From the IMG/VR virus record IMGVR_UViG_3300046501_000082, positions 1 through 64,000 of that record: a DNA stretch of 64,000 nt; one strand, written 5' to 3'. The notes beneath the pieces are model-generated. The model did not search any database. It had not been told where the DNA came from and saw nothing but the letters and a program-made list of their open reading frames with translations. Made by a program: the position numbers and the translations under genes. Of this stretch, positions 1-64,000 are shown piece by piece (positions within the stretch are counted from its first letter, which is position 1; every line of letters starts with the position of its first letter). Source of the stretch: a virus.

Positions 1-27
1 AATTAACGACTCTTATTTAAGATGATG
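1..27 (+). ncRNA. Probable 3' end of a group I intron (cut by the window edge)
   Basis: The first 27 bases closely resemble, from memory, the 3' terminus of the T4 td-type group I intron: an ATTAACGAC block, then CTTAT, then a short A-rich stretch ending in ATG. A terminal G followed by an in-frame coding stretch is expected of such introns. Only the last bases are visible, so the catalytic core cannot be checked. The exact 3' splice site could be G24 or G27. It supports reading 25-141 as a downstream exon rather than an independent gene. Confidence 0.4.
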
Positions 28-141
28 CAGGTTGATGCAACAAGTGATGCTTTCATTACACTCGCACAGAAAATTATGATTCCAAACTTCACCTCCGGTT
101 TAATCTCAGCAAACCTGACTAGACCAAACATCTTCACCTAA
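25..141 (+). CDS. C-terminal exon of a split gene, probably terminase large subunit (partial)
   Basis: A frame closed by a stop at position 4-6 stays open from the ATG codons at 22-27 to the TAA at 139, giving about 38 residues beginning QVDATSDAFITLAQKI. There is no ribosome-binding site in front, so it is unlikely to be a free gene. The D-A-x-x-D-A-F pattern could be the third acidic motif of a terminase nuclease domain, and the position directly upstream of the portal gene is where a large terminase gene usually ends. The terminase identity is inference from context and a short motif. Confidence 0.4.
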   Translation: MQVDATSDAFITLAQKIMIPNFTSGLISANLTRPNIFT

Positions 142-152
142 TAGGAGATTAC

Positions 153-1766
153 ATGGCTGTAGACACTGAAGTCTCCCTTGAGGCTGGGGAAAATGAAACC
201 CCTACAATGACAATGGGTGAAACTGGCTACTCAGGTTTGCTAACTTTAGGCGGTCAAATCCTCGAAGAATGTTCTCATGAACTGCGTTGGCCTGAAGCAA
301 TCAACACTTACAAGCGTATGGCAAAAGATGGTGCTATTGCCCCAGCCCTTGAACTTGTAGAGATGATGATTGCTCGTGTGCCTTGGACTGTCAAGATTCC
401 TGAAGGTTACGAAGATAAACTTAAAGATAAAGCAAACTTTGTACGTCAGTGTATTGAAGACATGGATACTGACTTTCAAAGTTTTATTAAACAAGTAGTG
501 TCTTATAATCGTTACGGTTTTTCAGTACATGAAAAGGTATTTAGGCTCCGCCTTCGCGAAAACGGTAGCAAATACAATGATGGTTTAGTTGGAATTAAGA
601 AATTACCCATCCGCTCTCAAGATAGTATATGCCGTTGGTACTGGAAGAATAGTGGACGTGAACTCGCAGGTTGCGTACAAAATGTAATGGTTCCGGGTAC
701 TGAAAGTTCTAATGGTTGGGATTTTGTATCTACAACCAGTGCTCAGACAATGGAAAAGAAGATTCCTCGTAAGAAGTTTCTTTTATTCCGCAACAACCCA
801 CTAAAAGACAGCCCTTGCGGAACTTCCCCTCTTAATGGTGCATGGCAAGCTTGGAAATACAAGCAAGCCTACCAAGAGAGTGAAGCTATTGCTGTAGCTC
901 AAGACTCTAATGGATTTAAAGTTCTTTATCTTCCACCTGAGTATATGGTAGCAGATGCTTCAGAAGATAAGAAAGCAGCTTTTGAAGAATACAAGAAAAT
1001 CCTTGCCAACATGCATCAAGCCAAGCAGTCAGGTATCATTCTCCCATTGTTGGTAGATGGGAATGGTAATAAGATGTTTGAGCTTGAGTTTCAGTCCATT
1101 ACAGGCCAGAAGTCTTATAATACAAACGAAATTATTAATCGATATACTTCAGAAATTCTGACTGCATTGTTTGCAGACTTTTTGTCTTTGGGTAGTAATG
1201 GTAGTGGTAGCTTCTCTTTGGCAGAGTCCAAGATTAGTGTAGTAGAGATGGCTATTCAGTCTAAGCTAGACGAAATTAAGTCTCAGCTGAATCATGACCT
1301 TATTCCACAACTATTTTCGCTCAACGGCTGGGATACAGATATTTTACCTGTACTTGACTACGGCGTGATTAGCAAAGAGTCCATAGACGAAGTTGGTAAG
1401 TTCGTGCAACGCGCCGCCGCGGTGGGTATGTTGCCTAAGACACCAGAAGTTGTAAACTGGGTTCTTAAACAAGCTGATATCCCTTATCGTGTTGATCCTA
1501 ATATGTCTCCTGAAGACCTTGCAGATATCCTTACGCCGATGACATCTATGGCGGCTGAGGGTATGAAACAAGGACTTAATTCGGGGACTGGTTCGAATAC
1601 GGGTTCTTCTGGGGATGCCTCAACATCTAACAATGCTAATGCCAACACCAGCAAAACATTCTTTGAGTTGATATCTCAAGATTCTGCGTTTACTACAGTA
1701 AAAATGAATGGAATTATTACTAAGTACACTAATGAAGATTGGGCAGAGTTGGGGTATGAAGAGTAA
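153..1766 (+). CDS. Portal protein (DUF935 / Mu gp29-like)
   Basis: This 537-residue protein would form the dodecameric ring at the head vertex through which DNA is packaged and ejected. The ELRWPEAINTYKRMAKD region and the following helical stem are typical of the DUF935 portal family, and length and position (between terminase and protease) fit. The ATG at 153 has a strong TAGGAG site seven bases upstream. The C-terminal tail is rich in Ser, Asn, Thr and Gly (about residues 475-505) and is probably disordered. It starts the late head module. Confidence 0.85.
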   Translation: MAVDTEVSLEAGENETPTMTMGETGYSGLLTLGGQILEECSHELRWPEAINTYKRMAKDGAIAPALELVEMMIARVPWTVKIPEGYEDKLKDKANFVRQCIEDMDTDFQSFIKQVVSYNRYGFSVHEKVFRLRLRENGSKYNDGLVGIKKLPIRSQDSICRWYWKNSGRELAGCVQNVMVPGTESSNGWDFVSTTSAQTMEKKIPRKKFLLFRNNPLKDSPCGTSPLNGAWQAWKYKQAYQESEAIAVAQDSNGFKVLYLPPEYMVADASEDKKAAFEEYKKILANMHQAKQSGIILPLLVDGNGNKMFELEFQSITGQKSYNTNEIINRYTSEILTALFADFLSLGSNGSGSFSLAESKISVVEMAIQSKLDEIKSQLNHDLIPQLFSLNGWDTDILPVLDYGVISKESIDEVGKFVQRAAAVGMLPKTPEVVNWVLKQADIPYRVDPNMSPEDLADILTPMTSMAAEGMKQGLNSGTGSNTGSSGDASTSNNANANTSKTFFELISQDSAFTTVKMNGIITKYTNEDWAELGYEE

Positions 1767-1798
1767 TGTTAAAAAGCTATCAGCTCAAGAAAACACAT

Positions 1799-1849
1799 AA
1801 GGAGGCGTAAATGCCGCACGCTTTATTTCGTCTCCGTGAGAACAGCTAG
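1799..1849 (+). pseudogene. Fossil start of the S49 protease gene left by homing-gene insertion
   Basis: A strong AAGGAGG site is followed by ATG at 1811 and codons for MPHALFRLREN, then Ser and a TAG stop at 1847. The real protease gene at 2644 starts MPHSLLRLKNK behind a matching ATAAGGAGGC sequence. This stretch is therefore the displaced original 5' end of the protease gene, cut off when the GIY-YIG gene entered and replaced by a diverged copy carried at the 3' end of that gene. It could still be translated as a 12-residue peptide coupled to the ATG at 1851. Confidence 0.75.
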
Positions 1850-1850
1850 T

Positions 1851-2663
1851 ATGGCAGAAGTCTATTGGATTCATCTGCCAGAACACACTGATATGTTCTC
1901 TGAAGGTTATATTGGTGTAACATCTAAGACAGCTAAAGAGAGATTTAAGTCGCATATTAATGCAGCTAATCTTAATAAAAAGAAGCATCTTAAGATTAGC
2001 TATGCAATTAAAAAGTACGGCGCTGAAAACCTTATTGTCCAAACTTTAGTTATTTGCTCTGATGAATACGCGCTTGATTTAGAGCTTAAACTCAGACCCA
2101 CAAAAGAAATTGGATGGAATCTTGCTCCGGGTGGATCTAAGCCACCACTACGAGTAGGTCCAATGGGTCCGGAGTTTTCAGCAAGATTAAGTGAAAGGAA
2201 TCGTGGAGTCCTTAAGTCTGAAGAGACAAAAAGAAAAATCTCAGAGACTTTGACGGGAACAACACTGCCCCAAGAAGTAAAAGATAAAATCTCAGCCTCT
2301 CATAAACTTAAAACTTTAGATCAGAGAAACACCAATTCTTTACAAGCTATCAAAGATGCCAACAGACGTAAAAGGATGTCAGTAACTGTAGTGCCAAGAT
2401 TTTGGAAAAGTTACCCTAAAGCTGCCGTACATTACACAACATTAATGCCAGTTATGGACCTTGTGTGTGACTTGTATTATTCAAGGGAAGAAGACATTTC
2501 GGCAAATGAAATCATCAAACATTTCAATCTGTCCGATGGTTCCTTATCTTTTATTTCTAAAGCTATGCAGAAGTTTAGGGGTGGTTGGAATCCCTCCGAA
2601 GATCCTTTTTGGATTCTAGAGTTTAAAAATAAGGAGGCCAACGATGCCCCACTCACTACTTAG
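1851..2663 (+). CDS. GIY-YIG homing endonuclease with NUMOD3 DNA-binding repeats
   Basis: The N-terminal nuclease domain has VYWIH then GYIGVTSKTAKERFKSH, the catalytic Glu in DLELKLRP and the closing WNLAPGGS segment. It is followed by two NUMOD3-like segments (VLKSEETKRKISETLTG and TLPQEVKDKISASHK) that usually grip DNA. I chose the ATG at 1851, two bases after the stop of the fossil ORF, because it begins exactly at the GIY domain; a GTG at 1836 is the alternative. It is free-standing between portal and protease, and its last codons contain the RBS and start of the protease gene, so it is a recent selfish insertion. Confidence 0.85.
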   Translation: MAEVYWIHLPEHTDMFSEGYIGVTSKTAKERFKSHINAANLNKKKHLKISYAIKKYGAENLIVQTLVICSDEYALDLELKLRPTKEIGWNLAPGGSKPPLRVGPMGPEFSARLSERNRGVLKSEETKRKISETLTGTTLPQEVKDKISASHKLKTLDQRNTNSLQAIKDANRRKRMSVTVVPRFWKSYPKAAVHYTTLMPVMDLVCDLYYSREEDISANEIIKHFNLSDGSLSFISKAMQKFRGGWNPSEDPFWILEFKNKEANDAPLTT

Positions 2664-4026
2664 ATTGAAAAACAAGATTGATAACAAACCTCATTTGATG
2701 GAACTCCATGAGTTTGAGCAAGTGTTGGCTTATCTTGATAAATCCATTAATGGTCGAGAAGTAAAAACCCCCGAACCAAAGATGGAAGAAACTGCTACAC
2801 ATAACTCTCGCTACAGCATCTATGAAGATGATAATGCAGCACTGTTCACCATTGAAGGTCCAATGACCAAAAAGCCTGTCACCTTGTTTGGTATGGATTG
2901 TGGTGGATTTAGTTATGAACAATTTAAAGAAGACTTCCGAACAGTTGCTGATTCTGGTGTGAAGACTGTAGGTTTCATGTTGGATTCGGGAGGTGGCGAA
3001 GCTGACTCACTCTTTGATACCGCAAACTATGTTCGTGCATTAGCTGACGAAAATGGTATTAAGATCATCTCGTATGTGGATTCGCTCGCAGCATCGGCGT
3101 GTTACGGTATTGCTGCTATCTCAGATGAAATTATCATGAGTGGCTCCTCAACTGTAGGTTCGATTGGTGTGGTTTTGAGGCTTATTAACGACAGCGAAGC
3201 ACTTAAGAAAGAAGGCTACGAACGAGTCTATGTAACAGCCGGAAAAGATAAGGTGCCGTTCGATGCGGACGGTAAATTTAAAGATTCATTCCTTGCAGAC
3301 ATCAAAGAAAAGATTGATGTTATGTATGGTGAATTTACAGAGCATGTTGCTAAATACCGTAATATTTCTGTAGAACAAGTAAAGGCTACTGAAGCCCGAA
3401 CTTATCTTTCAACTCAAGCTTTGGAACTTGGGCTCGCGGACTCCTCAATGACGCTTGAACAATTCTATTCTTATTTTGCTAAACAAGCAGAAAGTCGTGT
3501 AGAGGGTAACATGCTACCAAAGAAACTATTTAATTTTAATATGAAAAATGATGAGGAAACTCTTGAAATGACCCAACTTGCAGATTTGCAATCGCAACTC
3601 ACTGCTGCAAACGAGCAACTTGCAGAGTTCTCCTCTGTTAAAGAAGCTCACGCAACTTTGCTTGCAGCTTTCACTGAAAAAGAAACCCTTCTGGCTACTG
3701 CACTCTCCGAAGTTGCACAGATGAAAGAAGCTGTAGCCTCTGCTGAAGCTGCTGCTGTAGCCGTTAAAATGGACGCTCGTAAGTCCAAGCTTGCCGCTGT
3801 AATGAGTGCTGACAAACTGGAAGGTGTTTCTGCTTCCCTGTCCAGCCTTGATGACTCGGCATTTGAAACTGTTCTGAGTGGTTTTGCTGCACAGAAACAA
3901 GCTCTTGAAGCATCTGATATGTTTACAGAGATTGGCGACCAAGGTACTGAAGCTGTTGCCGAACCTACTTCGAAAGCTAAAACTTCTACCGAAGATCTTA
4001 TCAAACAAAAACTTGGTTTGAAGTAA
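2644..4026 (+). CDS. Prohead protease (S49/SppA type) with C-terminal scaffold region
   Basis: This 460-residue protein joins an S49 signal-peptide-peptidase-like protease (residues about 55-270) to an Ala/Glu-rich coiled-coil tail (about 310-430) resembling a scaffold, the lambda C/Nu3 arrangement. The SLAASACYGIAAISDEI block contains the likely nucleophile Ser151, and SGGGEADS matches the oxyanion strand region. It would process and shape the procapsid before DNA packaging. The RBS and ATG lie within the 3' end of the upstream homing endonuclease gene, and its first codons differ from the fossil copy at 1811. Confidence 0.85.
   Translation: MPHSLLRLKNKIDNKPHLMELHEFEQVLAYLDKSINGREVKTPEPKMEETATHNSRYSIYEDDNAALFTIEGPMTKKPVTLFGMDCGGFSYEQFKEDFRTVADSGVKTVGFMLDSGGGEADSLFDTANYVRALADENGIKIISYVDSLAASACYGIAAISDEIIMSGSSTVGSIGVVLRLINDSEALKKEGYERVYVTAGKDKVPFDADGKFKDSFLADIKEKIDVMYGEFTEHVAKYRNISVEQVKATEARTYLSTQALELGLADSSMTLEQFYSYFAKQAESRVEGNMLPKKLFNFNMKNDEETLEMTQLADLQSQLTAANEQLAEFSSVKEAHATLLAAFTEKETLLATALSEVAQMKEAVASAEAAAVAVKMDARKSKLAAVMSADKLEGVSASLSSLDDSAFETVLSGFAAQKQALEASDMFTEIGDQGTEAVAEPTSKAKTSTEDLIKQKLGLK
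3511..4026 (+). CDS. Nested scaffold protein from an internal start in the protease gene
   Basis: In the protease frame an ATG at 3511 follows a GAGGG site by five bases and opens a 171-residue product MLPKKLF... that consists only of the coiled-coil tail. Internal initiation of scaffold inside an S49 capsid protease is established for lambda (Nu3 within C). Here the product is inferred from the RBS-like sequence and the domain boundary. Other in-frame ATGs at about 3541 and 3568 are possible starts. Confidence 0.45.
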   Translation: MLPKKLFNFNMKNDEETLEMTQLADLQSQLTAANEQLAEFSSVKEAHATLLAAFTEKETLLATALSEVAQMKEAVASAEAAAVAVKMDARKSKLAAVMSADKLEGVSASLSSLDDSAFETVLSGFAAQKQALEASDMFTEIGDQGTEAVAEPTSKAKTSTEDLIKQKLGLK

Positions 4027-4069
4027 GTTTCACTTACACACCTCTAGTTTATATTTAAAGGAAACAAAT

Positions 4070-4540
4070 ATGCCTTTCGTTGCGCAAACCTATGTAAAAC
4101 GCTTCTCGGACTTGGTTGTCCATGAGATGGACCCTTCGGTTGGTTACAGCCGTCGTGATCTGAACGTCACCCCTATCACTGCTCCTATCCAACTGGGTAC
4201 TGTAGTTTATCGTGCAAAATCTGCTGATCTGACTGCACCTTGGACTGTACTGGCTTCTGCTACTCCGTTGGTTCTGACCAATGAATTCGCTGTAGTTTAC
4301 GGCGATCATTTCAGCTTCAACCCTGCGTTTGTTGCTCGTGCAATTGCCGCTAACATGTACAACGCTGTTGGTTTTGTTGGTACTTCGGGTGCTCTGCAAC
4401 TCAAAGAATACTACATCAAACAAGTTGCTAAGTCTGCTGTAAACGTTGGTGGTGCTGCCCTCACTGACGCTCAAGTTGAAACCCTGAAAGGTTTGCTTGA
4501 ACAGCAAGGCATCCAAGTTCTCAAAACTGTTTCTGCTTAA
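4070..4540 (+). CDS. Probable head decoration / capsid-stabilising protein
   Basis: A 156-residue protein lies between the protease and the major capsid gene, the slot held by decoration proteins (lambda gpD position). It is rich in beta-prone and Ala/Val residues, with no Cys and no membrane segment. It begins MPFVAQTYVKRFSDLV behind an AAAGGAAAC site. No catalytic motif is visible. The assignment rests on position, size and high expression-style codon use shared with the capsid gene. Confidence 0.6.
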   Translation: MPFVAQTYVKRFSDLVVHEMDPSVGYSRRDLNVTPITAPIQLGTVVYRAKSADLTAPWTVLASATPLVLTNEFAVVYGDHFSFNPAFVARAIAANMYNAVGFVGTSGALQLKEYYIKQVAKSAVNVGGAALTDAQVETLKGLLEQQGIQVLKTVSA

Positions 4541-4559
4541 TTAAGGAATTATAAATAAT

Positions 4560-5630
4560 ATGGCCCTCGTACTTGCACCCGGCAACACTGGTAAGGTTGT
4601 AGACCGCACCGACTCCCTGATTGTTATTCCCAACACTGTTGGTATTACTAACGCATTGGGTCTGTTTGCTCCAACCTACTCTACCCAAAAGAACATTGAA
4701 GTTGTTCGTTCTACCAAGCGTAGTCATATCCTTGAAGATCGTAACTGGGATGAGCGTAACCAAACCATCGCTGGTCGTGAACATGATTCTCTGTTGCTGA
4801 AAATCCCTCACTTCCCACTTGACGATGCTATCACTCCTAATGATGTTGATGGTATTGTTGTAGCGGGTTCTCTGGCTGAGTTTGCTGAGCTGGAAACTGT
4901 TGCTTCTGTTCGTGCTGACAAGATGATTGATATGCGTGAAGCGCATGCCCTCACCCTTGAAGCTGCTCGTATGCAACTGATCACCACTGGTACTGCTTAT
5001 GCTCCTCGTGGCACTGTAGTTACTAACTTCTACACTGAGTTTGGTATCACTCGTGAAGAAGAAGGCATTGATCTGGCTGGCGCTTCCGATCCTCGTGCAG
5101 CTTTCAACAACGCTAAGAAATTGGTTCGTAACGGTCTGCGTGATGGTCAAGCTGGTACTGTTCGTTCGTTCGTTGTTCTGGCATCTGACTCGTTCTACAT
5201 GGCTCTGCAACAGAATGCTTTCGTAACTGACGCATACAAGTATGTAGACCAAACCCAAGCTCTCAACGTTCTGTTGGGCCGTGGTGGTCAAGATGTAGCT
5301 GGCTTGGATGCACGCTTTGAGCAGATGTCCCTGTTCGGTATCACCTTCATCAACGCTGGTGCTGCTGGTTATGAGAATGCTGCTGGTGAGTTCGTACCAT
5401 TCATTCCAGAAGGTGACGCTTACATGATGCCTGTTGGTGTTCGTGATCTTTTCAAAACCTACTTTGCTCCTGCAAACCGTTTTGGCTCGATCAACCGTGC
5501 AGCTCAAGGTTCGTACTGGTTCGAGTATCTGAATGAAAAAGATGACATTATCGAAATCATGACAGAGCAGAACTTCCTGAACGCCTTGCTGAACCCTGCT
5601 GCTATTATCCGTCTGTTCTTGGATGCTTAA
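4560..5630 (+). CDS. Major capsid protein (lambda gpE-like, HK97 fold)
   Basis: This 356-residue protein fits the lambda E / DUF2184-type major head protein family in length and order, directly after the decoration gene. Characteristic features are the RSHILEDRNWDER segment, the DDAITPNDVDGI region and the C-terminal YWFEYLNEKDDIIEIM block. Codon use is strongly biased (many CGT, GGT, CTG codons), as expected of the most abundant virion protein. A hairpin terminator-like sequence follows the stop. Confidence 0.85.
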   Translation: MALVLAPGNTGKVVDRTDSLIVIPNTVGITNALGLFAPTYSTQKNIEVVRSTKRSHILEDRNWDERNQTIAGREHDSLLLKIPHFPLDDAITPNDVDGIVVAGSLAEFAELETVASVRADKMIDMREAHALTLEAARMQLITTGTAYAPRGTVVTNFYTEFGITREEEGIDLAGASDPRAAFNNAKKLVRNGLRDGQAGTVRSFVVLASDSFYMALQQNAFVTDAYKYVDQTQALNVLLGRGGQDVAGLDARFEQMSLFGITFINAGAAGYENAAGEFVPFIPEGDAYMMPVGVRDLFKTYFAPANRFGSINRAAQGSYWFEYLNEKDDIIEIMTEQNFLNALLNPAAIIRLFLDA

Positions 5631-5636
5631 ATATTT

Positions 5637-5665
5637 AGGGGCTTGAAATACAGCCCCTTGTTTTG
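5637..5665 (+). terminator. Hairpin terminator after the major capsid gene
   Basis: AGGGGCT and AGCCCCT arms enclose an eight-base loop and are followed by TTGTTTT. The position right after the capsid stop suggests partial termination or an mRNA 3' end stabiliser that sets capsid above downstream genes. The T-run is interrupted, so read-through is likely. Confidence 0.6.
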
Positions 5666-5676
5666 GAGATATAAAG

Positions 5677-5895
5677 ATGCCTGTAACAACTAAAAATGGT
5701 TGGATCTTTGCTGTAGAAGAACTTGAAGCTAGTCTTACAGACGGCACTGCTGTTCCTGCTGCAACCACCACTGTAAATGGTACTGTGAAGAAAGCTGCTA
5801 CTCAAGCTAACTTTGCTGGTGCTGATAATGCTGCACTGTTGGTAGAGTTGAACGCTTTCCTTGCTAAGCTTAAAACTGCTGGCATTGTAGCTTAA
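5677..5895 (+). CDS. Head fibre protein (PF11133-like)
   Basis: A 72-residue protein whose C-terminal half, GTVKKAATQANFAGADNAAL then LNAFLAKLKTAGIVA, matches the pattern of the phage head-fibre family named after the phi29 head fibre. That family attaches to the capsid surface. The short N-terminal part (MPVTTKNGWIF) is unlike other genes here. TTGGAGAT precedes the ATG. It closes the head-shell block. Confidence 0.65.
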   Translation: MPVTTKNGWIFAVEELEASLTDGTAVPAATTTVNGTVKKAATQANFAGADNAALLVELNAFLAKLKTAGIVA

Positions 5896-5903
5896 TAATA
5901 TGG

Positions 5904-5921
5904 GGGTGGTTAATTCTACCC
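5904..5921 (+). terminator. Weak hairpin after the head fibre gene
   Basis: GGGTGG pairs with CTACCC (one G-T pair) around a TTAATT loop, followed by TTGTAATT. It is weak and could act as a partial terminator in front of the inserted LAGLIDADG gene. Confidence 0.35.
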
Positions 5922-5950
5922 TTGTAATTAAAAGAATTATGTGTTAAAGT
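5922..5950 (+). promoter_or_regulatory. Candidate promoter for the LAGLIDADG homing gene
   Basis: TTGTAA at 5922 and TAAAGT at 5945 are separated by 17 bases. Both boxes are imperfect sigma70 matches. It would give the homing gene its own transcript independent of late transcription. Confidence 0.35.
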
Positions 5951-5983
5951 TTTAGATCAAATTAAATTAAAGGAGATCTAAAA
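5950..5983 (+). promoter_or_regulatory. RBS-occluding hairpin at the LAGLIDADG gene start
   Basis: TTTTAGATC at 5950 is a perfect 9-base inverted match to GATCTAAAA at 5975, whose last A is the first base of the ATG. The AAAGGAG site lies in the loop and at the stem base. Folding would hide the ribosome-binding site, as known for several T4 homing genes in read-through transcripts. Confidence 0.6.
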
Positions 5984-6951
5984 TGCAAGAATTAATAAAA
6001 CCCCACTACTTTGAACAGGTATTGGAGATGTTTGACCAAGGTCTTTTACAGCAAGAAATTGCTGATATTATTGGTATTAAAAAACAAGCTCTAGCTTTTC
6101 AAATGAAGAAGTTTGGATTCTCTTTCAAACGAGCTTCCTATCGTATGCTTGATTCTCAAATCGATGAAGCTGTTAGGATGTATTCAGAAGGAATGTCCGC
6201 ACCAGAAATCGGCACTGCTCTCGGAGTCTCTAAGTCCAATGTAAACTACGCACTTAATTTGCGTGGTGTTGCTATGAAGACAAAGAAAGAGATTAAGTTC
6301 TACAAAAAGTATTCTATAAATGAAGATGCTTTTTTGGATTTAACTACAGAACAGTCTGCTTATTTCTATGGTTGGATTTTAACTGATGGCTGGGTAAGTA
6401 AGGCAAACGTCTCTATTGAGTTATCAAGAAAAGATGAGGAGCTTCTGTTAAACTTCAAATCTTATATGGGAAGTTCAAATAAGATTTACCAAAGAAGTAA
6501 AGTAGTGAAGGTTACTGGCAATGTATCCGAGATGAGTTCTTTTGGTTTTTCCCATGAACCAATCTTGAATAGACTGAAAGAGTTGGGGCTTAAAGAAAGA
6601 AAATCTTTAAAAGAAGTTTGTCCAGATGTATTCAAATACAATCGACATTTTTGGCGAGGTGTGGTTGAGGGTGACGGACATATTGCCAAATCGGATAGCT
6701 ATTCAGTAGAAATTTGTGGTAGTGAAGAGCTATGCAGTGCTTTTGAAAATTATTGTAAATCCCTTTGCCCTGAAGCCCATGTATACAGAGCAATGAACGG
6801 TAAGATGTTTGTTGCTAAAATTGGTCGGAAAAGTTCAACCAATATAATCCTTAACGAATTGTATAGAGATTGCACTTTAAAGCTCTCTAGAAAATATAAT
6901 GTTTATTTAGAGAGGTATTGTGATGGCATTGACTTTGATAGAGCAAGTTAG
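5983..6951 (+). CDS. LAGLIDADG homing endonuclease with N-terminal helix-turn-helix repeats
   Basis: The 322-residue protein has two LAGLIDADG helices, SAYFYGWILTDGW (about 126-137, acidic Asp135) and HFWRGVVEGDGHI (about 222-234, Asp231), so a single chain forms the pseudo-dimer that makes a staggered cut. Residues 1-95 hold two HTH-like segments (QEIADIIGIKKQALAFQM and APEIGTALGVSKSNVNYAL). It is free-standing between the head fibre and a head-tail connector gene. Its 3' end overlaps the start of the next gene by about 30 bases and supplies that gene's RBS. An RBS-occluding hairpin precedes it. Confidence 0.88.
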   Translation: MQELIKPHYFEQVLEMFDQGLLQQEIADIIGIKKQALAFQMKKFGFSFKRASYRMLDSQIDEAVRMYSEGMSAPEIGTALGVSKSNVNYALNLRGVAMKTKKEIKFYKKYSINEDAFLDLTTEQSAYFYGWILTDGWVSKANVSIELSRKDEELLLNFKSYMGSSNKIYQRSKVVKVTGNVSEMSSFGFSHEPILNRLKELGLKERKSLKEVCPDVFKYNRHFWRGVVEGDGHIAKSDSYSVEICGSEELCSAFENYCKSLCPEAHVYRAMNGKMFVAKIGRKSSTNIILNELYRDCTLKLSRKYNVYLERYCDGIDFDRAS

Positions 6952-7357
6952 GACACTTGTTGGTGATAGCGAAAATAGTCCATTTTATCCGCTACTTTCT
7001 GATGACCAGTATCAAAACTTCCTAGACATGACTAATAACAATGTCTTTGCAGCAGCTCGTTGGGCTGCTATTTCTATCAGCTTTATTGTAGCTGGTTGGA
7101 ATACGAGAGAAACTACAGGTGATTTGACTGTATATAATGAGTACGGAAAGAATTACTTGGCAGCACTTGGTAATCTAATCAATAGCCCCGGACTACTTAT
7201 TCCTTCTGGTCTATTTCCTTGGTCTGCTAATAAGTGTCCAAGTAAGCTCATGTCTATTGAAGTATGCGATGGAGATAAGTGCCGGGAAGCAACTTGTTGT
7301 GAAACAGGGTGTAGTTGTGACGACTGTCATCCTCATGGTGAAGTCTTTGTTTATTAG
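6923..7357 (+). CDS. Head-tail connector (adaptor-like) with Cys-rich tail
   Basis: The 144-residue protein starts MALTLIEQVRTLVGDSENSPF, a pattern typical of head-tail adaptor proteins that dock under the portal. I chose the second of two ATGs; AGAGAGG lies upstream within the homing gene. The last 32 residues carry seven Cys and a CDDCHPH ending, an unusual metal-ligand-rich tail for a connector protein. It begins the neck module. Confidence 0.7.
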   Translation: MALTLIEQVRTLVGDSENSPFYPLLSDDQYQNFLDMTNNNVFAAARWAAISISFIVAGWNTRETTGDLTVYNEYGKNYLAALGNLINSPGLLIPSGLFPWSANKCPSKLMSIEVCDGDKCREATCCETGCSCDDCHPHGEVFVY

Positions 7358-7365
7358 GAGTTGAG

Positions 7366-7740
7366 ATGTTAAAACCACAATTCCTTTTGACACATAAGAT
7401 TCCTGTAGAGATTACCCGAACAAGTGCAGGTGGTTATGTTGATGGTGATCCTGTACCGGGTACTACAACAATCTTCACAGCGATGGTAAATATTCAACCT
7501 GCAAAACCTTATGAAATTCTCATGATGGCTGAATCAGACAGAACACGTTCTTGGTGGAAAGTCTATTCAGCCGATGTATTGAGAACTTTACGTGAGGGAG
7601 TTGATGGTTGGTCAGCGGATACGTTTCAGTGGAAAGATGACACTTACAAAGTAATGCGAGTGGATGACTGGACAGCTGGAATGTCAATTCTGGAACACAC
7701 AAAAAGCTGGTGTGTCCGTATTGAGCGTACCCCCAATTAA
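7366..7740 (+). CDS. Head completion / neck protein
   Basis: A 124-residue protein in the neck cluster. It has the beta-rich pattern of SPP1 gp16 / head-closure-like proteins, with a GDPVPGTTTIFTAMVNIQP strand region followed by DTFQWKDDTYKVMRVDDW. This assignment is by position and pattern, without a catalytic motif to confirm it. A GGAGTTGAG site precedes the ATG. Confidence 0.5.
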   Translation: MLKPQFLLTHKIPVEITRTSAGGYVDGDPVPGTTTIFTAMVNIQPAKPYEILMMAESDRTRSWWKVYSADVLRTLREGVDGWSADTFQWKDDTYKVMRVDDWTAGMSILEHTKSWCVRIERTPN

Positions 7741-7749
7741 GGAGCAGCT

Positions 7750-8205
7750 ATGAAAGTTACTAAAAATACTGCTCAGTGGGATTTGATAAAGAAGAATCTT
7801 TTAAAGAATATCCCTGAATTAAACACCGGCTTCTTTTCAAACTCATCCTATGGCCCTGAAAACGATAACTTACCAGTGGCTCAGGTAGCTCAGTGGAATG
7901 AGGAAGGTTCCTCAACCAACCCAACCCGCCCTTTCATGCGTGTAGGTTTTGGTGGTGTTCTTCGTGCAGGTAAACTTGACAAGAATATTGCTGCTGCCAT
8001 CAAAAGGATTGCTGATGGTGAATCTCCTATGCAATCTTTGAAAATTCTTGGTCCTGTCTTTGTTAATGAAATGAAGCAACAGATTATTGATTGGGATAGT
8101 CCATCAAACAGTCCTAAAACTATTGCAGATAAGGGATTTGATGACCCACTCAGGGATACAGACACAATGCTTAATTCTGTTGAGTATAGAGTGGGGAGTG
8201 TTTGA
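7750..8205 (+). CDS. Tail completion protein (HK97 gp10 / Mu gp35-like)
   Basis: The 151-residue protein contains NPTRPFMRVGF, the P-x-R-P-F-M/L motif typical of HK97 gp10-type proteins, plus the C-terminal DTDTMLNSVEYRV segment seen in the same group. It likely joins the neck to the tail top. Its stop overlaps the next start by four bases. Confidence 0.7.
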   Translation: MKVTKNTAQWDLIKKNLLKNIPELNTGFFSNSSYGPENDNLPVAQVAQWNEEGSSTNPTRPFMRVGFGGVLRAGKLDKNIAAAIKRIADGESPMQSLKILGPVFVNEMKQQIIDWDSPSNSPKTIADKGFDDPLRDTDTMLNSVEYRVGSV

Positions 8206-8747
8206 TGGGAACCTTGTTTACGCAGCTTAGAACTAATATTCGTAAGGTTGCTATAACCGCTCTTTCTGAATACCCAAGTATTGCCAATGTTACGATTTTC
8301 TCAAATTCAAATGGGGCTGAGCCTGCTGAAAGTTATGTTGTAATCAACATTCTAGAGATCAGACAGATTGGACAACATAATACTTCGAGTAAGTTAGACA
8401 GTCAGAACAGACAAGCTGTACAGGTTGCTTATGAGGTGATGGTGCAGTTCTCATTTATCGGCAGTCAATCTGGCGACATGTCACACAGCTTCAATCAAAG
8501 AATTAATAATAATTACCTTGTGTTTGAAAGTCTTAAGTTAAATAAGCTTGGGATTATGCGTAAGAGTAATGTTCGTAGAGCACCACAGAAAAGAGATACT
8601 AAGTGGGTTGAATACCACAACATGGATGTAACCTTTTCTTATATTGCAGTTACACAAGATGTTGTTGATCTTATCGAAGCCGTTGTGGTTGAAGATGTCA
8701 CAGCAGACACAATTTTCAGAGTGCCGGAAGGCCCAATCCCCGTATAA
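8202..8747 (+). CDS. Tail terminator-like protein
   Basis: A 181-residue protein between the gp10-like gene and the sheath gene, the usual slot of the tail terminator. YVVINILEIRQIGQ and the alternating beta pattern KWVEYHNMDVTFSYIAV fit that fold class. No sequence signature decides it. The start at 8202 or the next ATG at 8205 (TTTGATGG overlap) are both possible. Confidence 0.5.
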   Translation: MMGTLFTQLRTNIRKVAITALSEYPSIANVTIFSNSNGAEPAESYVVINILEIRQIGQHNTSSKLDSQNRQAVQVAYEVMVQFSFIGSQSGDMSHSFNQRINNNYLVFESLKLNKLGIMRKSNVRRAPQKRDTKWVEYHNMDVTFSYIAVTQDVVDLIEAVVVEDVTADTIFRVPEGPIPV

Positions 8748-8770
8748 ACATAACAAAGGAATAAAGCCCA

Positions 8771-10054
8771 ATGGCTGAAATTGATAACATCATCCAGATT
8801 ACGATTAGCCGGGAGAGTGCTGCTGTATCGACGGCCTCATTCAATATCCCATTAATCCTTGCCTCTTTCACAAACTTCGCTGAACGTGCTCGTACTTATA
8901 CAGATATTGATGCTGTAGGCGAGGACTTCAACAGTACAGATAAAGCTTATATCCTTGCTCAGAAAGAGTTTGGTCAAAGTGCTGTAGGTGCTGTACCACC
9001 AAGTGTTGTAATTGGTCGCCGTCAAGTAGATAGCACCACGTTCACACCTGTTGTGTCTGATGCTACAGACTACACTGTAACCGTTAATGGCACTCCTTAC
9101 ACTGTAACTTCTGGTACTGGTGCAACTGCCACTGCAATTGTTACTGCTTTGAAGGCTGCTATCGGTACTCCTACTGGTATCACACTGTCTGGCACCGCAA
9201 CTTTGACTGTTGCTCCCACTGCACCGGGCAGTGCTTGGAGCGTATCTGCAAGTTCTAACTTGACAGCCGTGAACCTTGCACCAACTGAAACTATGGCTGA
9301 TGCACTGGATGCAATCTCCGCAGTTAACAACACTTGGTATGCAGTTGTTTCTGATAGCCACATTCAAGCTGAAGTTGTAGCTTTGAGTGATGCTGTTGCT
9401 TCACGTCGTAAGATATTTGGCACCTCTAGTCAAGATCCTGCTGTAATTACTACTGGCACTACAGACGTAGCGGCTGTTCTTAAGGCAAAAAGTGCTTCCC
9501 GTACTTACGGTGTGTACTTGCCTACAGCAGACACTGAATACCCTGAAGCTGCGTGGATGGGGGCTCAACTTCCCTACACTCCGGGAAGTAATGACTGGGA
9601 TTTCAAACGTCTTTCTGGCGTAACTGTCAGTTCTTTGAGCGACACTGCCCGTGTAAATCTTCGTGCTAAAAACATGAACATGTACACTGCTGTTGGTGGC
9701 CTCAATGTAATGCAAGACGGTAACATGTTTGACGGTACTCCAATTGATGAAATCATTGGTACTGACTGGCTGTATGCTCGTTTGCAAGAACAGATTTATT
9801 TCCGACTGGTTAACACCTTGAAGATTCCAATGACTAATGCTGGTCTGGTTATCATTGAAAATGAAATCCGTTCTGTGCTTTCGCAAGCTGAAGCCAATGG
9901 TTTGATTGCTCGTGGTTGGACAGTTACTGTTCCTGATGTTAGCGAGATTCCAGTTACTCTTCGTGCTGCTCGTACTGCCGGTGTATTCCAATTCCGGGCA
10001 CGACTTGCCGGGTCAATTCGTAAAGTCATCGTTAACGGCTTCCTTTCTGTATAA
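8771..10054 (+). CDS. Contractile tail sheath protein (DUF3383-like)
   Basis: This 427-residue protein is the sheath that contracts to drive the tube through the envelope. The N terminus (IIQITISRESAAVSTASFN) and the C-terminal domain ending FRARLAGSIRKVIVNGFLSV match the DUF3383 family of myovirus sheaths. A Thr/Ala-rich insertion at about 95-165 is probably a surface domain. It is followed directly by tube genes, which confirms myovirus morphology. Confidence 0.85.
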   Translation: MAEIDNIIQITISRESAAVSTASFNIPLILASFTNFAERARTYTDIDAVGEDFNSTDKAYILAQKEFGQSAVGAVPPSVVIGRRQVDSTTFTPVVSDATDYTVTVNGTPYTVTSGTGATATAIVTALKAAIGTPTGITLSGTATLTVAPTAPGSAWSVSASSNLTAVNLAPTETMADALDAISAVNNTWYAVVSDSHIQAEVVALSDAVASRRKIFGTSSQDPAVITTGTTDVAAVLKAKSASRTYGVYLPTADTEYPEAAWMGAQLPYTPGSNDWDFKRLSGVTVSSLSDTARVNLRAKNMNMYTAVGGLNVMQDGNMFDGTPIDEIIGTDWLYARLQEQIYFRLVNTLKIPMTNAGLVIIENEIRSVLSQAEANGLIARGWTVTVPDVSEIPVTLRAARTAGVFQFRARLAGSIRKVIVNGFLSV

Positions 10055-10071
10055 TCTAGGAGATTATTAAT

Positions 10072-10599
10072 ATGGCAGATTCTCTGCTCGGTAACTACTC
10101 TCCAGAGAGTATGGTAATTGTTCTAAGTAAGGGTGATTTTGTACATACCATTACAGGCTATGCTGATGGTACATTCCTTACTATTGATCGTATCACTCCA
10201 GCATCTGAACTTTACGTAGGGGCTGACCTTAGTACGGGTCGTGTAAAACGTCGTAATAAAGCCTCTACTATCACCCTTACTTTGATGCAGCATGCAGCTT
10301 CTAACGCAGTAATGCAAGCACTGCAACGGGCTGACGAAGATGATGATATTGGTAACGAATGGGTCTTTGCAATCACGATCAAGGACTTGAGCGGCACTGG
10401 TATCTGGTCTTCTAATCAAGCATTCATTGCAACCAACCCTTCCACCACTTTCAGTACAACTACTGAGACTCGTGATTGGGTGATTCAGGCAGTAAGTTTG
10501 AGTGCTAACGTTGGCTCCAACACCCTGTTTGATGCGGCTGAAGTTGCAGCTATGAATGCACTTGGTGCAGATGTAGATACTCGTTGGCAGTTGGCATAA
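10072..10599 (+). CDS. Tail tube protein, paralogue 1 (DUF3277-like)
   Basis: A 175-residue tube-fold protein directly after the sheath gene. The SLLGNYSPESMVIVLSKGDF start, the KASTITLTLMQHAASNAVMQ strand-helix and ITIKDLSGTGIWSSNQAFI recur in the next two genes. Strong codon bias and the sheath-adjacent position make this the most likely main tube subunit. A clear hairpin terminator follows. Confidence 0.75.
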   Translation: MADSLLGNYSPESMVIVLSKGDFVHTITGYADGTFLTIDRITPASELYVGADLSTGRVKRRNKASTITLTLMQHAASNAVMQALQRADEDDDIGNEWVFAITIKDLSGTGIWSSNQAFIATNPSTTFSTTTETRDWVIQAVSLSANVGSNTLFDAAEVAAMNALGADVDTRWQLA

Positions 10600-10611
10600 C
10601 TCGCAAGCTTA

Positions 10612-10635
10612 TGGGGCAGAAATGCCCCTATTCTA
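10612..10635 (+). terminator. Hairpin terminator between tube paralogues 1 and 2
   Basis: TGGGGCA and TGCCCCT arms enclose GAAA, followed by ATTCT. The tetraloop hairpin right after the main tube gene probably attenuates downstream transcription or stabilises the tube mRNA. Confidence 0.55.
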
Positions 10636-10648
10636 CTGAGGTGTGGAC

Positions 10649-11149
10649 ATGACTAAATTAGCTACATACATACCTGAAGCTTGTACTTTTCTTGCGTTTG
10701 GTATCCCGATTGAAGGCTTTGTTGATGGCACATTCATCAATATTAGCAAAGATGTACTTCCTTATAGTACAGTTAAAACACCAGATGGTACTGTTGCAAG
10801 ACTCTATAACAGTGACCAGACTTATACAATTACACTGACACTTTACAGTGGTAGTGATTCAAATGATGTTCTGACCAAGCTTTGGCAACTAGATGAAATT
10901 ACCCAACGTGGTAAATTTCCCGTATTTTTAAAAGATTCTAGTGGTTCAGACTTATTCTTTTCTGCAACAACTTGGATTGAATCTCCAGCCTCTATTGTAA
11001 AGAGTAACTCTTTTGAAAGTAGAACTTGGGTATTCAAATCTTCGTCTGCTGTTATCAACATTGGTGGTAACGGAGATGCATCATCTATTCTGAATGATCT
11101 TGTTAATCTTGCTACATCAGCCCTGCCTATTCTTGAAGGAGTTTTGTAA
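10649..11149 (+). CDS. Tail tube-like protein, paralogue 2
   Basis: A 166-residue protein with the same order of elements as the upstream tube protein: a G-x-x-I/V-x-G-F-x-D-G-T-F-I-x-I core, TYTITLTLYSGSDSNDVL, then FPVFLKDSSGSDLFFSATTWI. I chose ATG 10649 because GAGGTG lies six bases upstream. Its codon bias is weaker than paralogue 1. It probably caps or initiates the tube near the baseplate. Confidence 0.6.
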   Translation: MTKLATYIPEACTFLAFGIPIEGFVDGTFINISKDVLPYSTVKTPDGTVARLYNSDQTYTITLTLYSGSDSNDVLTKLWQLDEITQRGKFPVFLKDSSGSDLFFSATTWIESPASIVKSNSFESRTWVFKSSSAVINIGGNGDASSILNDLVNLATSALPILEGVL

Positions 11150-11643
11150 TGGCTAACTCTTTCTCCGTATTTAGTTATAGTCCGAAGGATGTAATTCTAA
11201 CTATTGGCGGCTACCAAGTTACAGGCTGGCAAAGTATTACGATTACAAGACCAAAAGGTGTAAGAACTGTCAAAGGTATCCGAGGGAAACATACTCGCGA
11301 TATCAGCAGAGACACTTCAGCAACACTGAGCTTTACACTTTTACAAAGCACACAAGCAAATGAAGTTATGTCTTATATTCATGAGACAGACCTTACAGAG
11401 GGTACAGGACGGATTAGCCTAACCTTGAAAGATAACTCTGGTAAAAGTGTATTCTCTTCTGATGAAGGTTATATTACTGGTTATCCAACTGTCACTTTTA
11501 CTGGTCAGTTTGAGAATCGTCCTTGGGAGCTATTTTTACAGTCCACCAAGAGCTTTATAGTTGGAGGTAATCAAAGGCCCTCCACCGGTTTGTTTGATAG
11601 TGCATTAAATGAAGCATCTAACTTTGTAAGCGATTTGCTTTAA
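11149..11643 (+). CDS. Tail tube-like protein, paralogue 3
   Basis: A 164-residue protein repeating the tube-family pattern (KDVILTIGGYQVTGWQSITI, SATLSFTLLQSTQANEVMSY, SLTLKDNSGKSVFSSDEGYI). Its start overlaps the previous stop by one base (TAATG). Together with paralogue 2 it probably forms minor rings of the tube or the tube-baseplate junction. Confidence 0.6.
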   Translation: MANSFSVFSYSPKDVILTIGGYQVTGWQSITITRPKGVRTVKGIRGKHTRDISRDTSATLSFTLLQSTQANEVMSYIHETDLTEGTGRISLTLKDNSGKSVFSSDEGYITGYPTVTFTGQFENRPWELFLQSTKSFIVGGNQRPSTGLFDSALNEASNFVSDLL

Positions 11644-11668
11644 ATAATAATTAACTTGAGATAAAATA

Positions 11669-11980
11669 ATGGCGCTCGAAGTATTGGAACAAACAACTAT
11701 TACAGTTGATGATGTGGATTATCTTGTAAGTGCAATGCCTTCCACTCGTGGCTTGCAGTTCATGGAACAGTATCAAGAAGAAATTGATAGCGGCAAAGAT
11801 AACCTTGCAATGCGTAAACAAGTGATCTGTAACTTTGTCAGCAAAGATAATCAGATGATCACAGATAAACGTTTTGATATCGTCTTCTCTCGCAAATATA
11901 AACACCTCTCTAAGCTGTACACTGAAGTAGTTAAATGGAATTTTCCTGATTTTTTCGAAGTACCCGGTACAGAAGAGTAA
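11669..11980 (+). CDS. Tail assembly chaperone, short form
   Basis: A 103-residue acidic protein lies between the tube and tape measure genes, the standard place of the G-like chaperone that coats the tape measure. It ends shortly after a perfect slippery heptamer (T TTT TTC at 11950). Zero-frame translation terminates at TAA 11978. Confidence 0.75.
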   Translation: MALEVLEQTTITVDDVDYLVSAMPSTRGLQFMEQYQEEIDSGKDNLAMRKQVICNFVSKDNQMITDKRFDIVFSRKYKHLSKLYTEVVKWNFPDFFEVPGTEE

Positions 11981-12222
11981 CCAATCAGGCTACTTCACCG
12001 GCTAGTACAAGTCTAGATAAAGAAGTTCAAGAAAAGTTTTCTGGTAGCTGGCAAATCTTTCGTATTATGTCCCATCCTCAAGGTGGTCTGGATTTAGCTA
12101 CAAAGTTTATGAGTGATAAACTTAGCATCCGTACGTTATTTGACACTCTTGAGATGTTAGACGTGTACGATGCTTTGAAGAAACAAGCTGAAGATAGACA
12201 AAAGAATACTAAATCTAAATAG
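11669..12222 (+). CDS. Tail assembly chaperone, -1 frameshift (GT-like) form
   Basis: A -1 slip on T TTT TTC (11950-11956) joins the first 96 residues to an 88-residue extension ending at TAG 12220, for a 184-residue product. The -1 frame is closed by a TGA just upstream of the slip site and has no credible start of its own near the junction, so frameshifting is the simple way to express it. The extension has the IMSHPQGGLDLATKFMS and LEMLDVYDALKKQAED segments seen in such T domains. Programmed frameshifting at this spot is established for lambda and many long-tailed phages. Confidence 0.8.
11950..11956 (+). promoter_or_regulatory. Programmed -1 ribosomal frameshift site
   Basis: The heptamer T TTT TTC is in the correct X XXY YYZ phase with the upstream chaperone frame. 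Both tRNAs can re-pair after a one-base slip back. A short GTACC-CGGTAC self-complementary stretch lies just downstream. Confidence 0.75.
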
Positions 12223-12236
12223 CGGAGTAATATAAA

Positions 12237-14465
12237 ATTAAAATTGCAGACTACTTCGCAGAGTTCTCTTTAAGGGTAGATAAGTCATCATTCGCTAAAG
12301 CCGATAAAGAACTGGACTCTCTTGAAGCAAGGATAAAAGGTTTAGGCACTTCTTCTGGTAAAGGTTTTAGACTCTCTAACTTCTTTGTAAGACAAGAGAA
12401 GCTTGATGCTGCTCTGCTGAAAGGTTTAGAGATAGCGAGCACTAAATTAACTTTTAATATCAGTAAGTTTGATGTGCATCAAGGGGCTATGAACTTAGCT
12501 CTTGGTACGGCATTAGATATTGCTAGTGCAAGAAATACATTTCAAATCTCCCGTTTCCATATTGACCAATCGCATCTTAACACAGCTTTAATTGCTGCAA
12601 TGAAAGAAGCGACACTCCTAGCTTCTAAAGCCTCAACACTACGACCTAATGCACATGTTAACCCTCTAGGTGGCGCAAATGACAGCACTATTAGACCAAG
12701 ACACGTAGCAGCTGCCGGTGGTATCGCCGGGGGCTTATCTCGTGTTTATGGTCCAGCTTTAGCACTAGGTTTAGGGGGTTATGGGCTTGCAGAACTGAAT
12801 CAGCGTAACCAACAGGTTGTGTCTGCTGAGCTTCAGTCCAGTGCTGTTGTACAACAAGCTGGTGGTACTTCTCAACAAGGTAAAGCCTCTTTCCAATATC
12901 TTCGTAATGAAGGTGAGCGGATTGGGTTCAACTATCTAGATGCGTCCCAAGATTATAATAAGCTCATCTCAGGTCTTACAGGCTCAGGTGTTGGTCTTCA
13001 AGAAAGTCAGAAAGTGTTTAGCGGTTTTGCTGAACTTGCTCGTGTAAATAAACTTGACAAGACTACACAGAATCGTTTGTTCCGTGCTCTGTCTCAAGTA
13101 GCTGGTAAAGGGAAGTTGCAAGCTGAAGAATTGACTTCTCAAATTTCTGAAGCTTTGCCGGGTGGCACTGCACTCTTCGCACAAGCTTACCAAGCTCAGA
13201 TTGGCGGCAACAAAACTGGTGCTGAAGCTATTCAACAGCTTATGGCTGACATGAAGAAAGGTAAAGTCACTAGTGACATCCTCACATATGCTGGTGCAGC
13301 AGCTTCGCAGAGAGCTAATGAAGGTGGTGCATTAGGTGCAGCCTCTACAGCATCTCAAGCTGAACAAGCACGTTATCAGAACTCTGTAAATGATTTGGCA
13401 GTGGTTGCATCTGGCGCTGGTGTTGAAGAGGGTTTTGCTCGTATCTTCCGTACACTCAATGCTGGTCTTTCTGAGTCTGGTGACTTGGTTAAAGACCTTG
13501 CTGAAGGATTCAACGAAGCTACTAAGTGGGCCGATGATCTTCTATTGTGGCCTCAAAGCTTCAGTCGTGCCCTTGATGGCAAAGACAGCCTTGTAGCTGA
13601 TTGGCTTGGTAAAGATCAGACTGCACAGCTTATCTCTGACTGGACACAAATCAAATCCTTGTGGGCTGATATCAATTCTGTACAAGCTCCTAGCTGGCTC
13701 CCCACTTTGGAATCTACATCTAAAGAACTTAAATCTCTTCTAGATGCTATTGCAAGGCTCAAAGGGACATCCGATCAAGCTTCTGGTATCATCAAAGAAG
13801 AGTATCAGAAAGATCCTAGTGTATGGGGCAATATTAAAGGTGTAGCTAAAGCTAACTGGTTCACTTTCTCAAACACAGTTGATGCTTTAAATCCAATGGA
13901 TATGGATCAGGCTAAGAAGAATTGGGGTGGTTGGTTAGGCATTGATAGCTGGAAGAATCCAGACAATGCTGCACCAACTCAATTTGATAGTCCTGAATCA
14001 CAAAGGCAGTTTGCATTAGACAGTGCAGCAGCAGCCCAAGAAGATGGTATACGTGCTCGCATGAGTATGTCGCTTGATCGTGGAAAGGATTCTGGTCTTG
14101 GGATGATGTTCTCTACAGAACAAGCTCAAGGTATTTTCCCGGACTACGCCAATGGTGCCCAGTTTAACAACTATCAATCACCCATGTTTGATCCTATCAC
14201 TACAGATGGTGGCGAAAAGAATGCTTGGCAACCACAGACTCCTGTAGAGATTGCTGACTACAATAAATCTCTTGCAATGTCTCAAGCTGAAGCTGCGGTA
14301 ACTAATAACAATGTGACTAACAATTTCGATGTTACCTTGAATGTTGATGCCACCCTTGCTGGTATTGAAGTTGAGGCACAAGCACAAGCAATGGCTAACG
14401 CAACAGCAACAGCACTTACAGGAGCTTTTGAACAAGCTCAAGTCAATTGGCCCACTAGGGAGTAA
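12237..14465 (+). CDS. Tail tape measure protein, probably ATT-initiated
   Basis: Coding sequence in the tape measure frame clearly extends upstream of the first GTG (12474): the conserved-looking IADYFAEFSLRVDKSSFAKA start lies just after GCGGAG and an ATT at 12237 (second ATT at 12243), with an in-frame TAA further up and no ATG, GTG or TTG in the correct position. The product is about 742 residues. It has a lambda-like tape-measure block (FNYLDASQDYNKLISGLTG, LSQVAGKGKLQAEELTSQIS), a Gly/Ala hydrophobic segment near residue 155-175 and a C-terminal region that binds the tube tip. Length predicts a tail near 110 nm. Confidence 0.75.
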   Translation: MKIADYFAEFSLRVDKSSFAKADKELDSLEARIKGLGTSSGKGFRLSNFFVRQEKLDAALLKGLEIASTKLTFNISKFDVHQGAMNLALGTALDIASARNTFQISRFHIDQSHLNTALIAAMKEATLLASKASTLRPNAHVNPLGGANDSTIRPRHVAAAGGIAGGLSRVYGPALALGLGGYGLAELNQRNQQVVSAELQSSAVVQQAGGTSQQGKASFQYLRNEGERIGFNYLDASQDYNKLISGLTGSGVGLQESQKVFSGFAELARVNKLDKTTQNRLFRALSQVAGKGKLQAEELTSQISEALPGGTALFAQAYQAQIGGNKTGAEAIQQLMADMKKGKVTSDILTYAGAAASQRANEGGALGAASTASQAEQARYQNSVNDLAVVASGAGVEEGFARIFRTLNAGLSESGDLVKDLAEGFNEATKWADDLLLWPQSFSRALDGKDSLVADWLGKDQTAQLISDWTQIKSLWADINSVQAPSWLPTLESTSKELKSLLDAIARLKGTSDQASGIIKEEYQKDPSVWGNIKGVAKANWFTFSNTVDALNPMDMDQAKKNWGGWLGIDSWKNPDNAAPTQFDSPESQRQFALDSAAAAQEDGIRARMSMSLDRGKDSGLGMMFSTEQAQGIFPDYANGAQFNNYQSPMFDPITTDGGEKNAWQPQTPVEIADYNKSLAMSQAEAAVTNNNVTNNFDVTLNVDATLAGIEVEAQAQAMANATATALTGAFEQAQVNWPTRE

Positions 14466-14468
14466 AAC

Positions 14469-15251
14469 ATGTCGCTTAGTCTCAAGTGGGGTGATAGTAA
14501 TACTGGCGGGATGATTTTCTTTGACGCCACGATTTCGATGAATCGTTCTAATAAAGGGCAAGTGACTAAACATCCAATTGCCCTTGGTTCTTTTATTGTT
14601 GACCACTACATTGTTGAGAATAAAGTTATCAGTCTAAATGCTGTAATCTCAGGGGCTGATATTTCTACCAACACCTATCTTATTCAAGACTTGGATGGGA
14701 ATGCACCATATAATAGCTTTGAGCCCCCTACTGCTGTATCTGTTAACAGTACGGACCAGAGTGTTTTAAAGAAATTCATTCCAGACAGTATTGGACAGTT
14801 CCTTTCTGATAGTACTCCAGAAGTAGTACTTGACAGTGCCAGAGAAGATCTTCTAGAACAAATCAGATCAGCTATGGAAGGTTTGATGAGCGGTGTTATC
14901 TATAATGATAAGACTGGTCAGTTTGATCCTAACATTCAACTTGTTGAGCTGTACGAATACGATGGAACAATTCTTCGTAAAATTACTGGTAATCTAGTAA
15001 TTACAGATTTGAATTTTAAAGAAGATGTTAATTCTGGATATGCTTTATATTTTGATATGAAGTTAGAGCAAGTTACCTTTGCCTTCTTAAAGAAAGCCGT
15101 AATTCCTAAAAATATTACAGATTCCCTCAAAAAGAAGGCTGCTCCTAAATCTACAAAGGGGAAGGCCGATAGCACACCTCAAGTTGATGGGCAGGGAAGT
15201 ACAACAGAGCCTAAAGATGTAGACCCTTTAAGACAAGCTAGGGATAATTAA
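14469..15251 (+). CDS. Baseplate hub-proximal tail protein
   Basis: A 260-residue protein directly after the tape measure gene. Its beta-rich N-terminal domain (GGMIFFDATISMNRSN, HPIALGSFIVDHYI) resembles the N-terminal domains of distal tail/baseplate proteins that contact the tube end. The C-terminal 45 residues are Lys/Pro/Ser-rich and likely flexible. Its stop overlaps the next start by one base. Function is assigned from order and fold impression. Confidence 0.5.
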   Translation: MSLSLKWGDSNTGGMIFFDATISMNRSNKGQVTKHPIALGSFIVDHYIVENKVISLNAVISGADISTNTYLIQDLDGNAPYNSFEPPTAVSVNSTDQSVLKKFIPDSIGQFLSDSTPEVVLDSAREDLLEQIRSAMEGLMSGVIYNDKTGQFDPNIQLVELYEYDGTILRKITGNLVITDLNFKEDVNSGYALYFDMKLEQVTFAFLKKAVIPKNITDSLKKKAAPKSTKGKADSTPQVDGQGSTTEPKDVDPLRQARDN

Positions 15252-15586
15252 TGACTGACTACTATATATCTCTGCCTTTGTATTCAGATCCAGATTATAA
15301 TTATGCTGTCAACTTACAAGGCAACTCTTATGTTCTTGATTTTAAGTATAACTCAAGAGCAGGTCTTTACTTTCTTTCTTTACTGACAGCAGAAAACGTA
15401 CCTTTGGTACAAAGTGTTGCTCTTGTACCAACATATCCAATTATGAAAGACTATTCCCTAAACACCCTAACTGGATTCTTCTGGATGGAAGAGAAAGCAG
15501 ATATTATTTCTGAACCTTATAAGCTTTATCCAGAAAACATTGATGAGTATTACAATCTATTCTATATATATTCAACGGAAGATTAA
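15251..15586 (+). CDS. Baseplate plug protein (Pam3 gp18-like)
   Basis: A 111-residue beta-rich protein located between the hub-proximal protein and the hub gene. Size, order and the N-terminal pattern (YYISLPLYSDPDYNYAVNLQG) fit the baseplate 'plug' family described in simple myovirus baseplates. This is family recall without alignment. Confidence 0.5.
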   Translation: MTDYYISLPLYSDPDYNYAVNLQGNSYVLDFKYNSRAGLYFLSLLTAENVPLVQSVALVPTYPIMKDYSLNTLTGFFWMEEKADIISEPYKLYPENIDEYYNLFYIYSTED

Positions 15587-15589
15587 GTT

Positions 15590-16489
15590 ATGGATGGATA
15601 TCAAAAGAATAGAGTCTTCAGCCTGATAGTCGGTAATCCAAAGTCAGGTGAAGCTTTTGAGATACAGAATAATCTGCAAGTAACTTTTGATGTCAGTAAA
15701 AGCACAGATAATAAAAAACGTACGAACTCTGCTGCTATTGAAATCTATAACTTGAACCCTGATCAATTGAAATTGCTTGATAGTGATTACCCTGCTGCTG
15801 CATTGAGTGTAGGTTATTTGGATGCAGGAAACCTTAAAAGGATTTTCGGTGGGGTGGTTAACCATGTCAGTATTCGTAAATCTGGCACGGATGTAATTTG
15901 TCAATTACAATTAGGCTCAGGATACCAAGAGTTAAATCATGAAGTATTGAATGAGATTGTTCCTCCGGGGAGTAGTGTAAGGGAAGTTGCAGAGACATTG
16001 CGAAAAGCATTACCCGGAGTGAGTCGTGGTGTCTACAATGGAACAAACTTAAATAATGAGATTCTCTATGGTTATCCTCTAATGGGTAGCCCTAAAGAAA
16101 TGTTAGATGAATTAGCTTCTAAGTTTGCACTTGACTGGCAAGTAGATGATGATGTTCTTTATATTAAGAATAACGATAGAGCTAACAACGAAAATTTCAA
16201 TGAAGCTTATGTCATCTCAGCCTATACTGGATTAATTGAAAACGCATACCGTGTCTCAGGAGACCGTAAAAGGTCTAAGAAAGACAAAGCTAAGAAACCC
16301 GGTATTCAGATGAAAATTCTATTAAATCCGGATATTGTTGCTGGAGATATTATTAGACTTGAGGATACTTATATTACTGGTTGGTTTAGGGTAGACAGCT
16401 TACGTCACTCTGGTGGCTATAGATCAAAGTCTTGGACCACTGAAATTAAAGCTTCATATCTTGAGAAGGTAGATAAAGATGCCAATTGA
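15590..16489 (+). CDS. Baseplate hub protein (gp27-like)
   Basis: A 299-residue protein with the tube-like double domain pattern of phage hub proteins: LQVTFDVSKSTDNKKRTNSA then IEIYNLNPDQLKLL and a GVVNHVSIRKSG strand. It would form the trimeric adaptor between the tube and spike. It overlaps the spike gene by 11 bases, consistent with coupled expression. Confidence 0.7.
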   Translation: MDGYQKNRVFSLIVGNPKSGEAFEIQNNLQVTFDVSKSTDNKKRTNSAAIEIYNLNPDQLKLLDSDYPAAALSVGYLDAGNLKRIFGGVVNHVSIRKSGTDVICQLQLGSGYQELNHEVLNEIVPPGSSVREVAETLRKALPGVSRGVYNGTNLNNEILYGYPLMGSPKEMLDELASKFALDWQVDDDVLYIKNNDRANNENFNEAYVISAYTGLIENAYRVSGDRKRSKKDKAKKPGIQMKILLNPDIVAGDIIRLEDTYITGWFRVDSLRHSGGYRSKSWTTEIKASYLEKVDKDAN

Positions 16490-17267
16490 TACGGGTTTGG
16501 TAGCCGCTATTCAAGATACAGTTAATTCAGCCTTTGATTATAAGATGGAAAGCGTAAACACTGCTATCCCTTGTATTGTTATTGCTGTGAGAGATAGCGG
16601 CAGTGGTCAGATGGTGGACATCCAGCCCACAATCAATCAAAAGTTACAGGATGGTACAGTAAAGGAACGACCACCTATTTACGGTGTTCCAATCTCTTTC
16701 CCGGTGTCCAGTAAAGCTGGTATGACCTTCCCCATTGAAGTCGGGACTACAGGTACAGCTATTTTCTCTATGAGGGATATGGAAGCTTGGAAGGTTGGTA
16801 ATGGTAGGCCATCTACCCCTCAAACAGCGGGAAAGATGAGTGCTTCGGATGCCATGTTCTATCCGGGTATACAACCCCCCGGCTCAGCTATTAACAACCC
16901 TAGCAAGCATGTTTTAACGCACAGTACATCTGATACCGTGATGTTTTCAAACCTAGGTGGGGTTGAAGCTGAGGTTAGGATTAAAGCTGATGGTAGTATT
17001 GAAGTTAATACAAGCAACCAACCAGTTACTATCAATTGCTCTATAGCCAATGTTAATGCCAGTCAAGAAATTAATCTGACAAGTCCTCAAATGAATGTCG
17101 ATGTTCAACAAACTTCTTGGGTTGGTGACATCAGCCACATTGGCGCAACTACTCAAACTGGCAATTACACACAGATGGGCATCTACACTCTCAACTCTGT
17201 CAATGTTAATATTCACACCCATCCGGGGGTAATGTCTGGACCATCAAGTACAGGCCCGATGATCTAA
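16479..17267 (+). CDS. Membrane-piercing spike protein (gp138/gpV-like)
   Basis: The 262-residue protein has an OB-like N-terminal domain (CIVIAVRDSGSGQMVDIQPTI, PPIYGVPISFPVS), a repeat-rich beta-helix (about 160-240) and an IHTHPGV tip. The His-x-His at the spike tip is a known iron-binding apex in P2/phi92-type spikes. It sits on the hub and pierces the outer membrane. Confidence 0.8.
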   Translation: MPIDTGLVAAIQDTVNSAFDYKMESVNTAIPCIVIAVRDSGSGQMVDIQPTINQKLQDGTVKERPPIYGVPISFPVSSKAGMTFPIEVGTTGTAIFSMRDMEAWKVGNGRPSTPQTAGKMSASDAMFYPGIQPPGSAINNPSKHVLTHSTSDTVMFSNLGGVEAEVRIKADGSIEVNTSNQPVTINCSIANVNASQEINLTSPQMNVDVQQTSWVGDISHIGATTQTGNYTQMGIYTLNSVNVNIHTHPGVMSGPSSTGPMI

Positions 17268-17284
17268 CTGTAGATAAAGCTTTA

Positions 17285-17331
17285 CTCCACCTCAAAAATA
17301 TGTTAACTTTGATAATCACCAGTTTGAGGAG
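17285..17331 (+). promoter_or_regulatory. RBS-occluding hairpin before an HNH homing gene
   Basis: CTCAAA at 17291 pairs with TTTGAG at 17323, and CTC at 17285 can extend onto GAG at 17329 across a bulge. This buries the GAGGAG ribosome-binding site of the HNH gene. It is the second homing gene here with such a hairpin. Confidence 0.5.
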
Positions 17332-17341
17332 TTAAAGTGCT

Positions 17342-18070
17342 ATGAACGAGATGTTAGATACATTCCAAGGCGTGGTAGATGGAAGGACTAAGAATGAGCT
17401 GTACAACACTTTCCAACTCATGATGCGGCGGTGCTACGCGAAGGAATATGAATCCTATAAAAACTATGGTGCTAAAGGAGTTAAAGTAAGCTCCGATTGG
17501 ATGGGTATTGATGGTTTTTGGAACTTTGTCAGAGATATGTCTCCGAGACCACAAGGATTGACTCTGGATAGAATTGATCCAACTGGGGACTACTGCAAAG
17601 AAAATTGCAGATGGGAAACTGACCATATGCAAGCGAATAACACTAGACTAGAAAATATTAACAATACCTCTGGAGTTGCGGGTGTTAGTTGGTGTGTAAG
17701 AGACCTAGTGTATATTGTTCAAATTTCTCTAAACGGCACAAGAACACGAATAGGCGTCTTTTCTGAAGAAAACTTAAACTTAGCTGAGGAAGTTTATCTT
17801 CAAGCCAAAGAAATGAAGTTACTAGGGTACAGTGACCCTGAAATTTATGATAAATTTGTTATCAGTAAGCGACCCAAGGGTAGTAAGGGTATCGTAAGAA
17901 GGAATAAAACTTCCAAGTACTGGGGTGTTTCCTATATAAAGAAAGCAAACAATTGGCAAGCCTATACAACTAAATATTTAGGGGTGAGAAAAACAGAGGA
18001 GGAAGCTTACAGATTAGTCCAAGACTGGTTATCATCCCAAGAGGAACTACAGATTGGACCTACTCCTTGA
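17342..18070 (+). CDS. HNH homing endonuclease with AP2-like DNA-binding domains
   Basis: The 242-residue protein has the MMRRCYAKEYESYKNYGAKG start and LTLDRIDPTGDYCKENCRW nuclease core typical of phage HNH homing enzymes. Two AP2-like segments follow: NTSGVAGVSWCVRDLVYIVQ, and then TSKYWGVSYIKKANNWQAY. It sits between spike and gp25-like baseplate genes, outside any essential unit. Its 3' end overlaps the next gene by 17 bases and contains that gene's GAGG site. Confidence 0.85.
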   Translation: MNEMLDTFQGVVDGRTKNELYNTFQLMMRRCYAKEYESYKNYGAKGVKVSSDWMGIDGFWNFVRDMSPRPQGLTLDRIDPTGDYCKENCRWETDHMQANNTRLENINNTSGVAGVSWCVRDLVYIVQISLNGTRTRIGVFSEENLNLAEEVYLQAKEMKLLGYSDPEIYDKFVISKRPKGSKGIVRRNKTSKYWGVSYIKKANNWQAYTTKYLGVRKTEEEAYRLVQDWLSSQEELQIGPTP

Positions 18071-18422
18071 TGTAAACACCCACGATGCTATCTGGACGAA
18101 TGCACCACTTGATGAGAGTGGTGTAACTAGTCCATTTACTCAAACAATTGCCCAAAGATTAAAAATTCGTTTATTGACATACCAAAATGAATGGTTTTAC
18201 GATACAACTTATGGTATTCCGTATTTCCAGTCTATCTTAGCTAAAAAAACAACCAAAGCTAATGTGGATTTAATCTTCCAGCAAGCCATCTTATCAGAGC
18301 CCGGTGTAAAACAGATTGTAACTTTCACATCGACTCTCATAAACAGACAATACAGCTTAACATTCTCAGTGAAGGTTGTTGACGGAACTGTCACACAACC
18401 TATTACAATTACTCCAGTTTAA
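18054..18422 (+). CDS. Baseplate wedge protein (gp25/W-like), TTG start
   Basis: The 122-residue protein has the size and place of gp25/P2 W-like wedge proteins just upstream of the J-like protein. Conserved-looking core is IAQRLKIRLLTYQNEWFYDTTYGIPYF. No ATG is available near the domain start; TTG at 18054 lies nine bases after GAGG. The unusual start may result from the upstream HNH insertion, which now supplies the junction. Confidence 0.75.
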   Translation: MDLLLDVNTHDAIWTNAPLDESGVTSPFTQTIAQRLKIRLLTYQNEWFYDTTYGIPYFQSILAKKTTKANVDLIFQQAILSEPGVKQIVTFTSTLINRQYSLTFSVKVVDGTVTQPITITPV

Positions 18423-18431
18423 GGAAGCCTA

Positions 18432-19874
18432 ATGGCCGGATTATCAGATACAGGATTTACGACCAAAAGGCTTCCCGAGGTTGTAACAGAAGATAAAGCA
18501 AGAGCTGTAACAGTCTTTCAAGATCAAATTGAGCCGGGAGATTCAGTAAATACAGATGATAGTTCTGTAATTGGTCGTCTAGTAGCTCTGGCAGCTCCAT
18601 CTGAAGCAGACCTATGGGAAGCAGCTCAACAAGTTTACTCAGCCTTTGATGCTAATAGCGCAACAGGCATCTCCCTAGACAACATGATCTTGCTCAGCGG
18701 TATTCCAGCAAGGTTTGAGAATACATACACAACTGCTCAAGTTATCCTAAGCGGAGATACAGGTACAGTAATCACTGCTGGAAACACTGTCTCTTCGCCT
18801 ACAACTAGTGAACAATTCACCCTATTAAATGACGTTACACTCTCTGCTGAGAACACGTCAGGGGTAACAATCACTAGCGTTCTTGTCAGTGATTCTTCCC
18901 TATACACTCTTAGCTTCACAAGGCAAGCTGCTACACAGATTATTAGCTTCACCTCTCCTGTTGGTGCTACCAAAGCTATTATACTTGCTGGTATTAAATC
19001 GCAGATTGACAGTACCTACCCTGAGCTTGTCACAAGTTATACCACTAATGGTGATTTGAAGATTGTCCTAGCTGATATCTTCCTACAAACTACGTTCGCT
19101 ACATCTGATAATCTTGGTATTATTAAAGTAGACAAGCTTGGTGATGTGGTAGCTGTAACAGCTGGACCTCTTAGTCAACCTGTCAATACAATCACGCAGA
19201 TTCAGACTTCTCGCCTTGGTTGGGATAGTGTAACAAACCCCTTGGCTGCTGTCAGTGGACGACTTCGTGAAACTGATGAAGAGCTTCGTATTCGCTTTCG
19301 TAATACTAAGTTTGAACGTGCAGGTAACATTGTAGAAGCTGTCTACTCTGCTTTGTTTAGTCTTGATGATGTACAGCAAGTGTATATTGATGATAACAAC
19401 ACAGACGTTACCAATGCTAATGGTACTCCGGGACATAGCTTCCTTGTACTGGTTGATGGTGGTACTTCTGTAGAAATTGCACGAGCTATTTGGGATAACC
19501 GTGGAGCAGGTGTTGCATCTGTTGGGAATACAACTGTCACTATTACAGATAAGTTTGGATATGAAAGAGAGATTAAATTCTCACGTCCTACTCCTGTAAA
19601 TATCTATATTCAGCTTGAGCTTACAACTGATCAGAATTTCCCTGAGAATGGTGAAGACTTGATTCGTGAAGCGATTATTAACTATGTTGATGGTTTGAGT
19701 ATTGGTCAGGATGTTTTATATAGTCGTCTGTATACGCCAGTGAATAGTATCCCCGGCCATCAGGTGGATAGCATGTTGATTGGCACAACTAATCCTCCGG
19801 TAACTATGACAAATGTTGTTATTCCTTTCGACGGTGTAGGTCAAGTTCTCCCTGAGAATATCACATTCATCTGA
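18432..19874 (+). CDS. Baseplate J-like / gp6-like wedge protein
   Basis: This 480-residue protein fits Mu gp47/P2 J-like proteins that build the baseplate ring. Supporting segments are AAPSEADLWEAAQQVYSAFD near the N terminus, RETDEELRIRFRNTKFERAG in the middle and the C-terminal NIYIQLELTTDQNFPENGED region. It is flanked by gp25-like and DUF2612-like genes as expected. Confidence 0.85.
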   Translation: MAGLSDTGFTTKRLPEVVTEDKARAVTVFQDQIEPGDSVNTDDSSVIGRLVALAAPSEADLWEAAQQVYSAFDANSATGISLDNMILLSGIPARFENTYTTAQVILSGDTGTVITAGNTVSSPTTSEQFTLLNDVTLSAENTSGVTITSVLVSDSSLYTLSFTRQAATQIISFTSPVGATKAIILAGIKSQIDSTYPELVTSYTTNGDLKIVLADIFLQTTFATSDNLGIIKVDKLGDVVAVTAGPLSQPVNTITQIQTSRLGWDSVTNPLAAVSGRLRETDEELRIRFRNTKFERAGNIVEAVYSALFSLDDVQQVYIDDNNTDVTNANGTPGHSFLVLVDGGTSVEIARAIWDNRGAGVASVGNTTVTITDKFGYEREIKFSRPTPVNIYIQLELTTDQNFPENGEDLIREAIINYVDGLSIGQDVLYSRLYTPVNSIPGHQVDSMLIGTTNPPVTMTNVVIPFDGVGQVLPENITFI

Positions 19875-19885
19875 GGAGATACTTA

Positions 19886-20755
19886 ATGGCTATAAATGAA
19901 TTTGAGGTGGTTGATTACCTCTCAGAAGCTAGGTCAAGATATACTGAACAATTTAAATACGATCCAGTGTCCGGCGACGGCGCTAAGGTGTTCGACTCCT
20001 ACGTCCAAGTATTGCTTGGCGGAAAGATTGAGCTACAAGAAGTATTTCGCCAGCTTATGCAAGAGCGTAGCCTTGATACTGCTGTTGGTGTAAACCTTGA
20101 TAACATTGGTGAGATTGTTGGTCAACCTCGTACACTTCTTAGTGTAGATATATTTGAGTTCTTTGGGTTTGTTGGTGTTCCTAATGCTGGATCATTTGGT
20201 GATTTCTATGACCCAAGTGTTGGGGCTGTCTTTTATGATACTAACAATCCACGCTTTGGTAATATCACACTGACAGATGACGTTTATCGTATCTTCATCA
20301 AAGCTAAGATTGCAAAGAACAGTACACACGCCACACCGGAACAAGTGATGGAGTTTGCTAACTTTATCTTCTCAACTTCTGGATCTACTATTCAGAATGA
20401 AGGAGGAGCAGCCTACACACTTCTTGTCGGTAAGAACCTTACCTCGTTTGAACGTAGTCTCCTCACTTATATCCAGAAGACAGACACTTACAATGCATAC
20501 CTACTCCCACAACCATTAGGGGTTAGAGTCAATTACGGTAACTTTAACTACGATTCTTTCTTTGGTTTCGCTGGTGTTCCTAATGCAAAAGGATTTGGTA
20601 ACTTAATTTATCAACCTGTTGAGGGCACTCTTCTTATGGATGGCTCTGTACTAATGGATGGATCAACAATTATGAATGGAAGTATTCCTGACAATCCTGT
20701 TCTAGAGGAAGGTGTAGGTGGGATATTTGCAGAGACTTTCGGAGTTGCACAATGA
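19886..20755 (+). CDS. Tail protein I-like / DUF2612 baseplate protein
   Basis: A 289-residue protein in the P2 I/DUF2612 position, connecting the J-like wedge to fibres. LDTAVGVNLDNIGEIVGQPR is characteristic. An internal duplication is visible: FFGFVGVPNAGSFGDF (about 91-106) and FFGFAGVPNAKGFGNL (about 226-241). Near the C terminus a short LMDGS/IMNGS motif occurs three times and is probably fibre-facing. Its stop overlaps the fibre start. Confidence 0.75.
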   Translation: MAINEFEVVDYLSEARSRYTEQFKYDPVSGDGAKVFDSYVQVLLGGKIELQEVFRQLMQERSLDTAVGVNLDNIGEIVGQPRTLLSVDIFEFFGFVGVPNAGSFGDFYDPSVGAVFYDTNNPRFGNITLTDDVYRIFIKAKIAKNSTHATPEQVMEFANFIFSTSGSTIQNEGGAAYTLLVGKNLTSFERSLLTYIQKTDTYNAYLLPQPLGVRVNYGNFNYDSFFGFAGVPNAKGFGNLIYQPVEGTLLMDGSVLMDGSTIMNGSIPDNPVLEEGVGGIFAETFGVAQ

Positions 20756-22263
20756 GTAAAATTACAGAGGTTGCTGTATGGGAACCTACAGTTTATCAAT
20801 GGGACATTACTGACCCTAACAAAGCTGGTCCTGCTGCATTTGATTTAGATGGTGAAGCTACAGATGGGTTTGCTAATGCTGGTGTTCAACAGGTAACAAA
20901 CCGTACAGCTTATCTTAAAGAAAAACAAGATGCTGACATCGCTAATCTGACAGCCCACGTTGGTAGTCGTGGGGCAGCACATACAAATGCCACCACCACT
21001 GAAGATGGTTTTATGTCAGCTTCAGATAAAACAAAGCTAAATGGTGTTACTGCGGGTGCTCAGCCCAACGTTGCTACAAACCTTGCTCAAGGTACACGCA
21101 CAGCAACAACTGTTCCTGTTACTAGCTCTACTGGCACCACAGCCACCTTGACAGTTGCTACTACCAGTCTTGCAGGTGTAATTTCAAGTGCGGATAAGAC
21201 AAAGCTTGATGGAGTTGAGACAGGCGCCCAGGTTAATACTGTGACATCTGTAGCTGCTCGTACAGGTGCGGTTGTCCTCACAAGCACAGACGTGGGTTTG
21301 GGCAACGTAAATAACACTAGCGACGCAAATAAACCTGTCAGCACAGCCCAACAAACCGCTTTAAATCTCAAAGCTAACCTTGCATCACCAGCTTTGACAG
21401 GGACGCCAACAGCCCCAACCGCAACCGCTGGCACTAACACTACTCAAGTGGCTACTACAGCATTTGTAACAGCTGCTGTCACTGCTGGTGGTTCTGGGAC
21501 AACAAACCTTGGCGTAACTACGGCTGCTTCAACAGTTACAGTAACAAGTTCGACAGGAACAAGTGCTGTACTGCCTGCTTCCACTACTAGCCTTGCTGGT
21601 GTGCAAACAGCAGTGGATAAAACTAAGTTAGATGGTATTGCTGCTGGCGCTCAGGTTAACGTTGCCACCAATTTGACCTATACCGCTTCTACTACTACAG
21701 GCACTGTTAATAGTTCTACCGGCACATCCGCAACACTTCCCGTGGCAACAACATCTTTATCCGGCTTGTTGTCTGCTGTCGATAAAACCAAGCTTGATAG
21801 CCTCTCAAACTCAACTACCCAGTTACTGCATGTTCAGGAGCAGCAGCCGAATGGTACGGCAGGTGGTACTAGTGTGTCTGGTGTTTTCACAACAAGAGTG
21901 TTAAACACGGTTGTGATAAATCTTATACCAGGGGCATCTCTTTCTGCTAACAGAATAACACTCCCATCCGGTACTTATTACCTTAGCGGAAGCTCCCCCT
22001 TTTTTGCAACAGGGAATTACAGGGCAAGGGTCTCTAACTTTACAGACACAACCTCGGTAATCATAGGGACTTCAGAAAGTTCTACAACATCAACACAGGT
22101 AAACAGGGCGTGGGTTTTCGGAGCTTTTACCCTAACCGGTACTAAAGAGATTATATTAGAATATATAACCCAAACTGCAAAATCAAGTAATGGGCTTGGT
22201 GTCAATACTGGGCAATCTGCTTATGAAGTTTATTCAGACTTAACTATATGGAAGATATCGTGA
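20752..22263 (+). CDS. Tail fibre protein 1
   Basis: The 503-residue protein begins with a baseplate-attachment region (WEPTVYQWDITDPNKAGP). It then has a repetitive shaft in which units of the form S-A/V-D-K-T-K-L-D/N-G-V-x-A-G-A-Q-V-N recur four times between about residues 85 and 345, separated by Thr/Ser-rich stretches. The last 150 residues form a distinct beta-rich tip likely to bind the receptor. The next gene is its probable assembly chaperone. Confidence 0.8.
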   Translation: MSKITEVAVWEPTVYQWDITDPNKAGPAAFDLDGEATDGFANAGVQQVTNRTAYLKEKQDADIANLTAHVGSRGAAHTNATTTEDGFMSASDKTKLNGVTAGAQPNVATNLAQGTRTATTVPVTSSTGTTATLTVATTSLAGVISSADKTKLDGVETGAQVNTVTSVAARTGAVVLTSTDVGLGNVNNTSDANKPVSTAQQTALNLKANLASPALTGTPTAPTATAGTNTTQVATTAFVTAAVTAGGSGTTNLGVTTAASTVTVTSSTGTSAVLPASTTSLAGVQTAVDKTKLDGIAAGAQVNVATNLTYTASTTTGTVNSSTGTSATLPVATTSLSGLLSAVDKTKLDSLSNSTTQLLHVQEQQPNGTAGGTSVSGVFTTRVLNTVVINLIPGASLSANRITLPSGTYYLSGSSPFFATGNYRARVSNFTDTTSVIIGTSESSTTSTQVNRAWVFGAFTLTGTKEIILEYITQTAKSSNGLGVNTGQSAYEVYSDLTIWKIS

Positions 22264-22721
22264 TGAACGAGGTTTGGTATTATTTAGTAACAGGTGGTAT
22301 TGTTATTCAAAAACAACCCTATATGGCTGAGGGGTATATTGAGGGACCCTCTTATGTAGTTGCTGGGTATTTATATTCTAATGGTGAATTCACCCCACCA
22401 CCACCTACCCCTATAGACTACTTTGAAGTCAATACTATAGAATTAGAACGTCTACAGCGCTTAGCTAATAGTCAGGTTACGGCCTTACAAGGTAGGGTTG
22501 ACGCTCTAGTTGATGCTGTTGACCTTGATATAGCAACGGATGAAGAAATTGCAGAACAATCTGTCAGAGCAGCTCAGCTTAAAGCTTGGAAGACTTATAG
22601 GGTGTTGTTAGGTCGAGTTACATCACAAGCTGAGTGGCCTACTAACCCTATCTGGCCTGTCGTTCCAACACCATACACCAGTGAGACTTCTGCCATTTCT
22701 CCCACAGAAAATCTCTCTTAA
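22263..22721 (+). CDS. Tail fibre assembly chaperone
   Basis: A protein of about 152 residues starting MNEVWYYLVTGG, overlapping the fibre stop (TGATG). The C-terminal part, ERLQRLANSQVTALQGRVD through AWKTYRVLLGRV and then WPTNPIWP, is the usual Tfa/gp38-type pattern: a helical segment, then K-x-Y-R/V-x-L and W-P motifs. It would fold or trimerise fibre 1. Confidence 0.7.
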   Translation: MNEVWYYLVTGGIVIQKQPYMAEGYIEGPSYVVAGYLYSNGEFTPPPPTPIDYFEVNTIELERLQRLANSQVTALQGRVDALVDAVDLDIATDEEIAEQSVRAAQLKAWKTYRVLLGRVTSQAEWPTNPIWPVVPTPYTSETSAISPTENLS

Positions 22722-22736
22722 TATTAAGGAAAACGT

Positions 22737-24851
22737 ATGCCCGAAGTAATAAAACCCAGCAATCTCAATTTGATTTGGGCAGACGCTGGTGACAAGATTA
22801 AACCTTCTGATGCAAAGATTGCAGAAGGTTGGATTGTTGAAATCCCCACACGACAGAATTTCAATTACCTTGATTGGCGTCAAGATGCTGCGATCTCTCA
22901 CATTAACCAACGTGGTGTTGCTGAATGGGATTTGAATACTGACTACCTTGGTGGTAAAAGCTACACTCAAGGCAGTGATGGTGTTATCTATTTTTGTGTC
23001 CAAAATACTGTGGGTGTTGACCCCACTCAGGACACAGCTGGTGAGTATTGGGTTGAAGCTTTTGTAACCTCAAGTGGCTACCTCGGCGGTAAACGATTTG
23101 TAGGTTATGAGACTTTCTCTACTAACTTCACAGCGGTTGCCAACCACAGGTATTTTCTGTCGGCTCCAGCCACAGTTACCCTTCCTGCTGCTCTGAATGG
23201 GGATGCTGTTGTAGTAGCTAAAGATCCTGCTGTAATTGCTACAGTGGTAGATAATCTTGGCACTATATACAACCTGAATTCAGACGATGAGACGGTATTT
23301 GTCTATACAGCTAATAAATGGGTAAGGTTGGATGATGGTGGACCCACTTCAGGGGATGTTTCTCTTAATGGTCCTGTTCTAGTGACTCAAGGTTCCACCA
23401 ACAGTTATACTATCTCTGACTATAATGCTTTCAGCACCTATACCACGACTACATCTGTAGGTACATTTACACGTACCAACAACACAATTTCCTTGGTAGT
23501 GCCCAACCCAGCTAATGCTACGCAGATTACTCTAACAGTAACTCGTGATGGTAATCCACAGTCTTTCTTGGTGGCTGTTGGTGCTCAGAGTGTTGCTACT
23601 CCTACAATCACCTATCCATCTCAAGGACAAACTGCTGTAGAGCGTGCACCTACACTTACAGGCAGTGCATTTGCTACAGTACCAACCGGACAAGATACTC
23701 ATCAAAGTAGTCAATGGCAGATTGCAAGTGATGCAGGATTCACCACTATTGTTTACGACTCTGGTGTATCTACAACCAACAAAACCAGCGTTCAAGTTCC
23801 ATCTGGTGTCTTGGCTCTGGGCACTGTTTATTATGCTCGTGTTCGTTACACTGGCGTTATTATTGGTGCAAGTGCTTGGAGTCCTGTAAGGACCTTCACA
23901 ACAGCTAATCAATCTGTTAATACACCAACTGTCTCTGTAACAGGCAGCCCTACAAACGTAGGTGAAACTCCTACGCTCACTACCTCAGCTTTCTCTGTTT
24001 CAAGTGGTACTGATACACACACTTCGACAGATTGGCAGATTGTTCGTGTGACTGATAGTGTGGTTGTTTGGCAATCCATGGGCAACACTACTAACAAAAC
24101 AAGTATTATTGTTCCGGGTGGTATTTTACAAGTTAACACTCAGTACACTGCACGGGCAAGACATTCTGGTGCTGCATCTGGCAGCAGTGCATACGGTGAG
24201 TCTACTTTCACAACTCAAGTGCAATTCTTTGTATTTGATCCATCTTCTGCTGGTATGGCATATGGCGGCGGATACTACGCTGGTGCTAATATTGTCGTAG
24301 ACGGAATTGAATACGCCCTTATTGTTGCCCCTAAAGCTCAGGGCGGCGAATCAGGTTCTACAATGAGGTTCAACTATTACACAAATAGCCCCGGGCCGAC
24401 CAATAGTTATAACGGTGCCAGCAACACTGAGTTCCTACAAGCTCAGACATCGGGGCTAAACACATATGATGCGGCTAACTTTTGTGGAAACTTAACAATT
24501 AATGGTTATGCGGACTGGTACTTGCCAGCAAAAGATGAAATGGAAATTTGCTACAGATACTTGAAACCTAGTACAGATATTACCGCAATTAGCGGTGGGG
24601 CAGGTGTCAACAATTACTCAAACCCTACAGGTACTGCATATACATCTGCCAACAGACCCGTACAAACTTCCGTAGCCTTGTTTAAGACTGGTGGAGTAGA
24701 AGCTTTCACAAGAGCACAGTTTTGGACATCTACAGGGTTCAATGGTCAGGATGAGTGTGTGCTTGATATGTCTAATGGCTATCCCGGCAGCGTTCATACT
24801 ACTCAGCTTTGCAGGGTCCGAGCTGTTCGCCGTGTTCCAATTCCAACCTAA
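22737..24851 (+). CDS. Tail fibre/adhesin 2 with carbohydrate-binding, Fn3-like and lectin-like domains
   Basis: The 704-residue protein starts with a baseplate-attachment segment and a chitin-binding-like motif (VAEWDLNTDYLGGKSYTQGS then EYWVEAF). Two Fn3/Ig-like repeats follow (about 290-390 and 395-490), sharing D-T-H-x-S-x-W-Q-I and N-K-T-S. The C terminus (about 500-704) is a DUF1566/C-type-lectin-like fold with ADWYLPAKDEMEICYRYL, AQFWTSTGFNG and a CRVRAVRRV ending. That fold is used for receptor or sugar recognition. No reverse transcriptase is seen nearby. Confidence 0.75.
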   Translation: MPEVIKPSNLNLIWADAGDKIKPSDAKIAEGWIVEIPTRQNFNYLDWRQDAAISHINQRGVAEWDLNTDYLGGKSYTQGSDGVIYFCVQNTVGVDPTQDTAGEYWVEAFVTSSGYLGGKRFVGYETFSTNFTAVANHRYFLSAPATVTLPAALNGDAVVVAKDPAVIATVVDNLGTIYNLNSDDETVFVYTANKWVRLDDGGPTSGDVSLNGPVLVTQGSTNSYTISDYNAFSTYTTTTSVGTFTRTNNTISLVVPNPANATQITLTVTRDGNPQSFLVAVGAQSVATPTITYPSQGQTAVERAPTLTGSAFATVPTGQDTHQSSQWQIASDAGFTTIVYDSGVSTTNKTSVQVPSGVLALGTVYYARVRYTGVIIGASAWSPVRTFTTANQSVNTPTVSVTGSPTNVGETPTLTTSAFSVSSGTDTHTSTDWQIVRVTDSVVVWQSMGNTTNKTSIIVPGGILQVNTQYTARARHSGAASGSSAYGESTFTTQVQFFVFDPSSAGMAYGGGYYAGANIVVDGIEYALIVAPKAQGGESGSTMRFNYYTNSPGPTNSYNGASNTEFLQAQTSGLNTYDAANFCGNLTINGYADWYLPAKDEMEICYRYLKPSTDITAISGGAGVNNYSNPTGTAYTSANRPVQTSVALFKTGGVEAFTRAQFWTSTGFNGQDECVLDMSNGYPGSVHTTQLCRVRAVRRVPIPT

Positions 24852-24860
24852 GAGAAATAA

Positions 24861-25436
24861 ATGAAATACATCTCCTACACTTTCATTGATGAAGCCACCC
24901 AACTTCCAGTTTCTCAGGAACCTGCAAGGAAAGGTCCAATCATGCCTGAAGGTGTGGAGTATGTATTCTCTATTGAGGAAAGCTTTTCTACAGGAGTTCC
25001 TTCATTCTTTGGTATTGTTGACGATGAATTTTTGATACAAGATTGGATGAGGGAATATTCTAAAGAAGACTTTATATCAACTTTCAAATATGAACTTAGG
25101 AAAAGAGCTTCCCTTAAAAAGAAGTTCACCCTCTCACAAGGAAGTGTTGAGGAGATGGGAGTTGTATTCTCATATTCAAAGTCTACACTAGATGGTTTAT
25201 ATTCAGTTATAAATACAATGATACTAGATCATGGAATATCTGAAGTAGATTTTGAAACAGATTATGATTGGGTGAAGTTGAACCTTGCACAAGCTCGCGA
25301 GACTCTTGTAACTTTAAATAAAAAGATTCAAGAAGTGTTTAGTTGGTGCTGCAATATTCACAAAGACATTGAGGATTGCTCTTCTATTGAAGATGCTTTG
25401 CTTATTCAAGAATCAATTGCTCAATATGTAGGATAA
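24861..25436 (+). CDS. Unknown protein of the fibre cluster (possible chaperone)
   Basis: A 191-residue acidic protein between fibre 2 and the tailspike. It starts with a beta-like segment (KYISYTFIDEATQLPVSQEP), then charged helices. No known motif is recognised. Its placement after a fibre gene is like that of a fibre assembly factor, but the sequence does not resemble the first chaperone. Confidence 0.5.
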   Translation: MKYISYTFIDEATQLPVSQEPARKGPIMPEGVEYVFSIEESFSTGVPSFFGIVDDEFLIQDWMREYSKEDFISTFKYELRKRASLKKKFTLSQGSVEEMGVVFSYSKSTLDGLYSVINTMILDHGISEVDFETDYDWVKLNLAQARETLVTLNKKIQEVFSWCCNIHKDIEDCSSIEDALLIQESIAQYVG

Positions 25437-25439
25437 GAT

Positions 25440-26579
25440 ATGACAGATTACATCAATGTAAAAGATTATGGTGCTGTGGGTAATGGGACTACAGATGATT
25501 CAAATGCTATTCAGTCGGCTATCACAGCAGCTCCTGATGGGTCAATTGTCCTGTTTCCTGCACCAACCGTTGCATACAGAATTACTAAACAGATCCTTGT
25601 AAATAAGCGCCTCACTCTAGAAGGTGGTAAGTGTAAGATTAAAATGACAGCGGGGAATGGGTTTTCTTTATTCGCTGAAAATATTGTGATGCGAGGATTT
25701 AATTTCACAGGGAGCCGTATTAACTGGGACCACTGTGCTATTAATATCTTCATGTCTCAAGTTAAAGTTGAAGATATTGAAGTGGAGCATTGCTCTCATG
25801 CTGTACGTGTTCTGGGTGGTGTATGGCACACCTTGTCCCGTATTAGAGCTAAGAATATTGTTTATGGTGTTCTTGAGGTTGGTAACACTGTAGGTGCTGT
25901 AGTAGAAGACTTCAGGTATGATACAGATGTAGCGAACTACCCAGCACCTGTATATGGCGTCTACTACTGGGGTGAAGGTGCTAACTTCTCTGACTTAGAC
26001 TTTATTCATGCAGGTAAGGCGTTGTGGATTGAGAGTACAGCCAATCGTAGTGTTAACTGGACATTCTTTAATTCATGCTCATTTGACACATCAGACTATG
26101 GCTGTATCATTCAAGGTAATGCTGTAGGACGTACAGTGGATGGGTTGATGTTTGATCAATGCTGGTTTGCTAGTCACAAGATTGCTGGTGTGTGGATTGA
26201 GGGTGCTAAAGTTAATGGTATAACAATGGATGGTTGCCACATCATTAACAATCAGAAAGAAGGTGTTATTCTAGTCGGTGCAGCAACCAACATTGACTTT
26301 AATGGCTGTGTATTCGGTGGTAATTCTGCATTCAATCCCGGTATTCATCACAACATCTATAGTAATTCTTCTGGTCGTAAATTTATCCGCAACTGTCAAT
26401 TCTCTGATTGGGGCGGGTTTGTTACCAATGTTGGCTATGATATTCTCAGGGCTGAACAAGATGGTGATTGTGTAATAGATGGGAATATCTCTATGGGCCA
26501 GACGGGCGGGGGTTATATTAGCGGGTCATCTGTACAGGCTAAAATTGGGCGCAACTTTGGTAGCTTACCGAGTGCTTGA
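25440..26579 (+). CDS. Tailspike with right-handed beta-helix (pectate-lyase-like)
   Basis: The 379-residue protein opens with YINVKDYGAVGNGTTDDSNA, the hallmark start of pectate-lyase-superfamily beta-helices in tailspikes and depolymerases. Repeating short strands with Asn/Gly turns follow. It could degrade or bind capsule or O-antigen; the substrate and catalytic acids cannot be named. It lacks a long N-terminal anchoring domain, so it may attach through another protein. Confidence 0.75.
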   Translation: MTDYINVKDYGAVGNGTTDDSNAIQSAITAAPDGSIVLFPAPTVAYRITKQILVNKRLTLEGGKCKIKMTAGNGFSLFAENIVMRGFNFTGSRINWDHCAINIFMSQVKVEDIEVEHCSHAVRVLGGVWHTLSRIRAKNIVYGVLEVGNTVGAVVEDFRYDTDVANYPAPVYGVYYWGEGANFSDLDFIHAGKALWIESTANRSVNWTFFNSCSFDTSDYGCIIQGNAVGRTVDGLMFDQCWFASHKIAGVWIEGAKVNGITMDGCHIINNQKEGVILVGAATNIDFNGCVFGGNSAFNPGIHHNIYSNSSGRKFIRNCQFSDWGGFVTNVGYDILRAEQDGDCVIDGNISMGQTGGGYISGSSVQAKIGRNFGSLPSA

Positions 26580-26589
26580 GGGTTATTAA

Positions 26590-27108
26590 ATGGCAGACAC
26601 AAAATCAAACCTCACTAAAAAGCTCCTAGCTTATGGCTTCACGGCTGCTGTTGCAGTATCTGGTGGTTATCTTGTTGCACCACGTGAAGGGAAGGTTAGC
26701 ACAGCCTATTTAGACCCTGTGGGTATTTGGACTGTTTGCTACGGTAATACAGGCGTAGAAGCTAAGAAAGGCAATAGTTACACGGATGAGCAGTGCCTAG
26801 ATCAGTTGGCTAAGGACTTGTCTACCCACGATAAACAAATGATGAATCTTGTTCGTGTACCGCTCACAGATTACCAGCATGCCGCTTTCTTGAGCTTCAC
26901 ATATAATGTTGGTGTTGGTAACTTTAAAAGTTCGACAATGTTGCGTAAGCTTAATTCTAAAGACTATAACGGGGCATGCCAAGAGCTTGTTAAATGGATT
27001 TATGCAAAAGGGAAAAAGCTCAATGGACTTGTAAACAGACGCCAAGATGAACTTAAAATGTGCTTGGGGGAAACTAAAATTGATATTGTTGAAACTAAAG
27101 CTGGTTGA
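26590..27108 (+). CDS. SAR endolysin (GH24 lysozyme)
   Basis: The 172-residue muramidase degrades peptidoglycan at lysis. Residues 11-30 form a weakly hydrophobic, Gly/Ala-rich signal-anchor-release segment. The catalytic triad is Glu33, Asp42 and Thr48 with the canonical E-8-D-5-T spacing. Cys50 and others could drive disulphide rearrangement on release from the membrane. It leads the lysis cassette. Confidence 0.9.
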   Translation: MADTKSNLTKKLLAYGFTAAVAVSGGYLVAPREGKVSTAYLDPVGIWTVCYGNTGVEAKKGNSYTDEQCLDQLAKDLSTHDKQMMNLVRVPLTDYQHAAFLSFTYNVGVGNFKSSTMLRKLNSKDYNGACQELVKWIYAKGKKLNGLVNRRQDELKMCLGETKIDIVETKAG

Positions 27109-27340
27109 AGGTTGGAAGAAACTCTTCAAGTCATACTCTGTAATCTTCAGCCTCGCTAACATCCTTCAAGCTCTTTCTGTCACTGGCCTGTCTGTCCTTG
27201 GTGTAATCAACGTATACTTTGCATTCAAGCTTGTAATTGGTATGGCTATCTTGTTTGGATTGCTAGGCTTGGTTGGTAGATTGATTAGCCAACCTGTCTT
27301 GGTTAAAGATCCTGTTGTGGAGAATACAGATGTTAAATAG
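27047..27340 (+). CDS. Holin-like membrane protein
   Basis: The frame overlapping the endolysin end encodes a 97-residue product with hydrophobic segments at about 28-50 and 55-80, an amphipathic Lys-rich N terminus and a charged C terminus, the pattern of a class II holin or pinholin. The true start is uncertain: ATG 27047 lacks a good site, whereas TTG codons near 27080-27090 lie after GGGGG. A pinholin would pair with the SAR endolysin. Confidence 0.6.
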   Translation: MNLKCAWGKLKLILLKLKLVEGWKKLFKSYSVIFSLANILQALSVTGLSVLGVINVYFAFKLVIGMAILFGLLGLVGRLISQPVLVKDPVVENTDVK

Positions 27341-27752
27341 CATCTCTTTCTACATCATCCTCACTCTATCAGGACTTCTCTCAGTTAGTGCCTACTTTAC
27401 TTACACTCAAATCCAAGATATTGCTGTAGCCAACAAGACTATCGAAGATCAGGCTAAAGTCGTTTCTGACTACGAAAACTCCACTAAGTTAGCCAAACAA
27501 TCGTGTGATACGGATGTGCAGAGTGTTGTTGAATTGAGTACTGAGCAAACTGAAGTAAGAACAAAGATTGATGACTTGGTTGTCAAGATTGGTAAACTTA
27601 AAACAGGAGTAGCTATCTCCAATACAGAGGCACCTAAAAATGCAACTACTACAATTTATGGCACTGAGCTTTTGTCTCTTGATCTGCGTCTCTTGCTCAA
27701 CCAAGCCTACTGTCTTGCAAGCCCCGAAGACAACTTATGTAGGACCAAGTGA
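27315..27752 (+). CDS. Inner-membrane spanin (Rz-like)
   Basis: A 145-residue protein with one N-terminal membrane segment (ISFYIILTLSGLLSVSAYF) and a periplasmic coiled coil (about 35-100). ATG 27330 (MLNSISF) is also possible as start. The outer spanin is encoded in another frame within its 3' end, the classic Rz/Rz1 arrangement. It bridges inner and outer membranes in the final lysis step. Confidence 0.8.
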   Translation: MWRIQMLNSISFYIILTLSGLLSVSAYFTYTQIQDIAVANKTIEDQAKVVSDYENSTKLAKQSCDTDVQSVVELSTEQTEVRTKIDDLVVKIGKLKTGVAISNTEAPKNATTTIYGTELLSLDLRLLLNQAYCLASPEDNLCRTK

Positions 27753-27924
27753 TGCTCTGTTGATTTACCCATGTAAGGCCACACCATCAGGCGAAAGTGT
27801 TATGGACTTGGCTGTAGCGTATAGTAAAAATACAGCTTGTATTTCCATGTGGCAAAAGCAAATGGATAAGATCAAGAAGAATAAACAACAACAGATGGAA
27901 CTTTTCAATGTCGAATCCAAATGA
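27640..27924 (+). CDS. Outer-membrane spanin lipoprotein (Rz1-like)
   Basis: A 94-residue protein starts within the Rz-like gene and extends past its end. The signal peptide ends in a lipobox-like CVSC followed by STKPTV, predicting lipid attachment at the last Cys. It is longer than many Rz1 proteins because of a basic C-terminal helix (MWQKQMDKIKKNKQQQ). Confidence 0.75.
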   Translation: MQLLQFMALSFCLLICVSCSTKPTVLQAPKTTYVGPSDALLIYPCKATPSGESVMDLAVAYSKNTACISMWQKQMDKIKKNKQQQMELFNVESK

Positions 27925-28225
27925 TGCAAACACAAGAGTTAGTAACCTAATTGAACGGACGTGTATTGCGTTGTTGGGTATTCTCGTAATGTTAATGCTA
28001 GCTAATTACCAAAGTGTTAACAAAGACGTTAAAGACTTGAATGATAAGATTGTCTTGTTACAGATGAGTAAGATTGGTAAGGAAGAACTTAGGGAGATGG
28101 AAATCCGTGGTAATGCAAGAATGGATGCTTCTATCTCAAGTCTAGCACAAAGGATCGATGCTAACCAACAAGATATACTCAGACAGTTTCAATTCTATTT
28201 TGATAAAGCTAAGAGTGGACGTTAG
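27908..28225 (+). CDS. Small membrane-anchored coiled-coil protein 1 of the lysis cassette
   Basis: A 105-residue protein with one membrane segment (about 18-35, ERTCIALLGILVMLMLANY) and a long charged helix after it. It overlaps the spanin end. It could be an additional holin, antiholin or spanin partner. No family is recognised. Confidence 0.6.
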   Translation: MSNPNDANTRVSNLIERTCIALLGILVMLMLANYQSVNKDVKDLNDKIVLLQMSKIGKEELREMEIRGNARMDASISSLAQRIDANQQDILRQFQFYFDKAKSGR

Positions 28226-28233
28226 TCTGAGGG

Positions 28234-28605
28234 ATGTTTATGGTCTGGGTTATTATAGAAAGATGTGTACAACTCACGACCCTTGTACTACTGATATTGA
28301 TGATTAGTATCATCTTTAACAATAACAAGACTGGTGACGAAAGGAATAGCTTCAATTTACAACTTGAAGAGTTTAGGCAAGATGTGGTAAGAGTTAGGGC
28401 TAAGAACATTAGCTTCTTGGAAGGTAGGATTAATAAAGTATCTGAAAGTCAGGATATTTATCAGAACAGTACAGCAAGCAAACTATCTATCTTAGAACAA
28501 CGTATTAGTAAGATGGAAGTTGAAGATAAGAAAAGTTCTCGTGTTATCCAAACTAATGTTAATAACTGGACACAGAACGGAAATAGTATACCAGCAACAC
28601 AATAA
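28234..28605 (+). CDS. Small membrane-anchored coiled-coil protein 2 of the lysis cassette
   Basis: A 123-residue protein of the same plan as the preceding one: membrane segment near residues 10-30 (LTTLVLLILMISIIF) followed by a coiled coil and a short polar tail. The two adjacent proteins look like distant paralogues or functional partners. It is the last late gene before a strong terminator. Confidence 0.55.
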   Translation: MFMVWVIIERCVQLTTLVLLILMISIIFNNNKTGDERNSFNLQLEEFRQDVVRVRAKNISFLEGRINKVSESQDIYQNSTASKLSILEQRISKMEVEDKKSSRVIQTNVNNWTQNGNSIPATQ

Positions 28606-28674
28606 AGAACAAGTATAAGAATAACCACTTGTGTGGACATTAGAGCTTATCGCCATTTGCTCTTCTCAAAATTA

Positions 28675-28709
28675 TAGCCCGCGCTCATTAAGAGCGCGGG
28701 CTTTTTGTT
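28675..28709. terminator. Strong, probably bidirectional terminator between convergent late and middle arms
   Basis: AGCCCGCGCTC and GAGCGCGGGCT form an 11-bp stem around ATTAA with a T-rich flank (TTTTTGTTTT) on the plus strand and A-rich sequence on the other side. It separates the end of the plus-strand late genes from minus-strand genes. Confidence 0.9.
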
Positions 28710-29366
28710 TTATAGAATCGTCTCTATTTGGTCATCATAATCTTTTTGAATCATATCCGCCCTATTATTAAGGGCAGCTACCAATTTATCGTGAGGAATA
28801 ATTTCTTCTATCGAAGAAGTCTCTCTTAAAGTCTTTATTTTTGCCAGTTGCCACACCCTATGTGCTTTAAATGGATCATTGAAAAGCCCTAAATATAAAG
28901 TCTTACCTAGATGCTTATGATTCACAACTAAAGGGTTAGGCCCATCATTCTGCTTAGTTACCCCTAATGGGTAATCTCCACGTCTATTTATGCTCCTTAA
29001 AAACATGTTATTCACGTAGGCGGGCACAAAAATACAAGTCTCCTTGTTGTAGGATTTGTTCTGAGGTACTAATATATCCTTATCTAAGGACCAAAACTTA
29101 TTTTTATACTTGAGAGTGAAGCCGTACTCTGTATTACAAAACTCTGCAAAATCCTGGTAGTCTAAAAAATCATTAGACACATCTTGGTAGGTCTTGTTTT
29201 TATTCCAACAAGCTGTTCCGGGCGTAGTCCTCTGTTTCAAGTCCCTCCAAACCATACTAGATCTTGTTATATGACAATTATAAGGCTCCGGATAAAAAGT
29301 AGAAACCCACAAACCTTGTTCGTTTCTGTGCTCAGGCACATACTTAGTCCAAATAATTTTCTTCAT
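28710..29366 (-). CDS. HNH-type homing endonuclease-like protein
   Basis: A 218-residue protein with SLDKDILVPQNKSYNKETC followed by IFVPAYVNN. This is a pattern of phage HNH homing enzymes, in which the LDKD and N-x-x-Y-S/N-x-E-T-C segments carry the nuclease core. A PLGVTKQNDGP segment resembles the AP2-like DNA-binding start. It is a free-standing gene at the end of the middle arm, directly against the terminator. Confidence 0.7.
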   Translation of the reverse strand: MKKIIWTKYVPEHRNEQGLWVSTFYPEPYNCHITRSSMVWRDLKQRTTPGTACWNKNKTYQDVSNDFLDYQDFAEFCNTEYGFTLKYKNKFWSLDKDILVPQNKSYNKETCIFVPAYVNNMFLRSINRRGDYPLGVTKQNDGPNPLVVNHKHLGKTLYLGLFNDPFKAHRVWQLAKIKTLRETSSIEEIIPHDKLVAALNNRADMIQKDYDDQIETIL

Positions 29367-29382
29367 AACTTTTATTTCTCCA

Positions 29383-29407
29383 ACGAAATTAAGCCCACGA
29401 AGTGTGA
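29383..29407 (-). terminator. Terminator after the small membrane protein gene
   Basis: On the minus strand AAGCTCAC and GTGGGCTT form an 8-bp stem around ACTTC, followed by AATTT. It lies between the gene ending at 29431 and the HNH gene. Confidence 0.5.
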
Positions 29408-29430
29408 GCTTTTAATTTTGTATTATCTTC

Positions 29431-29640
29431 TTATTCTGTAGTCTTCACAGCAACCTCAAAAGAACTCTTATCAACACCCTTCACATTCTCCTTGTATGTC
29501 CCAGCAGGTACTTGCAACTCCACCACTTTCACAGGAGTAGGGTTATCCCGTTTATATGAGAGGTAGTAATAGCCTCCAATAAGAACAGCAGCTAGGATGA
29601 CAGCAGTTGCGATTAGGTCAATGATTTCTGATTTGTTCAT
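29431..29640 (-). CDS. Small single-pass membrane protein
   Basis: A 69-residue protein with a membrane segment at about 9-29 (LIATAVILAAVLIGGYYYL) and a charged C-terminal domain probably facing the cytoplasm or periplasm. It overlaps the upstream gene by four bases. No family recognised. Confidence 0.6.
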   Translation of the reverse strand: MNKSEIIDLIATAVILAAVLIGGYYYLSYKRDNPTPVKVVELQVPAGTYKENVKGVDKSSFEVAVKTTE

Positions 29641-29978
29641 TCATCTTCCTCCAATTCTTCTTTATTATTGTCTAACCAAATAGCAGCTTGCAACTGTGTA
29701 TCAGCCCACAATACAGGTAGGTGTGTTCTTAGTTCAACAAGATTATTAATCAACACATCAAGCTTTGCAAGTCTCTTTACTAAATCAGAATCTTTAGTGA
29801 CAGAGAAGTCCAAGTATATCTTTTTACTACAGTCACTAATCTGAACTTCAGCTTCCATGTACAGATTCTCAGCTGAGTGCTCACTCAAATCCTCCTGCCT
29901 GTCACTTTTACCTTTTACAATAATGAATCCTGTTTCATTTACAGAGTCATTAAGGAATTCTTTATTTACAAATTTCAT
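29637..29978 (-). CDS. Unknown protein, 113 residues
   Basis: I chose ATG 29978 (MKFVNKEFLNDSVNETGF) because AGGAGAA lies six bases before it; longer forms lack a site. The protein is acidic, ending EELEEDE, without a recognisable motif. Confidence 0.6.
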   Translation of the reverse strand: MKFVNKEFLNDSVNETGFIIVKGKSDRQEDLSEHSAENLYMEAEVQISDCSKKIYLDFSVTKDSDLVKRLAKLDVLINNLVELRTHLPVLWADTQLQAAIWLDNNKEELEEDE

Positions 29979-29997
29979 ACTAGGTTCTCCTAGAGTG

Positions 29998-30231
29998 TTA
30001 AGAAATATTGGGTGTATTCTCATATCTTTCATTCTGCCATTCCCTCACAGCATCTGCAAGCTCTTTATTCAAAGATTTATATTGCTCACCATTAAACATG
30101 CTGAATATAAAGCATAAGTGAATGTGTTTCTCACAGCTTCCTTTCCAATATGATAGGAGAGAGAATGTTGTGGCTTCTCGTAAGTGCTGGATTTCTGTGC
30201 GGCAGTCTATGATTAAGCTTTCGGTTGTCAA
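29998..30231 (-). CDS. Unknown small protein, 77 residues
   Basis: It probably starts at TTG 30231, which overlaps the previous TGA stop (TTTTGA) and has GGGGAG seven bases upstream; ATG 30246 is the alternative. Contains several aromatic and His residues but no recognised motif. Confidence 0.45.
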   Translation of the reverse strand: MTTESLIIDCRTEIQHLREATTFSLLSYWKGSCEKHIHLCFIFSMFNGEQYKSLNKELADAVREWQNERYENTPNIS

Positions 30232-30413
30232 AAGTCTTCTCCCCATTCTTCGTCGGACATCTCGTGCCCTTCAACCCAACGGTTTACTAACAGTCCGTCA
30301 TAGTCACTACTGAAATACCATCCAGCTTTTATCTCTTCTTCAGTTAGGCTGAGAGTTACATCATTAAATAGTTCACTGTAGCGTTCATCTGTCATGCCAC
30401 GAAAAGTGTTCAT
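30228..30413 (-). CDS. Unknown acidic small protein, 61 residues
   Basis: Starts MNTFRGMTDERYSELF at ATG 30413 behind GTGGAGAAC. Acidic (pI low), soluble, with a Trp-rich centre (AGWYFSSDYDGLLVNRW). No family recognised. Confidence 0.55.
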   Translation of the reverse strand: MNTFRGMTDERYSELFNDVTLSLTEEEIKAGWYFSSDYDGLLVNRWVEGHEMSDEEWGEDF

Positions 30414-30431
30414 TTTAGTTCTCCACAAAGT

Positions 30432-30464
30432 AAAAAGGCTCTACATCCCGAAGGACATAGAGCC
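30432..30464 (-). terminator. UUCG-loop terminator after the YadA-like gene
   Basis: On the minus strand GGCTCTATGTCC, a TTCG tetraloop and GGATGTAGAGCC form a long stem followed by TTTTT. It ends the YadA-like transcript. Confidence 0.85.
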
Positions 30465-30494
30465 AATATATCACATCAGATTATTGTGTCAAGC

Positions 30495-31925
30495 TTATTT
30501 TAGACGATAGGTGCCACTAACAACAGCCCCAGTCTGAGAGCCAGCAGATGTGAATGCAGCATTCAGGAACAGAGATTCACTGACAGCACCACCAAAACCG
30601 ACTGCTACAGCATGATAGCCACCCATCGTTGCACCAGACAAAGCAACCTGTGGACCAGCTTGGTAGTCTGTAGAGAACTGATGACCTGCAACTGCAAGAG
30701 CACCTACAGCAATATTACCAACTTTATTCAAATCACGTTTCAGACTTGTAATCTCAGATTGCTGACTATCCAGACGACCACTCAAGCGAGTATCCATGTC
30801 ACGGCTGTAGTCTTCAATGTTGGTGATACGTGTCTCATGGTTAGAGAGTTGTTTGGTGTTACTGCTAAGTTGAACACTCTGTTGCTGCTGTACTTCACCA
30901 AGAGTCACAATGTTATTTGTGTTTGACTGGATCTGTGTAGTGTGCTGACTAAGTGTATTACCTTGTGCCGTTACAACTTCATTAGTAGATTTAATATCAG
31001 AGCTATTCTTACTAATGTCAGTAGTATTTTTAGCAATAGAAACTGTGTTAGCAGCTCCAATACTCAATGCAACGTTAGCCGTACTCTGTGCGTTTTCAGC
31101 CTTAGTATTTACACTAGAAAGCTGTCCTTGCACCTGTGTATTTGTGTTAGTCTGGTTACTATTTACAAAACTTTGATTATTGTTGATGGTGGTCTGTGCA
31201 GAGTTGATAGAAGTCTGCACACTAATAGCAGTATTCACTTTATCATCAACAGCTTTAACATTGTTGTTAGTCTTAGTGAATTCAGCAGCACCTTGTGAGG
31301 CAACACTATCAATCTTATCATTCAAGCCTGTGGCAATAGCAACGCCAGCAGCCTTAGTTGCTTGAAGGTCAGCGTTAACACTTGAGACAGCACCGTTAGT
31401 TTCACGGATAGCGTTCTCTGCGCCATCAAGACGTACAGCATTGTTAATAGAACGATCATCTGTTACAGCCAATGATTTCTCAATACCGTCTGCACGAACT
31501 GCGTTAGCATCTACTTTAGTCTCTACAGTGTCTAGACGGACTTCTGTTTTATCAACCCGTAGATTTGTGTTAGCATTGTCAGTCTTCAATTCTGTGTAAG
31601 CTGCTGCACCTTGAGCGGCGTAAGAGTCTACTTTGTTGTTCAAGTTGGATACGTTTGTATTGGTTTGATTGAGATTACTTTGAACCTTATCAGCAGCTTT
31701 CAAAGCACTCTCACCTACTCGGATACCGAGATTAGCAGAGTTCTGTGCATCAAATGCTTTAGTACGGGCATCATTAGCAACATAAGCTGTGTCTGCAAGG
31801 TTGTTGTTAGCCTCCTTTAGTTGAGACTGTGTGACATGGTTGAACGGGTTTGTCAAATCAATGCCAGTGGCAAAGGCTTGTGTGGAAGCAATCGTGATAG
31901 CTACAGCGAGGATCGTTTGTTTCAT
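30495..31925 (-). CDS. YadA-like trimeric autotransporter-type surface protein
   Basis: The 476-residue protein has a Sec signal peptide (MKQTILAVAITIASTQAFA, likely cleaved before TGIDL), then a passenger made almost entirely of coiled-coil stalk repeats (VDKTEVRLDTVETKVDANAV, TTDISKNSSDIKSTNEVVTA). The C terminus is a YadA-anchor-like segment (about 395-476) with KVGNIAVGALAVAGHQF and GGYHAVAVGFGGAVSESLFL strands. Proteins of this type insert a 12-strand trimeric barrel into the outer membrane and display the stalk. No head lectin domain is obvious and the last residues (GTYRLK) lack the usual terminal aromatic. It has its own promoter and terminator. A role in superinfection exclusion or altering the infected cell surface is inference. 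Confidence 0.8.
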   Translation of the reverse strand: MKQTILAVAITIASTQAFATGIDLTNPFNHVTQSQLKEANNNLADTAYVANDARTKAFDAQNSANLGIRVGESALKAADKVQSNLNQTNTNVSNLNNKVDSYAAQGAAAYTELKTDNANTNLRVDKTEVRLDTVETKVDANAVRADGIEKSLAVTDDRSINNAVRLDGAENAIRETNGAVSSVNADLQATKAAGVAIATGLNDKIDSVASQGAAEFTKTNNNVKAVDDKVNTAISVQTSINSAQTTINNNQSFVNSNQTNTNTQVQGQLSSVNTKAENAQSTANVALSIGAANTVSIAKNTTDISKNSSDIKSTNEVVTAQGNTLSQHTTQIQSNTNNIVTLGEVQQQQSVQLSSNTKQLSNHETRITNIEDYSRDMDTRLSGRLDSQQSEITSLKRDLNKVGNIAVGALAVAGHQFSTDYQAGPQVALSGATMGGYHAVAVGFGGAVSESLFLNAAFTSAGSQTGAVVSGTYRLK

Positions 31926-31971
31926 TTGTTTCTCCTAGGTTAATTTTACAAGCTTTGTGCTTGTGGAGTGG

Positions 31972-32000
31972 ATTATGGGCAAAATAAAAGGCCCTGTCAA
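31972..32000 (-). promoter_or_regulatory. Sigma70-type promoter for the YadA-like gene
   Basis: On the minus strand TTGACA (plus 31995-32000) and CATAAT (31972-31977) are 17 bases apart. The -35 box is perfect and forms the loop of the nrdB terminator hairpin. AGGAG precedes the YadA-like ATG about 8 bases upstream. Confidence 0.75.
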
Positions 32001-32006
32001 GGGCCA
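31984..32006 (-). terminator. Terminator after nrdB, overlapping the YadA-gene promoter
   Basis: On the minus strand GGCCC, TTGACA loop and GGGCC are followed by TTTTATTTT, a compact intrinsic terminator 14 bases after the nrdB stop. The loop doubles as the -35 box of the next promoter. Confidence 0.7.
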
Positions 32007-32020
32007 GTTTGAAAGTATTT

Positions 32021-32989
32021 CTATGCTGTCTTATACATTTCATAAGCTGGTGTAAAGCTACCGTCTAAGTTTGCTTTCGCATACTCAACAATACTACGCT
32101 CAAAAAATGATCCAAACGTCTTGCCCATCATTGCATCAATCCAAGGAAGAGGGTTTTCTCTAACGTTCCAGTTCTTCTTAAAGCCTAGCTGTTGAAGACG
32201 GTAATCAGCTACGTATCGAACATACTTTTTAACATCTTCTTTAACTAGGTTACTAACGCCACCCATTTTAAAGATTCGATCAACAAAGGCATCTTCTAAT
32301 TTAACAAGTTCTCGTGCTGAAGAGTAGATGTCCTTCTTAAACTCATCATTTACAATCCGAGGATGCTCATCTAAAAAGATGCGAAACAATGCAGTGTTAC
32401 CTTCTACGTGAATTGACTCATCAACCATGCTCCACCGAACAATGTCACACATTCCGGGAAGCTTCCCAAGACGGTCAAAGTTCAGCAGAATAGCGAAAGA
32501 TGCAAACAAACTTACACCTTCCATCATTGTCTGTTTAGCTAAATACTTTGCAAAGTCTGTATGGCTTTTACCAATACTCTCAATCATGTACTCATGCTTT
32601 TCTTTCATTTCTACATAATCAAGAAACTCATGATAAAAGCTTTCGCCAAAACCCATTGTATCCGAGAACAAAGCATATGCACGAATATGAGTACCTTCCC
32701 TAGCAGCAAAGCTCCCTAACATAGAACGTGCTTCGTTGTTCTTGATGTAAGGAATAATCTTGTCGTAGTAGCCCCCGCCAACATTGACATCTGACTGAGT
32801 GAACAAACGAAAGATATTAGATGTCAGGTTCTTTTCTTCAGGTAGAATCTTACCATTTTTCCACTGCTCTACATCATTGTTCAGCTTGGCTTCATGCTCA
32901 TACCAATGCACTTTCTCATGCTTAATATTAATATCCACCAAGCTGTGGTACTTTGGCGAATAAATTTCGCTGTATTCTGTGAGGCTCAT
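32021..32989 (-). CDS. nrdB: Ribonucleotide reductase class I, beta subunit
   Basis: The 322-residue protein makes the tyrosyl-radical di-iron cofactor for NrdA. Visible ligands are the Asp in FTQSDVNVGGG, the E-x-x-H pair in REGTHIRAY followed at +4 by the radical-site Tyr, the Glu in TMMEGVSLFAS, and the E-x-x-H in VDESIHVEGN. All expected iron ligands and the Tyr are present. It is shorter than E. coli NrdB but typical for phages. It is co-directional with and 20 bases downstream of nrdA. Confidence 0.92.
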   Translation of the reverse strand: MSLTEYSEIYSPKYHSLVDINIKHEKVHWYEHEAKLNNDVEQWKNGKILPEEKNLTSNIFRLFTQSDVNVGGGYYDKIIPYIKNNEARSMLGSFAAREGTHIRAYALFSDTMGFGESFYHEFLDYVEMKEKHEYMIESIGKSHTDFAKYLAKQTMMEGVSLFASFAILLNFDRLGKLPGMCDIVRWSMVDESIHVEGNTALFRIFLDEHPRIVNDEFKKDIYSSARELVKLEDAFVDRIFKMGGVSNLVKEDVKKYVRYVADYRLQQLGFKKNWNVRENPLPWIDAMMGKTFGSFFERSIVEYAKANLDGSFTPAYEMYKTA

Positions 32990-33008
32990 TTGTGCTCCTT
33001 AATTAATT

Positions 33009-34892
33009 TCAACCGCTGCAAGCTGCGCATTCCTCACCAACTTCTGGTGTCCAGTCTGTAATAGCCTTACGTTCAATTTCCTTAGCAACGTCCGCATTGA
33101 TACCCCGTTCCATGCGAGCATAGTACATACTCTTGGAGTAAGGGGCAAGCAAAAACTTCAAGTGTACGGAGTTAAAATAACTACGATCACAGCCCGCAGG
33201 GTAGAATGTATTCAAGCTTTGGCTTTGGCAGACATACTGTGCCCGTGCATCTGACTGCTCAATAATCCAATGTTGGTCAATCTCCGCGCCTGTCTTAAAC
33301 ACAAGCTTATCTTTTTCTTCCATAAACTCTAGGTTTTGAACGCTGCCATTATCTTTAGCAATAAACTTTTCTTGATCGTCAACCCAACTTACAACTTTAT
33401 CTTCTGCAATCCCCAGCTTACTGGCATACTCTGTCAGCTTAGCTGTCAAGTGGGGATTCTTGACTGTGAATGTTCCTGCACGGGTTGAGTGGCTATACAC
33501 ATTCCCGCTCACAGGCTCAATACTAGGACTCTCACCAAGAATTACCGCGTTGTTGCTGTTAGGTGCAATAGCCATCAATGCTGAGTTACGAAGACCTGAC
33601 CCAATCATGTCAGAAGGTTCGCCACGTTCTTCTGCAAGCTTCTTGCTTTCAGCTAAAGCCTTTTCTTTAATCAGTTTGTAAATCTTATGTGTCTCTTGAA
33701 TCGCGCTACCAAAACCACCACCCTCCATTGGGATACCCTTGGATTGTAGGTAGTAGTGCCAAGAAAGTGTGCCAATTCCGATGGCTCGCTCCATCTTAGC
33801 TGAATAGGTTGCTTTACTAAGTTCTTCTGGTGCATTATCAATAAAGTATTGAAGTACATTATCCAGAAACCGGGTCAAGTCTTCTACAAGATTAGTATCT
33901 TTCCAAGCATCGAATTTAGCTAAGTTAAGGCTGCTGAGGCAGCAAACAAAGGTTCGGTCTTCATTTGTAGGAAGAGTCACTTCAATACAGATGTTGCTTC
34001 CCTTAATTTCCAAACCTTTATCTTTCTGTGTTTGTGGCAGGGCACGGTTTGCAGTATCAATTTTAAAGATGTATGGTTCACCTTGCAAAGCACGGGCTTC
34101 AAGAATCTCTTCCCATATAGCACGAGCCTTAACAACTTCTTTGATATCCCCTGTATGTGGGCAGACCAACTCAAAGTCTTCATCATTAACAACAGCTTGT
34201 GTAAATTTATCTGTCACATTTACAGCATGGTGAAACTGAACTCGGTTATCAGCCTTACGGGCAGAATCACCACCACTCGGAATACGGAACTTAATGTGTT
34301 CCATAATATCTGGGTGACTTACATCCATGTAATACGCACAAGCACCACGCCGTGTTTTACCTTGCTTGTAATAGCCAATGATCGCATCCATTGTTTTCAT
34401 ATATGGAATTGGACCCGGAGCTTTATCCGTAGTCGCACGGATGCTATTATGAAGGCCAACACCACCACCGGCAACAGACAAAGCAGCCAGTTCAACGTTA
34501 GCTTTCATTTGCCCTTTGATGCTGTCAGGAACCTCTAGGGCAAAACAACTAATTGGCATTGCTGCTGAGTGTTCACCTCCCCAGTAACCTTCTGAGACAG
34601 ACTTATGTCGCTCGTTATTTTCAAAGTCTTTCCACTCACGATCAGGAACTTTCTGCAACCATTTACCGACTGGTGCGTTACTAAGGACTGGACTGGCAAA
34701 CATGAACCAACCCTTGTGTGCAGCCTCATAAATACGTTGAGCTAGATCGTAGTCCCCATAACAGAAAGCTTCGGATGCTCGTGCAAGTGCATCGTTAAAT
34801 GTCTCACCTTTTTGAAGATAAAAACCATCAAGTAGTGCATTAGAAAAATCATTAATATATTCTGGTTGGTGTTCAAATTTTTTAATGCTCAA
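33009..34892 (-). CDS. nrdA: Ribonucleotide reductase class I, alpha subunit
   Basis: The 627-residue catalytic subunit reduces ribonucleoside diphosphates to supply dNTPs. The active-site Cys pair partners are in AMPISCFALEV and RTFVCCLSSLN, the N-x-C-x-E triad is SNICIEVTL, the radical-relay Tyr pair is in SKSMYYARMERG, and the C-terminal redox pair is ECAACSG. It begins close to the catalytic barrel and lacks an N-terminal ATP-cone, so the usual dATP off-switch is missing, common in phage enzymes. Confidence 0.92.
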   Translation of the reverse strand: MSIKKFEHQPEYINDFSNALLDGFYLQKGETFNDALARASEAFCYGDYDLAQRIYEAAHKGWFMFASPVLSNAPVGKWLQKVPDREWKDFENNERHKSVSEGYWGGEHSAAMPISCFALEVPDSIKGQMKANVELAALSVAGGGVGLHNSIRATTDKAPGPIPYMKTMDAIIGYYKQGKTRRGACAYYMDVSHPDIMEHIKFRIPSGGDSARKADNRVQFHHAVNVTDKFTQAVVNDEDFELVCPHTGDIKEVVKARAIWEEILEARALQGEPYIFKIDTANRALPQTQKDKGLEIKGSNICIEVTLPTNEDRTFVCCLSSLNLAKFDAWKDTNLVEDLTRFLDNVLQYFIDNAPEELSKATYSAKMERAIGIGTLSWHYYLQSKGIPMEGGGFGSAIQETHKIYKLIKEKALAESKKLAEERGEPSDMIGSGLRNSALMAIAPNSNNAVILGESPSIEPVSGNVYSHSTRAGTFTVKNPHLTAKLTEYASKLGIAEDKVVSWVDDQEKFIAKDNGSVQNLEFMEEKDKLVFKTGAEIDQHWIIEQSDARAQYVCQSQSLNTFYPAGCDRSYFNSVHLKFLLAPYSKSMYYARMERGINADVAKEIERKAITDWTPEVGEECAACSG

Positions 34893-34904
34893 AACTAAAT
34901 CCCC

Positions 34905-35279
34905 TTAATTACTGTCTGACTGAATTCCATGACGCTGTGCATATTCACAGAAATCACCAGTGTTCAACATTTTACCCATACCTTTCAGTGCAATACGCAA
35001 ATCAAGACTTGAGTGTTCAACCTTATTGTCCCAACTACATCCGTCACTTTGCATCCAATCAGAATCGCATCGTTCGTGTGCTTCCCATCGCAGGCAGTTG
35101 AGTACATTACCACGAAGGTTACGATGTTGGCAAACTACCTCGTCCACACCCATTGAGTAGTCAAGTCCGTTCTGGTAAAGGTATTTATAAATCTCTGCTT
35201 TATCATCAGAGCCGAAAGCTTCTTTGAATCCATCAACCAACAACATGTCACTTAGTGAGAGACTATACCCGATACTCAT
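34905..35279 (-). CDS. Unknown protein, 124 residues
   Basis: Cys- and Trp-containing soluble protein (CQHRNLRGNVLNCLRWEAHE, SDGCSWDNKVE) encoded 12 bases upstream of nrdA and overlapping the preceding ORF by an ATGA junction. Position suggests involvement in nucleotide metabolism, but there is no recognised motif. Confidence 0.6.
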   Translation of the reverse strand: MSIGYSLSLSDMLLVDGFKEAFGSDDKAEIYKYLYQNGLDYSMGVDEVVCQHRNLRGNVLNCLRWEAHERCDSDWMQSDGCSWDNKVEHSSLDLRIALKGMGKMLNTGDFCEYAQRHGIQSDSN

Positions 35280-35443
35280 ACTTCTTCCTCAATATTATTA
35301 TAAACTGCATTAAAGCCAAGTGCTGTAAGAAGCATATCAAAGAAGTTGTAAGGATCATCTGCTTGAATGATCTCACCATCTACAAATGTCCGCATATAAC
35401 CATTAATGCCGTCATCTACACAATCAATCAGAATCTCTTTCAT
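35276..35443 (-). CDS. Unknown small acidic protein, 55 residues
   Basis: ATG 35443 overlaps the previous stop (ATGA), and the ORF ends in GAAGTATGA overlapping the next start. It begins MKEILIDCVDDGINGYMRTF. Tight overlaps on both sides support a real gene. Confidence 0.55.
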   Translation of the reverse strand: MKEILIDCVDDGINGYMRTFVDGEIIQADDPYNFFDMLLTALGFNAVYNNIEEEV

Positions 35444-35637
35444 ACATCCACCCCATCACTCAAGTCAGCCTGAAAGTATTCAAAGGCTGAAACATCATTA
35501 TTAATTGCAATCTCAATATCTTCAATAGTATCCACAATATACCGACTTGATTCTGAGATAGACATACCAAGTCGTACCATATAAAGATTCTGAAGTTCTT
35601 GAATAAAGTTAGATACTGTGTAATCAATTGTTTTCAT
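35440..35637 (-). CDS. Unknown small protein, 65 residues
   Basis: Starts MKTIDYTVSNFIQELQNLY at ATG 35637 behind AGGAG. Mostly helical and acidic toward the C terminus. No family recognised. Confidence 0.6.
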   Translation of the reverse strand: MKTIDYTVSNFIQELQNLYMVRLGMSISESSRYIVDTIEDIEIAINNDVSAFEYFQADLSDGVDV

Positions 35638-35648
35638 TTTATTTCTCC

Positions 35649-35906
35649 TCACAATACATTAAATGCTTTACGTGCTTTATCTGTTTGACTGAGAACTGGT
35701 GATGCCATACTGCGAATACTTTTCAGAAACTCTCGCATACCAACCTCATGAGGTTTCATATAGGTTTCACCAAGATTCTTGTAAAACATCTGGATAAAAG
35801 CGTCATCACCATAGCCTGCAAGTGCATCCAAAGCACGTAGCTCAGATTCATTAACTGTGAACGATACACTCAATTCTAGTTTTGTTTTAGCTTCAAGCTT
35901 TGCCAT
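35649..35906 (-). CDS. Unknown small protein, 85 residues
   Basis: Starts MAKLEAKTKLELSVSFTVNE at ATG 35906 behind GAGGAA. It sits between ThyX and other small genes; helical, without known motif. Confidence 0.6.
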   Translation of the reverse strand: MAKLEAKTKLELSVSFTVNESELRALDALAGYGDDAFIQMFYKNLGETYMKPHEVGMREFLKSIRSMASPVLSQTDKARKAFNVL

Positions 35907-35907
35907 C

Positions 35908-36777
35908 TTATTTTTCCTCAATCATAAATTCATACCCGTTTTCCAAAACCTTACGATACTGCAACCAACTATCTTCTTTCTGGAAATTCCCACTTAGATC
36001 CCTGTCGCCATTCCTAGCACGAGCTTGGTGCTCCGTTGGACTAAAGTGTGGAGGATCTTCTTTATATGCCCCATTCTCTGGAAGATTCAGCATACCATAA
36101 ATCTTCTTAGCTTTCTCAAGAGTGTCATCAAGTTTACGATAACTAACTTGTCCTGTACAACTTGTAGAAATCATCAAAGCATCTTGAAGACTAATACCAC
36201 AACCCTTGAGCCAATAACCATCCCCAAAATAGGGCATGTGCCAATCTTCAGGACCAAGCTCTACAATACTACTTGTGTTGATAGCTTCATTAATCTGTTT
36301 AGCTAAAGCTTTAATTTCTGGTTGAGCATCTTTGTGCAAACGGAGTTTCAAGAATGCTTGCCAAGCCTCAAGTGTGCCTGTACTAACACCCTTAGTCCAC
36401 ATAAAAGGTTCAAGAAGGCGATTAACAATTTGTTTATGGGCACCAATTTCATCTAGATTTTCTGCCATCAAAGCAGCCTGAATCGCAGCCTGTTTCCATT
36501 CAAACTTGGCTTCATTTTTATCAACTTCATAAAGTTCTTTTTCTGCAACCATGCCGGGCTGATTCAAACCCCAATGTACAGGCATAGCTGGGTTGTTTCG
36601 TACTTGTTCAATCATTTGTTTAACTGGCACAGCACGAGAGCTTTGAAAGTTACGACTAAGGCTACGATGAGTGTTGAATTCAGGTAGTACAAAGCGATGT
36701 AGTTCAATCTCAAGGGTGATTAGACGGCTACCCTCAAACACGCTATCTGCTATAACTTTTGCACTAGGTTGTGTCAT
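35908..36777 (-). CDS. thyX: Flavin-dependent thymidylate synthase
   Basis: The 289-residue enzyme makes dTMP from dUMP with FAD and methylene-tetrahydrofolate. The signature region is THRSLSRNFQSSRAVP, a variant of the R-H-R-x7-S motif with Thr in place of the first Arg. The C-terminal region has QVSYRKLDD and HFSPTEHQARA as expected. I chose ATG 36777 with AAGGAG upstream, just after the MazG-like stop. It is the dTMP step of the nucleotide module. Confidence 0.88.
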   Translation of the reverse strand: MTQPSAKVIADSVFEGSRLITLEIELHRFVLPEFNTHRSLSRNFQSSRAVPVKQMIEQVRNNPAMPVHWGLNQPGMVAEKELYEVDKNEAKFEWKQAAIQAALMAENLDEIGAHKQIVNRLLEPFMWTKGVSTGTLEAWQAFLKLRLHKDAQPEIKALAKQINEAINTSSIVELGPEDWHMPYFGDGYWLKGCGISLQDALMISTSCTGQVSYRKLDDTLEKAKKIYGMLNLPENGAYKEDPPHFSPTEHQARARNGDRDLSGNFQKEDSWLQYRKVLENGYEFMIEEK

Positions 36778-36778
36778 T

Positions 36779-37258
36779 TCAGCGGAACTCCTTACCAACA
36801 AACTGTTCCAAATTAGGCCGTTTATGGTCAGCCAATTTCATTACTTTCCCATCTTCTGAGCGCTTGACACAATACAGTGTTTCACCTTCATAAACAGTTT
36901 GATCAATATAACACACTGTACCCTTTTCTTCCAACGCTTCTTTACTTATCAAAGCATATGTGTAGCTAGTTGTAATCTTACTTGTATTATTCTCACAGAC
37001 CTGATCCAGAGCTTTACGGGTATCGCAACCAAAGGAGTAGAGTAGATGTTCAAGCCAAGTGTTAAGGTATTCCACGTCGCAATAAGCGTCAAGAGCTTCT
37101 ACCATATCCTCATCATCACAGGCAGTTACTAATTCGTTTGCCTCCTCTAGAATCAGCTTAGCTTGTAGCTTTAGTTGTTGCCAAACTTCATACTCATTGC
37201 CCATTGCTGGGATGTTGTTAATACCATAATTAAACTTCTTTACTTCTACCTTACTCAA
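36779..37258 (-). CDS. MazG-like nucleotide pyrophosphohydrolase, TTG start
   Basis: The protein of about 159 residues has a MazG/all-alpha NTP-PPase pattern: ILEEANELVTACDDEDMVEA, then the D-x-x-D/E metal-ligand-like DAYCDVEYLN. A C-terminal extension (about 100-159) is beta-rich and of unknown role. The chosen TTG 37258 has AAGGAG six bases upstream; no ATG is well placed. It would hydrolyse non-canonical or excess NTPs, or lower alarmone-type signals. Confidence 0.7.
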   Translation of the reverse strand: MSKVEVKKFNYGINNIPAMGNEYEVWQQLKLQAKLILEEANELVTACDDEDMVEALDAYCDVEYLNTWLEHLLYSFGCDTRKALDQVCENNTSKITTSYTYALISKEALEEKGTVCYIDQTVYEGETLYCVKRSEDGKVMKLADHKRPNLEQFVGKEFR

Positions 37259-37271
37259 AACTTTCTCCTTA

Positions 37272-37715
37272 TTACATATATTCAAGATTAAAAGCATCTA
37301 CATCAAAACTGTTCCAATCTGGAAAGTCTTTACCACCAAACAAAACCCTCTTGTTAGAATCAAACTTAGAAAGATTATCCTCTAAGTCATCAATCATTGC
37401 AACAAGACTGTCATTTAAAATCCACTTCTCGTGTGTGCCTACAAAACCAAGCATGAAAGGAAACCACCTCTTACACCAATATACTTTTGAGCGGTGATGA
37501 TTTCCTTTAAGACGGCTCACAAACACAATATCAAAATGTTTACTAAGCTGCTCTAGTTTCTCAACAGAACCTTCCATTGGTAGAAGATTATCATACAAAT
37601 CCTCAGAACGCCAGAAGTCTAATGGCTCAGACAACGACTTAGCAGCCTCTTTGTATAGTGTGATGGTGTCAACTAAAACACCATCAACATCTACTCCAAT
37701 CTTTGGTTTGCTCAC
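37272..37715 (-). CDS. HAD-type 5'(3')-nucleotidase
   Basis: The 147-residue protein starts MSKPKIGVDVDGVLVD with the HAD catalytic D-x-D-G motif. The second motif Ser is in IVFVSRLKGN and the acidic pair in VAMIDDLEDN. Small HADs of this size in phages are usually deoxyribonucleotidases. The order with MazG and ThyX supports dNMP metabolism. Confidence 0.75.
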   Translation of the reverse strand: MSKPKIGVDVDGVLVDTITLYKEAAKSLSEPLDFWRSEDLYDNLLPMEGSVEKLEQLSKHFDIVFVSRLKGNHHRSKVYWCKRWFPFMLGFVGTHEKWILNDSLVAMIDDLEDNLSKFDSNKRVLFGGKDFPDWNSFDVDAFNLEYM

Positions 37716-38455
37716 TTAGCCTTCTCCTGAGCCAAAACACGCTCTGCAAAGAATACCAACTTCTCAGCATCATAGATAGAGTTATTACCCTTCTTTTTCT
37801 TACCGTTACGATCAGCAGCAATCCGCCACACAGCTTTAAGAAGATTACCTTCAGCAAATGTCAAACCAAGAGACTCAATAATGTCATTGGCTTCAGCGTA
37901 ATAAGGTTGCTCAAGTGTTGTAGGATTGGCTACAAACACTTTGTAATAATCTACAGAGCCACCTGTATGCTCTTCTTTTCCAGACTTAGGTCCATACGTT
38001 AGGAAGGCGTAATCACTAGGGGGTACTTTATCAATCTTATCAGTCAAGTCTTTAAGTTCTTGCATCTTCTCTTTTGAAGCACTCAACAACTCTAACTCAT
38101 CTTCATTGAAATACTCTGTATGCCCCAAAGACTCTACAGCATATTCATAATTACTTTGATCATTCTTTACAATATAACCAACAAACCCTTCTGGGACTGA
38201 CGGAGTGTTTTTAGTGGAGATGACGCGATCACCTACTTGGAAGCGTTTAGGTTTATCTTCAACATACAGTGTGAAGTCTGCAAAACAATTCTGCAAGCCT
38301 TTGTGGACATACTTGAGCATAACCTCTTTATCGCGCACGTCAATCCAAACACCTTTAACTTTCAAGTTTTCAACTACAGTAAATACTGTACCTACCTCCA
38401 CATCTATACTGTTAGGGCCAATTGTTACTTTCTGTCCTACTTTAAATTCTTGCAT
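37712..38455 (-). CDS. KOW/SH3-like domain fused to a gp1.7/DUF3310-like domain
   Basis: The protein of about 247 residues starts at ATG 38455 (MQEFKVGQKV) behind GGAGAG. The N-terminal half has two beta-barrel-like segments (FKVGQKVTIGPNSIDVEVG and RFQVGDRVISTKNTPSVP). The C-terminal part (ANDIIESLGLTFAEGNLLKA then IYDAEKLVFFAERVL) matches the DUF3310 pattern. T7 gp1.7, a dGMP/dTMP kinase, belongs to that group. Kinase activity here is inference. Confidence 0.6.
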   Translation of the reverse strand: MQEFKVGQKVTIGPNSIDVEVGTVFTVVENLKVKGVWIDVRDKEVMLKYVHKGLQNCFADFTLYVEDKPKRFQVGDRVISTKNTPSVPEGFVGYIVKNDQSNYEYAVESLGHTEYFNEDELELLSASKEKMQELKDLTDKIDKVPPSDYAFLTYGPKSGKEEHTGGSVDYYKVFVANPTTLEQPYYAEANDIIESLGLTFAEGNLLKAVWRIAADRNGKKKKGNNSIYDAEKLVFFAERVLAQEKAK

Positions 38456-38512
38456 AACTCTCTCCAATACTATTTGCACAACCCTGTGCGTTAATGTCCT
38501 ATGCAGCTTACA

Positions 38513-39421
38513 TCAAACGATGTTACGAAGCAAGCTTTCTTTTTTCTCTTTACTCAAAAGATTCTTATGGCCTCGACGGTATTGACCAGTCTTCAAGTTC
38601 CTATATTTATCATACTTCCCGAGGTTACTGTAAATGAACCCCTCTTTCACCCAACCACTCATATCTGTAATTTCATCTTCATACACTTCAAATACAGGAA
38701 GTGTTGTAGACCAAGGGGCTACTAGTTCGTACAACTCTTGAAGAGACACAACATCAATAATATTGTAGTCACGCATTTCGCGGATAGCTTCAGGATTACC
38801 TTGACAGAAGGCTTTCCAAAGCAAAAACCCAGCAAACTTACCGTGACCTGACTTCTCAGTCTTACAAAGTTTTCGTGTTAGTGCAATCAATTTATTACTA
38901 GAGAAACCAAACTCTTTCTTGCAGATTTCCAATGTATCGAGCACACGCACAGGACTGTGAGGTGGCAAACCATAAGTAATCATGAAAGATCGAATCTTTT
39001 TCATATCGAATCGACGGCCATTGTGAGCAATGATGAAATGTGCTTCGTCTAGTAGCTCATGTAGCTTCTGCAACAATTCAAGCTCTGTATACTCACTCAC
39101 GTCAAAATACATAACTTCGTCATCTTCAATCCATTTAGCTGCAAAAGAAAGAAGTGAGATATCCTCTTCAATCTGATCAACTGAGAAGTTCTGATTAAAC
39201 AAACCAAAACCTTGAAGTGTCATGTACTTTGTTTCAATGTCCAGCACTAACACTCGTGGACCTTTCTTAGTAGCTTTCACCTGTTGTTTAGCATCAAATA
39301 TAAACTTAAAGAAATCATTAACCTGACTCTTACTTTTACCGATGATATTAGCAATAGCTCGGCCGCTAAAACCTTTATCACGCAAGCTCAATGCTTCATT
39401 GTGCCACTCTTTACTGATCAA
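38513..39421 (-). CDS. DEDD-family 3'-5' exonuclease with N-terminal HTH, TTG start
   Basis: The 302-residue protein has a resolvase-type HTH-like start (SGRAIANIIGKSKSQVNDFF) and a RNase H-fold exonuclease domain with ExoI VLDIETKYM, ExoII IIAHNGRRFDMKKI and ExoIII RDYNIIDVVSL. TTG 39421 follows AAGGAG by eight bases. It could help recombination or degrade host DNA; the separate polymerase has its own proofreading domain. Confidence 0.8.
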   Translation of the reverse strand: MISKEWHNEALSLRDKGFSGRAIANIIGKSKSQVNDFFKFIFDAKQQVKATKKGPRVLVLDIETKYMTLQGFGLFNQNFSVDQIEEDISLLSFAAKWIEDDEVMYFDVSEYTELELLQKLHELLDEAHFIIAHNGRRFDMKKIRSFMITYGLPPHSPVRVLDTLEICKKEFGFSSNKLIALTRKLCKTEKSGHGKFAGFLLWKAFCQGNPEAIREMRDYNIIDVVSLQELYELVAPWSTTLPVFEVYEDEITDMSGWVKEGFIYSNLGKYDKYRNLKTGQYRRGHKNLLSKEKKESLLRNIV

Positions 39422-39432
39422 AATACTTCTCC

Positions 39433-39789
39433 TTAAATTAGTTTTTGCAAAGTTGTAATCAAATTCACAATGTCTTCTTTTTCGTAAACTGCAAATCTGA
39501 TTGGGTCTTCAGTATTTGGATAATCTGCATACCGCCCAGTGAACTCAAAGTCCATACGGAAGCTCTTGTTTGAATCCTTTTCGGCTACATCAAGTTTGTC
39601 ACAGAAATCCTCATAAGAGCCCATTTCCAACGCCATCGGCTCAACTGCGGACTCTATCCAGTCTATATAATCTTTACCACAGTTACACCACTTGATCAGA
39701 AAATTTGAGCTATCAAAAGAATCCCTCCGGTATTCGGTGTAAAGAATACCCTCAAGGGTCATAAATTCTTTAAGCCCCACAATACGCAT
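39433..39789 (-). CDS. Unknown protein, 118 residues
   Basis: Acidic soluble protein starting MRIVGLKEFMTLEGILY with a CNCG pair in the middle. No known motif. GGGGAAT precedes the ATG. Confidence 0.6.
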   Translation of the reverse strand: MRIVGLKEFMTLEGILYTEYRRDSFDSSNFLIKWCNCGKDYIDWIESAVEPMALEMGSYEDFCDKLDVAEKDSNKSFRMDFEFTGRYADYPNTEDPIRFAVYEKEDIVNLITTLQKLI

Positions 39790-39792
39790 TAA

Positions 39793-40017
39793 TTATTCCC
39801 CTTTCTTAAGTTGTAGACAAAGCTCATATAATTCGTTGTTCATAGCAATCACAATATCCAATGTCTCTTGCTTTTCATACGGCGAGAGAGTTGCAAAGGT
39901 ACTTGATATAACTTCATTCCTCTCCTTCCAGTATTCAAGCTGAACATTTACTGGCACTACATCAATCGCTTCAATTTCCTTCACAATATCTCTAGGTTTA
40001 AACTCTAAGATTGTCAT
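39793..40017 (-). CDS. Unknown small protein, 74 residues
   Basis: Starts MTILEFKPRDIVKEIEAID and ends in a helical QLKKGE tail. No family recognised. It lies in the run of middle genes. Confidence 0.6.
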   Translation of the reverse strand: MTILEFKPRDIVKEIEAIDVVPVNVQLEYWKERNEVISSTFATLSPYEKQETLDIVIAMNNELYELCLQLKKGE

Positions 40018-40027
40018 AGCTTGACCT

Positions 40028-40120
40028 CTAGGCCATACTCCCTAAGATTTGATTACAGAACACATAATAGTAGGTAGAGAACTCAACAATAAGTTGCCAC
40101 ATCAAATAATCACGTTTCAT
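40028..40120 (-). CDS. Very small hydrophobic protein, 30 residues
   Basis: ATG 40120 follows GAGGAAT; the product MKRDYLMWQLIVEFSTYYYV... has one potential membrane helix. It fills the gap between neighbouring genes, but its size makes it uncertain. Confidence 0.4.
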   Translation of the reverse strand: MKRDYLMWQLIVEFSTYYYVFCNQILGSMA

Positions 40121-40168
40121 TTAAATTCCTCATCAAATTTTTCATTGTCTGAACTAGCTTCGTTATAT

Positions 40169-40372
40169 TTATTGACCAATACGCTTCAGATAATCCGTAT
40201 AGGATTCGTTAGGCCATTGTGGTGGACGATCATTGAACTGATCTACATCTGATTGCTTCCAGTTCAAAGGATTGTAAACCTTGATTTGACTAACTTCAGC
40301 ACGTAATTCTTTTAGTTCTCTGTCAAGCACATCTAGCTTCTTGTAAAGCTGAATGAAATCATAATCACTCAT
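40169..40372 (-). CDS. Unknown small coiled-coil protein, 67 residues
   Basis: Heptad-like N-terminal helix (YKKLDVLDRELKELRAEVSQ) and a Pro/Trp-rich tail (DRPPQWPNESYTDYLKRIGQ). Start overlaps the upstream HNH gene end. Confidence 0.55.
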   Translation of the reverse strand: MSDYDFIQLYKKLDVLDRELKELRAEVSQIKVYNPLNWKQSDVDQFNDRPPQWPNESYTDYLKRIGQ

Positions 40373-40964
40373 TGTGTTCTTTCCTCAATTCTTCAATGAT
40401 TTGTTCACGTCTAAGCTTGGCATTACTTTTTGGTGTGATTCCACGTTCAGAAAGCCATGACTTATCCTTTTTCTGCTTGATAATGTCAATGCATTCTTTT
40501 TGACAAAGCGCCTCATTCCAACTTACTCCGTGACGTTCCATGTAGGTCTTTACTTCGTGGCAGCCCTTATGATTTTTCTTAGGGTCATCAATACAAAGTA
40601 TCTGTAAATCATCATAACCAACGTCAAGACGACTGAAAATGTACTTACTAAAGTCTTCCCTAGTCTTACACTCAAACTCGCCAATGCGATGATCAACGTT
40701 AACACAATCAAGTTTGAACATCTTATGACAAATATTACACTCAAGCAACCACTTTGTTCGTGTTGACTCATCCATGTCTGGGATGATCCTATCCTCAAGA
40801 AACACAAGTTTATGCGCTGCTGTCATCCAAGCTGAATCGATTGCTTTACGAATAATGCGTACAAGCTCAGTTTCTTTTAGGTGCCCATCTTCAGTAACTT
40901 TTTTAGCAAGAACATCCCTATTCTTTTTACGTTTATCTAAGTCAGCCTGAGAGGGAACTGTCAT
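40365..40964 (-). CDS. HNH-like endonuclease with zinc-binding Cys
   Basis: A 199-residue protein with LECNICHKMFKLDCVNVDHR (C-x-x-C and D-H), then QILCIDDPKKNHKGCHE. This gives the Cys/His pattern of a zinc-stabilised HNH/ENDO VII-like fold. The C-terminal helix is basic. It overlaps both neighbours by a few bases, so it is integrated in the operon. It could be a resolvase or homing enzyme. Confidence 0.65.
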   Translation of the reverse strand: MTVPSQADLDKRKKNRDVLAKKVTEDGHLKETELVRIIRKAIDSAWMTAAHKLVFLEDRIIPDMDESTRTKWLLECNICHKMFKLDCVNVDHRIGEFECKTREDFSKYIFSRLDVGYDDLQILCIDDPKKNHKGCHEVKTYMERHGVSWNEALCQKECIDIIKQKKDKSWLSERGITPKSNAKLRREQIIEELRKEHNE

Positions 40965-41305
40965 TCCACAAACTCAGTCTTGAATGCTGCATAACGTTGT
41001 TTAGTAACGATGTGCTCAGGAATAATAACCTCTGGTACTACTTCATCATAATCCTCAACTTTAAAGTATTCAGGTGAGCTATCCCACTCAGTTCCCCAAG
41101 AATCATCCCAAGTACCGTTACGACTAACCAAAACATTCAAGAAGTCACTTGCATCCAAATCATCTTCAGCAAGAGAGTCTACATCTTCTTGACGGATAGT
41201 GTGTGAAGTTGTGATGTAGAATGAAGAGTATTTACGAAACTCTTTCTCAGACTCACCTACTTCAGAAATGTATTCCCACAGTTGCTCTTCTGTAATCTTT
41301 TTCAT
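40961..41305 (-). CDS. Unknown acidic protein, 114 residues
   Basis: Starts MKKITEEQLWEYISEVGESE. Strongly acidic, Trp/Asp-rich (WDDSWGTEWDSSPEYF), reminiscent of DNA-mimic proteins by composition only. Overlaps both neighbours by four bases. Confidence 0.6.
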   Translation of the reverse strand: MKKITEEQLWEYISEVGESEKEFRKYSSFYITTSHTIRQEDVDSLAEDDLDASDFLNVLVSRNGTWDDSWGTEWDSSPEYFKVEDYDEVVPEVIIPEHIVTKQRYAAFKTEFVE

Positions 41306-42225
41306 TTTAGATTCTCCACATAATCATTAAAGTTAAATACTTCACCTTCTTTACGACGCAAGTATAGGAAGAAAGCATTGTCTGCAAGGCGTTGTTGGTA
41401 GTCATCAGGCCATGACAAGGAGTAGGCTTCTATCACCCTTTCTACCATCTCTTTTTCCGTTGTACAACCACTTAGAAGCTTACTTGCAGCAACTGGCCCT
41501 GCACCATTTGTCTTGATCCCGTACTTATCTTTTGTATCTTGATGAACTACTTCCAAACCCATAATGTTATCTGCTGTGTCACCACAAATCACCTGAGTCC
41601 AGTATTCAGTGTATTGACTCTTAGCATCTTGCCAAAACACACCTTTATCAAGTTTGTTGTAGTTTAGATATTGTCCTTGTCCGTTTGCAGTGATGTCCTT
41701 ATCAACGTATGCCACAACAAGGTTATCAGACGTGCCCTCACGAAGTGCGTTCCAAGCCCTAATGTTTACAAGGTCATCCGTCTCTTCACCTCGGCTGACA
41801 ATACACTTTTCTTTGTACTTACGTTCCATGTATTCAAAACACTCGGCAAACAATAATGGTTTGGGTACACGCTGTGCTTTGTACTGGACAAACTGTGACT
41901 CATAAAACTTACGAAAATTCCCTTCACCTTGAATGCACACACGGTAATCATCACAACCGCTTGCCTCTACAATCGCTTCAATCTTTTGCTTGATTGTTTG
42001 AAATGCAAATTTAGGTTCACCACTCACTTCACTGATTGTTTCAAAGCTATAGTCTTTCTTGTCACGATTATTTTCTTTAGCCCAATCATTGAAAGCAGTC
42101 TTGGATTCAAACAGCTTCTTTCTGTCTTGGGCAATATTAGTGACAAGACATTTATTAGTTTGTTGCATTGACGCTGAAGCATACAGGATCGTGTCAGCAT
42201 CAACTAACAGTAACTTACTCGTCAT
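41302..42225 (-). CDS. 5'-3' exonuclease / flap endonuclease (T5 D15-like)
   Basis: A protein of about 307 residues starting MTSKLLLVDADTILYASAS behind GGAGG; the longer ORF start at 42330 would run back through the upstream gene. Conserved acids are in LLVDADT, SRGEETDDLVNI and VAYVDKDI, and the H3TH region is CGDTADNIMGLEVVHQ. It removes primers/flaps and degrades dsDNA ends in replication or recombination. Confidence 0.8.
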   Translation of the reverse strand: MTSKLLLVDADTILYASASMQQTNKCLVTNIAQDRKKLFESKTAFNDWAKENNRDKKDYSFETISEVSGEPKFAFQTIKQKIEAIVEASGCDDYRVCIQGEGNFRKFYESQFVQYKAQRVPKPLLFAECFEYMERKYKEKCIVSRGEETDDLVNIRAWNALREGTSDNLVVAYVDKDITANGQGQYLNYNKLDKGVFWQDAKSQYTEYWTQVICGDTADNIMGLEVVHQDTKDKYGIKTNGAGPVAASKLLSGCTTEKEMVERVIEAYSLSWPDDYQQRLADNAFFLYLRRKEGEVFNFNDYVENLK

Positions 42226-42427
42226 CTTCCTCCTCCCAAAGATCAAAGATGTCTTTAATTTGAGGATCATCATAATAATCTGATTCGCAAAGATTATCCC
42301 AGTCTTGACATTCAAGAGCTTCATTGACATCTACAAGAATAGTCTTGAATTGTTTATCGCTTACTTTAGCTTCACGAAGTGCTTCAACTAGTGTGTTAAA
42401 GATTTGTGTACCACCGCCCCATCCCAT
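42215..42427 (-). CDS. Unknown acidic small protein, 70 residues
   Basis: ATG 42427 (MGWGGGTQIFNTLVEALRE) follows GGAGG by five bases. The tail is highly acidic (WEEEDDE). It overlaps the exonuclease start. Confidence 0.55.
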   Translation of the reverse strand: MGWGGGTQIFNTLVEALREAKVSDKQFKTILVDVNEALECQDWDNLCESDYYDDPQIKDIFDLWEEEDDE

Positions 42428-42475
42428 ATAAACCTCCAGATATAAATAAGGGGGCTTTGCAGCCACAAATGTTAC

Positions 42476-42724
42476 TTAGCTATACGCTTCCTGAATCTGT
42501 TGAAGCTTATTTAACTCTTCAACTTTCTCTGCAAGGTTGTCTTGCTTCGCCTTAGCAGCTGCTGCTTTGATAATGTCTGCAACTTCTTTCTTATTGAATC
42601 CGTCTGAGCAGTATTCTTCGTGGTAACTAAACTCAGTTTTAAGTTCACCCAAGTCTTCTTTGAGAACCAAAATTTCTTGGTTCAGTTGATAAGCTCGGTT
42701 AAACAGGTTCTGACGTTCTTTCAT
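42476..42724 (-). CDS. Unknown coiled-coil protein, 82 residues
   Basis: Helical, heptad-rich (LNQEILVLKEDLGELKTEF) with a Lys/Ala-rich middle (ADIIKAAAAKAKQDN). The RBS GGAG lies in the 3' end of the upstream HNH gene, and start and stop overlap (ATGA). Confidence 0.6.
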   Translation of the reverse strand: MKERQNLFNRAYQLNQEILVLKEDLGELKTEFSYHEEYCSDGFNKKEVADIIKAAAAKAKQDNLAEKVEELNKLQQIQEAYS

Positions 42725-43254
42725 GATATATTCTCCATTTCTTTTAATTTGTCGGGATCACGTCCCAGTTCATTTAAGCGTTTGTGTTCTTTACCGTGAC
42801 AGCTTGTACAAAGCCAAATAACATCAAGCCAGTGTTCAGGTAAATAAGACCAATGGTGTCCTTGGATTTTCTTTTCAGAAGTTCCGCAGTGCTCACAAGC
42901 TTCAGGTCTTATTAATGTACCGTTCCTTCTGGCAACCGTCATTGCGTCCCTTGCTTTATACTTTTGAGGGTTATTCTTCCTATCTTCTTTGGAATAATCA
43001 GACCTCTTCTTTCTAAACTCCGGGTCAGAGGAATACTTTTGATTCCGTTGCTCAATAGTTCTCTTTCTTCTGTCTACTTCGTTGGGTCTGTTTCTATCGT
43101 AATTATTATAATGCTCTTTCTTATCTTTTCGGTTCTGTTTAACATCAATCTTGGTGCATTCTTTACATCTGTTTGAGTAGCCACCAAGATTTACCGGATG
43201 TTTATAGAATTCCGTAACCTCTTTTTCAACACCACATCTATAACATTTCTTCAT
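42721..43254 (-). CDS. HNH homing endonuclease with N-terminal zinc finger
   Basis: The 177-residue protein starts MKKCYRCGVEKEVTEFYKH, a C-x-x-C finger typical of phage HNH genes. A basic linker and the core CEHCGTSEKKIQGHHWSYLP through WLCTSCHGKEHKRL follow. It is inserted between SSB and a small coiled-coil gene. SSB carries an odd C-terminal extension next to this insertion. Confidence 0.8.
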   Translation of the reverse strand: MKKCYRCGVEKEVTEFYKHPVNLGGYSNRCKECTKIDVKQNRKDKKEHYNNYDRNRPNEVDRRKRTIEQRNQKYSSDPEFRKKRSDYSKEDRKNNPQKYKARDAMTVARRNGTLIRPEACEHCGTSEKKIQGHHWSYLPEHWLDVIWLCTSCHGKEHKRLNELGRDPDKLKEMENIS

Positions 43255-43295
43255 CACAACCAACCTTTAAAATGGACTTCCTTGTCCAATACATC

Positions 43296-44021
43296 TTAGA
43301 TGATCATGAGCAACCGATCACTGATGCGCATAAAGGGCAAATCTTGTTCAAAAGAATTGTCATCAGCCACAGGAGCAGCTTTAGTCTTTGGTGCGGGCAC
43401 TTCCTCTTCCACTGGCTTAGTCTCAGCCTTTTTAACTTTGTAGCTGCCCATAACGTCGTCAACAACTTCATCGGATGAACCTTTCGATTCATATGGTACG
43501 TGTTCAATCACTTGAACAGTATCCAGAGTTACGGTGAGCTGACCTTCTACGTTTTTATATCCGAACAACTTAAGTGTACACACACTGCCGTTGCCGATGT
43601 TGTCTGTAAAAGCATTACCGTCTTTATCGATGACATTGACAGCCATTTTATTGCCCTTCTTACTAAACTCAGGCTTAGCAATGTTGAAACCCCACAAACC
43701 ATCTACCAGATCATAATTACCTTTACCTTCTTCTACTTGCGAAGACAATGGAAATTTAATTTTCCGAGGAGGCTTAGATGTTTTCGTGATACCTACTTGG
43801 GAAAATGATTTGTTAACCATCACTTCATCAAGCAAGCGATCCTTAGCTTCTTCATCCACGAACACTGTAGCACTGAACTCTTTGTCCACGCTTTGATACT
43901 TCAGCTTTGGCTCATGTACGGCTGCGTAGAACACTACAGCATTCTTAATGTAAACGTTTGCTGTCTCCAAAGTGCCAGATTTAGGCAGGTCACGTACAAT
44001 CACTTCTGTTTTGCTAGCCAT
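43296..44021 (-). CDS. Single-stranded DNA-binding protein (gp2.5/DUF2815-like)
   Basis: The 241-residue protein has an OB-like core (AVVFYAAVHEPKLKYQSVDK, YDLVDGLWGFNIAKPEFSK, LTVTLDTVQVIEHVPYE) and an acidic C-terminal tail, DDNSFEQDLPF. That tail normally ends the protein and binds helicase and polymerase. Here 11 more residues (MRISDRLLMII) follow. ATG 44021 has no strong RBS but a promoter-like region and a palindrome lie upstream. Confidence 0.78.
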   Translation of the reverse strand: MASKTEVIVRDLPKSGTLETANVYIKNAVVFYAAVHEPKLKYQSVDKEFSATVFVDEEAKDRLLDEVMVNKSFSQVGITKTSKPPRKIKFPLSSQVEEGKGNYDLVDGLWGFNIAKPEFSKKGNKMAVNVIDKDGNAFTDNIGNGSVCTLKLFGYKNVEGQLTVTLDTVQVIEHVPYESKGSSDEVVDDVMGSYKVKKAETKPVEEEVPAPKTKAAPVADDNSFEQDLPFMRISDRLLMII

Positions 44022-44058
44022 ATTTAATTTTCTCTATTTGGTGTGTATTAAGTTTTGT

Positions 44059-44072
44059 TCACATTATTGTGA
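44059..44072. promoter_or_regulatory. Palindrome in the SSB gene leader
   Basis: TCACA-TTAT-TGTGA is a perfect 5-bp inverted repeat about 40 bases upstream of the SSB ATG and just downstream of a possible -10 (TAATAT with TTGTAG 17 bases before it on the minus strand). It could be an operator. Confidence 0.3.
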
Positions 44073-44108
44073 GATATTACCTTGCTATTTGTATCACTAC
44101 AAATTCTT

Positions 44109-44354
44109 TTAGTGCATTGTTTCTTTCTTCTTAACCCGTGTATTCACAATAGGACTTCCTTCTTCATCACCTTCCAAATCTTCTGTGCTCGACTGAAAGT
44201 CACCATCCCCTGTAAACATCTGTGCAAACTCTGTAGCACTTTCACGCTTATAATCTTCCCAAGCAAAGAAGTCTGAAGCTGATTCAAAAGAATATTCAGT
44301 TTCATAAATCAAGGCTTGAAGAGTTTCTTTAGTTTTAACTTTTACGCCTGCCAT
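44109..44354 (-). CDS. Unknown protein, 81 residues
   Basis: ATG 44354 (MAGVKVKTKETLQALIYETE) follows the previous stop by one base. The middle is acidic, the tail basic (NTRVKKKETMH). No known motif. Confidence 0.55.
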   Translation of the reverse strand: MAGVKVKTKETLQALIYETEYSFESASDFFAWEDYKRESATEFAQMFTGDGDFQSSTEDLEGDEEGSPIVNTRVKKKETMH

Positions 44355-44355
44355 A

Positions 44356-44535
44356 TTAGCGTACTTGCCGTTGAGACTGCAATTGATAGACACTCTGTAC
44401 AATCTTAGCCTTCGGATAACCTTGACGCTTCACCAATGCAAGTTCATCACGAGCCTCAGAACGTGTCTCAAGATCAGTTACAATGGCTTCTTGTGCAGCA
44501 ATGATGGAATAGGTGTAGATAGTTTTAGTGCCCAT
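44356..44535 (-). CDS. Unknown small protein, 59 residues
   Basis: ATG 44535 follows AGGAGA by seven bases. Product MGTKTIYTYSIIAAQEAIVT... ends QSQRQVR. Translationally linked to the next gene (TAATATG). Confidence 0.55.
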   Translation of the reverse strand: MGTKTIYTYSIIAAQEAIVTDLETRSEARDELALVKRQGYPKAKIVQSVYQLQSQRQVR

Positions 44536-44555
44536 TTTGTTTCTCCTAGATTAAA

Positions 44556-44978
44556 TTATTTGTTTACAGACATTGCTTTTGGATCAAAGTAACCTACAAA
44601 CCAAGGATAATAATCATCGTCATTATCTGTACCGATGGATACTACCACTTCATTAGTAGTTGTGTCTACTAGATCAAGGATCGAACAAGATTTACTTGTC
44701 CAGTCTTCTTCAGGATCACCGCTTCGAGTTCGATAAACTCCCTTAACTTCTACACCACTGAAAGGGTTTTTAATTTCCTCCTCATCAATTTTTAGTTCGC
44801 CTAAGTAACTCCGATAACCATCACTCGGATCTTCCATGGCTACATATACAACACCATCAAGTTTAAAGCGAATACACTGACAAGCTTCAAAGTAATCATC
44901 CCACTTTTTAATGCTCCCTGTGTACTCGTCAACACCTTGAAGCTGCATCACTCTGCCATGAAAATACTCCGTATCCAT
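44556..44978 (-). CDS. Unknown acidic protein, 140 residues
   Basis: ATG 44978 overlaps the upstream stop (TGATG) and has GGAGGGG before it. Strongly acidic (DNDDDYYPW near the C terminus). No family recognised. Confidence 0.6.
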   Translation of the reverse strand: MDTEYFHGRVMQLQGVDEYTGSIKKWDDYFEACQCIRFKLDGVVYVAMEDPSDGYRSYLGELKIDEEEIKNPFSGVEVKGVYRTRSGDPEEDWTSKSCSILDLVDTTTNEVVVSIGTDNDDDYYPWFVGYFDPKAMSVNK

Positions 44979-45361
44979 CACTTCCCCTCCTGCACTTTAT
45001 TCAAATATTCCTGAAACAGTTGTGCAGCAACCACTCCATACGAAGGCTCCCTACCATTCAACTTCTCACTAACGTGACGCATAGCTGTGTCATAAGAAGA
45101 TTCGAATGAAGAGGGATCATTTGTGTACTGGTCCATCCACATGTTGAAGGCTGCTGCGTAATCAGGTACTTGCTCGCCTACATCCGTACCGTTCAGTTCA
45201 TCGATAATTCTTGCAGATGTCTCCACCACATCTTGTGCAGAATTACCATAGACTACCACCTTACTGTGCCATGTATTGCTATTTTCCTCTACGAAGTCGA
45301 CACCAGCCTCAAAAATACCCGATTCGTTTTCTCCGTGAAGATCACCTTGTTTGTACATCAT
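44978..45361 (-). CDS. Unknown protein, 127 residues
   Basis: I chose ATG 45361 (MMYKQGDLHGENESGIF) with GAGGAGAG upstream. Acidic, soluble, no recognised motif. It is the first gene after the polymerase 3' exon. Confidence 0.6.
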   Translation of the reverse strand: MMYKQGDLHGENESGIFEAGVDFVEENSNTWHSKVVVYGNSAQDVVETSARIIDELNGTDVGEQVPDYAAAFNMWMDQYTNDPSSFESSYDTAMRHVSEKLNGREPSYGVVAAQLFQEYLNKVQEGK

Positions 45362-45448
45362 TTCTCTCCTCTTCTCATTAGCTAAGAACATTCTGTTCAA
45401 TTAGCTTGCGGCTATTGTGAAGCAATTTTATGGGGTTGTCAAGGTTTA

Positions 45449-45709
45449 TTAATGGCAGTTATCCCATCCACTACCAATCACATAACCTGACGTCAATTCT
45501 ACGTTAAGTTTGTAATACTGTCCAGCTTCTTTTACAGATTCCGCTGCCAATTCCCCAGCACGGCACCATGAACGAAAGAAACGTCCGTCTTTTGCATGAC
45601 CAACATCACTCCAGATACGGCCTTCTTCACAGAAATCTTTTGCTTCTTTCTCTGTATCAAACATCTTAAACTTAACTAGGCTTCTTGTCAACTCTAATTG
45701 CGCTTCATC
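45449..45709 (-). CDS. DNA polymerase, exon 2 (motif C and C terminus)
   Basis: These 86 codons start DEAQLELTRSLVKF and end SGWDNCH, matching the T7 gp5 pattern from H-DE-IQV to its NWAICH end. The first two residues are the catalytic Asp and Glu of motif C (Asp727, Glu728 of the joined protein). An ATG overlaps the junction at 45712 but is not the true start: without exon 1 the piece has no polymerase function. Confidence 0.9.
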   Translation of the reverse strand, partial: DEAQLELTRSLVKFKMFDTEKEAKDFCEEGRIWSDVGHAKDGRFFRSWCRAGELAAESVKEAGQYYKLNVELTSGYVIGSGWDNCH

Positions 45710-45946
45710 CATTCAGTTATTGAGTTCGCTAAACTCACTCCGCTTTCACGGAGAATCAGACTATATCACAAACTCTTTCGAGTTTCCTGCCGCTTCGAGT
45801 GCGCTTGCACCCTACTCCCTTCCGGGATAGTCGTTACACGTTCCTATTTCTAGGCTTCGCTCGGGATTGGCATGGCTTTCGCTTTAGCTTTCCCCGAATT
45901 CAACAGGTTATTCAATGCACTTCACAATGCAAGGCCACAATTATTT
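45710..45946 (-). ncRNA. Group I self-splicing intron (T4 td-like, about 237 nt) in the DNA polymerase gene
   Basis: Read on the minus strand, exon 1 ends in T of the His codon and the intron ends in G, as group I rules require. P1 can form between exon CCAU and intron GUGG with a terminal U-G pair. The core shows CGGGGAAAGC and CCAATCCCGAGC (P4-P5 region), then TAACGACTATCCC and GATATAGTCTGATTC, the P7/P3 signature shared with T4 td. A hairpin-rich 3' part ends ATAACTGAATG. Joining CAT to GATGAAGCG restores His-Asp-Glu. No ORF lies inside; reading on without splicing hits TAA five bases in. Confidence 0.93.
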
Positions 45947-48124
45947 ATGGTACGCAATCATTTGTTGGCAATACTTTTTACTTTTCCAATCGTCTTTAAA
46001 GAAATCTACCGCGAACCCTTCGGCTTTAAGCTTACGATCATGAATAACCATCGCTCGCTTTGCACAAATTACACCTGCGCTTTGAAATCCACTGTTAATC
46101 ACATTGCCTTTTGAACGAATAGGAAGTTTACGTTTATCAATACCTACAAGAAACTTCTTCTGTCCTGTTGTTTCCCAGTATTGCTGCATACGTTCTTTGA
46201 GTTCTTTGAGCGGATTAGCCAAAGTCCAGAACTCATCAAAAATAATCTGTGCCGTTTCTAGGTCACAACCAACAATTTTAGCTACCCGTGCAACTTGGGC
46301 GTTGTAACTACATCCGTACTTCACAGATTTAGCGCTATTTCGTGGGAAATCACGGCCAATAATCTCTGTAATACGGCGGGCCAATACAGAGTGACAATCA
46401 TTAGGCTTTTCAGCAGTCAGACTTACACCGTACTCCGGGCCACCTTTATAACGGTACACATAATGACTTTCAATCTTAGCCTCAAGGCTGTCAAAATCAT
46501 AACCAAGTTGTACATAGCCTTCACCAACACCAAACAAACTCCTCATTTCCTCCCCGTAAAGGGATGTATTTCGTGGAATGTTCGCCACTAAACGATGCTT
46601 GAATCTGCTGGTCCCAGCGCCGCAAGTATCTGCTGGTGTTGGAATACGTCCATCCTCACGAACGTTCGGCATAAAACCACTTTCATGCTCTTCGTCATTT
46701 TCCTCTGGATCATACCCGCCCCCCAGAATACTATTACGGCGGTGGCTGTAAGTCAAGAAGTCAGCAAGCTTTCTAGCGTGTGGAAAGCTACTTTCTAGTG
46801 CAATAAGACCGGGGCAGATCTCTTTCTCTTGTCCTACCGTCAGCGTGGGGTTGGTTAACACTTTAAAGCTTTTAGCGCACCCTTTTGCCAACAACTTAGC
46901 CTTAATGTTGTTTTTATTAAGGTTCAAGTGCTCTAGACGATATTTGCAGAAAGGACTTGCTAGTGTCTGTTCAACATATCGTTCTACTGCTGCTTCGAAC
47001 TTCTCCTGTGTCAGACGGTTCTTCTTGGCATCACAGGTAAGATCACGCTCCTTCCAAGCGGAAGGGTTCCAGTGAAACTTAGACACTAGCCATTCTTTAA
47101 TGTGGGTTGTGTCTTTCAAAGTTGATGGTACTTCAGTGAGCAATGGTACAGCAGGCATTGGTAGTGGATACTCTTTACCAAAGATTGTTGCTACGTTATC
47201 TTCACTAATTGTTCCTTCGTGTTTAGCTACAAACTTCTTAATGTTTTCATTAAGTTCGCCAGACTTCTTAAACTGTTTTTCCGAAGGTGTGTAGAAATCC
47301 ATGCGCGTCTTAGCCAATGGTTTTGGTGGCAAGACAGGTTCAACTTCACTGCGCAAGGCCTCAAGTTTGATGTCAAGATCACGAACCAGTTCAATTGCAC
47401 GTTCTGTCTTAAAGTCAAATCCTCGGTGCTCTTGGCGAGTGATAATCTCCGCAACAGACTTTTCCAGACTGATAGCGTCTAACCAATCCCAATCACCTTT
47501 CTCAGCCTCCAGCATCTTGTAAACTTTTGTGTTCGCCAAGACATCTATGATGCAATAAAATAACATGTCCGCTGCAAAATGTTTGAAACGAATAGATTCG
47601 TGAATGTGTTTACGAAAAGAATACTTGCGCAAGCCAGCTTTCTCAGACAAAGAGTCCAAGCTATGTCCGCCCAACCTATCCGGGTTAAGCGCTTTGCTTA
47701 TTACAAGTGTATCTTCAAATAGAACAGGTTTACCGCACCAAGTATCTTGTTCAACGGTGAAGTCCATATCTTCTTCAATCTTACCAACCATCAAGTCAAA
47801 ATTGATCTGGTTGTGAGCCACCACTTTATGCAGTGGGTTGTTTAGGACGTAAGCCTTAAACTCAGCAATAGATCGCTTTTCAAACTCAAGAGGTTGATAG
47901 TTTTCAAGAAGATATGTTTGCCCCTCAATTACCTCTTCGTAACGGCGACCATCAAGAATATATTCAGGACCGTCATAAAAGGCAATAATCTTACCAGTTT
48001 GATGTTCTTCCACAACAGTACAATGAGTCTTAAAAGTCTCTTTCAGCTTGAATGGGCTGCTTGTGTAATCGATAGCCTCTTGATTCAAAAGACCTGTTGT
48101 TTCCCGGTCCCAAGTAATATCCAA
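45947..48124 (-). CDS. DNA polymerase (T7 gp5-like family A), exon 1, TTG start
   Basis: Exon 1 gives 726 residues; with exon 2 the enzyme has 812. Proofreading acids are in WDRETTGLL (Asp6, Glu8), AHNQINFD and YCIIDVLAN. Motif A is DFDSLEAKIESHY (Asp543) and motif B is RNSAKSVKYGCSYN (Arg595, Lys599). Motif C begins with His726, where exon 1 stops. TTG 48124 was chosen: AAAGGAG lies seven bases upstream and the protein then starts MDITWDRE; the longer ORF runs back into the HNH gene. It is the replicative polymerase of the phage. Confidence 0.9.
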
Positions 48125-48128
48125 TTTC

Positions 48129-48773
48129 TTACTCCTTTGTTCTTCCAAAATACTTAATCTCGCCAGCAGCTCTGGCATCACAGGCTTCTTCGAAGGTGTC
48201 AAAATAGCCTAAGTTAATATCTTTTCTTTCAACCCCAATACGGGCACGCCACTTCTGTTGTTTTTCAACCCATGCCACACCTGTTCTGCCAGACTTGTTG
48301 TTTTTAAAGATACCTTTATTAAAGCTTTGAACTCTCCAAGTATCCCATACGCAGTTTTCTCTAGAGTAACCAAGTTTAGGATCTTCTCGTTCTAAAGTCA
48401 AACCCTCTTTATACGAGTCACCCATATCCCTCAAGAAGTTTTCAAACTGACGCCAGTCCTCTTGATCCAAACCAGCGCCCTTTCCTCCGTACTTATCCCA
48501 ATTGGGGTCGTTTGGATTGGTGCAGCGTGAAACCATTGAACCCCATACAGCATAAATCTTAGATTTCCACATGCCATGTGTTCTATAAGAGCGTTCTGCT
48601 CTAAGGCAACCACACGATTGAGAATTTCCGTCTTTAATTTGATCCGCCCTAACTACTTTTTCTTTACCACAGTCGCACAAACAATTCCAGTAGGGCCTAC
48701 CATTTTTAGATTCAGCAAAACTTATGATCGTCCATCTGTTATATTTATTACCTGTCAAGTCTTCGTGAGCCAT
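48129..48773 (-). CDS. HNH homing endonuclease with AP2-like domain, next to the intron-bearing gene
   Basis: The 214-residue protein has the zinc-ribbon start NCLCDCGKEKVVRADQI and QSCGCLRAER, the HNH core YGGKGAGLDQEDWRQFE then LTLEREDPKLGYSRENC, and an AP2-like end (SGRTGVAWVEKQQKWRARI). It sits directly upstream of the polymerase gene and carries the polymerase RBS in its final codons. It may mobilise the nearby endonuclease-free intron. Confidence 0.87.
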   Translation of the reverse strand: MAHEDLTGNKYNRWTIISFAESKNGRPYWNCLCDCGKEKVVRADQIKDGNSQSCGCLRAERSYRTHGMWKSKIYAVWGSMVSRCTNPNDPNWDKYGGKGAGLDQEDWRQFENFLRDMGDSYKEGLTLEREDPKLGYSRENCVWDTWRVQSFNKGIFKNNKSGRTGVAWVEKQQKWRARIGVERKDINLGYFDTFEEACDARAAGEIKYFGRTKE

Positions 48774-48782
48774 TATTAGTCC

Positions 48783-50429
48783 TTAAAAATCATCTGGAAC
48801 TTCCTGAGCAAGCAATACTGCCCAAGTGTTTTCATCAATAGTAAATTCATCAGCAACACCTAGGTAACTCCACGGGCGATTCTTCAGAACAGTGAGGCGA
48901 ACATTACCACGGCTTCGATCTGGCATAATCTGAGGCTCCAAACCAATAATGACAAAGCTCAATTGCTCCAGCGCAGAACTCCCGCGCATCATTTCCTTTG
49001 AAACTTTAACCCAAAACGGTTTGTCTTCATTTCCTTTTGGAGCTTTGAACTGTTCAGCGGCACTCCGGTTAATATGGCTAACCGCAATAACACAAACATC
49101 ATTGGCTGCACAGAATGCAGCAAGTTCAGTCATAACAATATCAAGTTCTTTACGCTCATCTGTTACATGACTTCCTGAAATAACCATACTCAAGTGGTCA
49201 ATAAGAATAAACTTACAACCTTCAACCAAGTGCATATGTTTGACTTTGTTCATAAGCTCACTTACTGGCAAACTCCCAAAGTGGCCCAACATTACCAGCA
49301 AGTCATTATCTACGATTTCATCACGAGCTTGTGTGATCTGTTCGAGTGTTGCAGATTCCAAAGGTTTGTCTTTAAACTTCAAGTAACTTACTTTCAACTT
49401 AGATGCAATCAATCGTTGCATTGTTTCTTTATTACTTTCTTCCAAGTAAATCATACCAAGCTTTTCACCAGACGCCATAAAAGAACTGGCAAAAATAGAT
49501 GTAACAGTTGATTTACCAACACCCGAGGGACTGGTGAGCAAAACTAGCTCGCGCATACGAAACCCATGAAGCTTATCCATAAGCTTAGGGAATTCATTTA
49601 CATACACACCCTCTGGCCGTGGCTCAAGCAACTCTTCAATGCTGATGTCAGATGCCTTAACAATCTTTTCAGCAGAATAAGCCCGTTTACCAAACTGAAT
49701 AAGTTTAGCCAAGTCTTCGGCCCGATTAGCTTGCAAGTAATCAGAAGCATCTTTGAAACCGTCTGCTGGCACCACTGTCATTAAAGACAAACCTGAGCCA
49801 ACCAATGCGCTAGCAACAGCTTCACGGGCTTCATGGCCCTTCATAACGCCCTTCTTTGTTTCTGCTGGTGTGCAGTAATCATCATCAAAGAAAATAGTTA
49901 GGCTGTCGTGGCTCTTTACATATTCTTCATTGTGAAGCAAAGCTTCTACAGCATTAGCAGTACCGAGAGGGATAGAAACAACGAGTGGCTCAAGCCCCTC
50001 AAACTTTGTACCTTTTACATTATCGACAGCCGCCTGCCATACACTAACACAGTCCCATTGGCCTTCTGTCGTAATAAGATTAGTCCGTTTTCGATTGGTA
50101 TTTTCTGCAACTTCTTGGCCAAACAATTTGTTGCCAATAGAGACACTGCCAACAGCAGTCCAGTGACCTTTCTCGTCTTTTCCTTTAGTCACATCTTGTT
50201 TAGTGTAGCCAACAACTTTACCTTTCTGGTTATAGGAAGGGAAATAGAAAGATTCTGGTGTCTTACCATCTTTTTCAGAGACAGCAACTTTAACACCAAA
50301 GCGTTCAAGAGTAGCTTTACGTACTCCACGGTCTGGTGCATCGAATGTTGCGTATTTATTTACTTCATCAACTGTTTCTTTTGTAAAAACTTCCACTTCT
50401 CTCTCCTTCAATTTTTTGAAATAACTCAC
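48783..50429 (-). CDS. Primase-helicase (T7 gp4-like) without N-terminal zinc finger
   Basis: The 548-residue protein has a TOPRIM primase domain (Glu122 in TTEGQWDCVS and D-x-D at 182-184 in FFDDDYC) and a RecA-like helicase with Walker A SPSGVGKST (Lys306) and Walker B KFILIDHLSMV. The first Cys is residue 127, so the zinc-binding domain that lets T7 gp4 recognise primer sites is absent. It unwinds DNA at the fork; its priming ability is uncertain. Confidence 0.85.
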   Translation of the reverse strand: MSYFKKLKEREVEVFTKETVDEVNKYATFDAPDRGVRKATLERFGVKVAVSEKDGKTPESFYFPSYNQKGKVVGYTKQDVTKGKDEKGHWTAVGSVSIGNKLFGQEVAENTNRKRTNLITTEGQWDCVSVWQAAVDNVKGTKFEGLEPLVVSIPLGTANAVEALLHNEEYVKSHDSLTIFFDDDYCTPAETKKGVMKGHEAREAVASALVGSGLSLMTVVPADGFKDASDYLQANRAEDLAKLIQFGKRAYSAEKIVKASDISIEELLEPRPEGVYVNEFPKLMDKLHGFRMRELVLLTSPSGVGKSTVTSIFASSFMASGEKLGMIYLEESNKETMQRLIASKLKVSYLKFKDKPLESATLEQITQARDEIVDNDLLVMLGHFGSLPVSELMNKVKHMHLVEGCKFILIDHLSMVISGSHVTDERKELDIVMTELAAFCAANDVCVIAVSHINRSAAEQFKAPKGNEDKPFWVKVSKEMMRGSSALEQLSFVIIGLEPQIMPDRSRGNVRLTVLKNRPWSYLGVADEFTIDENTWAVLLAQEVPDDF

Positions 50430-50518
50430 AACCCCTCCTAATCACAAATTCTCAATCGCACCTATACACGCACCAACTCCTTCACTATACCCTTCAGAAC
50501 GTGCATCGTCAAGAGATA

Positions 50519-50650
50519 TCATTTATTCTGTTGTAAACCAAGTGTTGATTTTATCTGCGAATCTGGTTTCCTCAAATCAGTAGTAATTTCTGTGGAGAAT
50601 AAGGCTACCACAAAAGCTAGAAAAAGGAAAAGCATACCTAATTCTTTCAT
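50519..50650 (-). CDS. Small membrane protein, 43 residues
   Basis: ATG 50650 overlaps the previous stop (TGATGA). N-terminal hydrophobic helix MLFLFLAFVVALF, then a polar tail. Too short for family assignment. Confidence 0.5.
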   Translation of the reverse strand: MKELGMLFLFLAFVVALFSTEITTDLRKPDSQIKSTLGLQQNK

Positions 50651-50781
50651 CACATATCCTCGCCACATTCAGCGCAATAACCATTATATTCATCCTTTGC
50701 AGCTTCATAGCCACGAAGGAATTCTTGAGAGTTTTGTGTATAAAAATCTTCTACCAATTTCTCCACCAACTCACCAAACAA
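50650..50781 (-). CDS. Small protein with a zinc-knuckle-like end, 43 residues
   Basis: Likely TTG start at 50781 after TTGGAG. Product MFGELVEKLVEDFY... ends GYCAECGEDM with a C-x-x-C pair. It overlaps both neighbours. Confidence 0.45.
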   Translation of the reverse strand: MFGELVEKLVEDFYTQNSQEFLRGYEAAKDEYNGYCAECGEDM

Positions 50782-50876
50782 AATCCATCAGACTCCAACA
50801 AACCCTTCTCAGCGTAAGAAATTAGCTCATCACTTGAGAATGTCGAAAGTGATGTTGTGTTTATGTTGATAGTCAT
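50751..50876 (-). CDS. Small protein, 41 residues
   Basis: ATG 50876 overlaps the previous stop (ATGA). Product MTININTTSLSTFSSDELIS... ends SWWRNW and overlaps the next ORF in another frame. Confidence 0.4.
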   Translation of the reverse strand: MTININTTSLSTFSSDELISYAEKGLLESDGFCLVSWWRNW

Positions 50877-51361
50877 TGTTCGGACTCCAATTTTTGGATT
50901 TTACTCTTCAATTCTGCAATTTGCTCTTGTCTAACATTTTCTTTTTTAATAGTCTCCACTGAAACTTTCTTTTCTTGGAAGTATTTAATCATATCACTTT
51001 CTGGCATCATCAAGTGCTTGATTGGTATTGAAATGCCACTAGATTCTGCATAATCTTCTCTATAAGAAGTTTCTCCGCAAGAGTTATCAGCACCCCATTG
51101 TTCACTAAAATAGTCACTATCTGTATCATAGTATAATGTTTTAGTATGAGTTGTATAATCTGTCCAGTGCAATACTGCTGTTAAAAATCCTTCTTTTGTT
51201 GGAGGTCTAACGGTCACTGCGAATTCTTTGTCCGGAACCGTAACACTATTGAACCCATTAATATACTTTCTGTACAAATTTAAGTATGTGACAACCAAAC
51301 CCGCAAGATCATAGGATAGATTACTTGCAAGTATAAAGTCTGCCTCTGTTCTTAACATCAT
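50873..51361 (-). CDS. Unknown protein, 162 residues
   Basis: Soluble, with a C-terminal coiled coil (about 125-162, KKENVRQEQIAELKSKIQKL) and a Tyr/Asp-rich centre. No known motif. Confidence 0.6.
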   Translation of the reverse strand: MMLRTEADFILASNLSYDLAGLVVTYLNLYRKYINGFNSVTVPDKEFAVTVRPPTKEGFLTAVLHWTDYTTHTKTLYYDTDSDYFSEQWGADNSCGETSYREDYAESSGISIPIKHLMMPESDMIKYFQEKKVSVETIKKENVRQEQIAELKSKIQKLESEQ

Positions 51362-51414
51362 AAAAACCCCCTAAATTAATTAACCAAACTTATCACACTT
51401 AGTGAACAAACTCC

Positions 51415-51537
51415 CTACACAAAAACATCGATATCATCTATCCCTAACGTTTCCTTCACTTCCCTGTCATCGTTGATTCGTAGGCTATATTCCCCACACA
51501 ACAGAGCCTTTTGCCTCAAGAATTGAGCCTCTGTCAT
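51415..51537 (-). CDS. Small acidic protein, 40 residues
   Basis: ATG 51537 follows AAGGAG. Product MTEAQFLRQKALLCGEYSLR... ends GIDDIDVFV. No family recognised. Confidence 0.5.
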   Translation of the reverse strand: MTEAQFLRQKALLCGEYSLRINDDREVKETLGIDDIDVFV

Positions 51538-51555
51538 GATGTGTTCTCCTTAAAT

Positions 51556-51711
51556 TTAAATACGTTTCTCAACGCTAGAAATTACATCCTTGATATCCCA
51601 ATAGATATCAGCGTGTTCATCTTCATCACCGCTTGTATCGAAATACTCAAAGTAATCCAAGCTTTCTTCAAGGACTGCTTTGATGGCTTGTAGTGCTTCT
51701 GATTTGGTCAT
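51556..51711 (-). CDS. Small acidic protein, 51 residues
   Basis: ATG 51711 overlaps the upstream stop (ATGA-type junction). Product MTKSEALQAIKAVLEESLDY... ends ISSVEKRI; helical and acidic. Confidence 0.55.
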   Translation of the reverse strand: MTKSEALQAIKAVLEESLDYFEYFDTSGDEDEHADIYWDIKDVISSVEKRI

Positions 51712-52505
51712 TGTTTATTCTCCAACAGTTTCTGAGCCTTTATGGACCACTCGGAATGTTTGTGCAAAGGTTTTGATGCCGTATGAGCTTCATTGAGTAA
51801 TCCATTGGGAACGTCTTCAAGCTCCTCAATCCGAGCTTCAGCCTTCAAAGACAATTCAGCAGCTGTATGGCGGCTATAGTCTCCAAACAAGGCATGATCT
51901 TTAGGGATATTAAGCGTTGGTGTAGGGACCTTTGTGTCAATGCCGGAATAAGCTTTGAACTCATTAGAGAGCTTACTAGCTATAGACAAATCTTCAGCAT
52001 TTGCAAAATAACCATCAAGGGACCACTGGATAATTTTAATTGTTTCTTCCTTGAGAGTATAGCCAAGCCTCTTGAAATACCGAATACCCCACTTCCAAGC
52101 ATTCACTTCAGAAACCAAACGTTCTTTTGTCCACTTACCTGACCAAGTTGCATTGTAAAAACTTGACGATGAAAAATACTGATGACTTTTGCAGTGACCA
52201 AGTTCATGGCAATAGGTGAGGAAGTCGCCATCGTTTTGAGGTACAGGTGCTGCAATATAGCTGAAAAGGTCTGTGCAAGCTTCCTTGTAGCTAGTCTTTG
52301 CCTGAAAGCCAATCCCGTCTTTAAGCATACGACGTGTGACATACTCAGCAAAGCTGCGACCAGCGATCTTGTAGTCTGTGTTCAGGTTGAATTTACGTTT
52401 AGGAATCTCTGGCTTCACTTCAGGAACTGTAATACTGATAATACTTTTCAGAGCAGTGCCTTTACCAAACGTGATCGTTACGTCTTCTGGTTTGTAAGTC
52501 TTCAT
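51708..52505 (-). CDS. Zincin-like putative metalloprotease
   Basis: The 265-residue protein contains TYCHELGHCKSH, an H-E-x-x-H motif (His100, Glu101, His104), with a plausible third ligand Glu133 in SEVNAWKWG 28 residues later. It is the first gene of the minus-strand arm behind a good promoter, so it should be made early. A role in cleaving a host protein is inference. No signal peptide is seen, so it would act in the cytoplasm. Confidence 0.65.
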   Translation of the reverse strand: MKTYKPEDVTITFGKGTALKSIISITVPEVKPEIPKRKFNLNTDYKIAGRSFAEYVTRRMLKDGIGFQAKTSYKEACTDLFSYIAAPVPQNDGDFLTYCHELGHCKSHQYFSSSSFYNATWSGKWTKERLVSEVNAWKWGIRYFKRLGYTLKEETIKIIQWSLDGYFANAEDLSIASKLSNEFKAYSGIDTKVPTPTLNIPKDHALFGDYSRHTAAELSLKAEARIEELEDVPNGLLNEAHTASKPLHKHSEWSIKAQKLLENKQ

Positions 52506-52547
52506 TTTGTGTTTCTCCTTGTCGGGGTTTGTTCTTCAATAGCCCAC

Positions 52548-52576
52548 AAGATAATCCACTATCCACCCCGAGTCAA
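52548..52576 (-). promoter_or_regulatory. Sigma70-type promoter of the minus-strand arm
   Basis: On the minus strand TTGACT (plus 52571-52576) and TATCTT (52548-52553) are 17 bases apart, with AAGGAG before the zincin gene ATG at 52505. It can drive the whole minus-strand operon. Confidence 0.7.
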
Positions 52577-52584
52577 GGGGTGTG

Positions 52585-52612
52585 CTGAAATATTTTCAGA
52601 AGACAGTCTGAA
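52585..52612. promoter_or_regulatory. Overlapping palindromes between the divergent arms
   Basis: CTGAAA-TAT-TTTCAG (52585-52599) is a perfect inverted repeat and overlaps TTCAGA-AGACAG-TCTGAA (52595-52612), another perfect one. They lie between the two opposing promoters and could be operators. Confidence 0.45.
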
Positions 52613-52665
52613 GACGTGTGGAGAATGTCCGTAGACGAACAGGCACAAAGGTTTGAAAATAATTG

Positions 52666-52694
52666 TTGACAGGGGGGTTTGGGTGAGGGATGCT
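52666..52694 (+). promoter_or_regulatory. Candidate early promoter of the plus-strand arm
   Basis: TTGACA at 52666 is perfect; 17 bases on lies GATGCT, a poor -10 box. The first early gene starts at 52728. An activator or a different spacing may be needed. Confidence 0.4.
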
Positions 52695-52727
52695 TGGCTA
52701 CACATTTTATTGGAAGAGGTTGCAGAG

Positions 52728-52862
52728 ATGAGAGTTTATATTCTGTGTTCGGTTGCTGGTCACTACAAAGGCGTGTTCAAGTCACGTAAAGAGGCTGAGG
52801 AGCATGCTATTAATGAAGAAATGCTTGGTTATGAAATCTTTATGGATGTATTGAACAAATGA
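52728..52862 (+). CDS. First early protein, 44 residues
   Basis: ATG 52728 (MRVYILCSVAGHYKGVFKSR) was chosen over upstream ATG 52653, which would overlap the promoter. Basic centre and acidic end. No family recognised. Confidence 0.5.
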   Translation: MRVYILCSVAGHYKGVFKSRKEAEEHAINEEMLGYEIFMDVLNK

Positions 52863-53008
52863 ACACAACCAACGGTACAGATTGGGATAAATGTGGTAAT
52901 GCTATGAGTAATAATACTACGATACATCACCAGCAAGAGGACGCCCCTCTGTGGCTTAGCGCTGAGGATATTCGGGAAATGTTGAAGGAATTGGAGGGTG
53001 AGGAATGA
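52859..53008 (+). CDS. Small early protein, 49 residues
   Basis: Starts at an ATGA overlap. Product MNTTNGTDWDKCGNAMSNNT... ends in an acidic helix (EDIREMLKELEGEE). Overlaps the next start. Confidence 0.5.
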   Translation: MNTTNGTDWDKCGNAMSNNTTIHHQQEDAPLWLSAEDIREMLKELEGEE

Positions 53009-53214
53009 TTGACTACAAATTGTTGTATGAAGAGAGCTTAAAAGAGAATGAAAAACTAAGGCTACTCCTAGGGCGTGCACATAAACGCATAGACTCTATG
53101 CGAACTCGATATAAAGGGACGGGCAGTGATTACCTAGACTGTGTTCTGGGCATTGGTGGGTTTGAGCAATATGGTCCGATTAAAGGTGTTAAGGGGTTGA
53201 CAGACGATGAATAA
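53005..53214 (+). CDS. Small early protein, 69 residues
   Basis: Product MIDYKLLYEESLKENEKLRL... with a short coiled coil followed by a Gly-rich part. ATGA overlap upstream, ATG overlap downstream. Confidence 0.55.
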   Translation: MIDYKLLYEESLKENEKLRLLLGRAHKRIDSMRTRYKGTGSDYLDCVLGIGGFEQYGPIKGVKGLTDDE

Positions 53215-53362
53215 TTCTTATGATTTCATACCAGACACGTCCACCTGTTATCAGATAGACGACACAAGATTCTTTGAAATTCAAGCTGACAAAGAGTCTG
53301 TTGAGCGCTTTATTAAAGACTTAGAATTGTTTGAGAAGAAGAGTGCTGAAGAGGGGGAATGA
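53207..53362 (+). CDS. Small early protein, 51 residues
   Basis: Product MNNSYDFIPDTSTCYQIDDT... ends ELFEKKSAEEGE. Acidic; no motif recognised. Confidence 0.5.
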   Translation: MNNSYDFIPDTSTCYQIDDTRFFEIQADKESVERFIKDLELFEKKSAEEGE

Positions 53363-53366
53363 TTGT

Positions 53367-53462
53367 ATGAATTCTGCTCACGTTCACTGCTACTCCTGTG
53401 AAAACATATCATGTTCAAAAGCTTGCTTTAGGCTGTGTGTTCGTGAGATGATGTGCCATTGA
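53367..53462 (+). CDS. Cys-rich mini-protein, 31 residues
   Basis: Product has six Cys and three His in 31 residues (HCYSCENISCSKACFRLC then MMCH), suggesting a zinc-bound fold. Short, but the gap between neighbours has no other gene. Confidence 0.4.
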   Translation: MNSAHVHCYSCENISCSKACFRLCVREMMCH

Positions 53463-53486
53463 AATTAATTGATTGGAGAGAAAGGT

Positions 53487-53696
53487 ATGGCCAGGTTTAA
53501 AGCAAAGAAGCTAATCTGGATGCTTGAAGATATTCTTGACAAAGAACAAGAACTTCAGGCGGGTATTAATGCTTGGAATGATGAGAATGAAGATCCTAGC
53601 AACCAAGCGGGTTGTGATCCATCCGACCAATATCTTTTAGGTGAAGAGGTTGAAGGTTTGTGGGAAGAATTTAAGAAAGAGGTGAATGAAGCATGA
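53487..53696 (+). CDS. Small early acidic protein, 69 residues
   Basis: ATG 53487 (MARFKAKKLIWMLEDILDKE) follows GGAGAG. Helical and acidic. Overlaps the next gene start. Confidence 0.55.
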   Translation: MARFKAKKLIWMLEDILDKEQELQAGINAWNDENEDPSNQAGCDPSDQYLLGEEVEGLWEEFKKEVNEA

Positions 53697-53893
53697 AACA
53701 TATACAATCAGGCGAAGTGCGGGCTATGTATGATAGCGGTCAATTCTCTATGCAAGAGGCGAAGTACACTCTCAAGAAAGAATATGCTAATGATGCTCTG
53801 TTTGACGCCATCAATAAATGGAATGGTGGACTTCCTCAAGAGGCTTTCATGGAGCTTATCGAAGTGGTTAGCTATTTGGTAAATAAGGAATGA
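53693..53893 (+). CDS. Small early protein, 66 residues
   Basis: Product MKHIQSGEVRAMYDSGQFSM... helical, mixed charge. ATGA overlaps at both ends. Confidence 0.55.
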   Translation: MKHIQSGEVRAMYDSGQFSMQEAKYTLKKEYANDALFDAINKWNGGLPQEAFMELIEVVSYLVNKE

Positions 53894-54009
53894 CTGTGAT
53901 CCAGTGTGAAAAAGTGGCTTTAGGGAATGCCCTACAGGCCACGTATTCATTGACTTTGTTATCATTTTTGTACCCATATGAACAGAAGAGGAAGAAGGAG
54001 TTGGAATAG
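53890..54009 (+). CDS. Small early protein, 39 residues
   Basis: Product MTVIQCEKVALGNALQATYS... has a hydrophobic middle and a KRKKELE tail. Its TAG stop shares a base with the GTG start of the polymerase-like gene. Confidence 0.45.
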   Translation: MTVIQCEKVALGNALQATYSLTLLSFLYPYEQKRKKELE

Positions 54010-55292
54010 TGATAGAAGATGTAGAAGAGTACAGCCTTAAGAGTAGATTGTTAACCTACAATATTAATATCTCTACATCTGTAAGGAATAAGATTAGATA
54101 CATAAATAAGATAGAAGATAAAGAGTTATCTGCTGTTATCATAGTTAATCTCATATCTTGTGTTAAGAGACAGGAGAAGCTTCTGTACTCACGACATAAG
54201 GGTAATCACAGTACGTCTGTAACTAAGTACAACAGACGTGGTATACAAACACACAGACTGTTGAAATGCATTGACACCCTTGAAGCTTTAGGCTATATTG
54301 AGAACTTCGTGGGTAAAGGTCATATAGATAAGGAAAAGAGAATTATGTCTTACATCACACCTTCTGAAGCCTTTATTGCTGAGTTCTGTTCTAAAGATGA
54401 GGAAGTACAGAGCGCTATTGCTGCTTATAATGCCAGCCTTCAGACTATTATCTTGCGTAATGAATATGGTAAGGCTATTGACTATCAAGATAATAAGAAT
54501 ATTAAAGCTGCACGTAAGGTTGTAGAGAAACTAAATCGTATTAATGAGTTGCATGATATTAAAGATGGTGAAGGGAATGTCATGACTAACATCTATTCTC
54601 GTATTTTTAATAAAGATTTTGAGCATGGTGGTCGCTACTTTCATTCGGATGCTTTGAAGATTAAACACAAGAAGACTAAGGCCCGTCTGGATATCACTAT
54701 CAATGGTGAGCAGGTTGTAGAAATTGATTTTTCTAACCTTCACTACAGGCTTGCCAGTTTGATGGAACAGATAAGTATGGAGAACCTTCCACTTGATGTG
54801 TATATGGATATTCTGCCCGAGTGTTTGCAGAATGATGATCACCGTGAATTGATTAAACTTTCTATTAACATTCTGTTCAACTCTAAGACTGAAGATAGTG
54901 CTGATCGTGCAATAAACAAAGAGATTACAAAGTTTAAATCTCAAGGTTGGAATATTGATAAGAGTCTAAATACTGGTAAAAAGGTACGAGAACACATTTA
55001 CATCATGACACCAGATTTTATTCCTTGTTATTGCCGGGATGATTCGTTCGGTCTTGCATTGCAGAACGCAGATTCATACCTTGCACAGCGAGTAATTGAG
55101 AAATTTGTTGACGAAATGAAGCCAATCTTGCCTATTCATGACAGTTTCGTGGTCAGGATGTCTGACGTGGGGCTTTTGGAGAATGCAATGGGAGACGCTT
55201 TTCGAGAAGAATTTGGAATTGCTTCGCTAATTCCCTTGAAAATGTCTTGGAAAGATGCTAATGTGCTTCAAGAAAGTAAAATCTTAGCGTAA
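54009..55292 (+). CDS. Compact polymerase-palm protein (PolA/T7-RNAP-like), GTG start
   Basis: The 427-residue protein carries the three palm motifs of the PolA/single-subunit RNA polymerase superfamily: motif A VEIDFSNLHYRLAS (Asp240, Arg247), motif B RELIKLSINILFN (Arg279, Lys283) and motif C PILPIHDSFVV (His377, Asp378). HDSF is the T7 RNA polymerase form, whereas motif A resembles PolA. No exonuclease domain is present; residues about 70-125 look like a winged helix. The motif A to C distance (138 residues) is shorter than in PolA or T7 RNAP. It could be a primase, an RNA polymerase or a special DNA polymerase; activity is unknown. Confidence 0.65.
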   Translation: MIEDVEEYSLKSRLLTYNINISTSVRNKIRYINKIEDKELSAVIIVNLISCVKRQEKLLYSRHKGNHSTSVTKYNRRGIQTHRLLKCIDTLEALGYIENFVGKGHIDKEKRIMSYITPSEAFIAEFCSKDEEVQSAIAAYNASLQTIILRNEYGKAIDYQDNKNIKAARKVVEKLNRINELHDIKDGEGNVMTNIYSRIFNKDFEHGGRYFHSDALKIKHKKTKARLDITINGEQVVEIDFSNLHYRLASLMEQISMENLPLDVYMDILPECLQNDDHRELIKLSINILFNSKTEDSADRAINKEITKFKSQGWNIDKSLNTGKKVREHIYIMTPDFIPCYCRDDSFGLALQNADSYLAQRVIEKFVDEMKPILPIHDSFVVRMSDVGLLENAMGDAFREEFGIASLIPLKMSWKDANVLQESKILA

Positions 55293-55305
55293 TAGGAGTA
55301 TTAAA

Positions 55306-55716
55306 ATGATTAACGAATTCGGACACACAAATGATGTGAAATACTTGGAAACAGCTAACGCTTTCATTCAAGCCGCTATTGCTGATGGATGGGAGCATTC
55401 TCAAACATACCCATCAGAATCTATTGAGCGTGCATGTCGTCTCACTAAAAATGGTTTTGTCATTAGTGCAATCACTCGTAAAGATGTTGGTAAGTGGAAG
55501 TATGAAGTTCAGTTGAGCGCTTGGGCACCAGACAAACTTTGTATTGATTTGCCTAAAGTATATAATCCTGATACATTCTTGAAAGCAGAAATCACTTGTG
55601 GGATTTGCAAGAAAGAAGTAGACAAAACATATCGGTATAGTTTTGCAGGCAGAGCTTGTGCAGATTGTATCCCAAAGGCTCGTAAAGAGCACGAACAAAC
55701 GGGATGGTGTGATTAA
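55306..55716 (+). CDS. Unknown protein with C-terminal zinc ribbon, 136 residues
   Basis: Residues about 98-122 form a zinc ribbon (ITCGICKKEVDKTYRY then ACADCIPKA). The N-terminal part is mixed. It follows the palm protein by 13 bases behind a TAGGAG site and may be its partner. Confidence 0.6.
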   Translation: MINEFGHTNDVKYLETANAFIQAAIADGWEHSQTYPSESIERACRLTKNGFVISAITRKDVGKWKYEVQLSAWAPDKLCIDLPKVYNPDTFLKAEITCGICKKEVDKTYRYSFAGRACADCIPKARKEHEQTGWCD

Positions 55717-55717
55717 C

Positions 55718-55993
55718 ATGACCTACCAAAAACAATACACCTCATTCCTGTCCACTCTGCACCAAGACACACGCCCGTGGATAACTAACCGTGACATCCC
55801 TAAAGATGGATCACAGATTTATCTTATGTGTGGCCTTGACTGGCAAGGAAATGTACAATATGATGTGGGGAGGTATGAGGATTACACAAAGCATTGGTGG
55901 TATTTGAGTAGCCAAATTCCGGGGGAATTGAACACTGAATTTGGCAATTGTGATGAAATTATTGGTTGGAAATTTATGGAGGATAAAGAATGA
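55718..55993 (+). CDS. Unknown early protein, 91 residues
   Basis: ATG 55718 (MTYQKQYTSFLSTLHQDTRP) immediately follows the previous stop. Trp-rich C-terminal half (HWWYLSSQIPGELN). No family recognised. Confidence 0.55.
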   Translation: MTYQKQYTSFLSTLHQDTRPWITNRDIPKDGSQIYLMCGLDWQGNVQYDVGRYEDYTKHWWYLSSQIPGELNTEFGNCDEIIGWKFMEDKE

Positions 55994-56340
55994 AAAACTT
56001 TAAACATGAAGACCGCTACATGGTTGTAAAACTAAGCTTGCTTAGTGATGAATTTAATGAAGATGGAATGCAACGATCTGATGTTATTTACCGTAACGCT
56101 CACTTCGGTAAAGCAATGGTTGAGTGTGTAGTTGTTGAGTCAGACTGGCCTGAATACGATAAAGTTTGGAAGATGATTGAGCAGCGTGTCACAGGCACAA
56201 CACCAAATGTTGATCAAGTGGCTTTAGATTGTATGCAACGGATTATGAGCATTCTTGATGCCGACTGGAAGAGGGGGGAAGTTCAGTTGAAAGCCCAGAT
56301 TCAATGTGCGATTATTGATGCTTTGGAGATTGTTAAATGA
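55990..56340 (+). CDS. Unknown early protein, 116 residues
   Basis: Product MKNFKHEDRYMVVKLSLLSD..., soluble, mixed alpha/beta. ATGA overlaps at both ends, so translationally coupled. Confidence 0.6.
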   Translation: MKNFKHEDRYMVVKLSLLSDEFNEDGMQRSDVIYRNAHFGKAMVECVVVESDWPEYDKVWKMIEQRVTGTTPNVDQVALDCMQRIMSILDADWKRGEVQLKAQIQCAIIDALEIVK

Positions 56341-56597
56341 ATAAAGAAGAATACCTTGACTGGTGCAATAAAATGGGCTACTTGACAATCACCGATTGGA
56401 ATTACCAGATAGTCGGAAAGTGTCATTACTATTTTATCCTCAACCCTACGACAGATAAGTTTGCCTTGATCAAATTCATACCAATGCGGGTGGGTACAGG
56501 ATACCCTGACAGACATGAAGTGTTAGTGCAAGACTGGACAGATTTTAATGGTTATGCCGAACAGTTTCATAAAGAAACAGAGGGAGCTTGGAAATGA
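56337..56597 (+). CDS. Unknown early protein, 86 residues
   Basis: Product MNKEEYLDWCNKMGYLTITD..., rich in Trp and Tyr. No motif recognised. Confidence 0.55.
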   Translation: MNKEEYLDWCNKMGYLTITDWNYQIVGKCHYYFILNPTTDKFALIKFIPMRVGTGYPDRHEVLVQDWTDFNGYAEQFHKETEGAWK

Positions 56598-56806
56598 GTG
56601 AATTAATTGTCTTGATCGTCTGTTGTGTTTGTGTAGGCTGGACTGTGTTCGATTCCACATCTGTTACAATCGATACTGATGAGATTAATAAGATTGGTTC
56701 TTATTGCACCAACAATAAAGGTATTGCTAAAATTAAGTATACAACGGATGGTAATAGTCAGATTACATGTATTGATGGTGCAATCTTTAAAGTTAAAGGA
56801 GAATAA
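56594..56806 (+). CDS. Small early membrane-anchored protein, 70 residues
   Basis: ATG 56594 in an ATGA overlap. N-terminal hydrophobic segment ELIVLIVCCVCVGWTVF then a soluble domain with two Cys that could be periplasmic. Confidence 0.5.
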   Translation: MSELIVLIVCCVCVGWTVFDSTSVTIDTDEINKIGSYCTNNKGIAKIKYTTDGNSQITCIDGAIFKVKGE

Positions 56807-56809
56807 TAA

Positions 56810-56965
56810 ATGAAATTCTTTAAACGTATGTTTTGTACGCATAATTACGTAGAAGTTGAAACAGTACAACCTATCACATTCTTCGGTATTGGCCTATTTT
56901 CACAATACAAAATGAAGTGTACGCTTTGCGGTAAAGAAAGGATTGTAGGAGCAAACGGTAAATGA
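56810..56965 (+). CDS. Zinc-finger mini-protein, paralogue 1 (51 residues)
   Basis: Product MKFFKRMFCTHNYVEVETVQ... ends MKCTLCGKERIVGANGK. The C-x(n)-H and C-x-x-C ligands recur in the next gene at the same spacing from both ends. Confidence 0.55.
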   Translation: MKFFKRMFCTHNYVEVETVQPITFFGIGLFSQYKMKCTLCGKERIVGANGK

Positions 56966-57120
56966 AATTCCTAAAACACCTATTCTGCAAGCACACATAC
57001 CAACATTATCACAACCTATTCATGCCTCTCACTGATGACTGGCCTTGTAAAGTGCAACATGTTGAGAAATGTTATAAGTGTGGGAAAGAGAAAATTGTTA
57101 CTAGGCTTATTGGAGAATAG
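56962..57120 (+). CDS. Zinc-finger mini-protein, paralogue 2 (52 residues)
   Basis: Product MKFLKHLFCKHTYQHYHNLF... ends EKCYKCGKEKIVTRLIGE; clear paralogue of the upstream mini-protein, overlapping it by ATGA. Tandem duplication is the simple explanation. Confidence 0.55.
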   Translation: MKFLKHLFCKHTYQHYHNLFMPLTDDWPCKVQHVEKCYKCGKEKIVTRLIGE

Positions 57121-57170
57121 CACGATAGAAAAGCCCTATCAATCCAAGCTAAGTGATTAGAAATGATTGC

Positions 57171-57199
57171 TTTACTGGGATTTTCTTTTGCCCTACAAT
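57171..57199 (+). promoter_or_regulatory. Candidate early promoter
   Basis: TTTACT at 57171 and TACAAT at 57194 are 17 bases apart, ahead of the gene starting at 57248. The -10 box is good, the -35 partial. Confidence 0.5.
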
Positions 57200-57247
57200 C
57201 AATACACAGAAACGAAATACACATTGGAATGTTGGAGAGAAGATGTT

Positions 57248-57391
57248 ATGAACTATAACTACATTGTCATTGATAAAGACAATTCTTGTCAGGTGGGTGG
57301 TGACTTCAGTAGCCAGCAGTCTGCTCAAAAGTTTGCAGATAGACTAAACAAACAAACCAGCACTCTAGTCTATGTGGTAGAGAAGAAATGA
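57248..57391 (+). CDS. Small early protein, 47 residues
   Basis: ATG 57248 (MNYNYIVIDKDNSCQVGGDF) follows TTGGAGAG. Beta-alpha pattern. Longer upstream start rejected because it overlaps the promoter. Confidence 0.55.
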   Translation: MNYNYIVIDKDNSCQVGGDFSSQQSAQKFADRLNKQTSTLVYVVEKK

Positions 57392-57576
57392 AGAATAATT
57401 ATTGCTCAAACATCCTCTCACAGCTAACATCCGCTGGTTTCTCCATTCACAAATGCCAACAAGACTCTGTATGGCAGATAAAGGATGAGAAGGATGTCGT
57501 AATGCAGAACCGTGCATTGGGATGTCTTATGAAAAAGGCTGCACAAGAATTTAAATTGGATTGGAGTGATGTATGA
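57388..57576 (+). CDS. Small early protein, 62 residues
   Basis: Product MKNNYCSNILSQLTSAGFSI..., helical. ATGA overlaps at both ends. Confidence 0.55.
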   Translation: MKNNYCSNILSQLTSAGFSIHKCQQDSVWQIKDEKDVVMQNRALGCLMKKAAQEFKLDWSDV

Positions 57577-57788
57577 GTAAAATAAATACAACTAAAGTTT
57601 ATGTTATCCGAGATAGTGTTTCTGGAGAGCTGCTGAGGTTCAGTTCTAAGTGTGGTTGGTGCTCACCTATGGCTGCAAAGAATGCTTTCAACCTTGCCAT
57701 GTATTCTTATTACGACCTAGACTATTTTGGGGATCGTAAAGGATTGTTTGATAAACAAGATCAATTTACAATTGAAGAAATAACCTGA
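57573..57788 (+). CDS. Small early protein, 71 residues
   Basis: Product MSKINTTKVYVIRDSVSGEL... contains SSKCGWCSPMAAK with a C-x-x-C. No family recognised. Confidence 0.55.
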   Translation: MSKINTTKVYVIRDSVSGELLRFSSKCGWCSPMAAKNAFNLAMYSYYDLDYFGDRKGLFDKQDQFTIEEIT

Positions 57789-57807
57789 GAAAACTGGAGC
57801 TAATCAA

Positions 57808-58041
57808 ATGACAGTTAAAAAGAAAGTGGCAACAGTAACAAAACGCTCTTCCATAGAAGACAAACTAAACGCCTTACGTTTCCAATCCCTATTAGCAGCC
57901 TGTCAAACCCCTTACGGACAGCTCTCTAATGAATGGCTTAAAGTGTTTGAGCTTATGGATATACCAGAGAAGGCTGGGAAGGAGTTGTGTGGAATGGTGG
58001 ATAAAGCTATGAGTAGTGATGCGGAGAAATTGAAATGTTAG
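57808..58041 (+). CDS. Small early basic protein, 77 residues
   Basis: Lys-rich N terminus MTVKKKVATVTKRSSIEDKL and a helical body. Could bind nucleic acid by charge only. Confidence 0.55.
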   Translation: MTVKKKVATVTKRSSIEDKLNALRFQSLLAACQTPYGQLSNEWLKVFELMDIPEKAGKELCGMVDKAMSSDAEKLKC

Positions 58042-58244
58042 CTAGAACTGAATCATTTTGGTTTGAGGGCTTGAAGTACGCAGAAGATGATGTGCAGATT
58101 GCTAATTCTTATGGGGACACTGCACACGAAAGTTATTTTAAACCTCCTGTCTATGGTTTGGTTTCAGAGGCAAGCCAAGTAGAGTTTGAAAATGGTTATT
58201 TTGATGGTATTCAACACTACAAAAGATTAGGTTTAATCCTATGA
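58035..58244 (+). CDS. Small early protein, 69 residues
   Basis: Product MLARTESFWFEGLKYAEDDV..., overlapping both neighbours. No motif recognised. Confidence 0.5.
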   Translation: MLARTESFWFEGLKYAEDDVQIANSYGDTAHESYFKPPVYGLVSEASQVEFENGYFDGIQHYKRLGLIL

Positions 58245-58492
58245 AAACTGACACAAACAGTGTAGCCCTAGTCGAGCTATCAATTCTACGCAATCGTGTT
58301 TCTGAGGCCCTTTCTGCCTATTACAAAGCACCTCTTGGCAGCCCTTACGAGGTATACGAGATGCTGAAGAATTGTCGTAGCGAATACAAAGATGCTTGCT
58401 GTCAATTTGTTGAGAAATTGATAGACACAGAGCGTAAAGAATGTGAGAATGTGTCTGCTGAAATGAAAATTCTATTGGAGAAGATCACATGA
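58241..58492 (+). CDS. Small early helical protein, 83 residues
   Basis: Product MKTDTNSVALVELSILRNRV..., largely helical, ATGA overlaps at both ends. Confidence 0.55.
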   Translation: MKTDTNSVALVELSILRNRVSEALSAYYKAPLGSPYEVYEMLKNCRSEYKDACCQFVEKLIDTERKECENVSAEMKILLEKIT

Positions 58493-58800
58493 ATAATTGG
58501 TTCAGTGTTGGAGAAGAGGTATTACTTGAAAGTAAGGGACTGCCTGAATACAATGGAAGTTATTTTATCCATGCTATTGTTGCACCCGACGAAGATTTTA
58601 TTTGCAGATTGACAGGGAAAGTTTTATGGACAGATGAGGGTGTGTCCTATCTTCTTCATAAACCACTGTTTGATAGTATTGATGGAGAGGGAGAAGCATT
58701 CTTTGCAGAGGGTTCAATTCGCAAGAAGCACAAAGGCTGTGGTGAAGACTGGAACATTATGATGAAGGGTTTGAACACTAAAATTGTTGAGGTGGTGTAG
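58489..58800 (+). CDS. Unknown early protein, 103 residues
   Basis: Product MNNWFSVGEEVLLESKGLPE... begins with an SH3/KOW-like strand pattern (VGEEVLLESKGLPEYNGSYF). No catalytic motif. Confidence 0.55.
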   Translation: MNNWFSVGEEVLLESKGLPEYNGSYFIHAIVAPDEDFICRLTGKVLWTDEGVSYLLHKPLFDSIDGEGEAFFAEGSIRKKHKGCGEDWNIMMKGLNTKIVEVV

Positions 58801-58947
58801 ATGCTCAATCTAGTTGCTGTTATTATTTGTGCAGTGTGCTGCGGCAATCAGTTGACTAATAAAAACTACTGGCTTGCCGGTATGAACTTTGCATTTGTAC
58901 TAGTCAACTGCGTATTTGTTTATGCGGCTATGGGAGGAGCATCTTAA
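58801..58947 (+). CDS. Small double-pass membrane protein, 48 residues
   Basis: Two hydrophobic segments (NLVAVIICAVCCG and NFAFVLVNCVFVYAAM). Starts immediately after the previous stop and shares one base with the next start. Confidence 0.5.
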   Translation: MLNLVAVIICAVCCGNQLTNKNYWLAGMNFAFVLVNCVFVYAAMGGAS

Positions 58948-59213
58948 TGGAATATCTCCTACGTGTTCAGAAAGCTATTGCAGCTACAGAGAAAGCATTC
59001 GCCCCGCAAGATGAATATGCAGAAGGGTGGGTTGAATGTGGCGGAGATTTGACATACGGAATTAGTCTAGGGTCTGGTCATGCTGTGATGCAGCAGATTA
59101 AGTATTGGATTGATCCTGTCATTGATGCAGGTAATAATCTGATTCCTGATGACGCTGGTGATAAAGCTTATTGGGATAGAATGCAAGAGATTCATAAATT
59201 TATTGAGGAGTAA
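58947..59213 (+). CDS. Unknown early protein, 88 residues
   Basis: Product MEYLLRVQKAIAATEKAFAP..., with GWVECGGDLTYGISLGSGHA in the middle. GGAGGAG precedes the ATG. No family recognised. Confidence 0.55.
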   Translation: MEYLLRVQKAIAATEKAFAPQDEYAEGWVECGGDLTYGISLGSGHAVMQQIKYWIDPVIDAGNNLIPDDAGDKAYWDRMQEIHKFIEE

Positions 59214-59217
59214 ATTC

Positions 59218-59547
59218 ATGGTTAAAACATATCACGTTACAGAGAGTGGTTTGGTTGAGGGGCCAGCACTTGGACGGATTAGTGTTGTTCTGTTGGCTGA
59301 CTATGAAAAGGTTTGTGAAGAAGCTAGGCTTTTGTTGGATGAGCAAGCAGAAGAGCTATACCAACGCCGTTTTCATGTTGCAGAGCTTGAGGCTATACTG
59401 CGAGATGAAGCTACGCGTATTCGGCTAACCAGCCTTCCGTTGAAACTTGAGTTTGCAAAAGCACGAGGGTTCAATTCTTTGGAGGCTGTTCACGAATGGA
59501 TGTCTGATGTGAGCAAGCGTATGATAGCCGTTACTCAGACAACCTAA
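59218..59547 (+). CDS. Unknown early protein, 109 residues
   Basis: ATG 59218 (MVKTYHVTESGLVEGPALGR) follows GAGGAG. C-terminal coiled-coil-like helix. Upstream start at 59149 rejected as it overlaps the preceding gene without an RBS. Confidence 0.6.
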   Translation: MVKTYHVTESGLVEGPALGRISVVLLADYEKVCEEARLLLDEQAEELYQRRFHVAELEAILRDEATRIRLTSLPLKLEFAKARGFNSLEAVHEWMSDVSKRMIAVTQTT

Positions 59548-59630
59548 AATAATTCCTAAAGCTTCGCCAACATCAGCCGATACGCTGAATAGAACACAAC
59601 CAAACACCGAGACTGCCCGGAGGGTAACAC

Positions 59631-59846
59631 ATGAAATATCGAATCACATCCTTAGCCACAGGCAAGAAATACAAGTGTTCAAAGGATGAGCAGCTTCATT
59701 TGATGGCTGATGGCCGTCTCCTAAGCTTTTACAAAGGAGAATTTGATTGTGAATTCACACTATTAGGTGGTTATGTGATTGAGTTTAGCTTCTCTAAGGA
59801 CAGCCGTGGCAAGAATATCTGGTCAGAATGCGTTATGTATCAATGA
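59631..59846 (+). CDS. Unknown early protein, 71 residues
   Basis: Product MKYRITSLATGKKYKCSKDE..., beta-rich. GGAGGG lies upstream of the ATG. Confidence 0.55.
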   Translation: MKYRITSLATGKKYKCSKDEQLHLMADGRLLSFYKGEFDCEFTLLGGYVIEFSFSKDSRGKNIWSECVMYQ

Positions 59847-59892
59847 CTTGCAGATAATTTCAAAATAAACGAAAGAACTAGTAACAAAGGTG

Positions 59893-59921
59893 TTGACACA
59901 CAGTCCGCACCTCTTTAGTAT
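59893..59921 (+). promoter_or_regulatory. Early sigma70-type promoter
   Basis: TTGACA and TAGTAT are separated by exactly 17 bases. The roughly 100-base leader contains AGAGAAC and GTTCTCT arms (about 59932-59966) that can pair, then the gene at 60021. Confidence 0.7.
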
Positions 59922-60020
59922 TGGCTTCAAGAGAGAACGAAGTAGAAGTGGAGTAGGCAGTGTTCTCTAAGGTAGTAGCACAATGGTGTGCATCTTACTT
60001 AAATTCTTGGAGATACGAAC

Positions 60021-60230
60021 ATGGCTGGCACTAAAAATAACGTTGTAAAAGGTCACTTTTCTACCGTCACAGGTAGCGACACTCGTAGAATGTTCACAGA
60101 AGATGGCACGTTCCTTGGCCTGATTGTCAAGTGTCGTGAAGGTTATCGTGTGTCTCGGTTTCAAGATGGCAAGACACGTATCAAGAAAACCCTGCGTGAA
60201 GCCTACTCCTCAATCGCTCGCCAGAACTGA
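60021..60230 (+). CDS. Small early basic protein, 69 residues
   Basis: Product MAGTKNNVVKGHFSTVTGSD..., very basic, beta-rich (LGLIVKCREGYRVSRFQDGK). Nucleic-acid binding is possible by charge. Confidence 0.6.
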   Translation: MAGTKNNVVKGHFSTVTGSDTRRMFTEDGTFLGLIVKCREGYRVSRFQDGKTRIKKTLREAYSSIARQN

Positions 60231-60241
60231 GAGGTTTGATT

Positions 60242-60673
60242 ATGACTAACTCAATCAAGCTTCCTAAAGTCTTCTATGTCAGCCGTGATGGTCGAGACTA
60301 CTTCTTTAAAGACATCCTCCCTGATTGGGTGGTTGGTGATGAGAATTACAAAGTGGTTGAGCTAGCGCCTAAGCCTGTTGAGATTAAACTCGAGGAGTTT
60401 GTAGGGCCTGTGCAGCCAACCATACAGATACCCTCACAAATCCCATCAATGAATGTTGATGAAGTGAAAGATCAACTCAAGCTAATGAATGACCTTTTCG
60501 AGCTTGAGGAGAAAGAGATAAAGCTTCTCAAAGAACAGCTAACAGAATTCGTTGAAGCTGTCGAGGCTATACATGAGTTTAGTAGTAAGAAAACTGAGAA
60601 TTTGATGGAAGCTAAGGGATTACTTCTGCTGATAGCTGAGACGTGTGGGAATTTGTTGAAAGCTAGAGTGTGA
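60242..60673 (+). CDS. Unknown early coiled-coil protein, 143 residues
   Basis: ATG 60242 (MTNSIKLPKVFYVSRDGRDY) follows GAGG. A Pro-rich linker (about 65-80) precedes a long coiled coil (about 80-143). No family recognised. Confidence 0.6.
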   Translation: MTNSIKLPKVFYVSRDGRDYFFKDILPDWVVGDENYKVVELAPKPVEIKLEEFVGPVQPTIQIPSQIPSMNVDEVKDQLKLMNDLFELEEKEIKLLKEQLTEFVEAVEAIHEFSSKKTENLMEAKGLLLLIAETCGNLLKARV

Positions 60674-60678
60674 TATAC

Positions 60679-60706
60679 AGCCCCGCAATGCGGGGCTTAG
60701 TTTTGT
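60679..60706 (+). terminator. Intrinsic terminator in the early region
   Basis: AGCCCCGC, AAT loop, GCGGGGCT, then TAGTTTT. Strong stem; ends the unit started at 59893. Confidence 0.8.
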
Positions 60707-60728
60707 GTAAAATAATTGAAGAAATATG

Positions 60729-60757
60729 TTGACTACCTTCTCAGACGAGCATAGAAT
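60729..60757 (+). promoter_or_regulatory. Early sigma70-type promoter
   Basis: TTGACT and TAGAAT are 17 bases apart, just after the terminator. The leader holds CAGAAAGCTTCTACAG, which can form a short hairpin. Confidence 0.75.
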
Positions 60758-60805
60758 CTAACACATAGGAAGCAGAAAGCTTCTACAGAATCTGGAGAGA
60801 TTGAA

Positions 60806-60994
60806 ATGACTGAACAACTGACAGCAAACGAAAAAGCATACGACCTTGGCTATAATGACTACATTCAAGGTAATCTTAAGATTGACTATTCAGATTGGTG
60901 TACAGAAGGCCGGGAAGGCAGTCACTCAGCATACAAAGCCGGTTATGAAGACGCTGAAAATGATGTGCCAGATAGCCACTTAGAAACTGAATAA
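60806..60994 (+). CDS. Small early acidic protein, 62 residues
   Basis: Product MTEQLTANEKAYDLGYNDYI... similar in plan (E-K-A-x-x-x-G-Y) to the protein at 63578. Acidic C terminus. Confidence 0.6.
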   Translation: MTEQLTANEKAYDLGYNDYIQGNLKIDYSDWCTEGREGSHSAYKAGYEDAENDVPDSHLETE

Positions 60995-61009
60995 CCTTAC
61001 AGAATTCTC

Positions 61010-61038
61010 TTGACTCCCTGAGAGAATTCCAATAAGAT
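61010..61038 (+). promoter_or_regulatory. Early sigma70-type promoter
   Basis: TTGACT and TAAGAT are 17 bases apart, 15 bases after the preceding stop. AGAATTCTCT and AGAGAATTC near the -35 box form an inverted repeat (61001-61029). Confidence 0.7.
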
Positions 61039-61093
61039 TGTTTTAAGACAAAGCGGCAGCTTACTCCAAACAGAACACACAAGGAATACAGAC

Positions 61094-61252
61094 ATGAACA
61101 AGGCAATCGGATACGACGTAATAGACAAGCAAACTGGTAAAGTGATCAAGTCTTACGGTGAAGGTAAGCGCGCATTGGCTAGCCGATTTGCTGACAAGAA
61201 AGACCTTGCACACGGTGCTATTCGTTACCTTGTGAAACCTATTTGGAGTTGA
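61094..61252 (+). CDS. Small early basic protein, 52 residues
   Basis: Product MNKAIGYDVIDKQTGKVIKS..., basic, beta-hairpin then helix. AAGGAAT precedes the ATG. Confidence 0.55.
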   Translation: MNKAIGYDVIDKQTGKVIKSYGEGKRALASRFADKKDLAHGAIRYLVKPIWS

Positions 61253-61253
61253 T

Positions 61254-61397
61254 ATGGAAATCAAGCGAAGTGAGCGTGGAGTCTACCTAATTTACTCTAT
61301 AAAAGGTATTAGTAAACGTACACCTAGCTTCAGATTTCTTAAAGAGGCTCTGGTTTGGTGTAAAGACAATAATATTGAACTTTGGAGAAGATTATGA
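61254..61397 (+). CDS. Small early basic protein, 47 residues
   Basis: Product MEIKRSERGVYLIYSIKGIS..., with a C-terminal helix. Starts one base after the previous stop and overlaps the next start. Confidence 0.5.
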   Translation: MEIKRSERGVYLIYSIKGISKRTPSFRFLKEALVWCKDNNIELWRRL

Positions 61398-61600
61398 CTT
61401 ACGGAAAATGGATTAGTGCTTGGCATTCATATCGCTGCTCAAATGAACGATTTGGTCAAGCATTTTGCAATGACTTTATCAGAGAGTCATGGCCTGAACT
61501 TTACTATGAAGAGGATGTAGACGTAGCTGACGCTCTTATTCAAGAGTGGTTACTTCGACACCACTATAATGCCGATATGGTGCCGGAGAAGATCTCATGA
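61394..61600 (+). CDS. Unknown early protein, 68 residues
   Basis: ATG 61394 (MTYGKWISAWHSYRCSNERF) in an ATGA overlap behind TTGGAGAAG. Contains two Cys and many aromatic residues. Confidence 0.55.
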   Translation: MTYGKWISAWHSYRCSNERFGQAFCNDFIRESWPELYYEEDVDVADALIQEWLLRHHYNADMVPEKIS

Positions 61601-61803
61601 GCAGCCAATTAATGTGCAAGTGTCCCACATGTAAAAAGAATACAATCGGCATCAAGACAGGTATGTCGGCTATGGGCTGGTTTGCTCATTTGGTGATGGT
61701 GTTCTTGACCGGGTTTTTATGGTTAGTGGTGCTGGTGCCGTGTGCTTTGTTTATTAGCACTGTGAGGTGTAGTGTCTGTGGGCATGTGGCTAATCGCTTG
61801 TAG
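61597..61803 (+). CDS. Membrane protein with split zinc ribbon, 68 residues
   Basis: Two C-x-x-C pairs (MCKCPTCKK at the N terminus and RCSVCGHVA near the C terminus) flank a membrane segment (about 29-54). The zinc knuckles would meet on the cytoplasmic side if the hydrophobic part forms a hairpin. No family recognised. Confidence 0.6.
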   Translation: MSSQLMCKCPTCKKNTIGIKTGMSAMGWFAHLVMVFLTGFLWLVVLVPCALFISTVRCSVCGHVANRL

Positions 61804-61860
61804 TAGTTAAGATGTAAAACCCTTGGCAATAATGCCTAACATAAAATTGGAGTAGAGACA

Positions 61861-62148
61861 ATGGAAGACAAGATTGGTATTATTTATAGTCCGGGATTCG
61901 GGGCTGGTTGGTCTACATGGGGAGAACCTGAGCAAGCGTTAGATCAAGAACTTGCACACGCAATTGAGAACCTACCCCGAGAAGAGTGGATTAAAATTGC
62001 TGAAAAGAACTGGCCTGATGCCTACAAAGGGGGTCTATCAGATCGTGAAGTTGAATGGGTTGAAAAGGGCACAGCTTTCAGTATTAGTGATTATGACGGG
62101 AGTGAATCAATTGAGTTTGGTAGTCGTAAGACTTGGAGCTACACATAA
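61861..62148 (+). CDS. Unknown early protein, 95 residues
   Basis: Product MEDKIGIIYSPGFGAGWSTW..., a pattern I recall in many phage proteins of unknown function. Acidic. Followed by a terminator. Confidence 0.65.
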   Translation: MEDKIGIIYSPGFGAGWSTWGEPEQALDQELAHAIENLPREEWIKIAEKNWPDAYKGGLSDREVEWVEKGTAFSISDYDGSESIEFGSRKTWSYT

Positions 62149-62165
62149 ACCTAATAAATATCCTA

Positions 62166-62190
62166 AAGAGCCCTTGCGGCTCTTTTTGTT
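62166..62190 (+). terminator. Intrinsic terminator in the early region
   Basis: AGAGCC, CTTGC loop, GGCTCT, then TTTTGTTT. Clear and strong. Confidence 0.8.
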
Positions 62191-62202
62191 TGCCTGTAGA
62201 AT
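62174..62202 (+). promoter_or_regulatory. Candidate early promoter overlapping the terminator
   Basis: TTGCGG in the hairpin loop and stem, then TAGAAT 17 bases on. The -10 box is identical to that at 60752 and the leader shares ACAGAAAAAGCTTT with the 60.75 kb leader. Confidence 0.45.
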
Positions 62203-62241
62203 AGCTTCAACGAAACAGAAAAAGCTTTAGAGGGTACAGAC

Positions 62242-62958
62242 ATGTGGACTAGTAAGGGTAGATCAGGATACGGTGATAGCACTCTTCAAGGTGACTATGA
62301 TGACTGGCAGGGTTTGAGCCGTAACGGTAGGCAGTGGAAGTCAGAAGCAACGCACCTCCCATTTAACCTTCAAGGCGCTGACTACTGGCATCTTCGTAAG
62401 CAGATTCGTCCTACTGAAGAGATTCCAAAAGAGATGCATGCTGTTAATGACACTGTGAATCTAAATCACTGTCTGCCAAATGGTAAGGCAAATTTACTTG
62501 CCTACGCAGACAAAGCTGCACCTACCAAGAAATCTTCTCTAAGCATCGAAGATAAAATCTTACCACAGGCTGCAAGAGTACGTCGTCTGACAGAACAGCT
62601 TATAGAGCTTGAACAGGCCAAGAAAGCTGGTATGGATCTTGGTAAGTATTCAAAGCTTCGTGACATCTTGATCGTAAAGAGGAATCGCGCTGAAGTGTTG
62701 CTACAAAAAGCATTGTCAGTCAAACTTGATACAACAGACGAAGACACACAAGAATTCTCGACAGAAAGCTATGAAGACAACGTAGAAAATGATAGTGCGA
62801 GTGATGACAGCTGTGAAGACTACCCTGTGTGGCTGTTGAACACAAACCCCTCCAACTGTCTGAGAAATCCACTAATAAAAGCTTGCAAGGTGGGTAAGAT
62901 ATTGGTAAGATGGCACCAGAAAGCAAGAAACTACATTAACGAATTGAAGGCACTTTGA
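62242..62958 (+). CDS. Unknown early protein, 238 residues
   Basis: Product MWTSKGRSGYGDSTLQGDYD..., the second longest protein of the early arm. A helical domain (about 100-155, EDKILPQAARVRRLTEQLIE) is followed by an acidic linker and a basic C-terminal helix. No family recognised. Confidence 0.65.
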   Translation: MWTSKGRSGYGDSTLQGDYDDWQGLSRNGRQWKSEATHLPFNLQGADYWHLRKQIRPTEEIPKEMHAVNDTVNLNHCLPNGKANLLAYADKAAPTKKSSLSIEDKILPQAARVRRLTEQLIELEQAKKAGMDLGKYSKLRDILIVKRNRAEVLLQKALSVKLDTTDEDTQEFSTESYEDNVENDSASDDSCEDYPVWLLNTNPSNCLRNPLIKACKVGKILVRWHQKARNYINELKAL

Positions 62959-62960
62959 AA

Positions 62961-63158
62961 ATGAAATACTCAGTAATGCAACTCCCATGCTCTATACAAC
63001 CTGATCACAAATTGTGGTGCATTGTCGGTGAGTCAAAGAGTTGGGGTAGTGGTGTTTTGGCATGGTGCTATGATGAAGAACATGCTGTTTATTGGTATGA
63101 GCAGATGAAGGATGATCCAGAGTTTACTAAAATTTCCTATGAAAAGTTTATTTTATGA
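62961..63158 (+). CDS. Small early protein, 65 residues
   Basis: ATG 62961 (MKYSVMQLPCSIQPDHKLWC) just after the previous stop. Trp/Tyr-rich (AWCYDEEHAVYWYEQM). No motif. Confidence 0.55.
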   Translation: MKYSVMQLPCSIQPDHKLWCIVGESKSWGSGVLAWCYDEEHAVYWYEQMKDDPEFTKISYEKFIL

Positions 63159-63168
63159 GGAATCTAAA

Positions 63169-63300
63169 ATGAATCACACAAACCACAACACATTCACAGC
63201 AGCAATAGCTACAATTGAAGAATTGTATGCAGATGGCTTTACAAGTTTCAAGCTGTACAGGCAGGATATGCAGTGGTATGTTACAGGGAGTAAAGTGTGA
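63169..63300 (+). CDS. Small early protein, 43 residues
   Basis: ATG 63169 (MNHTNHNTFTAAIATIEELY) follows GAGGAAT. Short alpha/beta protein. Confidence 0.5.
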   Translation: MNHTNHNTFTAAIATIEELYADGFTSFKLYRQDMQWYVTGSKV

Positions 63301-63324
63301 TGAAACGAATCGGGAGTAGAAATT

Positions 63325-63459
63325 ATGGTTTGGAAGATTACACCGTATAACGGGACTTGGATAAAATCCATGGATCCAGATGTCAGAAGGGCAGTGGATT
63401 ATTTTTTAGAAGAGACAGGGCTATCACTAGAAGACATAAAGCTAATTGAAAGATCATAA
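63325..63459 (+). CDS. Small early protein, 44 residues
   Basis: ATG 63325 (MVWKITPYNGTWIKSMDPDV) follows CGGGAG. Ends in an acidic helix. The preceding short frame from 63300 is probably untranslated or a coupling peptide. Confidence 0.5.
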   Translation: MVWKITPYNGTWIKSMDPDVRRAVDYFLEETGLSLEDIKLIERS

Positions 63460-63500
63460 GGACTTGGCCACAAATAAATCGAAATTATTGTAAATAAGTC

Positions 63501-63528
63501 TTGTATGTCCGCCGAGATAAGGTAGAGT
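63501..63528 (+). promoter_or_regulatory. Candidate early promoter with hairpin leader
   Basis: TTGTAT and TAGAGT lie 16 bases apart; imperfect boxes. The leader contains ACAGAGA, AAAGC loop, TCTCTGT, a perfect 7-bp hairpin. Confidence 0.4.
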
Positions 63529-63577
63529 GGGTACAAGAACAGAGAAAAGCTCTCTGTCAACCAAAGAGAATATAGAT

Positions 63578-63787
63578 ATGACTACCCAACTGACCCGCGA
63601 AGAGAAAGATGCAATTCAAGCTGAAGGCTACGCAATGGCCTGCGAAGACTTGAAAAATATGTCTGTTAAGGAATGCATCGCCAAGATTGACTCCAAGTGG
63701 CCTACAAGTGAGTTCCATGGCTACACACCTTTCAATTTCAATATGATGCTTGGTTATGCTACTCGTATAAAGGAACAAACCAAATGA
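63578..63787 (+). CDS. Small early protein, 69 residues
   Basis: ATG 63578 (MTTQLTREEKDAIQAEGYAM) resembles the start of the protein at 60806, so these may be distant paralogues. Upstream ATG at 63527 lies on the promoter leader. Confidence 0.6.
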   Translation: MTTQLTREEKDAIQAEGYAMACEDLKNMSVKECIAKIDSKWPTSEFHGYTPFNFNMMLGYATRIKEQTK

Positions 63788-63960
63788 ACACTAACACACA
63801 AGATACAGGCTTCTTCGAATCCCACACATTCCAACAATTCAGCAAGACAAAGCGTAACGCACAAGCTCAAGCTTCCTATACAGAAGGAAAAGATGTATAC
63901 AAGAAGAGTTTGCGAGAAATGAGGAATGGGAATAAGCGTAGAGAGTGGGAGGTTGAATGA
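63784..63960 (+). CDS. Small early basic protein, 58 residues
   Basis: Product MNTNTQDTGFFESHTFQQFS..., basic C terminus. ATGA overlaps at both ends. Confidence 0.5.
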   Translation: MNTNTQDTGFFESHTFQQFSKTKRNAQAQASYTEGKDVYKKSLREMRNGNKRREWEVE

Positions 63961-64000
63961 CAGACTTAAGTGAAAGAGGTTTTAGGTTCATGATCAGTCC
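63957..64000 (+). CDS. Start of a further early gene, cut by the window edge
   Basis: ATG 63957 overlaps the previous stop and opens MTDLSERGFRFMIS without a stop before the end of the window. Product unknown. Confidence 0.45.
   Translation, partial: MTDLSERGFRFMIS

Follow-up and report, generated by a model that had tools for sequence, protein, structure and literature searches.

A headless YadA-like trimeric autotransporter predicted behind the ribonucleotide reductase genes of a phage

Trimeric autotransporters are commonly regarded as bacterial adhesins and virulence factors, and adherence or autoagglutination, common among the bacterial members, is established for YadA and AtaA. Phages can carry related proteins: the Eib immunoglobulin-binding proteins of E. 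coli are phage-borne YadA-type outer-membrane proteins, encoded on temperate prophages and displayed on lysogens. T5 Llp and Cor are phage-made outer-membrane proteins that alter adsorption; both are small lipoproteins, each aimed at one receptor, and neither is a trimeric rod. Moreno Switt et al. 2013 (PMC3728262) noted, ahead of any functional test, that yadA homologues occur in phiEco32, virulent Salmonella phages and other phages, where they lie apart from the tail genes and adjoin a dUTPase gene. In the open-access literature searched, no work on the function of phage proteins of this kind came up.

We analyzed a 64,000-nucleotide stretch of a virus record of 92,874 bases, hereafter the window. 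The portal of this record is closest to those of Pseudomonas phages such as vB_PsaM_M1 (53%), and the cultured hosts of the protein subfamily described below are Stutzerimonas stutzeri and P. oryzihabitans, so that a Pseudomonas-like host is likely. No match to the phage integrase family PF00589 was found in the record or in eight related records. This supports the lytic lifestyle assigned by the initial annotation and stops short of proving it; the related records may be fragments. The window also carries a Group I intron (Rfam RF00028, 79 bits; 45737-45957, minus strand) at the 3' end of a DNA polymerase ORF (45941-48202), so that the polymerase gene is probably split. A LAGLIDADG-type homing endonuclease is encoded amid the head genes (5983-6951, plus strand); introns of staphylococcal phages hold distant relatives of it.

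The gene studied here occupies positions 30495-31925 on the minus strand, and its translation is a 476-aa protein resembling a headless trimeric autotransporter. As in type Vc proteins generally, the N terminus is a predicted Sec signal peptide: residues 1-19 (31869-31925; MKQTILAVAITIASTQAFA, followed by TG) gave the top score, 5.05, among the 87 window ORFs of at least 100 aa, with the runner-up at 3.78, under one crude rule that is not SignalP. The stalk that follows, approximately residues 20-395 (30741-31868), comprises about 375 residues, in which N, A, T, S, V and Q are frequent, proline occurs once and cysteine is missing. Its hydrophobic residues are enriched at heptad a/d spacing (z = 5.8 against shuffles), and AlphaFold2 modeled the full-length monomer as a near-continuous helix over residues 33-415 (mean pLDDT 70), interrupted at 122-131, 147-158 and 279-285. 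Heptad spacing and helical model point to the extended stalk of type Vc proteins, here a predicted coiled coil, with a length of about 55 nm if it is one unbroken rod. The IxxN stalk motif was no more frequent than in shuffled sequences (p 0.34), and a looser heptad pattern gave p 0.02. Because some relatives show only weak heptad enrichment (z 0.3-1.8 in 15G, Bue1, GAP32 and the contig L008), the coiled coil is firm by this measure for the window protein, L006 and SKML-39 only. No head domain was recognised by Pfam, and the model, all helix ahead of the anchor, has no globular N-terminal domain. Lacking the globular beta-rich head of YadA/Hia-type adhesins, the window protein is therefore not placed in that head-bearing subset.

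The C-terminal membrane anchor (residues 396-476; 30498-30740) was analyzed in isolation. Its sole Pfam match was PF03895 YadA_anchor, at an E value of 0.011-0.021 and under the gathering score; the same family was matched by all ten subfamily members scanned, with a best E of 9.5e-6. AlphaFold2 predicted one helix followed by strands at 426-434, 437-447, 452-461 and 464-473, the helix and four strands per chain of a YadA-type anchor. When this model was compared with the PDB by Foldseek, the first five matches were, in order, Hia, Hia, AtaA, Hia and YadA. VIA-align gave these five anchors Z scores of 10.8, 10.6, 9.9, 9.8 and 8.6 over 76-103 residues, the next row being an unrelated structure at Z 6.6; sequence identity to the solved anchors is about 12-20%. 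A profile that included phage 15G matched YadA 2LME (1.8e-5), Hia 2GR8 and a third cell-surface protein, and removal of 15G left YadA alone, at 0.016. Searches of Pfam and the PDB with the full-length protein returned nothing but chance stalk matches. At the level of prediction, these data rule out a C terminus unable to form four strands per protomer. Because this model is of a single chain and only moderately confident (pLDDT 72), the 12-strand trimeric barrel is something we infer from it.

Outer-membrane barrels usually end in a C-terminal aromatic residue. The anchor end is basic after the last strand in the window protein (30498-30509) and in L006-L009, L017 and L018 (YRLK, YRFK, YRLR, FGR), and the remaining relatives retain the aromatic. 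The Lys that follows the expected aromatic-type end in the window protein counts against the reading proposed below, though its close relatives have this feature too. Collectively, the signal peptide, long coiled-coil stalk, missing head and YadA-anchor-like C terminus that the initial annotation had read from the sequence were each borne out by these analyses, and the YadA-like architecture as a whole is backed by sequence, synteny and predicted structure. We conclude that the window protein is very probably an outer-membrane trimeric stalk protein.

Relatives were found in several ways. With tblastn we detected the Pseudomonas/Stutzerimonas phages ZQG1, ZRG1 and POR1 and, via the stalk, 15G, 15b and the Erwinia phages Bue1 and phiEa2809. 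Scans of viral contigs with an anchor alignment added L006-L011, L017 and L018; L012 looked like a chance match and was set aside. Megablast against phages gave no match, and a viral-contig scan with the full protein found nothing because the stalk dominates the patterns. In a tree, a branch supported at 100/100 separated the 12 window-type anchors from 11 of the canonical YadA type, also from phages. The window anchor belongs to this subfamily of 12 members, a phage-only one by the genome scans given below. YadA homologues of lytic phages are already on record, and the window anchor clade is divergent from them. The canonical subfamily extends over about 70 phage records (73 matched), including phiEco32, SKML-39, GAP32 and Salmonella FSL SP-076. 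An hhalign comparison of the two phage groups gave a weak probability (41%, E 2.8e-4), so the case for their homology is made by fold and Pfam.

Each of the 23 proteins that we read closely combines a signal peptide, a stalk and an anchor, and the nine loci retrieved by a stalk module, of which L032 repeats Bue1, follow the identical plan. In the agglutinating adhesin of phiEco32 (L019:3515-4312), the annotated start hides the signal peptide, and a downstream ATG gives MKAIVLSSILALSVMASPVFA. Stalks are between about 90 and 630 residues long, and their type varies from coiled coil to collagen-like, the latter in phiEco32, SP-076 and RF1. In five pairs of relatives dN/dS was 0.10-0.33, values that indicate purifying selection on these genes.

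Two modules of the stalk are shared with other phages. Module A (residues 99-114; 31584-31631; VDSYAAQGAAAYTELK) recurs in the Erwinia phages Bue1, phiEa2809 and Yoloswag. Module B (residues 139-181; 31383-31511; containing VTDDRSINNAVRLDGAENAIRETN), a stretch of 43 residues with 79% identity to phage 15G by tblastn, occurs in phages with either anchor type and coincides with a low-confidence helix break in the full-length model. The unit VTDxRSINNAVRLDGAE..IRETN is repeated across phages with both anchor types and stands in tandem in 15G, Bue1 and phiEa2809 at a spacing of exactly 28 residues, or four heptads. Pattern-based scans placed this unit in 11 viral contigs, and 84,980 prokaryote genomes yielded no copy. 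Since these units are common to phages with either anchor, stalk and anchor seem to have recombined among Pseudomonas and Enterobacterales phages.

Every solved anchor of this fold is bacterial, and the initial annotation had allowed that the gene might be a recent capture from the host; the corresponding rival is a host adhesin gene that does nothing for the phage. The claim of recent capture found no support. The window-type anchor had no relative in a pattern-based scan of the 84,980 genomes and was absent from the 72,556 plasmid records scanned; both genome scans, for the anchor and for the stalk unit, require exact short peptides, and divergent copies could therefore be missed. The place after nrdB is kept in diverged phages, the dN/dS values of the relatives are those given above, and the anchors form the fully supported phage-only clade. 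The GC3 of the stalk gene (0.32) resembles that of the other phage genes (0.30-0.40). With the stalk module likewise not found in the prokaryote genomes scanned, we rejected recent host capture, which we now consider hardly credible.

The gene lies directly behind nrdB (32021-32989) and nrdA (33009-34892) on the minus strand, a context conserved among relatives (32021-34892), whereas the structural genes occupy the plus strand from about 0 to 26.5 kb. The earlier statement that it adjoins the RNR genes on the metabolic-gene strand, outside the structural genes, is thus correct. In L007 and L008 the stalk gene also follows nrdA-nrdB directly, in L018 it comes after an NrdA-like gene, and in L017 an HNH-type gene stands between it and the RNR genes. 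The RNR genes of L017 (L017:3587-6274) are swapped in order and only 24-30% identical to those of the window, still near upstream of the stalk gene; we read this as displacement of genes at a site that is itself conserved. Downstream of the stalk gene, the next gene in L008 (L008:8446-8781) and L007 (L007:3494-3829) encodes a protein of 111 aa, which bears a signal peptide of its own, is conserved between the two and matched neither a PHROG nor a Pfam family. In the related phage vB_PsaM_M1, no large gene occupies the corresponding place behind the RNR genes, so that the stalk gene is, by this comparison, accessory. A Serratia phage can still grow after loss of a region that includes a YadA-anchor gene (PMC5449768), which fits an accessory function.

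Promoter-like and terminator-like sites flank the gene on both sides; the two promoter-like sites and the upstream hairpin are no more than consensus matches. A phage moron, or autonomous accessory gene, would have a promoter and a terminator of its own. Upstream, a terminator-like hairpin after nrdB (31990-32005) overlaps a promoter-like site, TTGACA-17-CATAAT (31972-32000), which matches 11 of 12 consensus positions and is joint best of 21 in 9.5 kb; a ribosome-binding-like AGGAGA (31931-31936) precedes the ATG by 5 nt. Downstream, a second promoter-like site, TTGACA-16-TATATT (30465-30492), lies between the stop codon and a strong terminator-like hairpin (30437-30464; 12 bp stem, TTTTT); all are on the minus strand. 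The upstream promoter-like sites are no family trait among relatives. The terminator association does hold: a terminator-like hairpin lies within 80 nt downstream of 17 of 23 stalk genes and of 27 of 319 other ORFs at the same loci, where the 23 genes are not all independent and the 319 control ORFs were taken mechanically.

These positions bear on whether the protein is a virion component, for example a tail fibre or decoration protein. Across the family the adjacent genes encode RNR, exonuclease, dCMP deaminase, dUTPase, DNA polymerase or hypothetical proteins, none of them a virion protein; the immediate annotated neighbors in cultured relatives are hypothetical or belong to nucleic-acid metabolism. 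Genes for the tail or baseplate nevertheless start within about 1-4 kb of the stalk gene in RF1 and Bue1; the window gene itself lies outside any tail or structural module. A virion role would agree with the annotation of the fHe-Yen8-01 homologue as 'phage particle associated', with the detection of YadA-domain proteins in cyanophage virions (PMC9146016) and with PHROGs, in which the window anchor group has no entry of its own and the canonical relatives (phrog_17426, phrog_26246) are filed as tail adhesin or tail protein. However, in both PHROGs the members that we read have a Sec signal peptide and a YadA anchor, and the 'tail' label is probably wrong for them. Phage preparations can contain outer-membrane vesicles. 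Because every relative read has a signal peptide, and with a membrane-anchor fold and neighbors that are not tail genes, a virion role is improbable.

Across the family, the export signal and the anchor are constant while the rod varies in length and chemistry, which suggests that the physical presence of a rod at the cell surface counts more than any single binding site. The initial annotation had named blocking of superinfecting phages, clumping of cells and altered receptor access as possible roles. We propose that the protein would be made during infection, exported via the host Sec system and trimerised, and that the host BAM machinery would insert the 12-strand barrel, four strands from each chain, leaving a rod of about 55 nm pointing outward from the outer membrane. 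A lawn of such rods may hinder further adsorption, so that superinfecting phages would be excluded, and may keep released progeny off the debris of lysed cells. Since this phage has its own stalk gene and unrelated viruses have the same kind of gene, recoating of the infected cell is probable. The whole statement, that a headless type Vc autotransporter recoats the infected cell and thereby limits further adsorption, we regard as a reasonable possibility that falls somewhat short of probable. The stalks of some relatives, at only about 90 residues, are short for a coat and count against it.

The main rival to exclusion is adhesion or autoagglutination, a common activity of bacterial trimeric autotransporters: modules A and B or the tip would bind cells, surfaces or the protein itself, infected and uninfected cells would clump, and progeny would reach new hosts at once. 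The conserved modules A and B could serve as binding sites, which also counts against a mere coat, and relatives are annotated 'autoagglutinating adhesin' by similarity. A further candidate site is an N-terminal motif, TRLNTYTHGNSVAIQ, at residues ~45-75 of nine relatives (L001, L002, L003, L007, L008, L010, L011, L017 and L018). It lies at the predicted tip, where it is possibly a small functional element, and is missing in the window protein, L006 and L009. Without this motif and without a head domain, and with stalk length and chemistry unconserved, the window protein is rather unlikely to act by clumping, and we favor exclusion on plausibility. A different effect, in which lysis is helped or the envelope stress response altered because the barrel takes up BAM or makes the outer membrane weaker, would suit a predicted BAM client made during infection, with the lysis cassette a few kb away on the opposite strand of the window. 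Such envelope disturbance would not need a long, maintained stalk, and the place among metabolic genes speaks against a lysis role; we consider it very improbable.

Extending exclusion to the wider family, we suggest, tentatively and with more doubt than for the window protein, that virulent phages of many unrelated lineages have retained a module encoding Sec-exported headless trimeric autotransporters with swappable stalks, one group of them on a phage-only anchor. These proteins would coat the infected cell in the lytic cycle and control superinfection or progeny loss, and the 'tail protein' and 'adhesin' entries would form one overlooked functional class. Databases often give canonical relatives these two labels, which may need correction, as 'tail protein' relatives bear export signals and membrane anchors. 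The correction matters for the screening of therapeutic phages because such genes are flagged as virulence adhesins or virion parts. That virulent phages maintain a phage-only form of such a protein suggests that lytic phages remodel the outside of cells they are about to kill; if true, this would tie type V secretion to phage competition. The stalk gene makes the idea directly testable.

The window protein shares with the type Vc proteins YadA, Hia and AtaA a signal peptide, a stalk and a C-terminal helix with four strands, and these are its top structure matches; it differs from them in being headless and phage-encoded and in the weak sequence similarity of its anchor (PF03895 below cut-off, identity as above). 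Eib is borne by temperate prophages, whereas no PF00589 integrase was found in the present phages. The comparison with Llp and Cor is functional only, and we claim no homology. Closest are the YadA homologues ('agglutinating adhesin') of phiEco32, Salmonella FSL SP-076, Cronobacter GAP32 and Erwinia Bue1, which have the same architecture at a similar genome position, and some virulent-phage homologues have stalk modules in common with the window protein. They carry the canonical YadA anchor, whereas the window anchor belongs to the separate phage-only clade outside PHROGs. To these described systems our analysis adds that divergent clade, signal peptides in every relative read, the terminator association, the nrdAB-linked place and phage-only stalk modules.

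Follow-up and report, generated by a model that had tools for sequence, protein, structure and literature searches.

An ORF-less group I intron at motif C of a phage family A DNA polymerase gene

The stretch of DNA analysed here, referred to as the window, comprises the first 64,000 nucleotides of the IMG/VR virus record IMGVR_UViG_3300046501_000082. The full record has 92,874 bases and, because its two ends repeat each other exactly over 127 bases (window 1-127 and L005 12748-12874), it very likely represents a complete genome closed on itself. On the minus strand of the window, a DNA polymerase gene is divided into two exons by an insert of 237 nt (Table 1). Exon 1 starts with a TTG codon, preceded at close range by AAAGGAG, and, if nothing is excised, its frame ends ...QMIAYHK at a stop two codons inside the insert. 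Excision of 45946-45710 brings the exons together in frame as ...QQMIAYH^DEAQLE... (a caret marks the junction here and below), giving a protein of 812 amino acids. The apparently separate 'orphan' ORF at 45712-45449 takes the final three bases of the intron as its ATG and is in frame with exon 2.

Table 1. Features of the interrupted polymerase gene and its intron, in window positions.
Feature	Position	Strand	Basis or remark
HNH-family endonuclease gene, free-standing, adjoining the polymerase on its upstream side	48129..48773	-	PHROG 374, E 2e-70
DNA polymerase exon 1	48124..45947	-	Residues 1-726, exonuclease motif through His of motif C
Group I intron, subgroup IA2, no ORF, final base G	45710..45946 (237 nt)	-	Rfam RF00028, covariation, empty sites
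P1	45935..45950	-	UUGUGG pairs with CCAU of the exon and AA of the intron; the 5' splice site is marked by a U-G wobble
P2 hairpin	45917..45930	-	Structure model and covariation
P3, 5' strand	45902..45907	-	Partner 45791-45786
P4 plus P5 region between the P4 strands	45861..45897	-	Scored for P4 only
P6 hairpin, 12 nt	45843..45854	-	P6 region is the place of the HNH ORF in ORF-bearing relatives
P7, 5' strand GACUAU, core of the guanosine site	45827..45832	-	Partner 45764-45759
P7.1 and P7.2 hairpins, mark of subgroup IA2	45797..45826	-	Structure model and covariation
P3, 3' strand	45786..45791	-	Structure model and covariation
P8 hairpin	45770..45785	-	Structure model and covariation
P7, 3' strand AUAGUC	45759..45764	-	Structure model and covariation
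P9 and P9.1 hairpins	45722..45753	-	Structure model and covariation
DNA polymerase exon 2	45709..45449 (including stop)	-	Residues 727-812, begins with Asp-Glu of motif C

Judged by its sequence, the interrupted gene is a family A DNA polymerase whose motif C is completed by exon 2. Exon 1 matched the Pfam family DNA_pol_A (PF00476) with 40 bits, and the joined protein matched T7 DNA polymerase (E 1e-14), the HDE of motif C falling on the HDE of the T7 enzyme, as an earlier, sequence-only reading of this DNA had anticipated for an alignment of the 812-residue product with T7 gp5. The residues around the junction (Q720, Q721, I723, A724, Y725, H726, D727, E728, Q730 and E732) are invariant in 12 intronless relatives. 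No second family A polymerase gene, such as the separate complete copy that the sequence-only reading had considered, was found in the 92.9-kb phage record.

The insert was matched by the Rfam group I intron model RF00028 (Intron_gpI) at 45957-45737 with 79 bits (E 2e-18; model positions 1-253, end to end), compared with a gathering cut-off of 50 bits, and this was the sole Rfam match within the window. The proposal that the insert is a group I intron was thereby borne out, and the individual features named in its favour, namely U at the 5' splice site, a terminal G and a P1 of CCAU with GUGG, are all present. Each of the three forward frames of the insert contains four to seven stops, and no ORF was found in any of them. 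We assign the intron to subgroup IA2 because P7.1 and P7.2 are present between P7 and the 3' strand of P3.

The predicted fold was scored on an alignment of 11 introns at the same site, that of the window and ten others, for helices P1, P2, P3, P4, P6, P7, P7.1, P7.2, P8, P9 and P9.1. Across the 57 pairs of the model, 96.6% of 621 cells were paired, a percentage favoured by the fact that the model was drawn from the window's own sequence, which does not explain the number of double-sided changes: these occurred at 37 of the 57 pairs, compared with 17.7 in shuffled alignments. The covariation score was 0.521, against 0.163 after shuffling and at most 0.097 when the partners were slid. P3, which in the model forms the usual group I pseudoknot with P7, was paired throughout (100%), with double changes at four of its six pairs; P7.2 likewise was 100% paired and doubly changed at four of six pairs, P7.1 was 96.7% paired, and all five pairs of P2 showed double changes. 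P7 was 95.5% paired and, being nearly invariant, is neutral as evidence of covariation. P1 is identical in all 11 introns, and P10 is weak, with about three pairs judged by eye.

Both borders of the intron are fixed, because close relatives carry the empty site. Five of them (L015, L016, L018, L019 and L020), with polymerases approximately 82-96% identical to that of the window, read TA(C/T)CAC^GA(T/C)GAGGC without a break; the form with a CAC codon is TACCAC^GATGAGGC, whereas the window reads TACCAT^intron^GATGAAGC at the same junction. Moving the intron by one base in either direction destroys His726. The empty sites thus agree to the base with the placement at 45710-45946, between His and Asp-Glu of motif C, that had been put forward from the sequence alone. 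In a comparison set of 94 distinct polymerases belonging to the window's polymerase group, 14 have this junction occupied by an intron and the remaining 80 are empty. Exon 1 ends in TAC CAT in all 14 of the former, whereas CAC is found in 66 of the 80 empty genes; the association of CAT or CAC with intron state gave p = 8e-9 with omission of the single gene that had been found solely through the CAT pattern, a value too small by an unknown factor since the counts are of genes and not of independent gains. Within the closest group alone, CAT occurs in four of four intron genes and none of five empty ones (p 0.008). Both codons match the demand of the guide pairing, and neither alters the protein sequence; an ending in CAT is what the U·G pairing at the splice site calls for.

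We consider it very probable that this 237-nt, ORF-less group IA2 intron is self-splicing, interrupts motif C of the one family A polymerase found in the phage, with His726 on one side and Asp727 on the other, and spreads by recombination. Splicing in vivo and the route of transfer are what we infer from the sequences. The transcribed intron would fold, and an external guanosine would attack just past the U that ends the CAU codon, held in the U-G pair of P1; CAU would then be joined to GAU at the terminal G of the intron, restoring both the frame and the catalytic Asp-Glu. RNA that escaped splicing would give a polymerase ending one residue past His726, lacking the carboxylates of motif C. 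Spread among related phages would occur by recombination at the conserved site, and any homing in the window's phage would depend on an endonuclease provided in trans; in some relatives the same intron encodes an HNH endonuclease.

The insert might instead be the remnant of an intron that has decayed and lost the capacity to splice, the polymerase gene being either dead or at work as two separate pieces. In favour of this, the intron lacks an ORF, and no endonuclease like those of its relatives was seen in the window's genome; however, the scored helices, the catalytic core among them, are intact and have been kept so by compensatory change, both exons are open and conserved, the record yielded no further family A polymerase, and similar ORF-less introns occupy the same site in at least nine other contigs. 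We regard a remnant as improbable. Handling at the level of translation or protein, by an intein, by ribosomal bypass or by assembly of a split polymerase from two proteins, appears more improbable still. Inteins and intein-like inserts do occur elsewhere in this polymerase group (one is annotated in PaulScherrer, and inserts resembling in-frame ones follow KYGC in L045, L047 and L049), and an ATG is available from which exon 2 could be read separately, but the intron supplies it with its final three bases, and stops in every forward frame together with a full, covarying group I fold are difficult to reconcile with an insert removed from protein. That the whole arrangement is an artefact of assembly we find scarcely credible: although the sequence is a metagenome contig, independent contigs of other samples have a like insert at the same base, and so do the sequenced isolates SPA01 and KLEP7.

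The intron has a history that differs from that of its gene. Compared with L014, L017 and L021, the window diverges by 3.0-4.2% in the intron and by 12.9-18.2% in the exons; compared with L062 and L064, by 16-17% in the intron and 37-38% in the exons (17% and 37% for L062); and compared with L025, L045 and L051, by 36-44% in the intron and 32-36% in the exons (44% and 34% for L025). Constraint on the ribozyme could partly account for the low divergence, 3-5%, of the introns of the four closest genes. The exon tree groups L062 with L064 and L076, whereas the intron tree places L062 and L064 beside the window, and each data set rejects the grouping of the other (AU p 0.008 and 0.002). The alignments tested were short, of 237 and 726 columns, the end branches were long, and the groups were named after the trees had been seen. 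Because the two trees conflict, transfer of the intron between phages is probable, and the sequences suggest that it probably moves between related phages.

Concerning the means of such movement, an HNH ORF lies inside the intron in four of the 14 intron-bearing genes (SPA01, KLEP7, L065 and L157), while the other ten, including that of the window, lack an ORF. PHROG 59, the endonuclease family of the SPA01 and KLEP7 introns, was not found in the window's phage record; in L045 and L076 a PHROG 59 HNH gene directly follows the polymerase. An HNH gene lies upstream of the polymerase in four of 13 intron genes and eight of 78 empty ones (p 0.07), and downstream in two of 13 and four of 75 (p 0.21). 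Homing by an endonuclease in trans may occur, but these figures give no significant tie between the presence of the intron and an HNH gene on either side of the polymerase, and a neighbouring HNH gene was not adopted as the means of collaborative homing; for the upstream gene there are also cases to the contrary, as L015, with an exon 1 96% identical, has the HNH gene without the intron, and L014 has the intron without that gene. That the ORF-less motif C introns form a lineage spread by trans homing, within a collaborative homing system at this site, is a tentative idea that we consider unlikely; were it so, the trans-acting endonuclease might come from the PHROG 59 HNH genes that follow the polymerase in L045 and L076, or from the one that precedes it in the window, which is of a different family.

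The window itself holds no fewer than six putative genes for free-standing homing endonucleases, of several types (42721-43263, 48129-48773, 17342-18070, 28710-29366, 1836-2663 and 5983-6951). The gene at 42721-43263 matches PHROG 2340, a family that occurs inside polymerase introns of Bastillevirinae (PMC11878797). In the ORF-bearing introns at L006 3617-4409 and L009 4615-5454, a promoter-like TTGAC(A/T) and a -10-like stretch were noticed by eye in the P5 loop ahead of the HNH ORF; both are missing, again by eye, from the ORF-less introns.

Other introns and inserts were seen in this genome and in the polymerase group. In the same phage, the gene for the large subunit of the terminase is also interrupted by two group I introns, scoring 86 and 74 bits, at L005 11003-11270 and 12460-12725 (record 91003-91270 and 92460-92725); by eye, the first lies in FGGAA^GSGKS (Walker A) and the second in KDD^QVDATSDAF (nuclease motif), both of them catalytic sites. 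Duplication of the polymerase intron from a copy elsewhere in the genome was rejected, as the terminase introns share just core stretches with it. In L045 (7692-8641, 9022-9936) one polymerase gene is interrupted twice, after KYGC by an insert resembling an intein and at motif C by a group I intron, and an HNH gene adjoins its exon 2 on the 3' side; L051 (4759-6340) combines an HNH-ORF insert at motif A with an ORF-less intron at motif C. The region of motif A is a second hot spot of the polymerase group, with inserts at L010 3223-3957 and L007 3252-3650: Justusliebigvirus PaulScherrer has an annotated intein there and Klebsiella phage KP2025 a group I intron, at positions about eight residues apart.

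The annotation of the gene is corrected by these results: it would otherwise be called a truncated polymerase and an orphan protein, and the pieces of the SPA01 gene are labelled 'hypothetical proteins'. The comparative set is of more use than the single case of the window. Intron-bearing and empty polymerases offer a clean natural comparison, in which the last codons of exon 1 follow the splice-site pairing and the history of the intron differs from that of the gene, and the presence of ORF-less, ORF-bearing and empty alleles in one polymerase group would permit a direct test of the mobility of introns lacking an endonuclease.

Both the kind of intron and its site have precedents. Motif C of Escherichia coli DNA polymerase I is His881-Asp882-Glu883, which makes site 881 the His^Asp junction of the window intron. 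Phage polymerase introns are known at sites 674, 676 and 881 in E. coli numbering, and the position of those of PhiI and W31, at 881, is taken from the same source (PMC3428280); the K1F gene 5 junction was read directly from the sequence as AWVH^DEL. The introns of PhiI, W31 and K1F resemble that of the window in lying between His and Asp of motif C, but they carry an HNH endonuclease ORF, which is usual in such introns although splicing does not depend on it, and interrupt T7-type polymerases, whereas the window intron has no ORF and lies in another branch of the phage family A polymerases. Also at this junction are the introns of Pseudomonas phage SPA01 (Pakpunavirus) and Pseudaeromonas phage KLEP7, whose polymerases belong to the window's group (approximately 51% identity), and of Escherichia phage HeinrichReichert (Vequintavirus; junction IYYH^DEYQ), for which the submitters annotated a two-piece polymerase with the endonuclease inside. 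All three share the codon junction and a closely similar 5' end (AAATAA, then TTGTGG), and all three differ in having an HNH ORF in the P6 region (PHROG 59 for SPA01 and KLEP7). The suggestion that this target recurs in related phages is therefore well founded, with introns at the same junction in K1F, HeinrichReichert, SPA01 and KLEP7. In L063, L072 and L077, which have a more distant polymerase (approximately 41% identity), exon 1 ends QMMHYH, and next to it come an intron 5' end like that of the others and an HNH ORF, so that the same-site intron reaches beyond the window's polymerase group. Other IMG/VR matches to the 5' pattern (L066, L067, L069, L071, L074 and L075) were dismissed as chance, having no polymerase context and, in those tested, no group I match.

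The family A polymerases of phages SPO1, SP82, Bastille and Pf-WMP3 are likewise interrupted by group I introns, and the Pf-WMP3 intron is also of subgroup IA2 (PMC3428280), but these introns lie at site 674 rather than 881 and bear ORFs; in the Bastillevirinae, most introns sit in DNA polymerase genes (PMC11878797). The proposed resemblance to the T4 td intron extends no further than the P7.1-P8 part of the core (approximately 75% over 82 nt); td is another gene and another site and its intron carries I-TevI, and the nearest relatives of the window intron are the same-site introns of other phage polymerases. Novelty is lowered because the site recurs in phages and is already known, and the window intron is a real and well-preserved ORF-less case of a known kind of intron at a known site.
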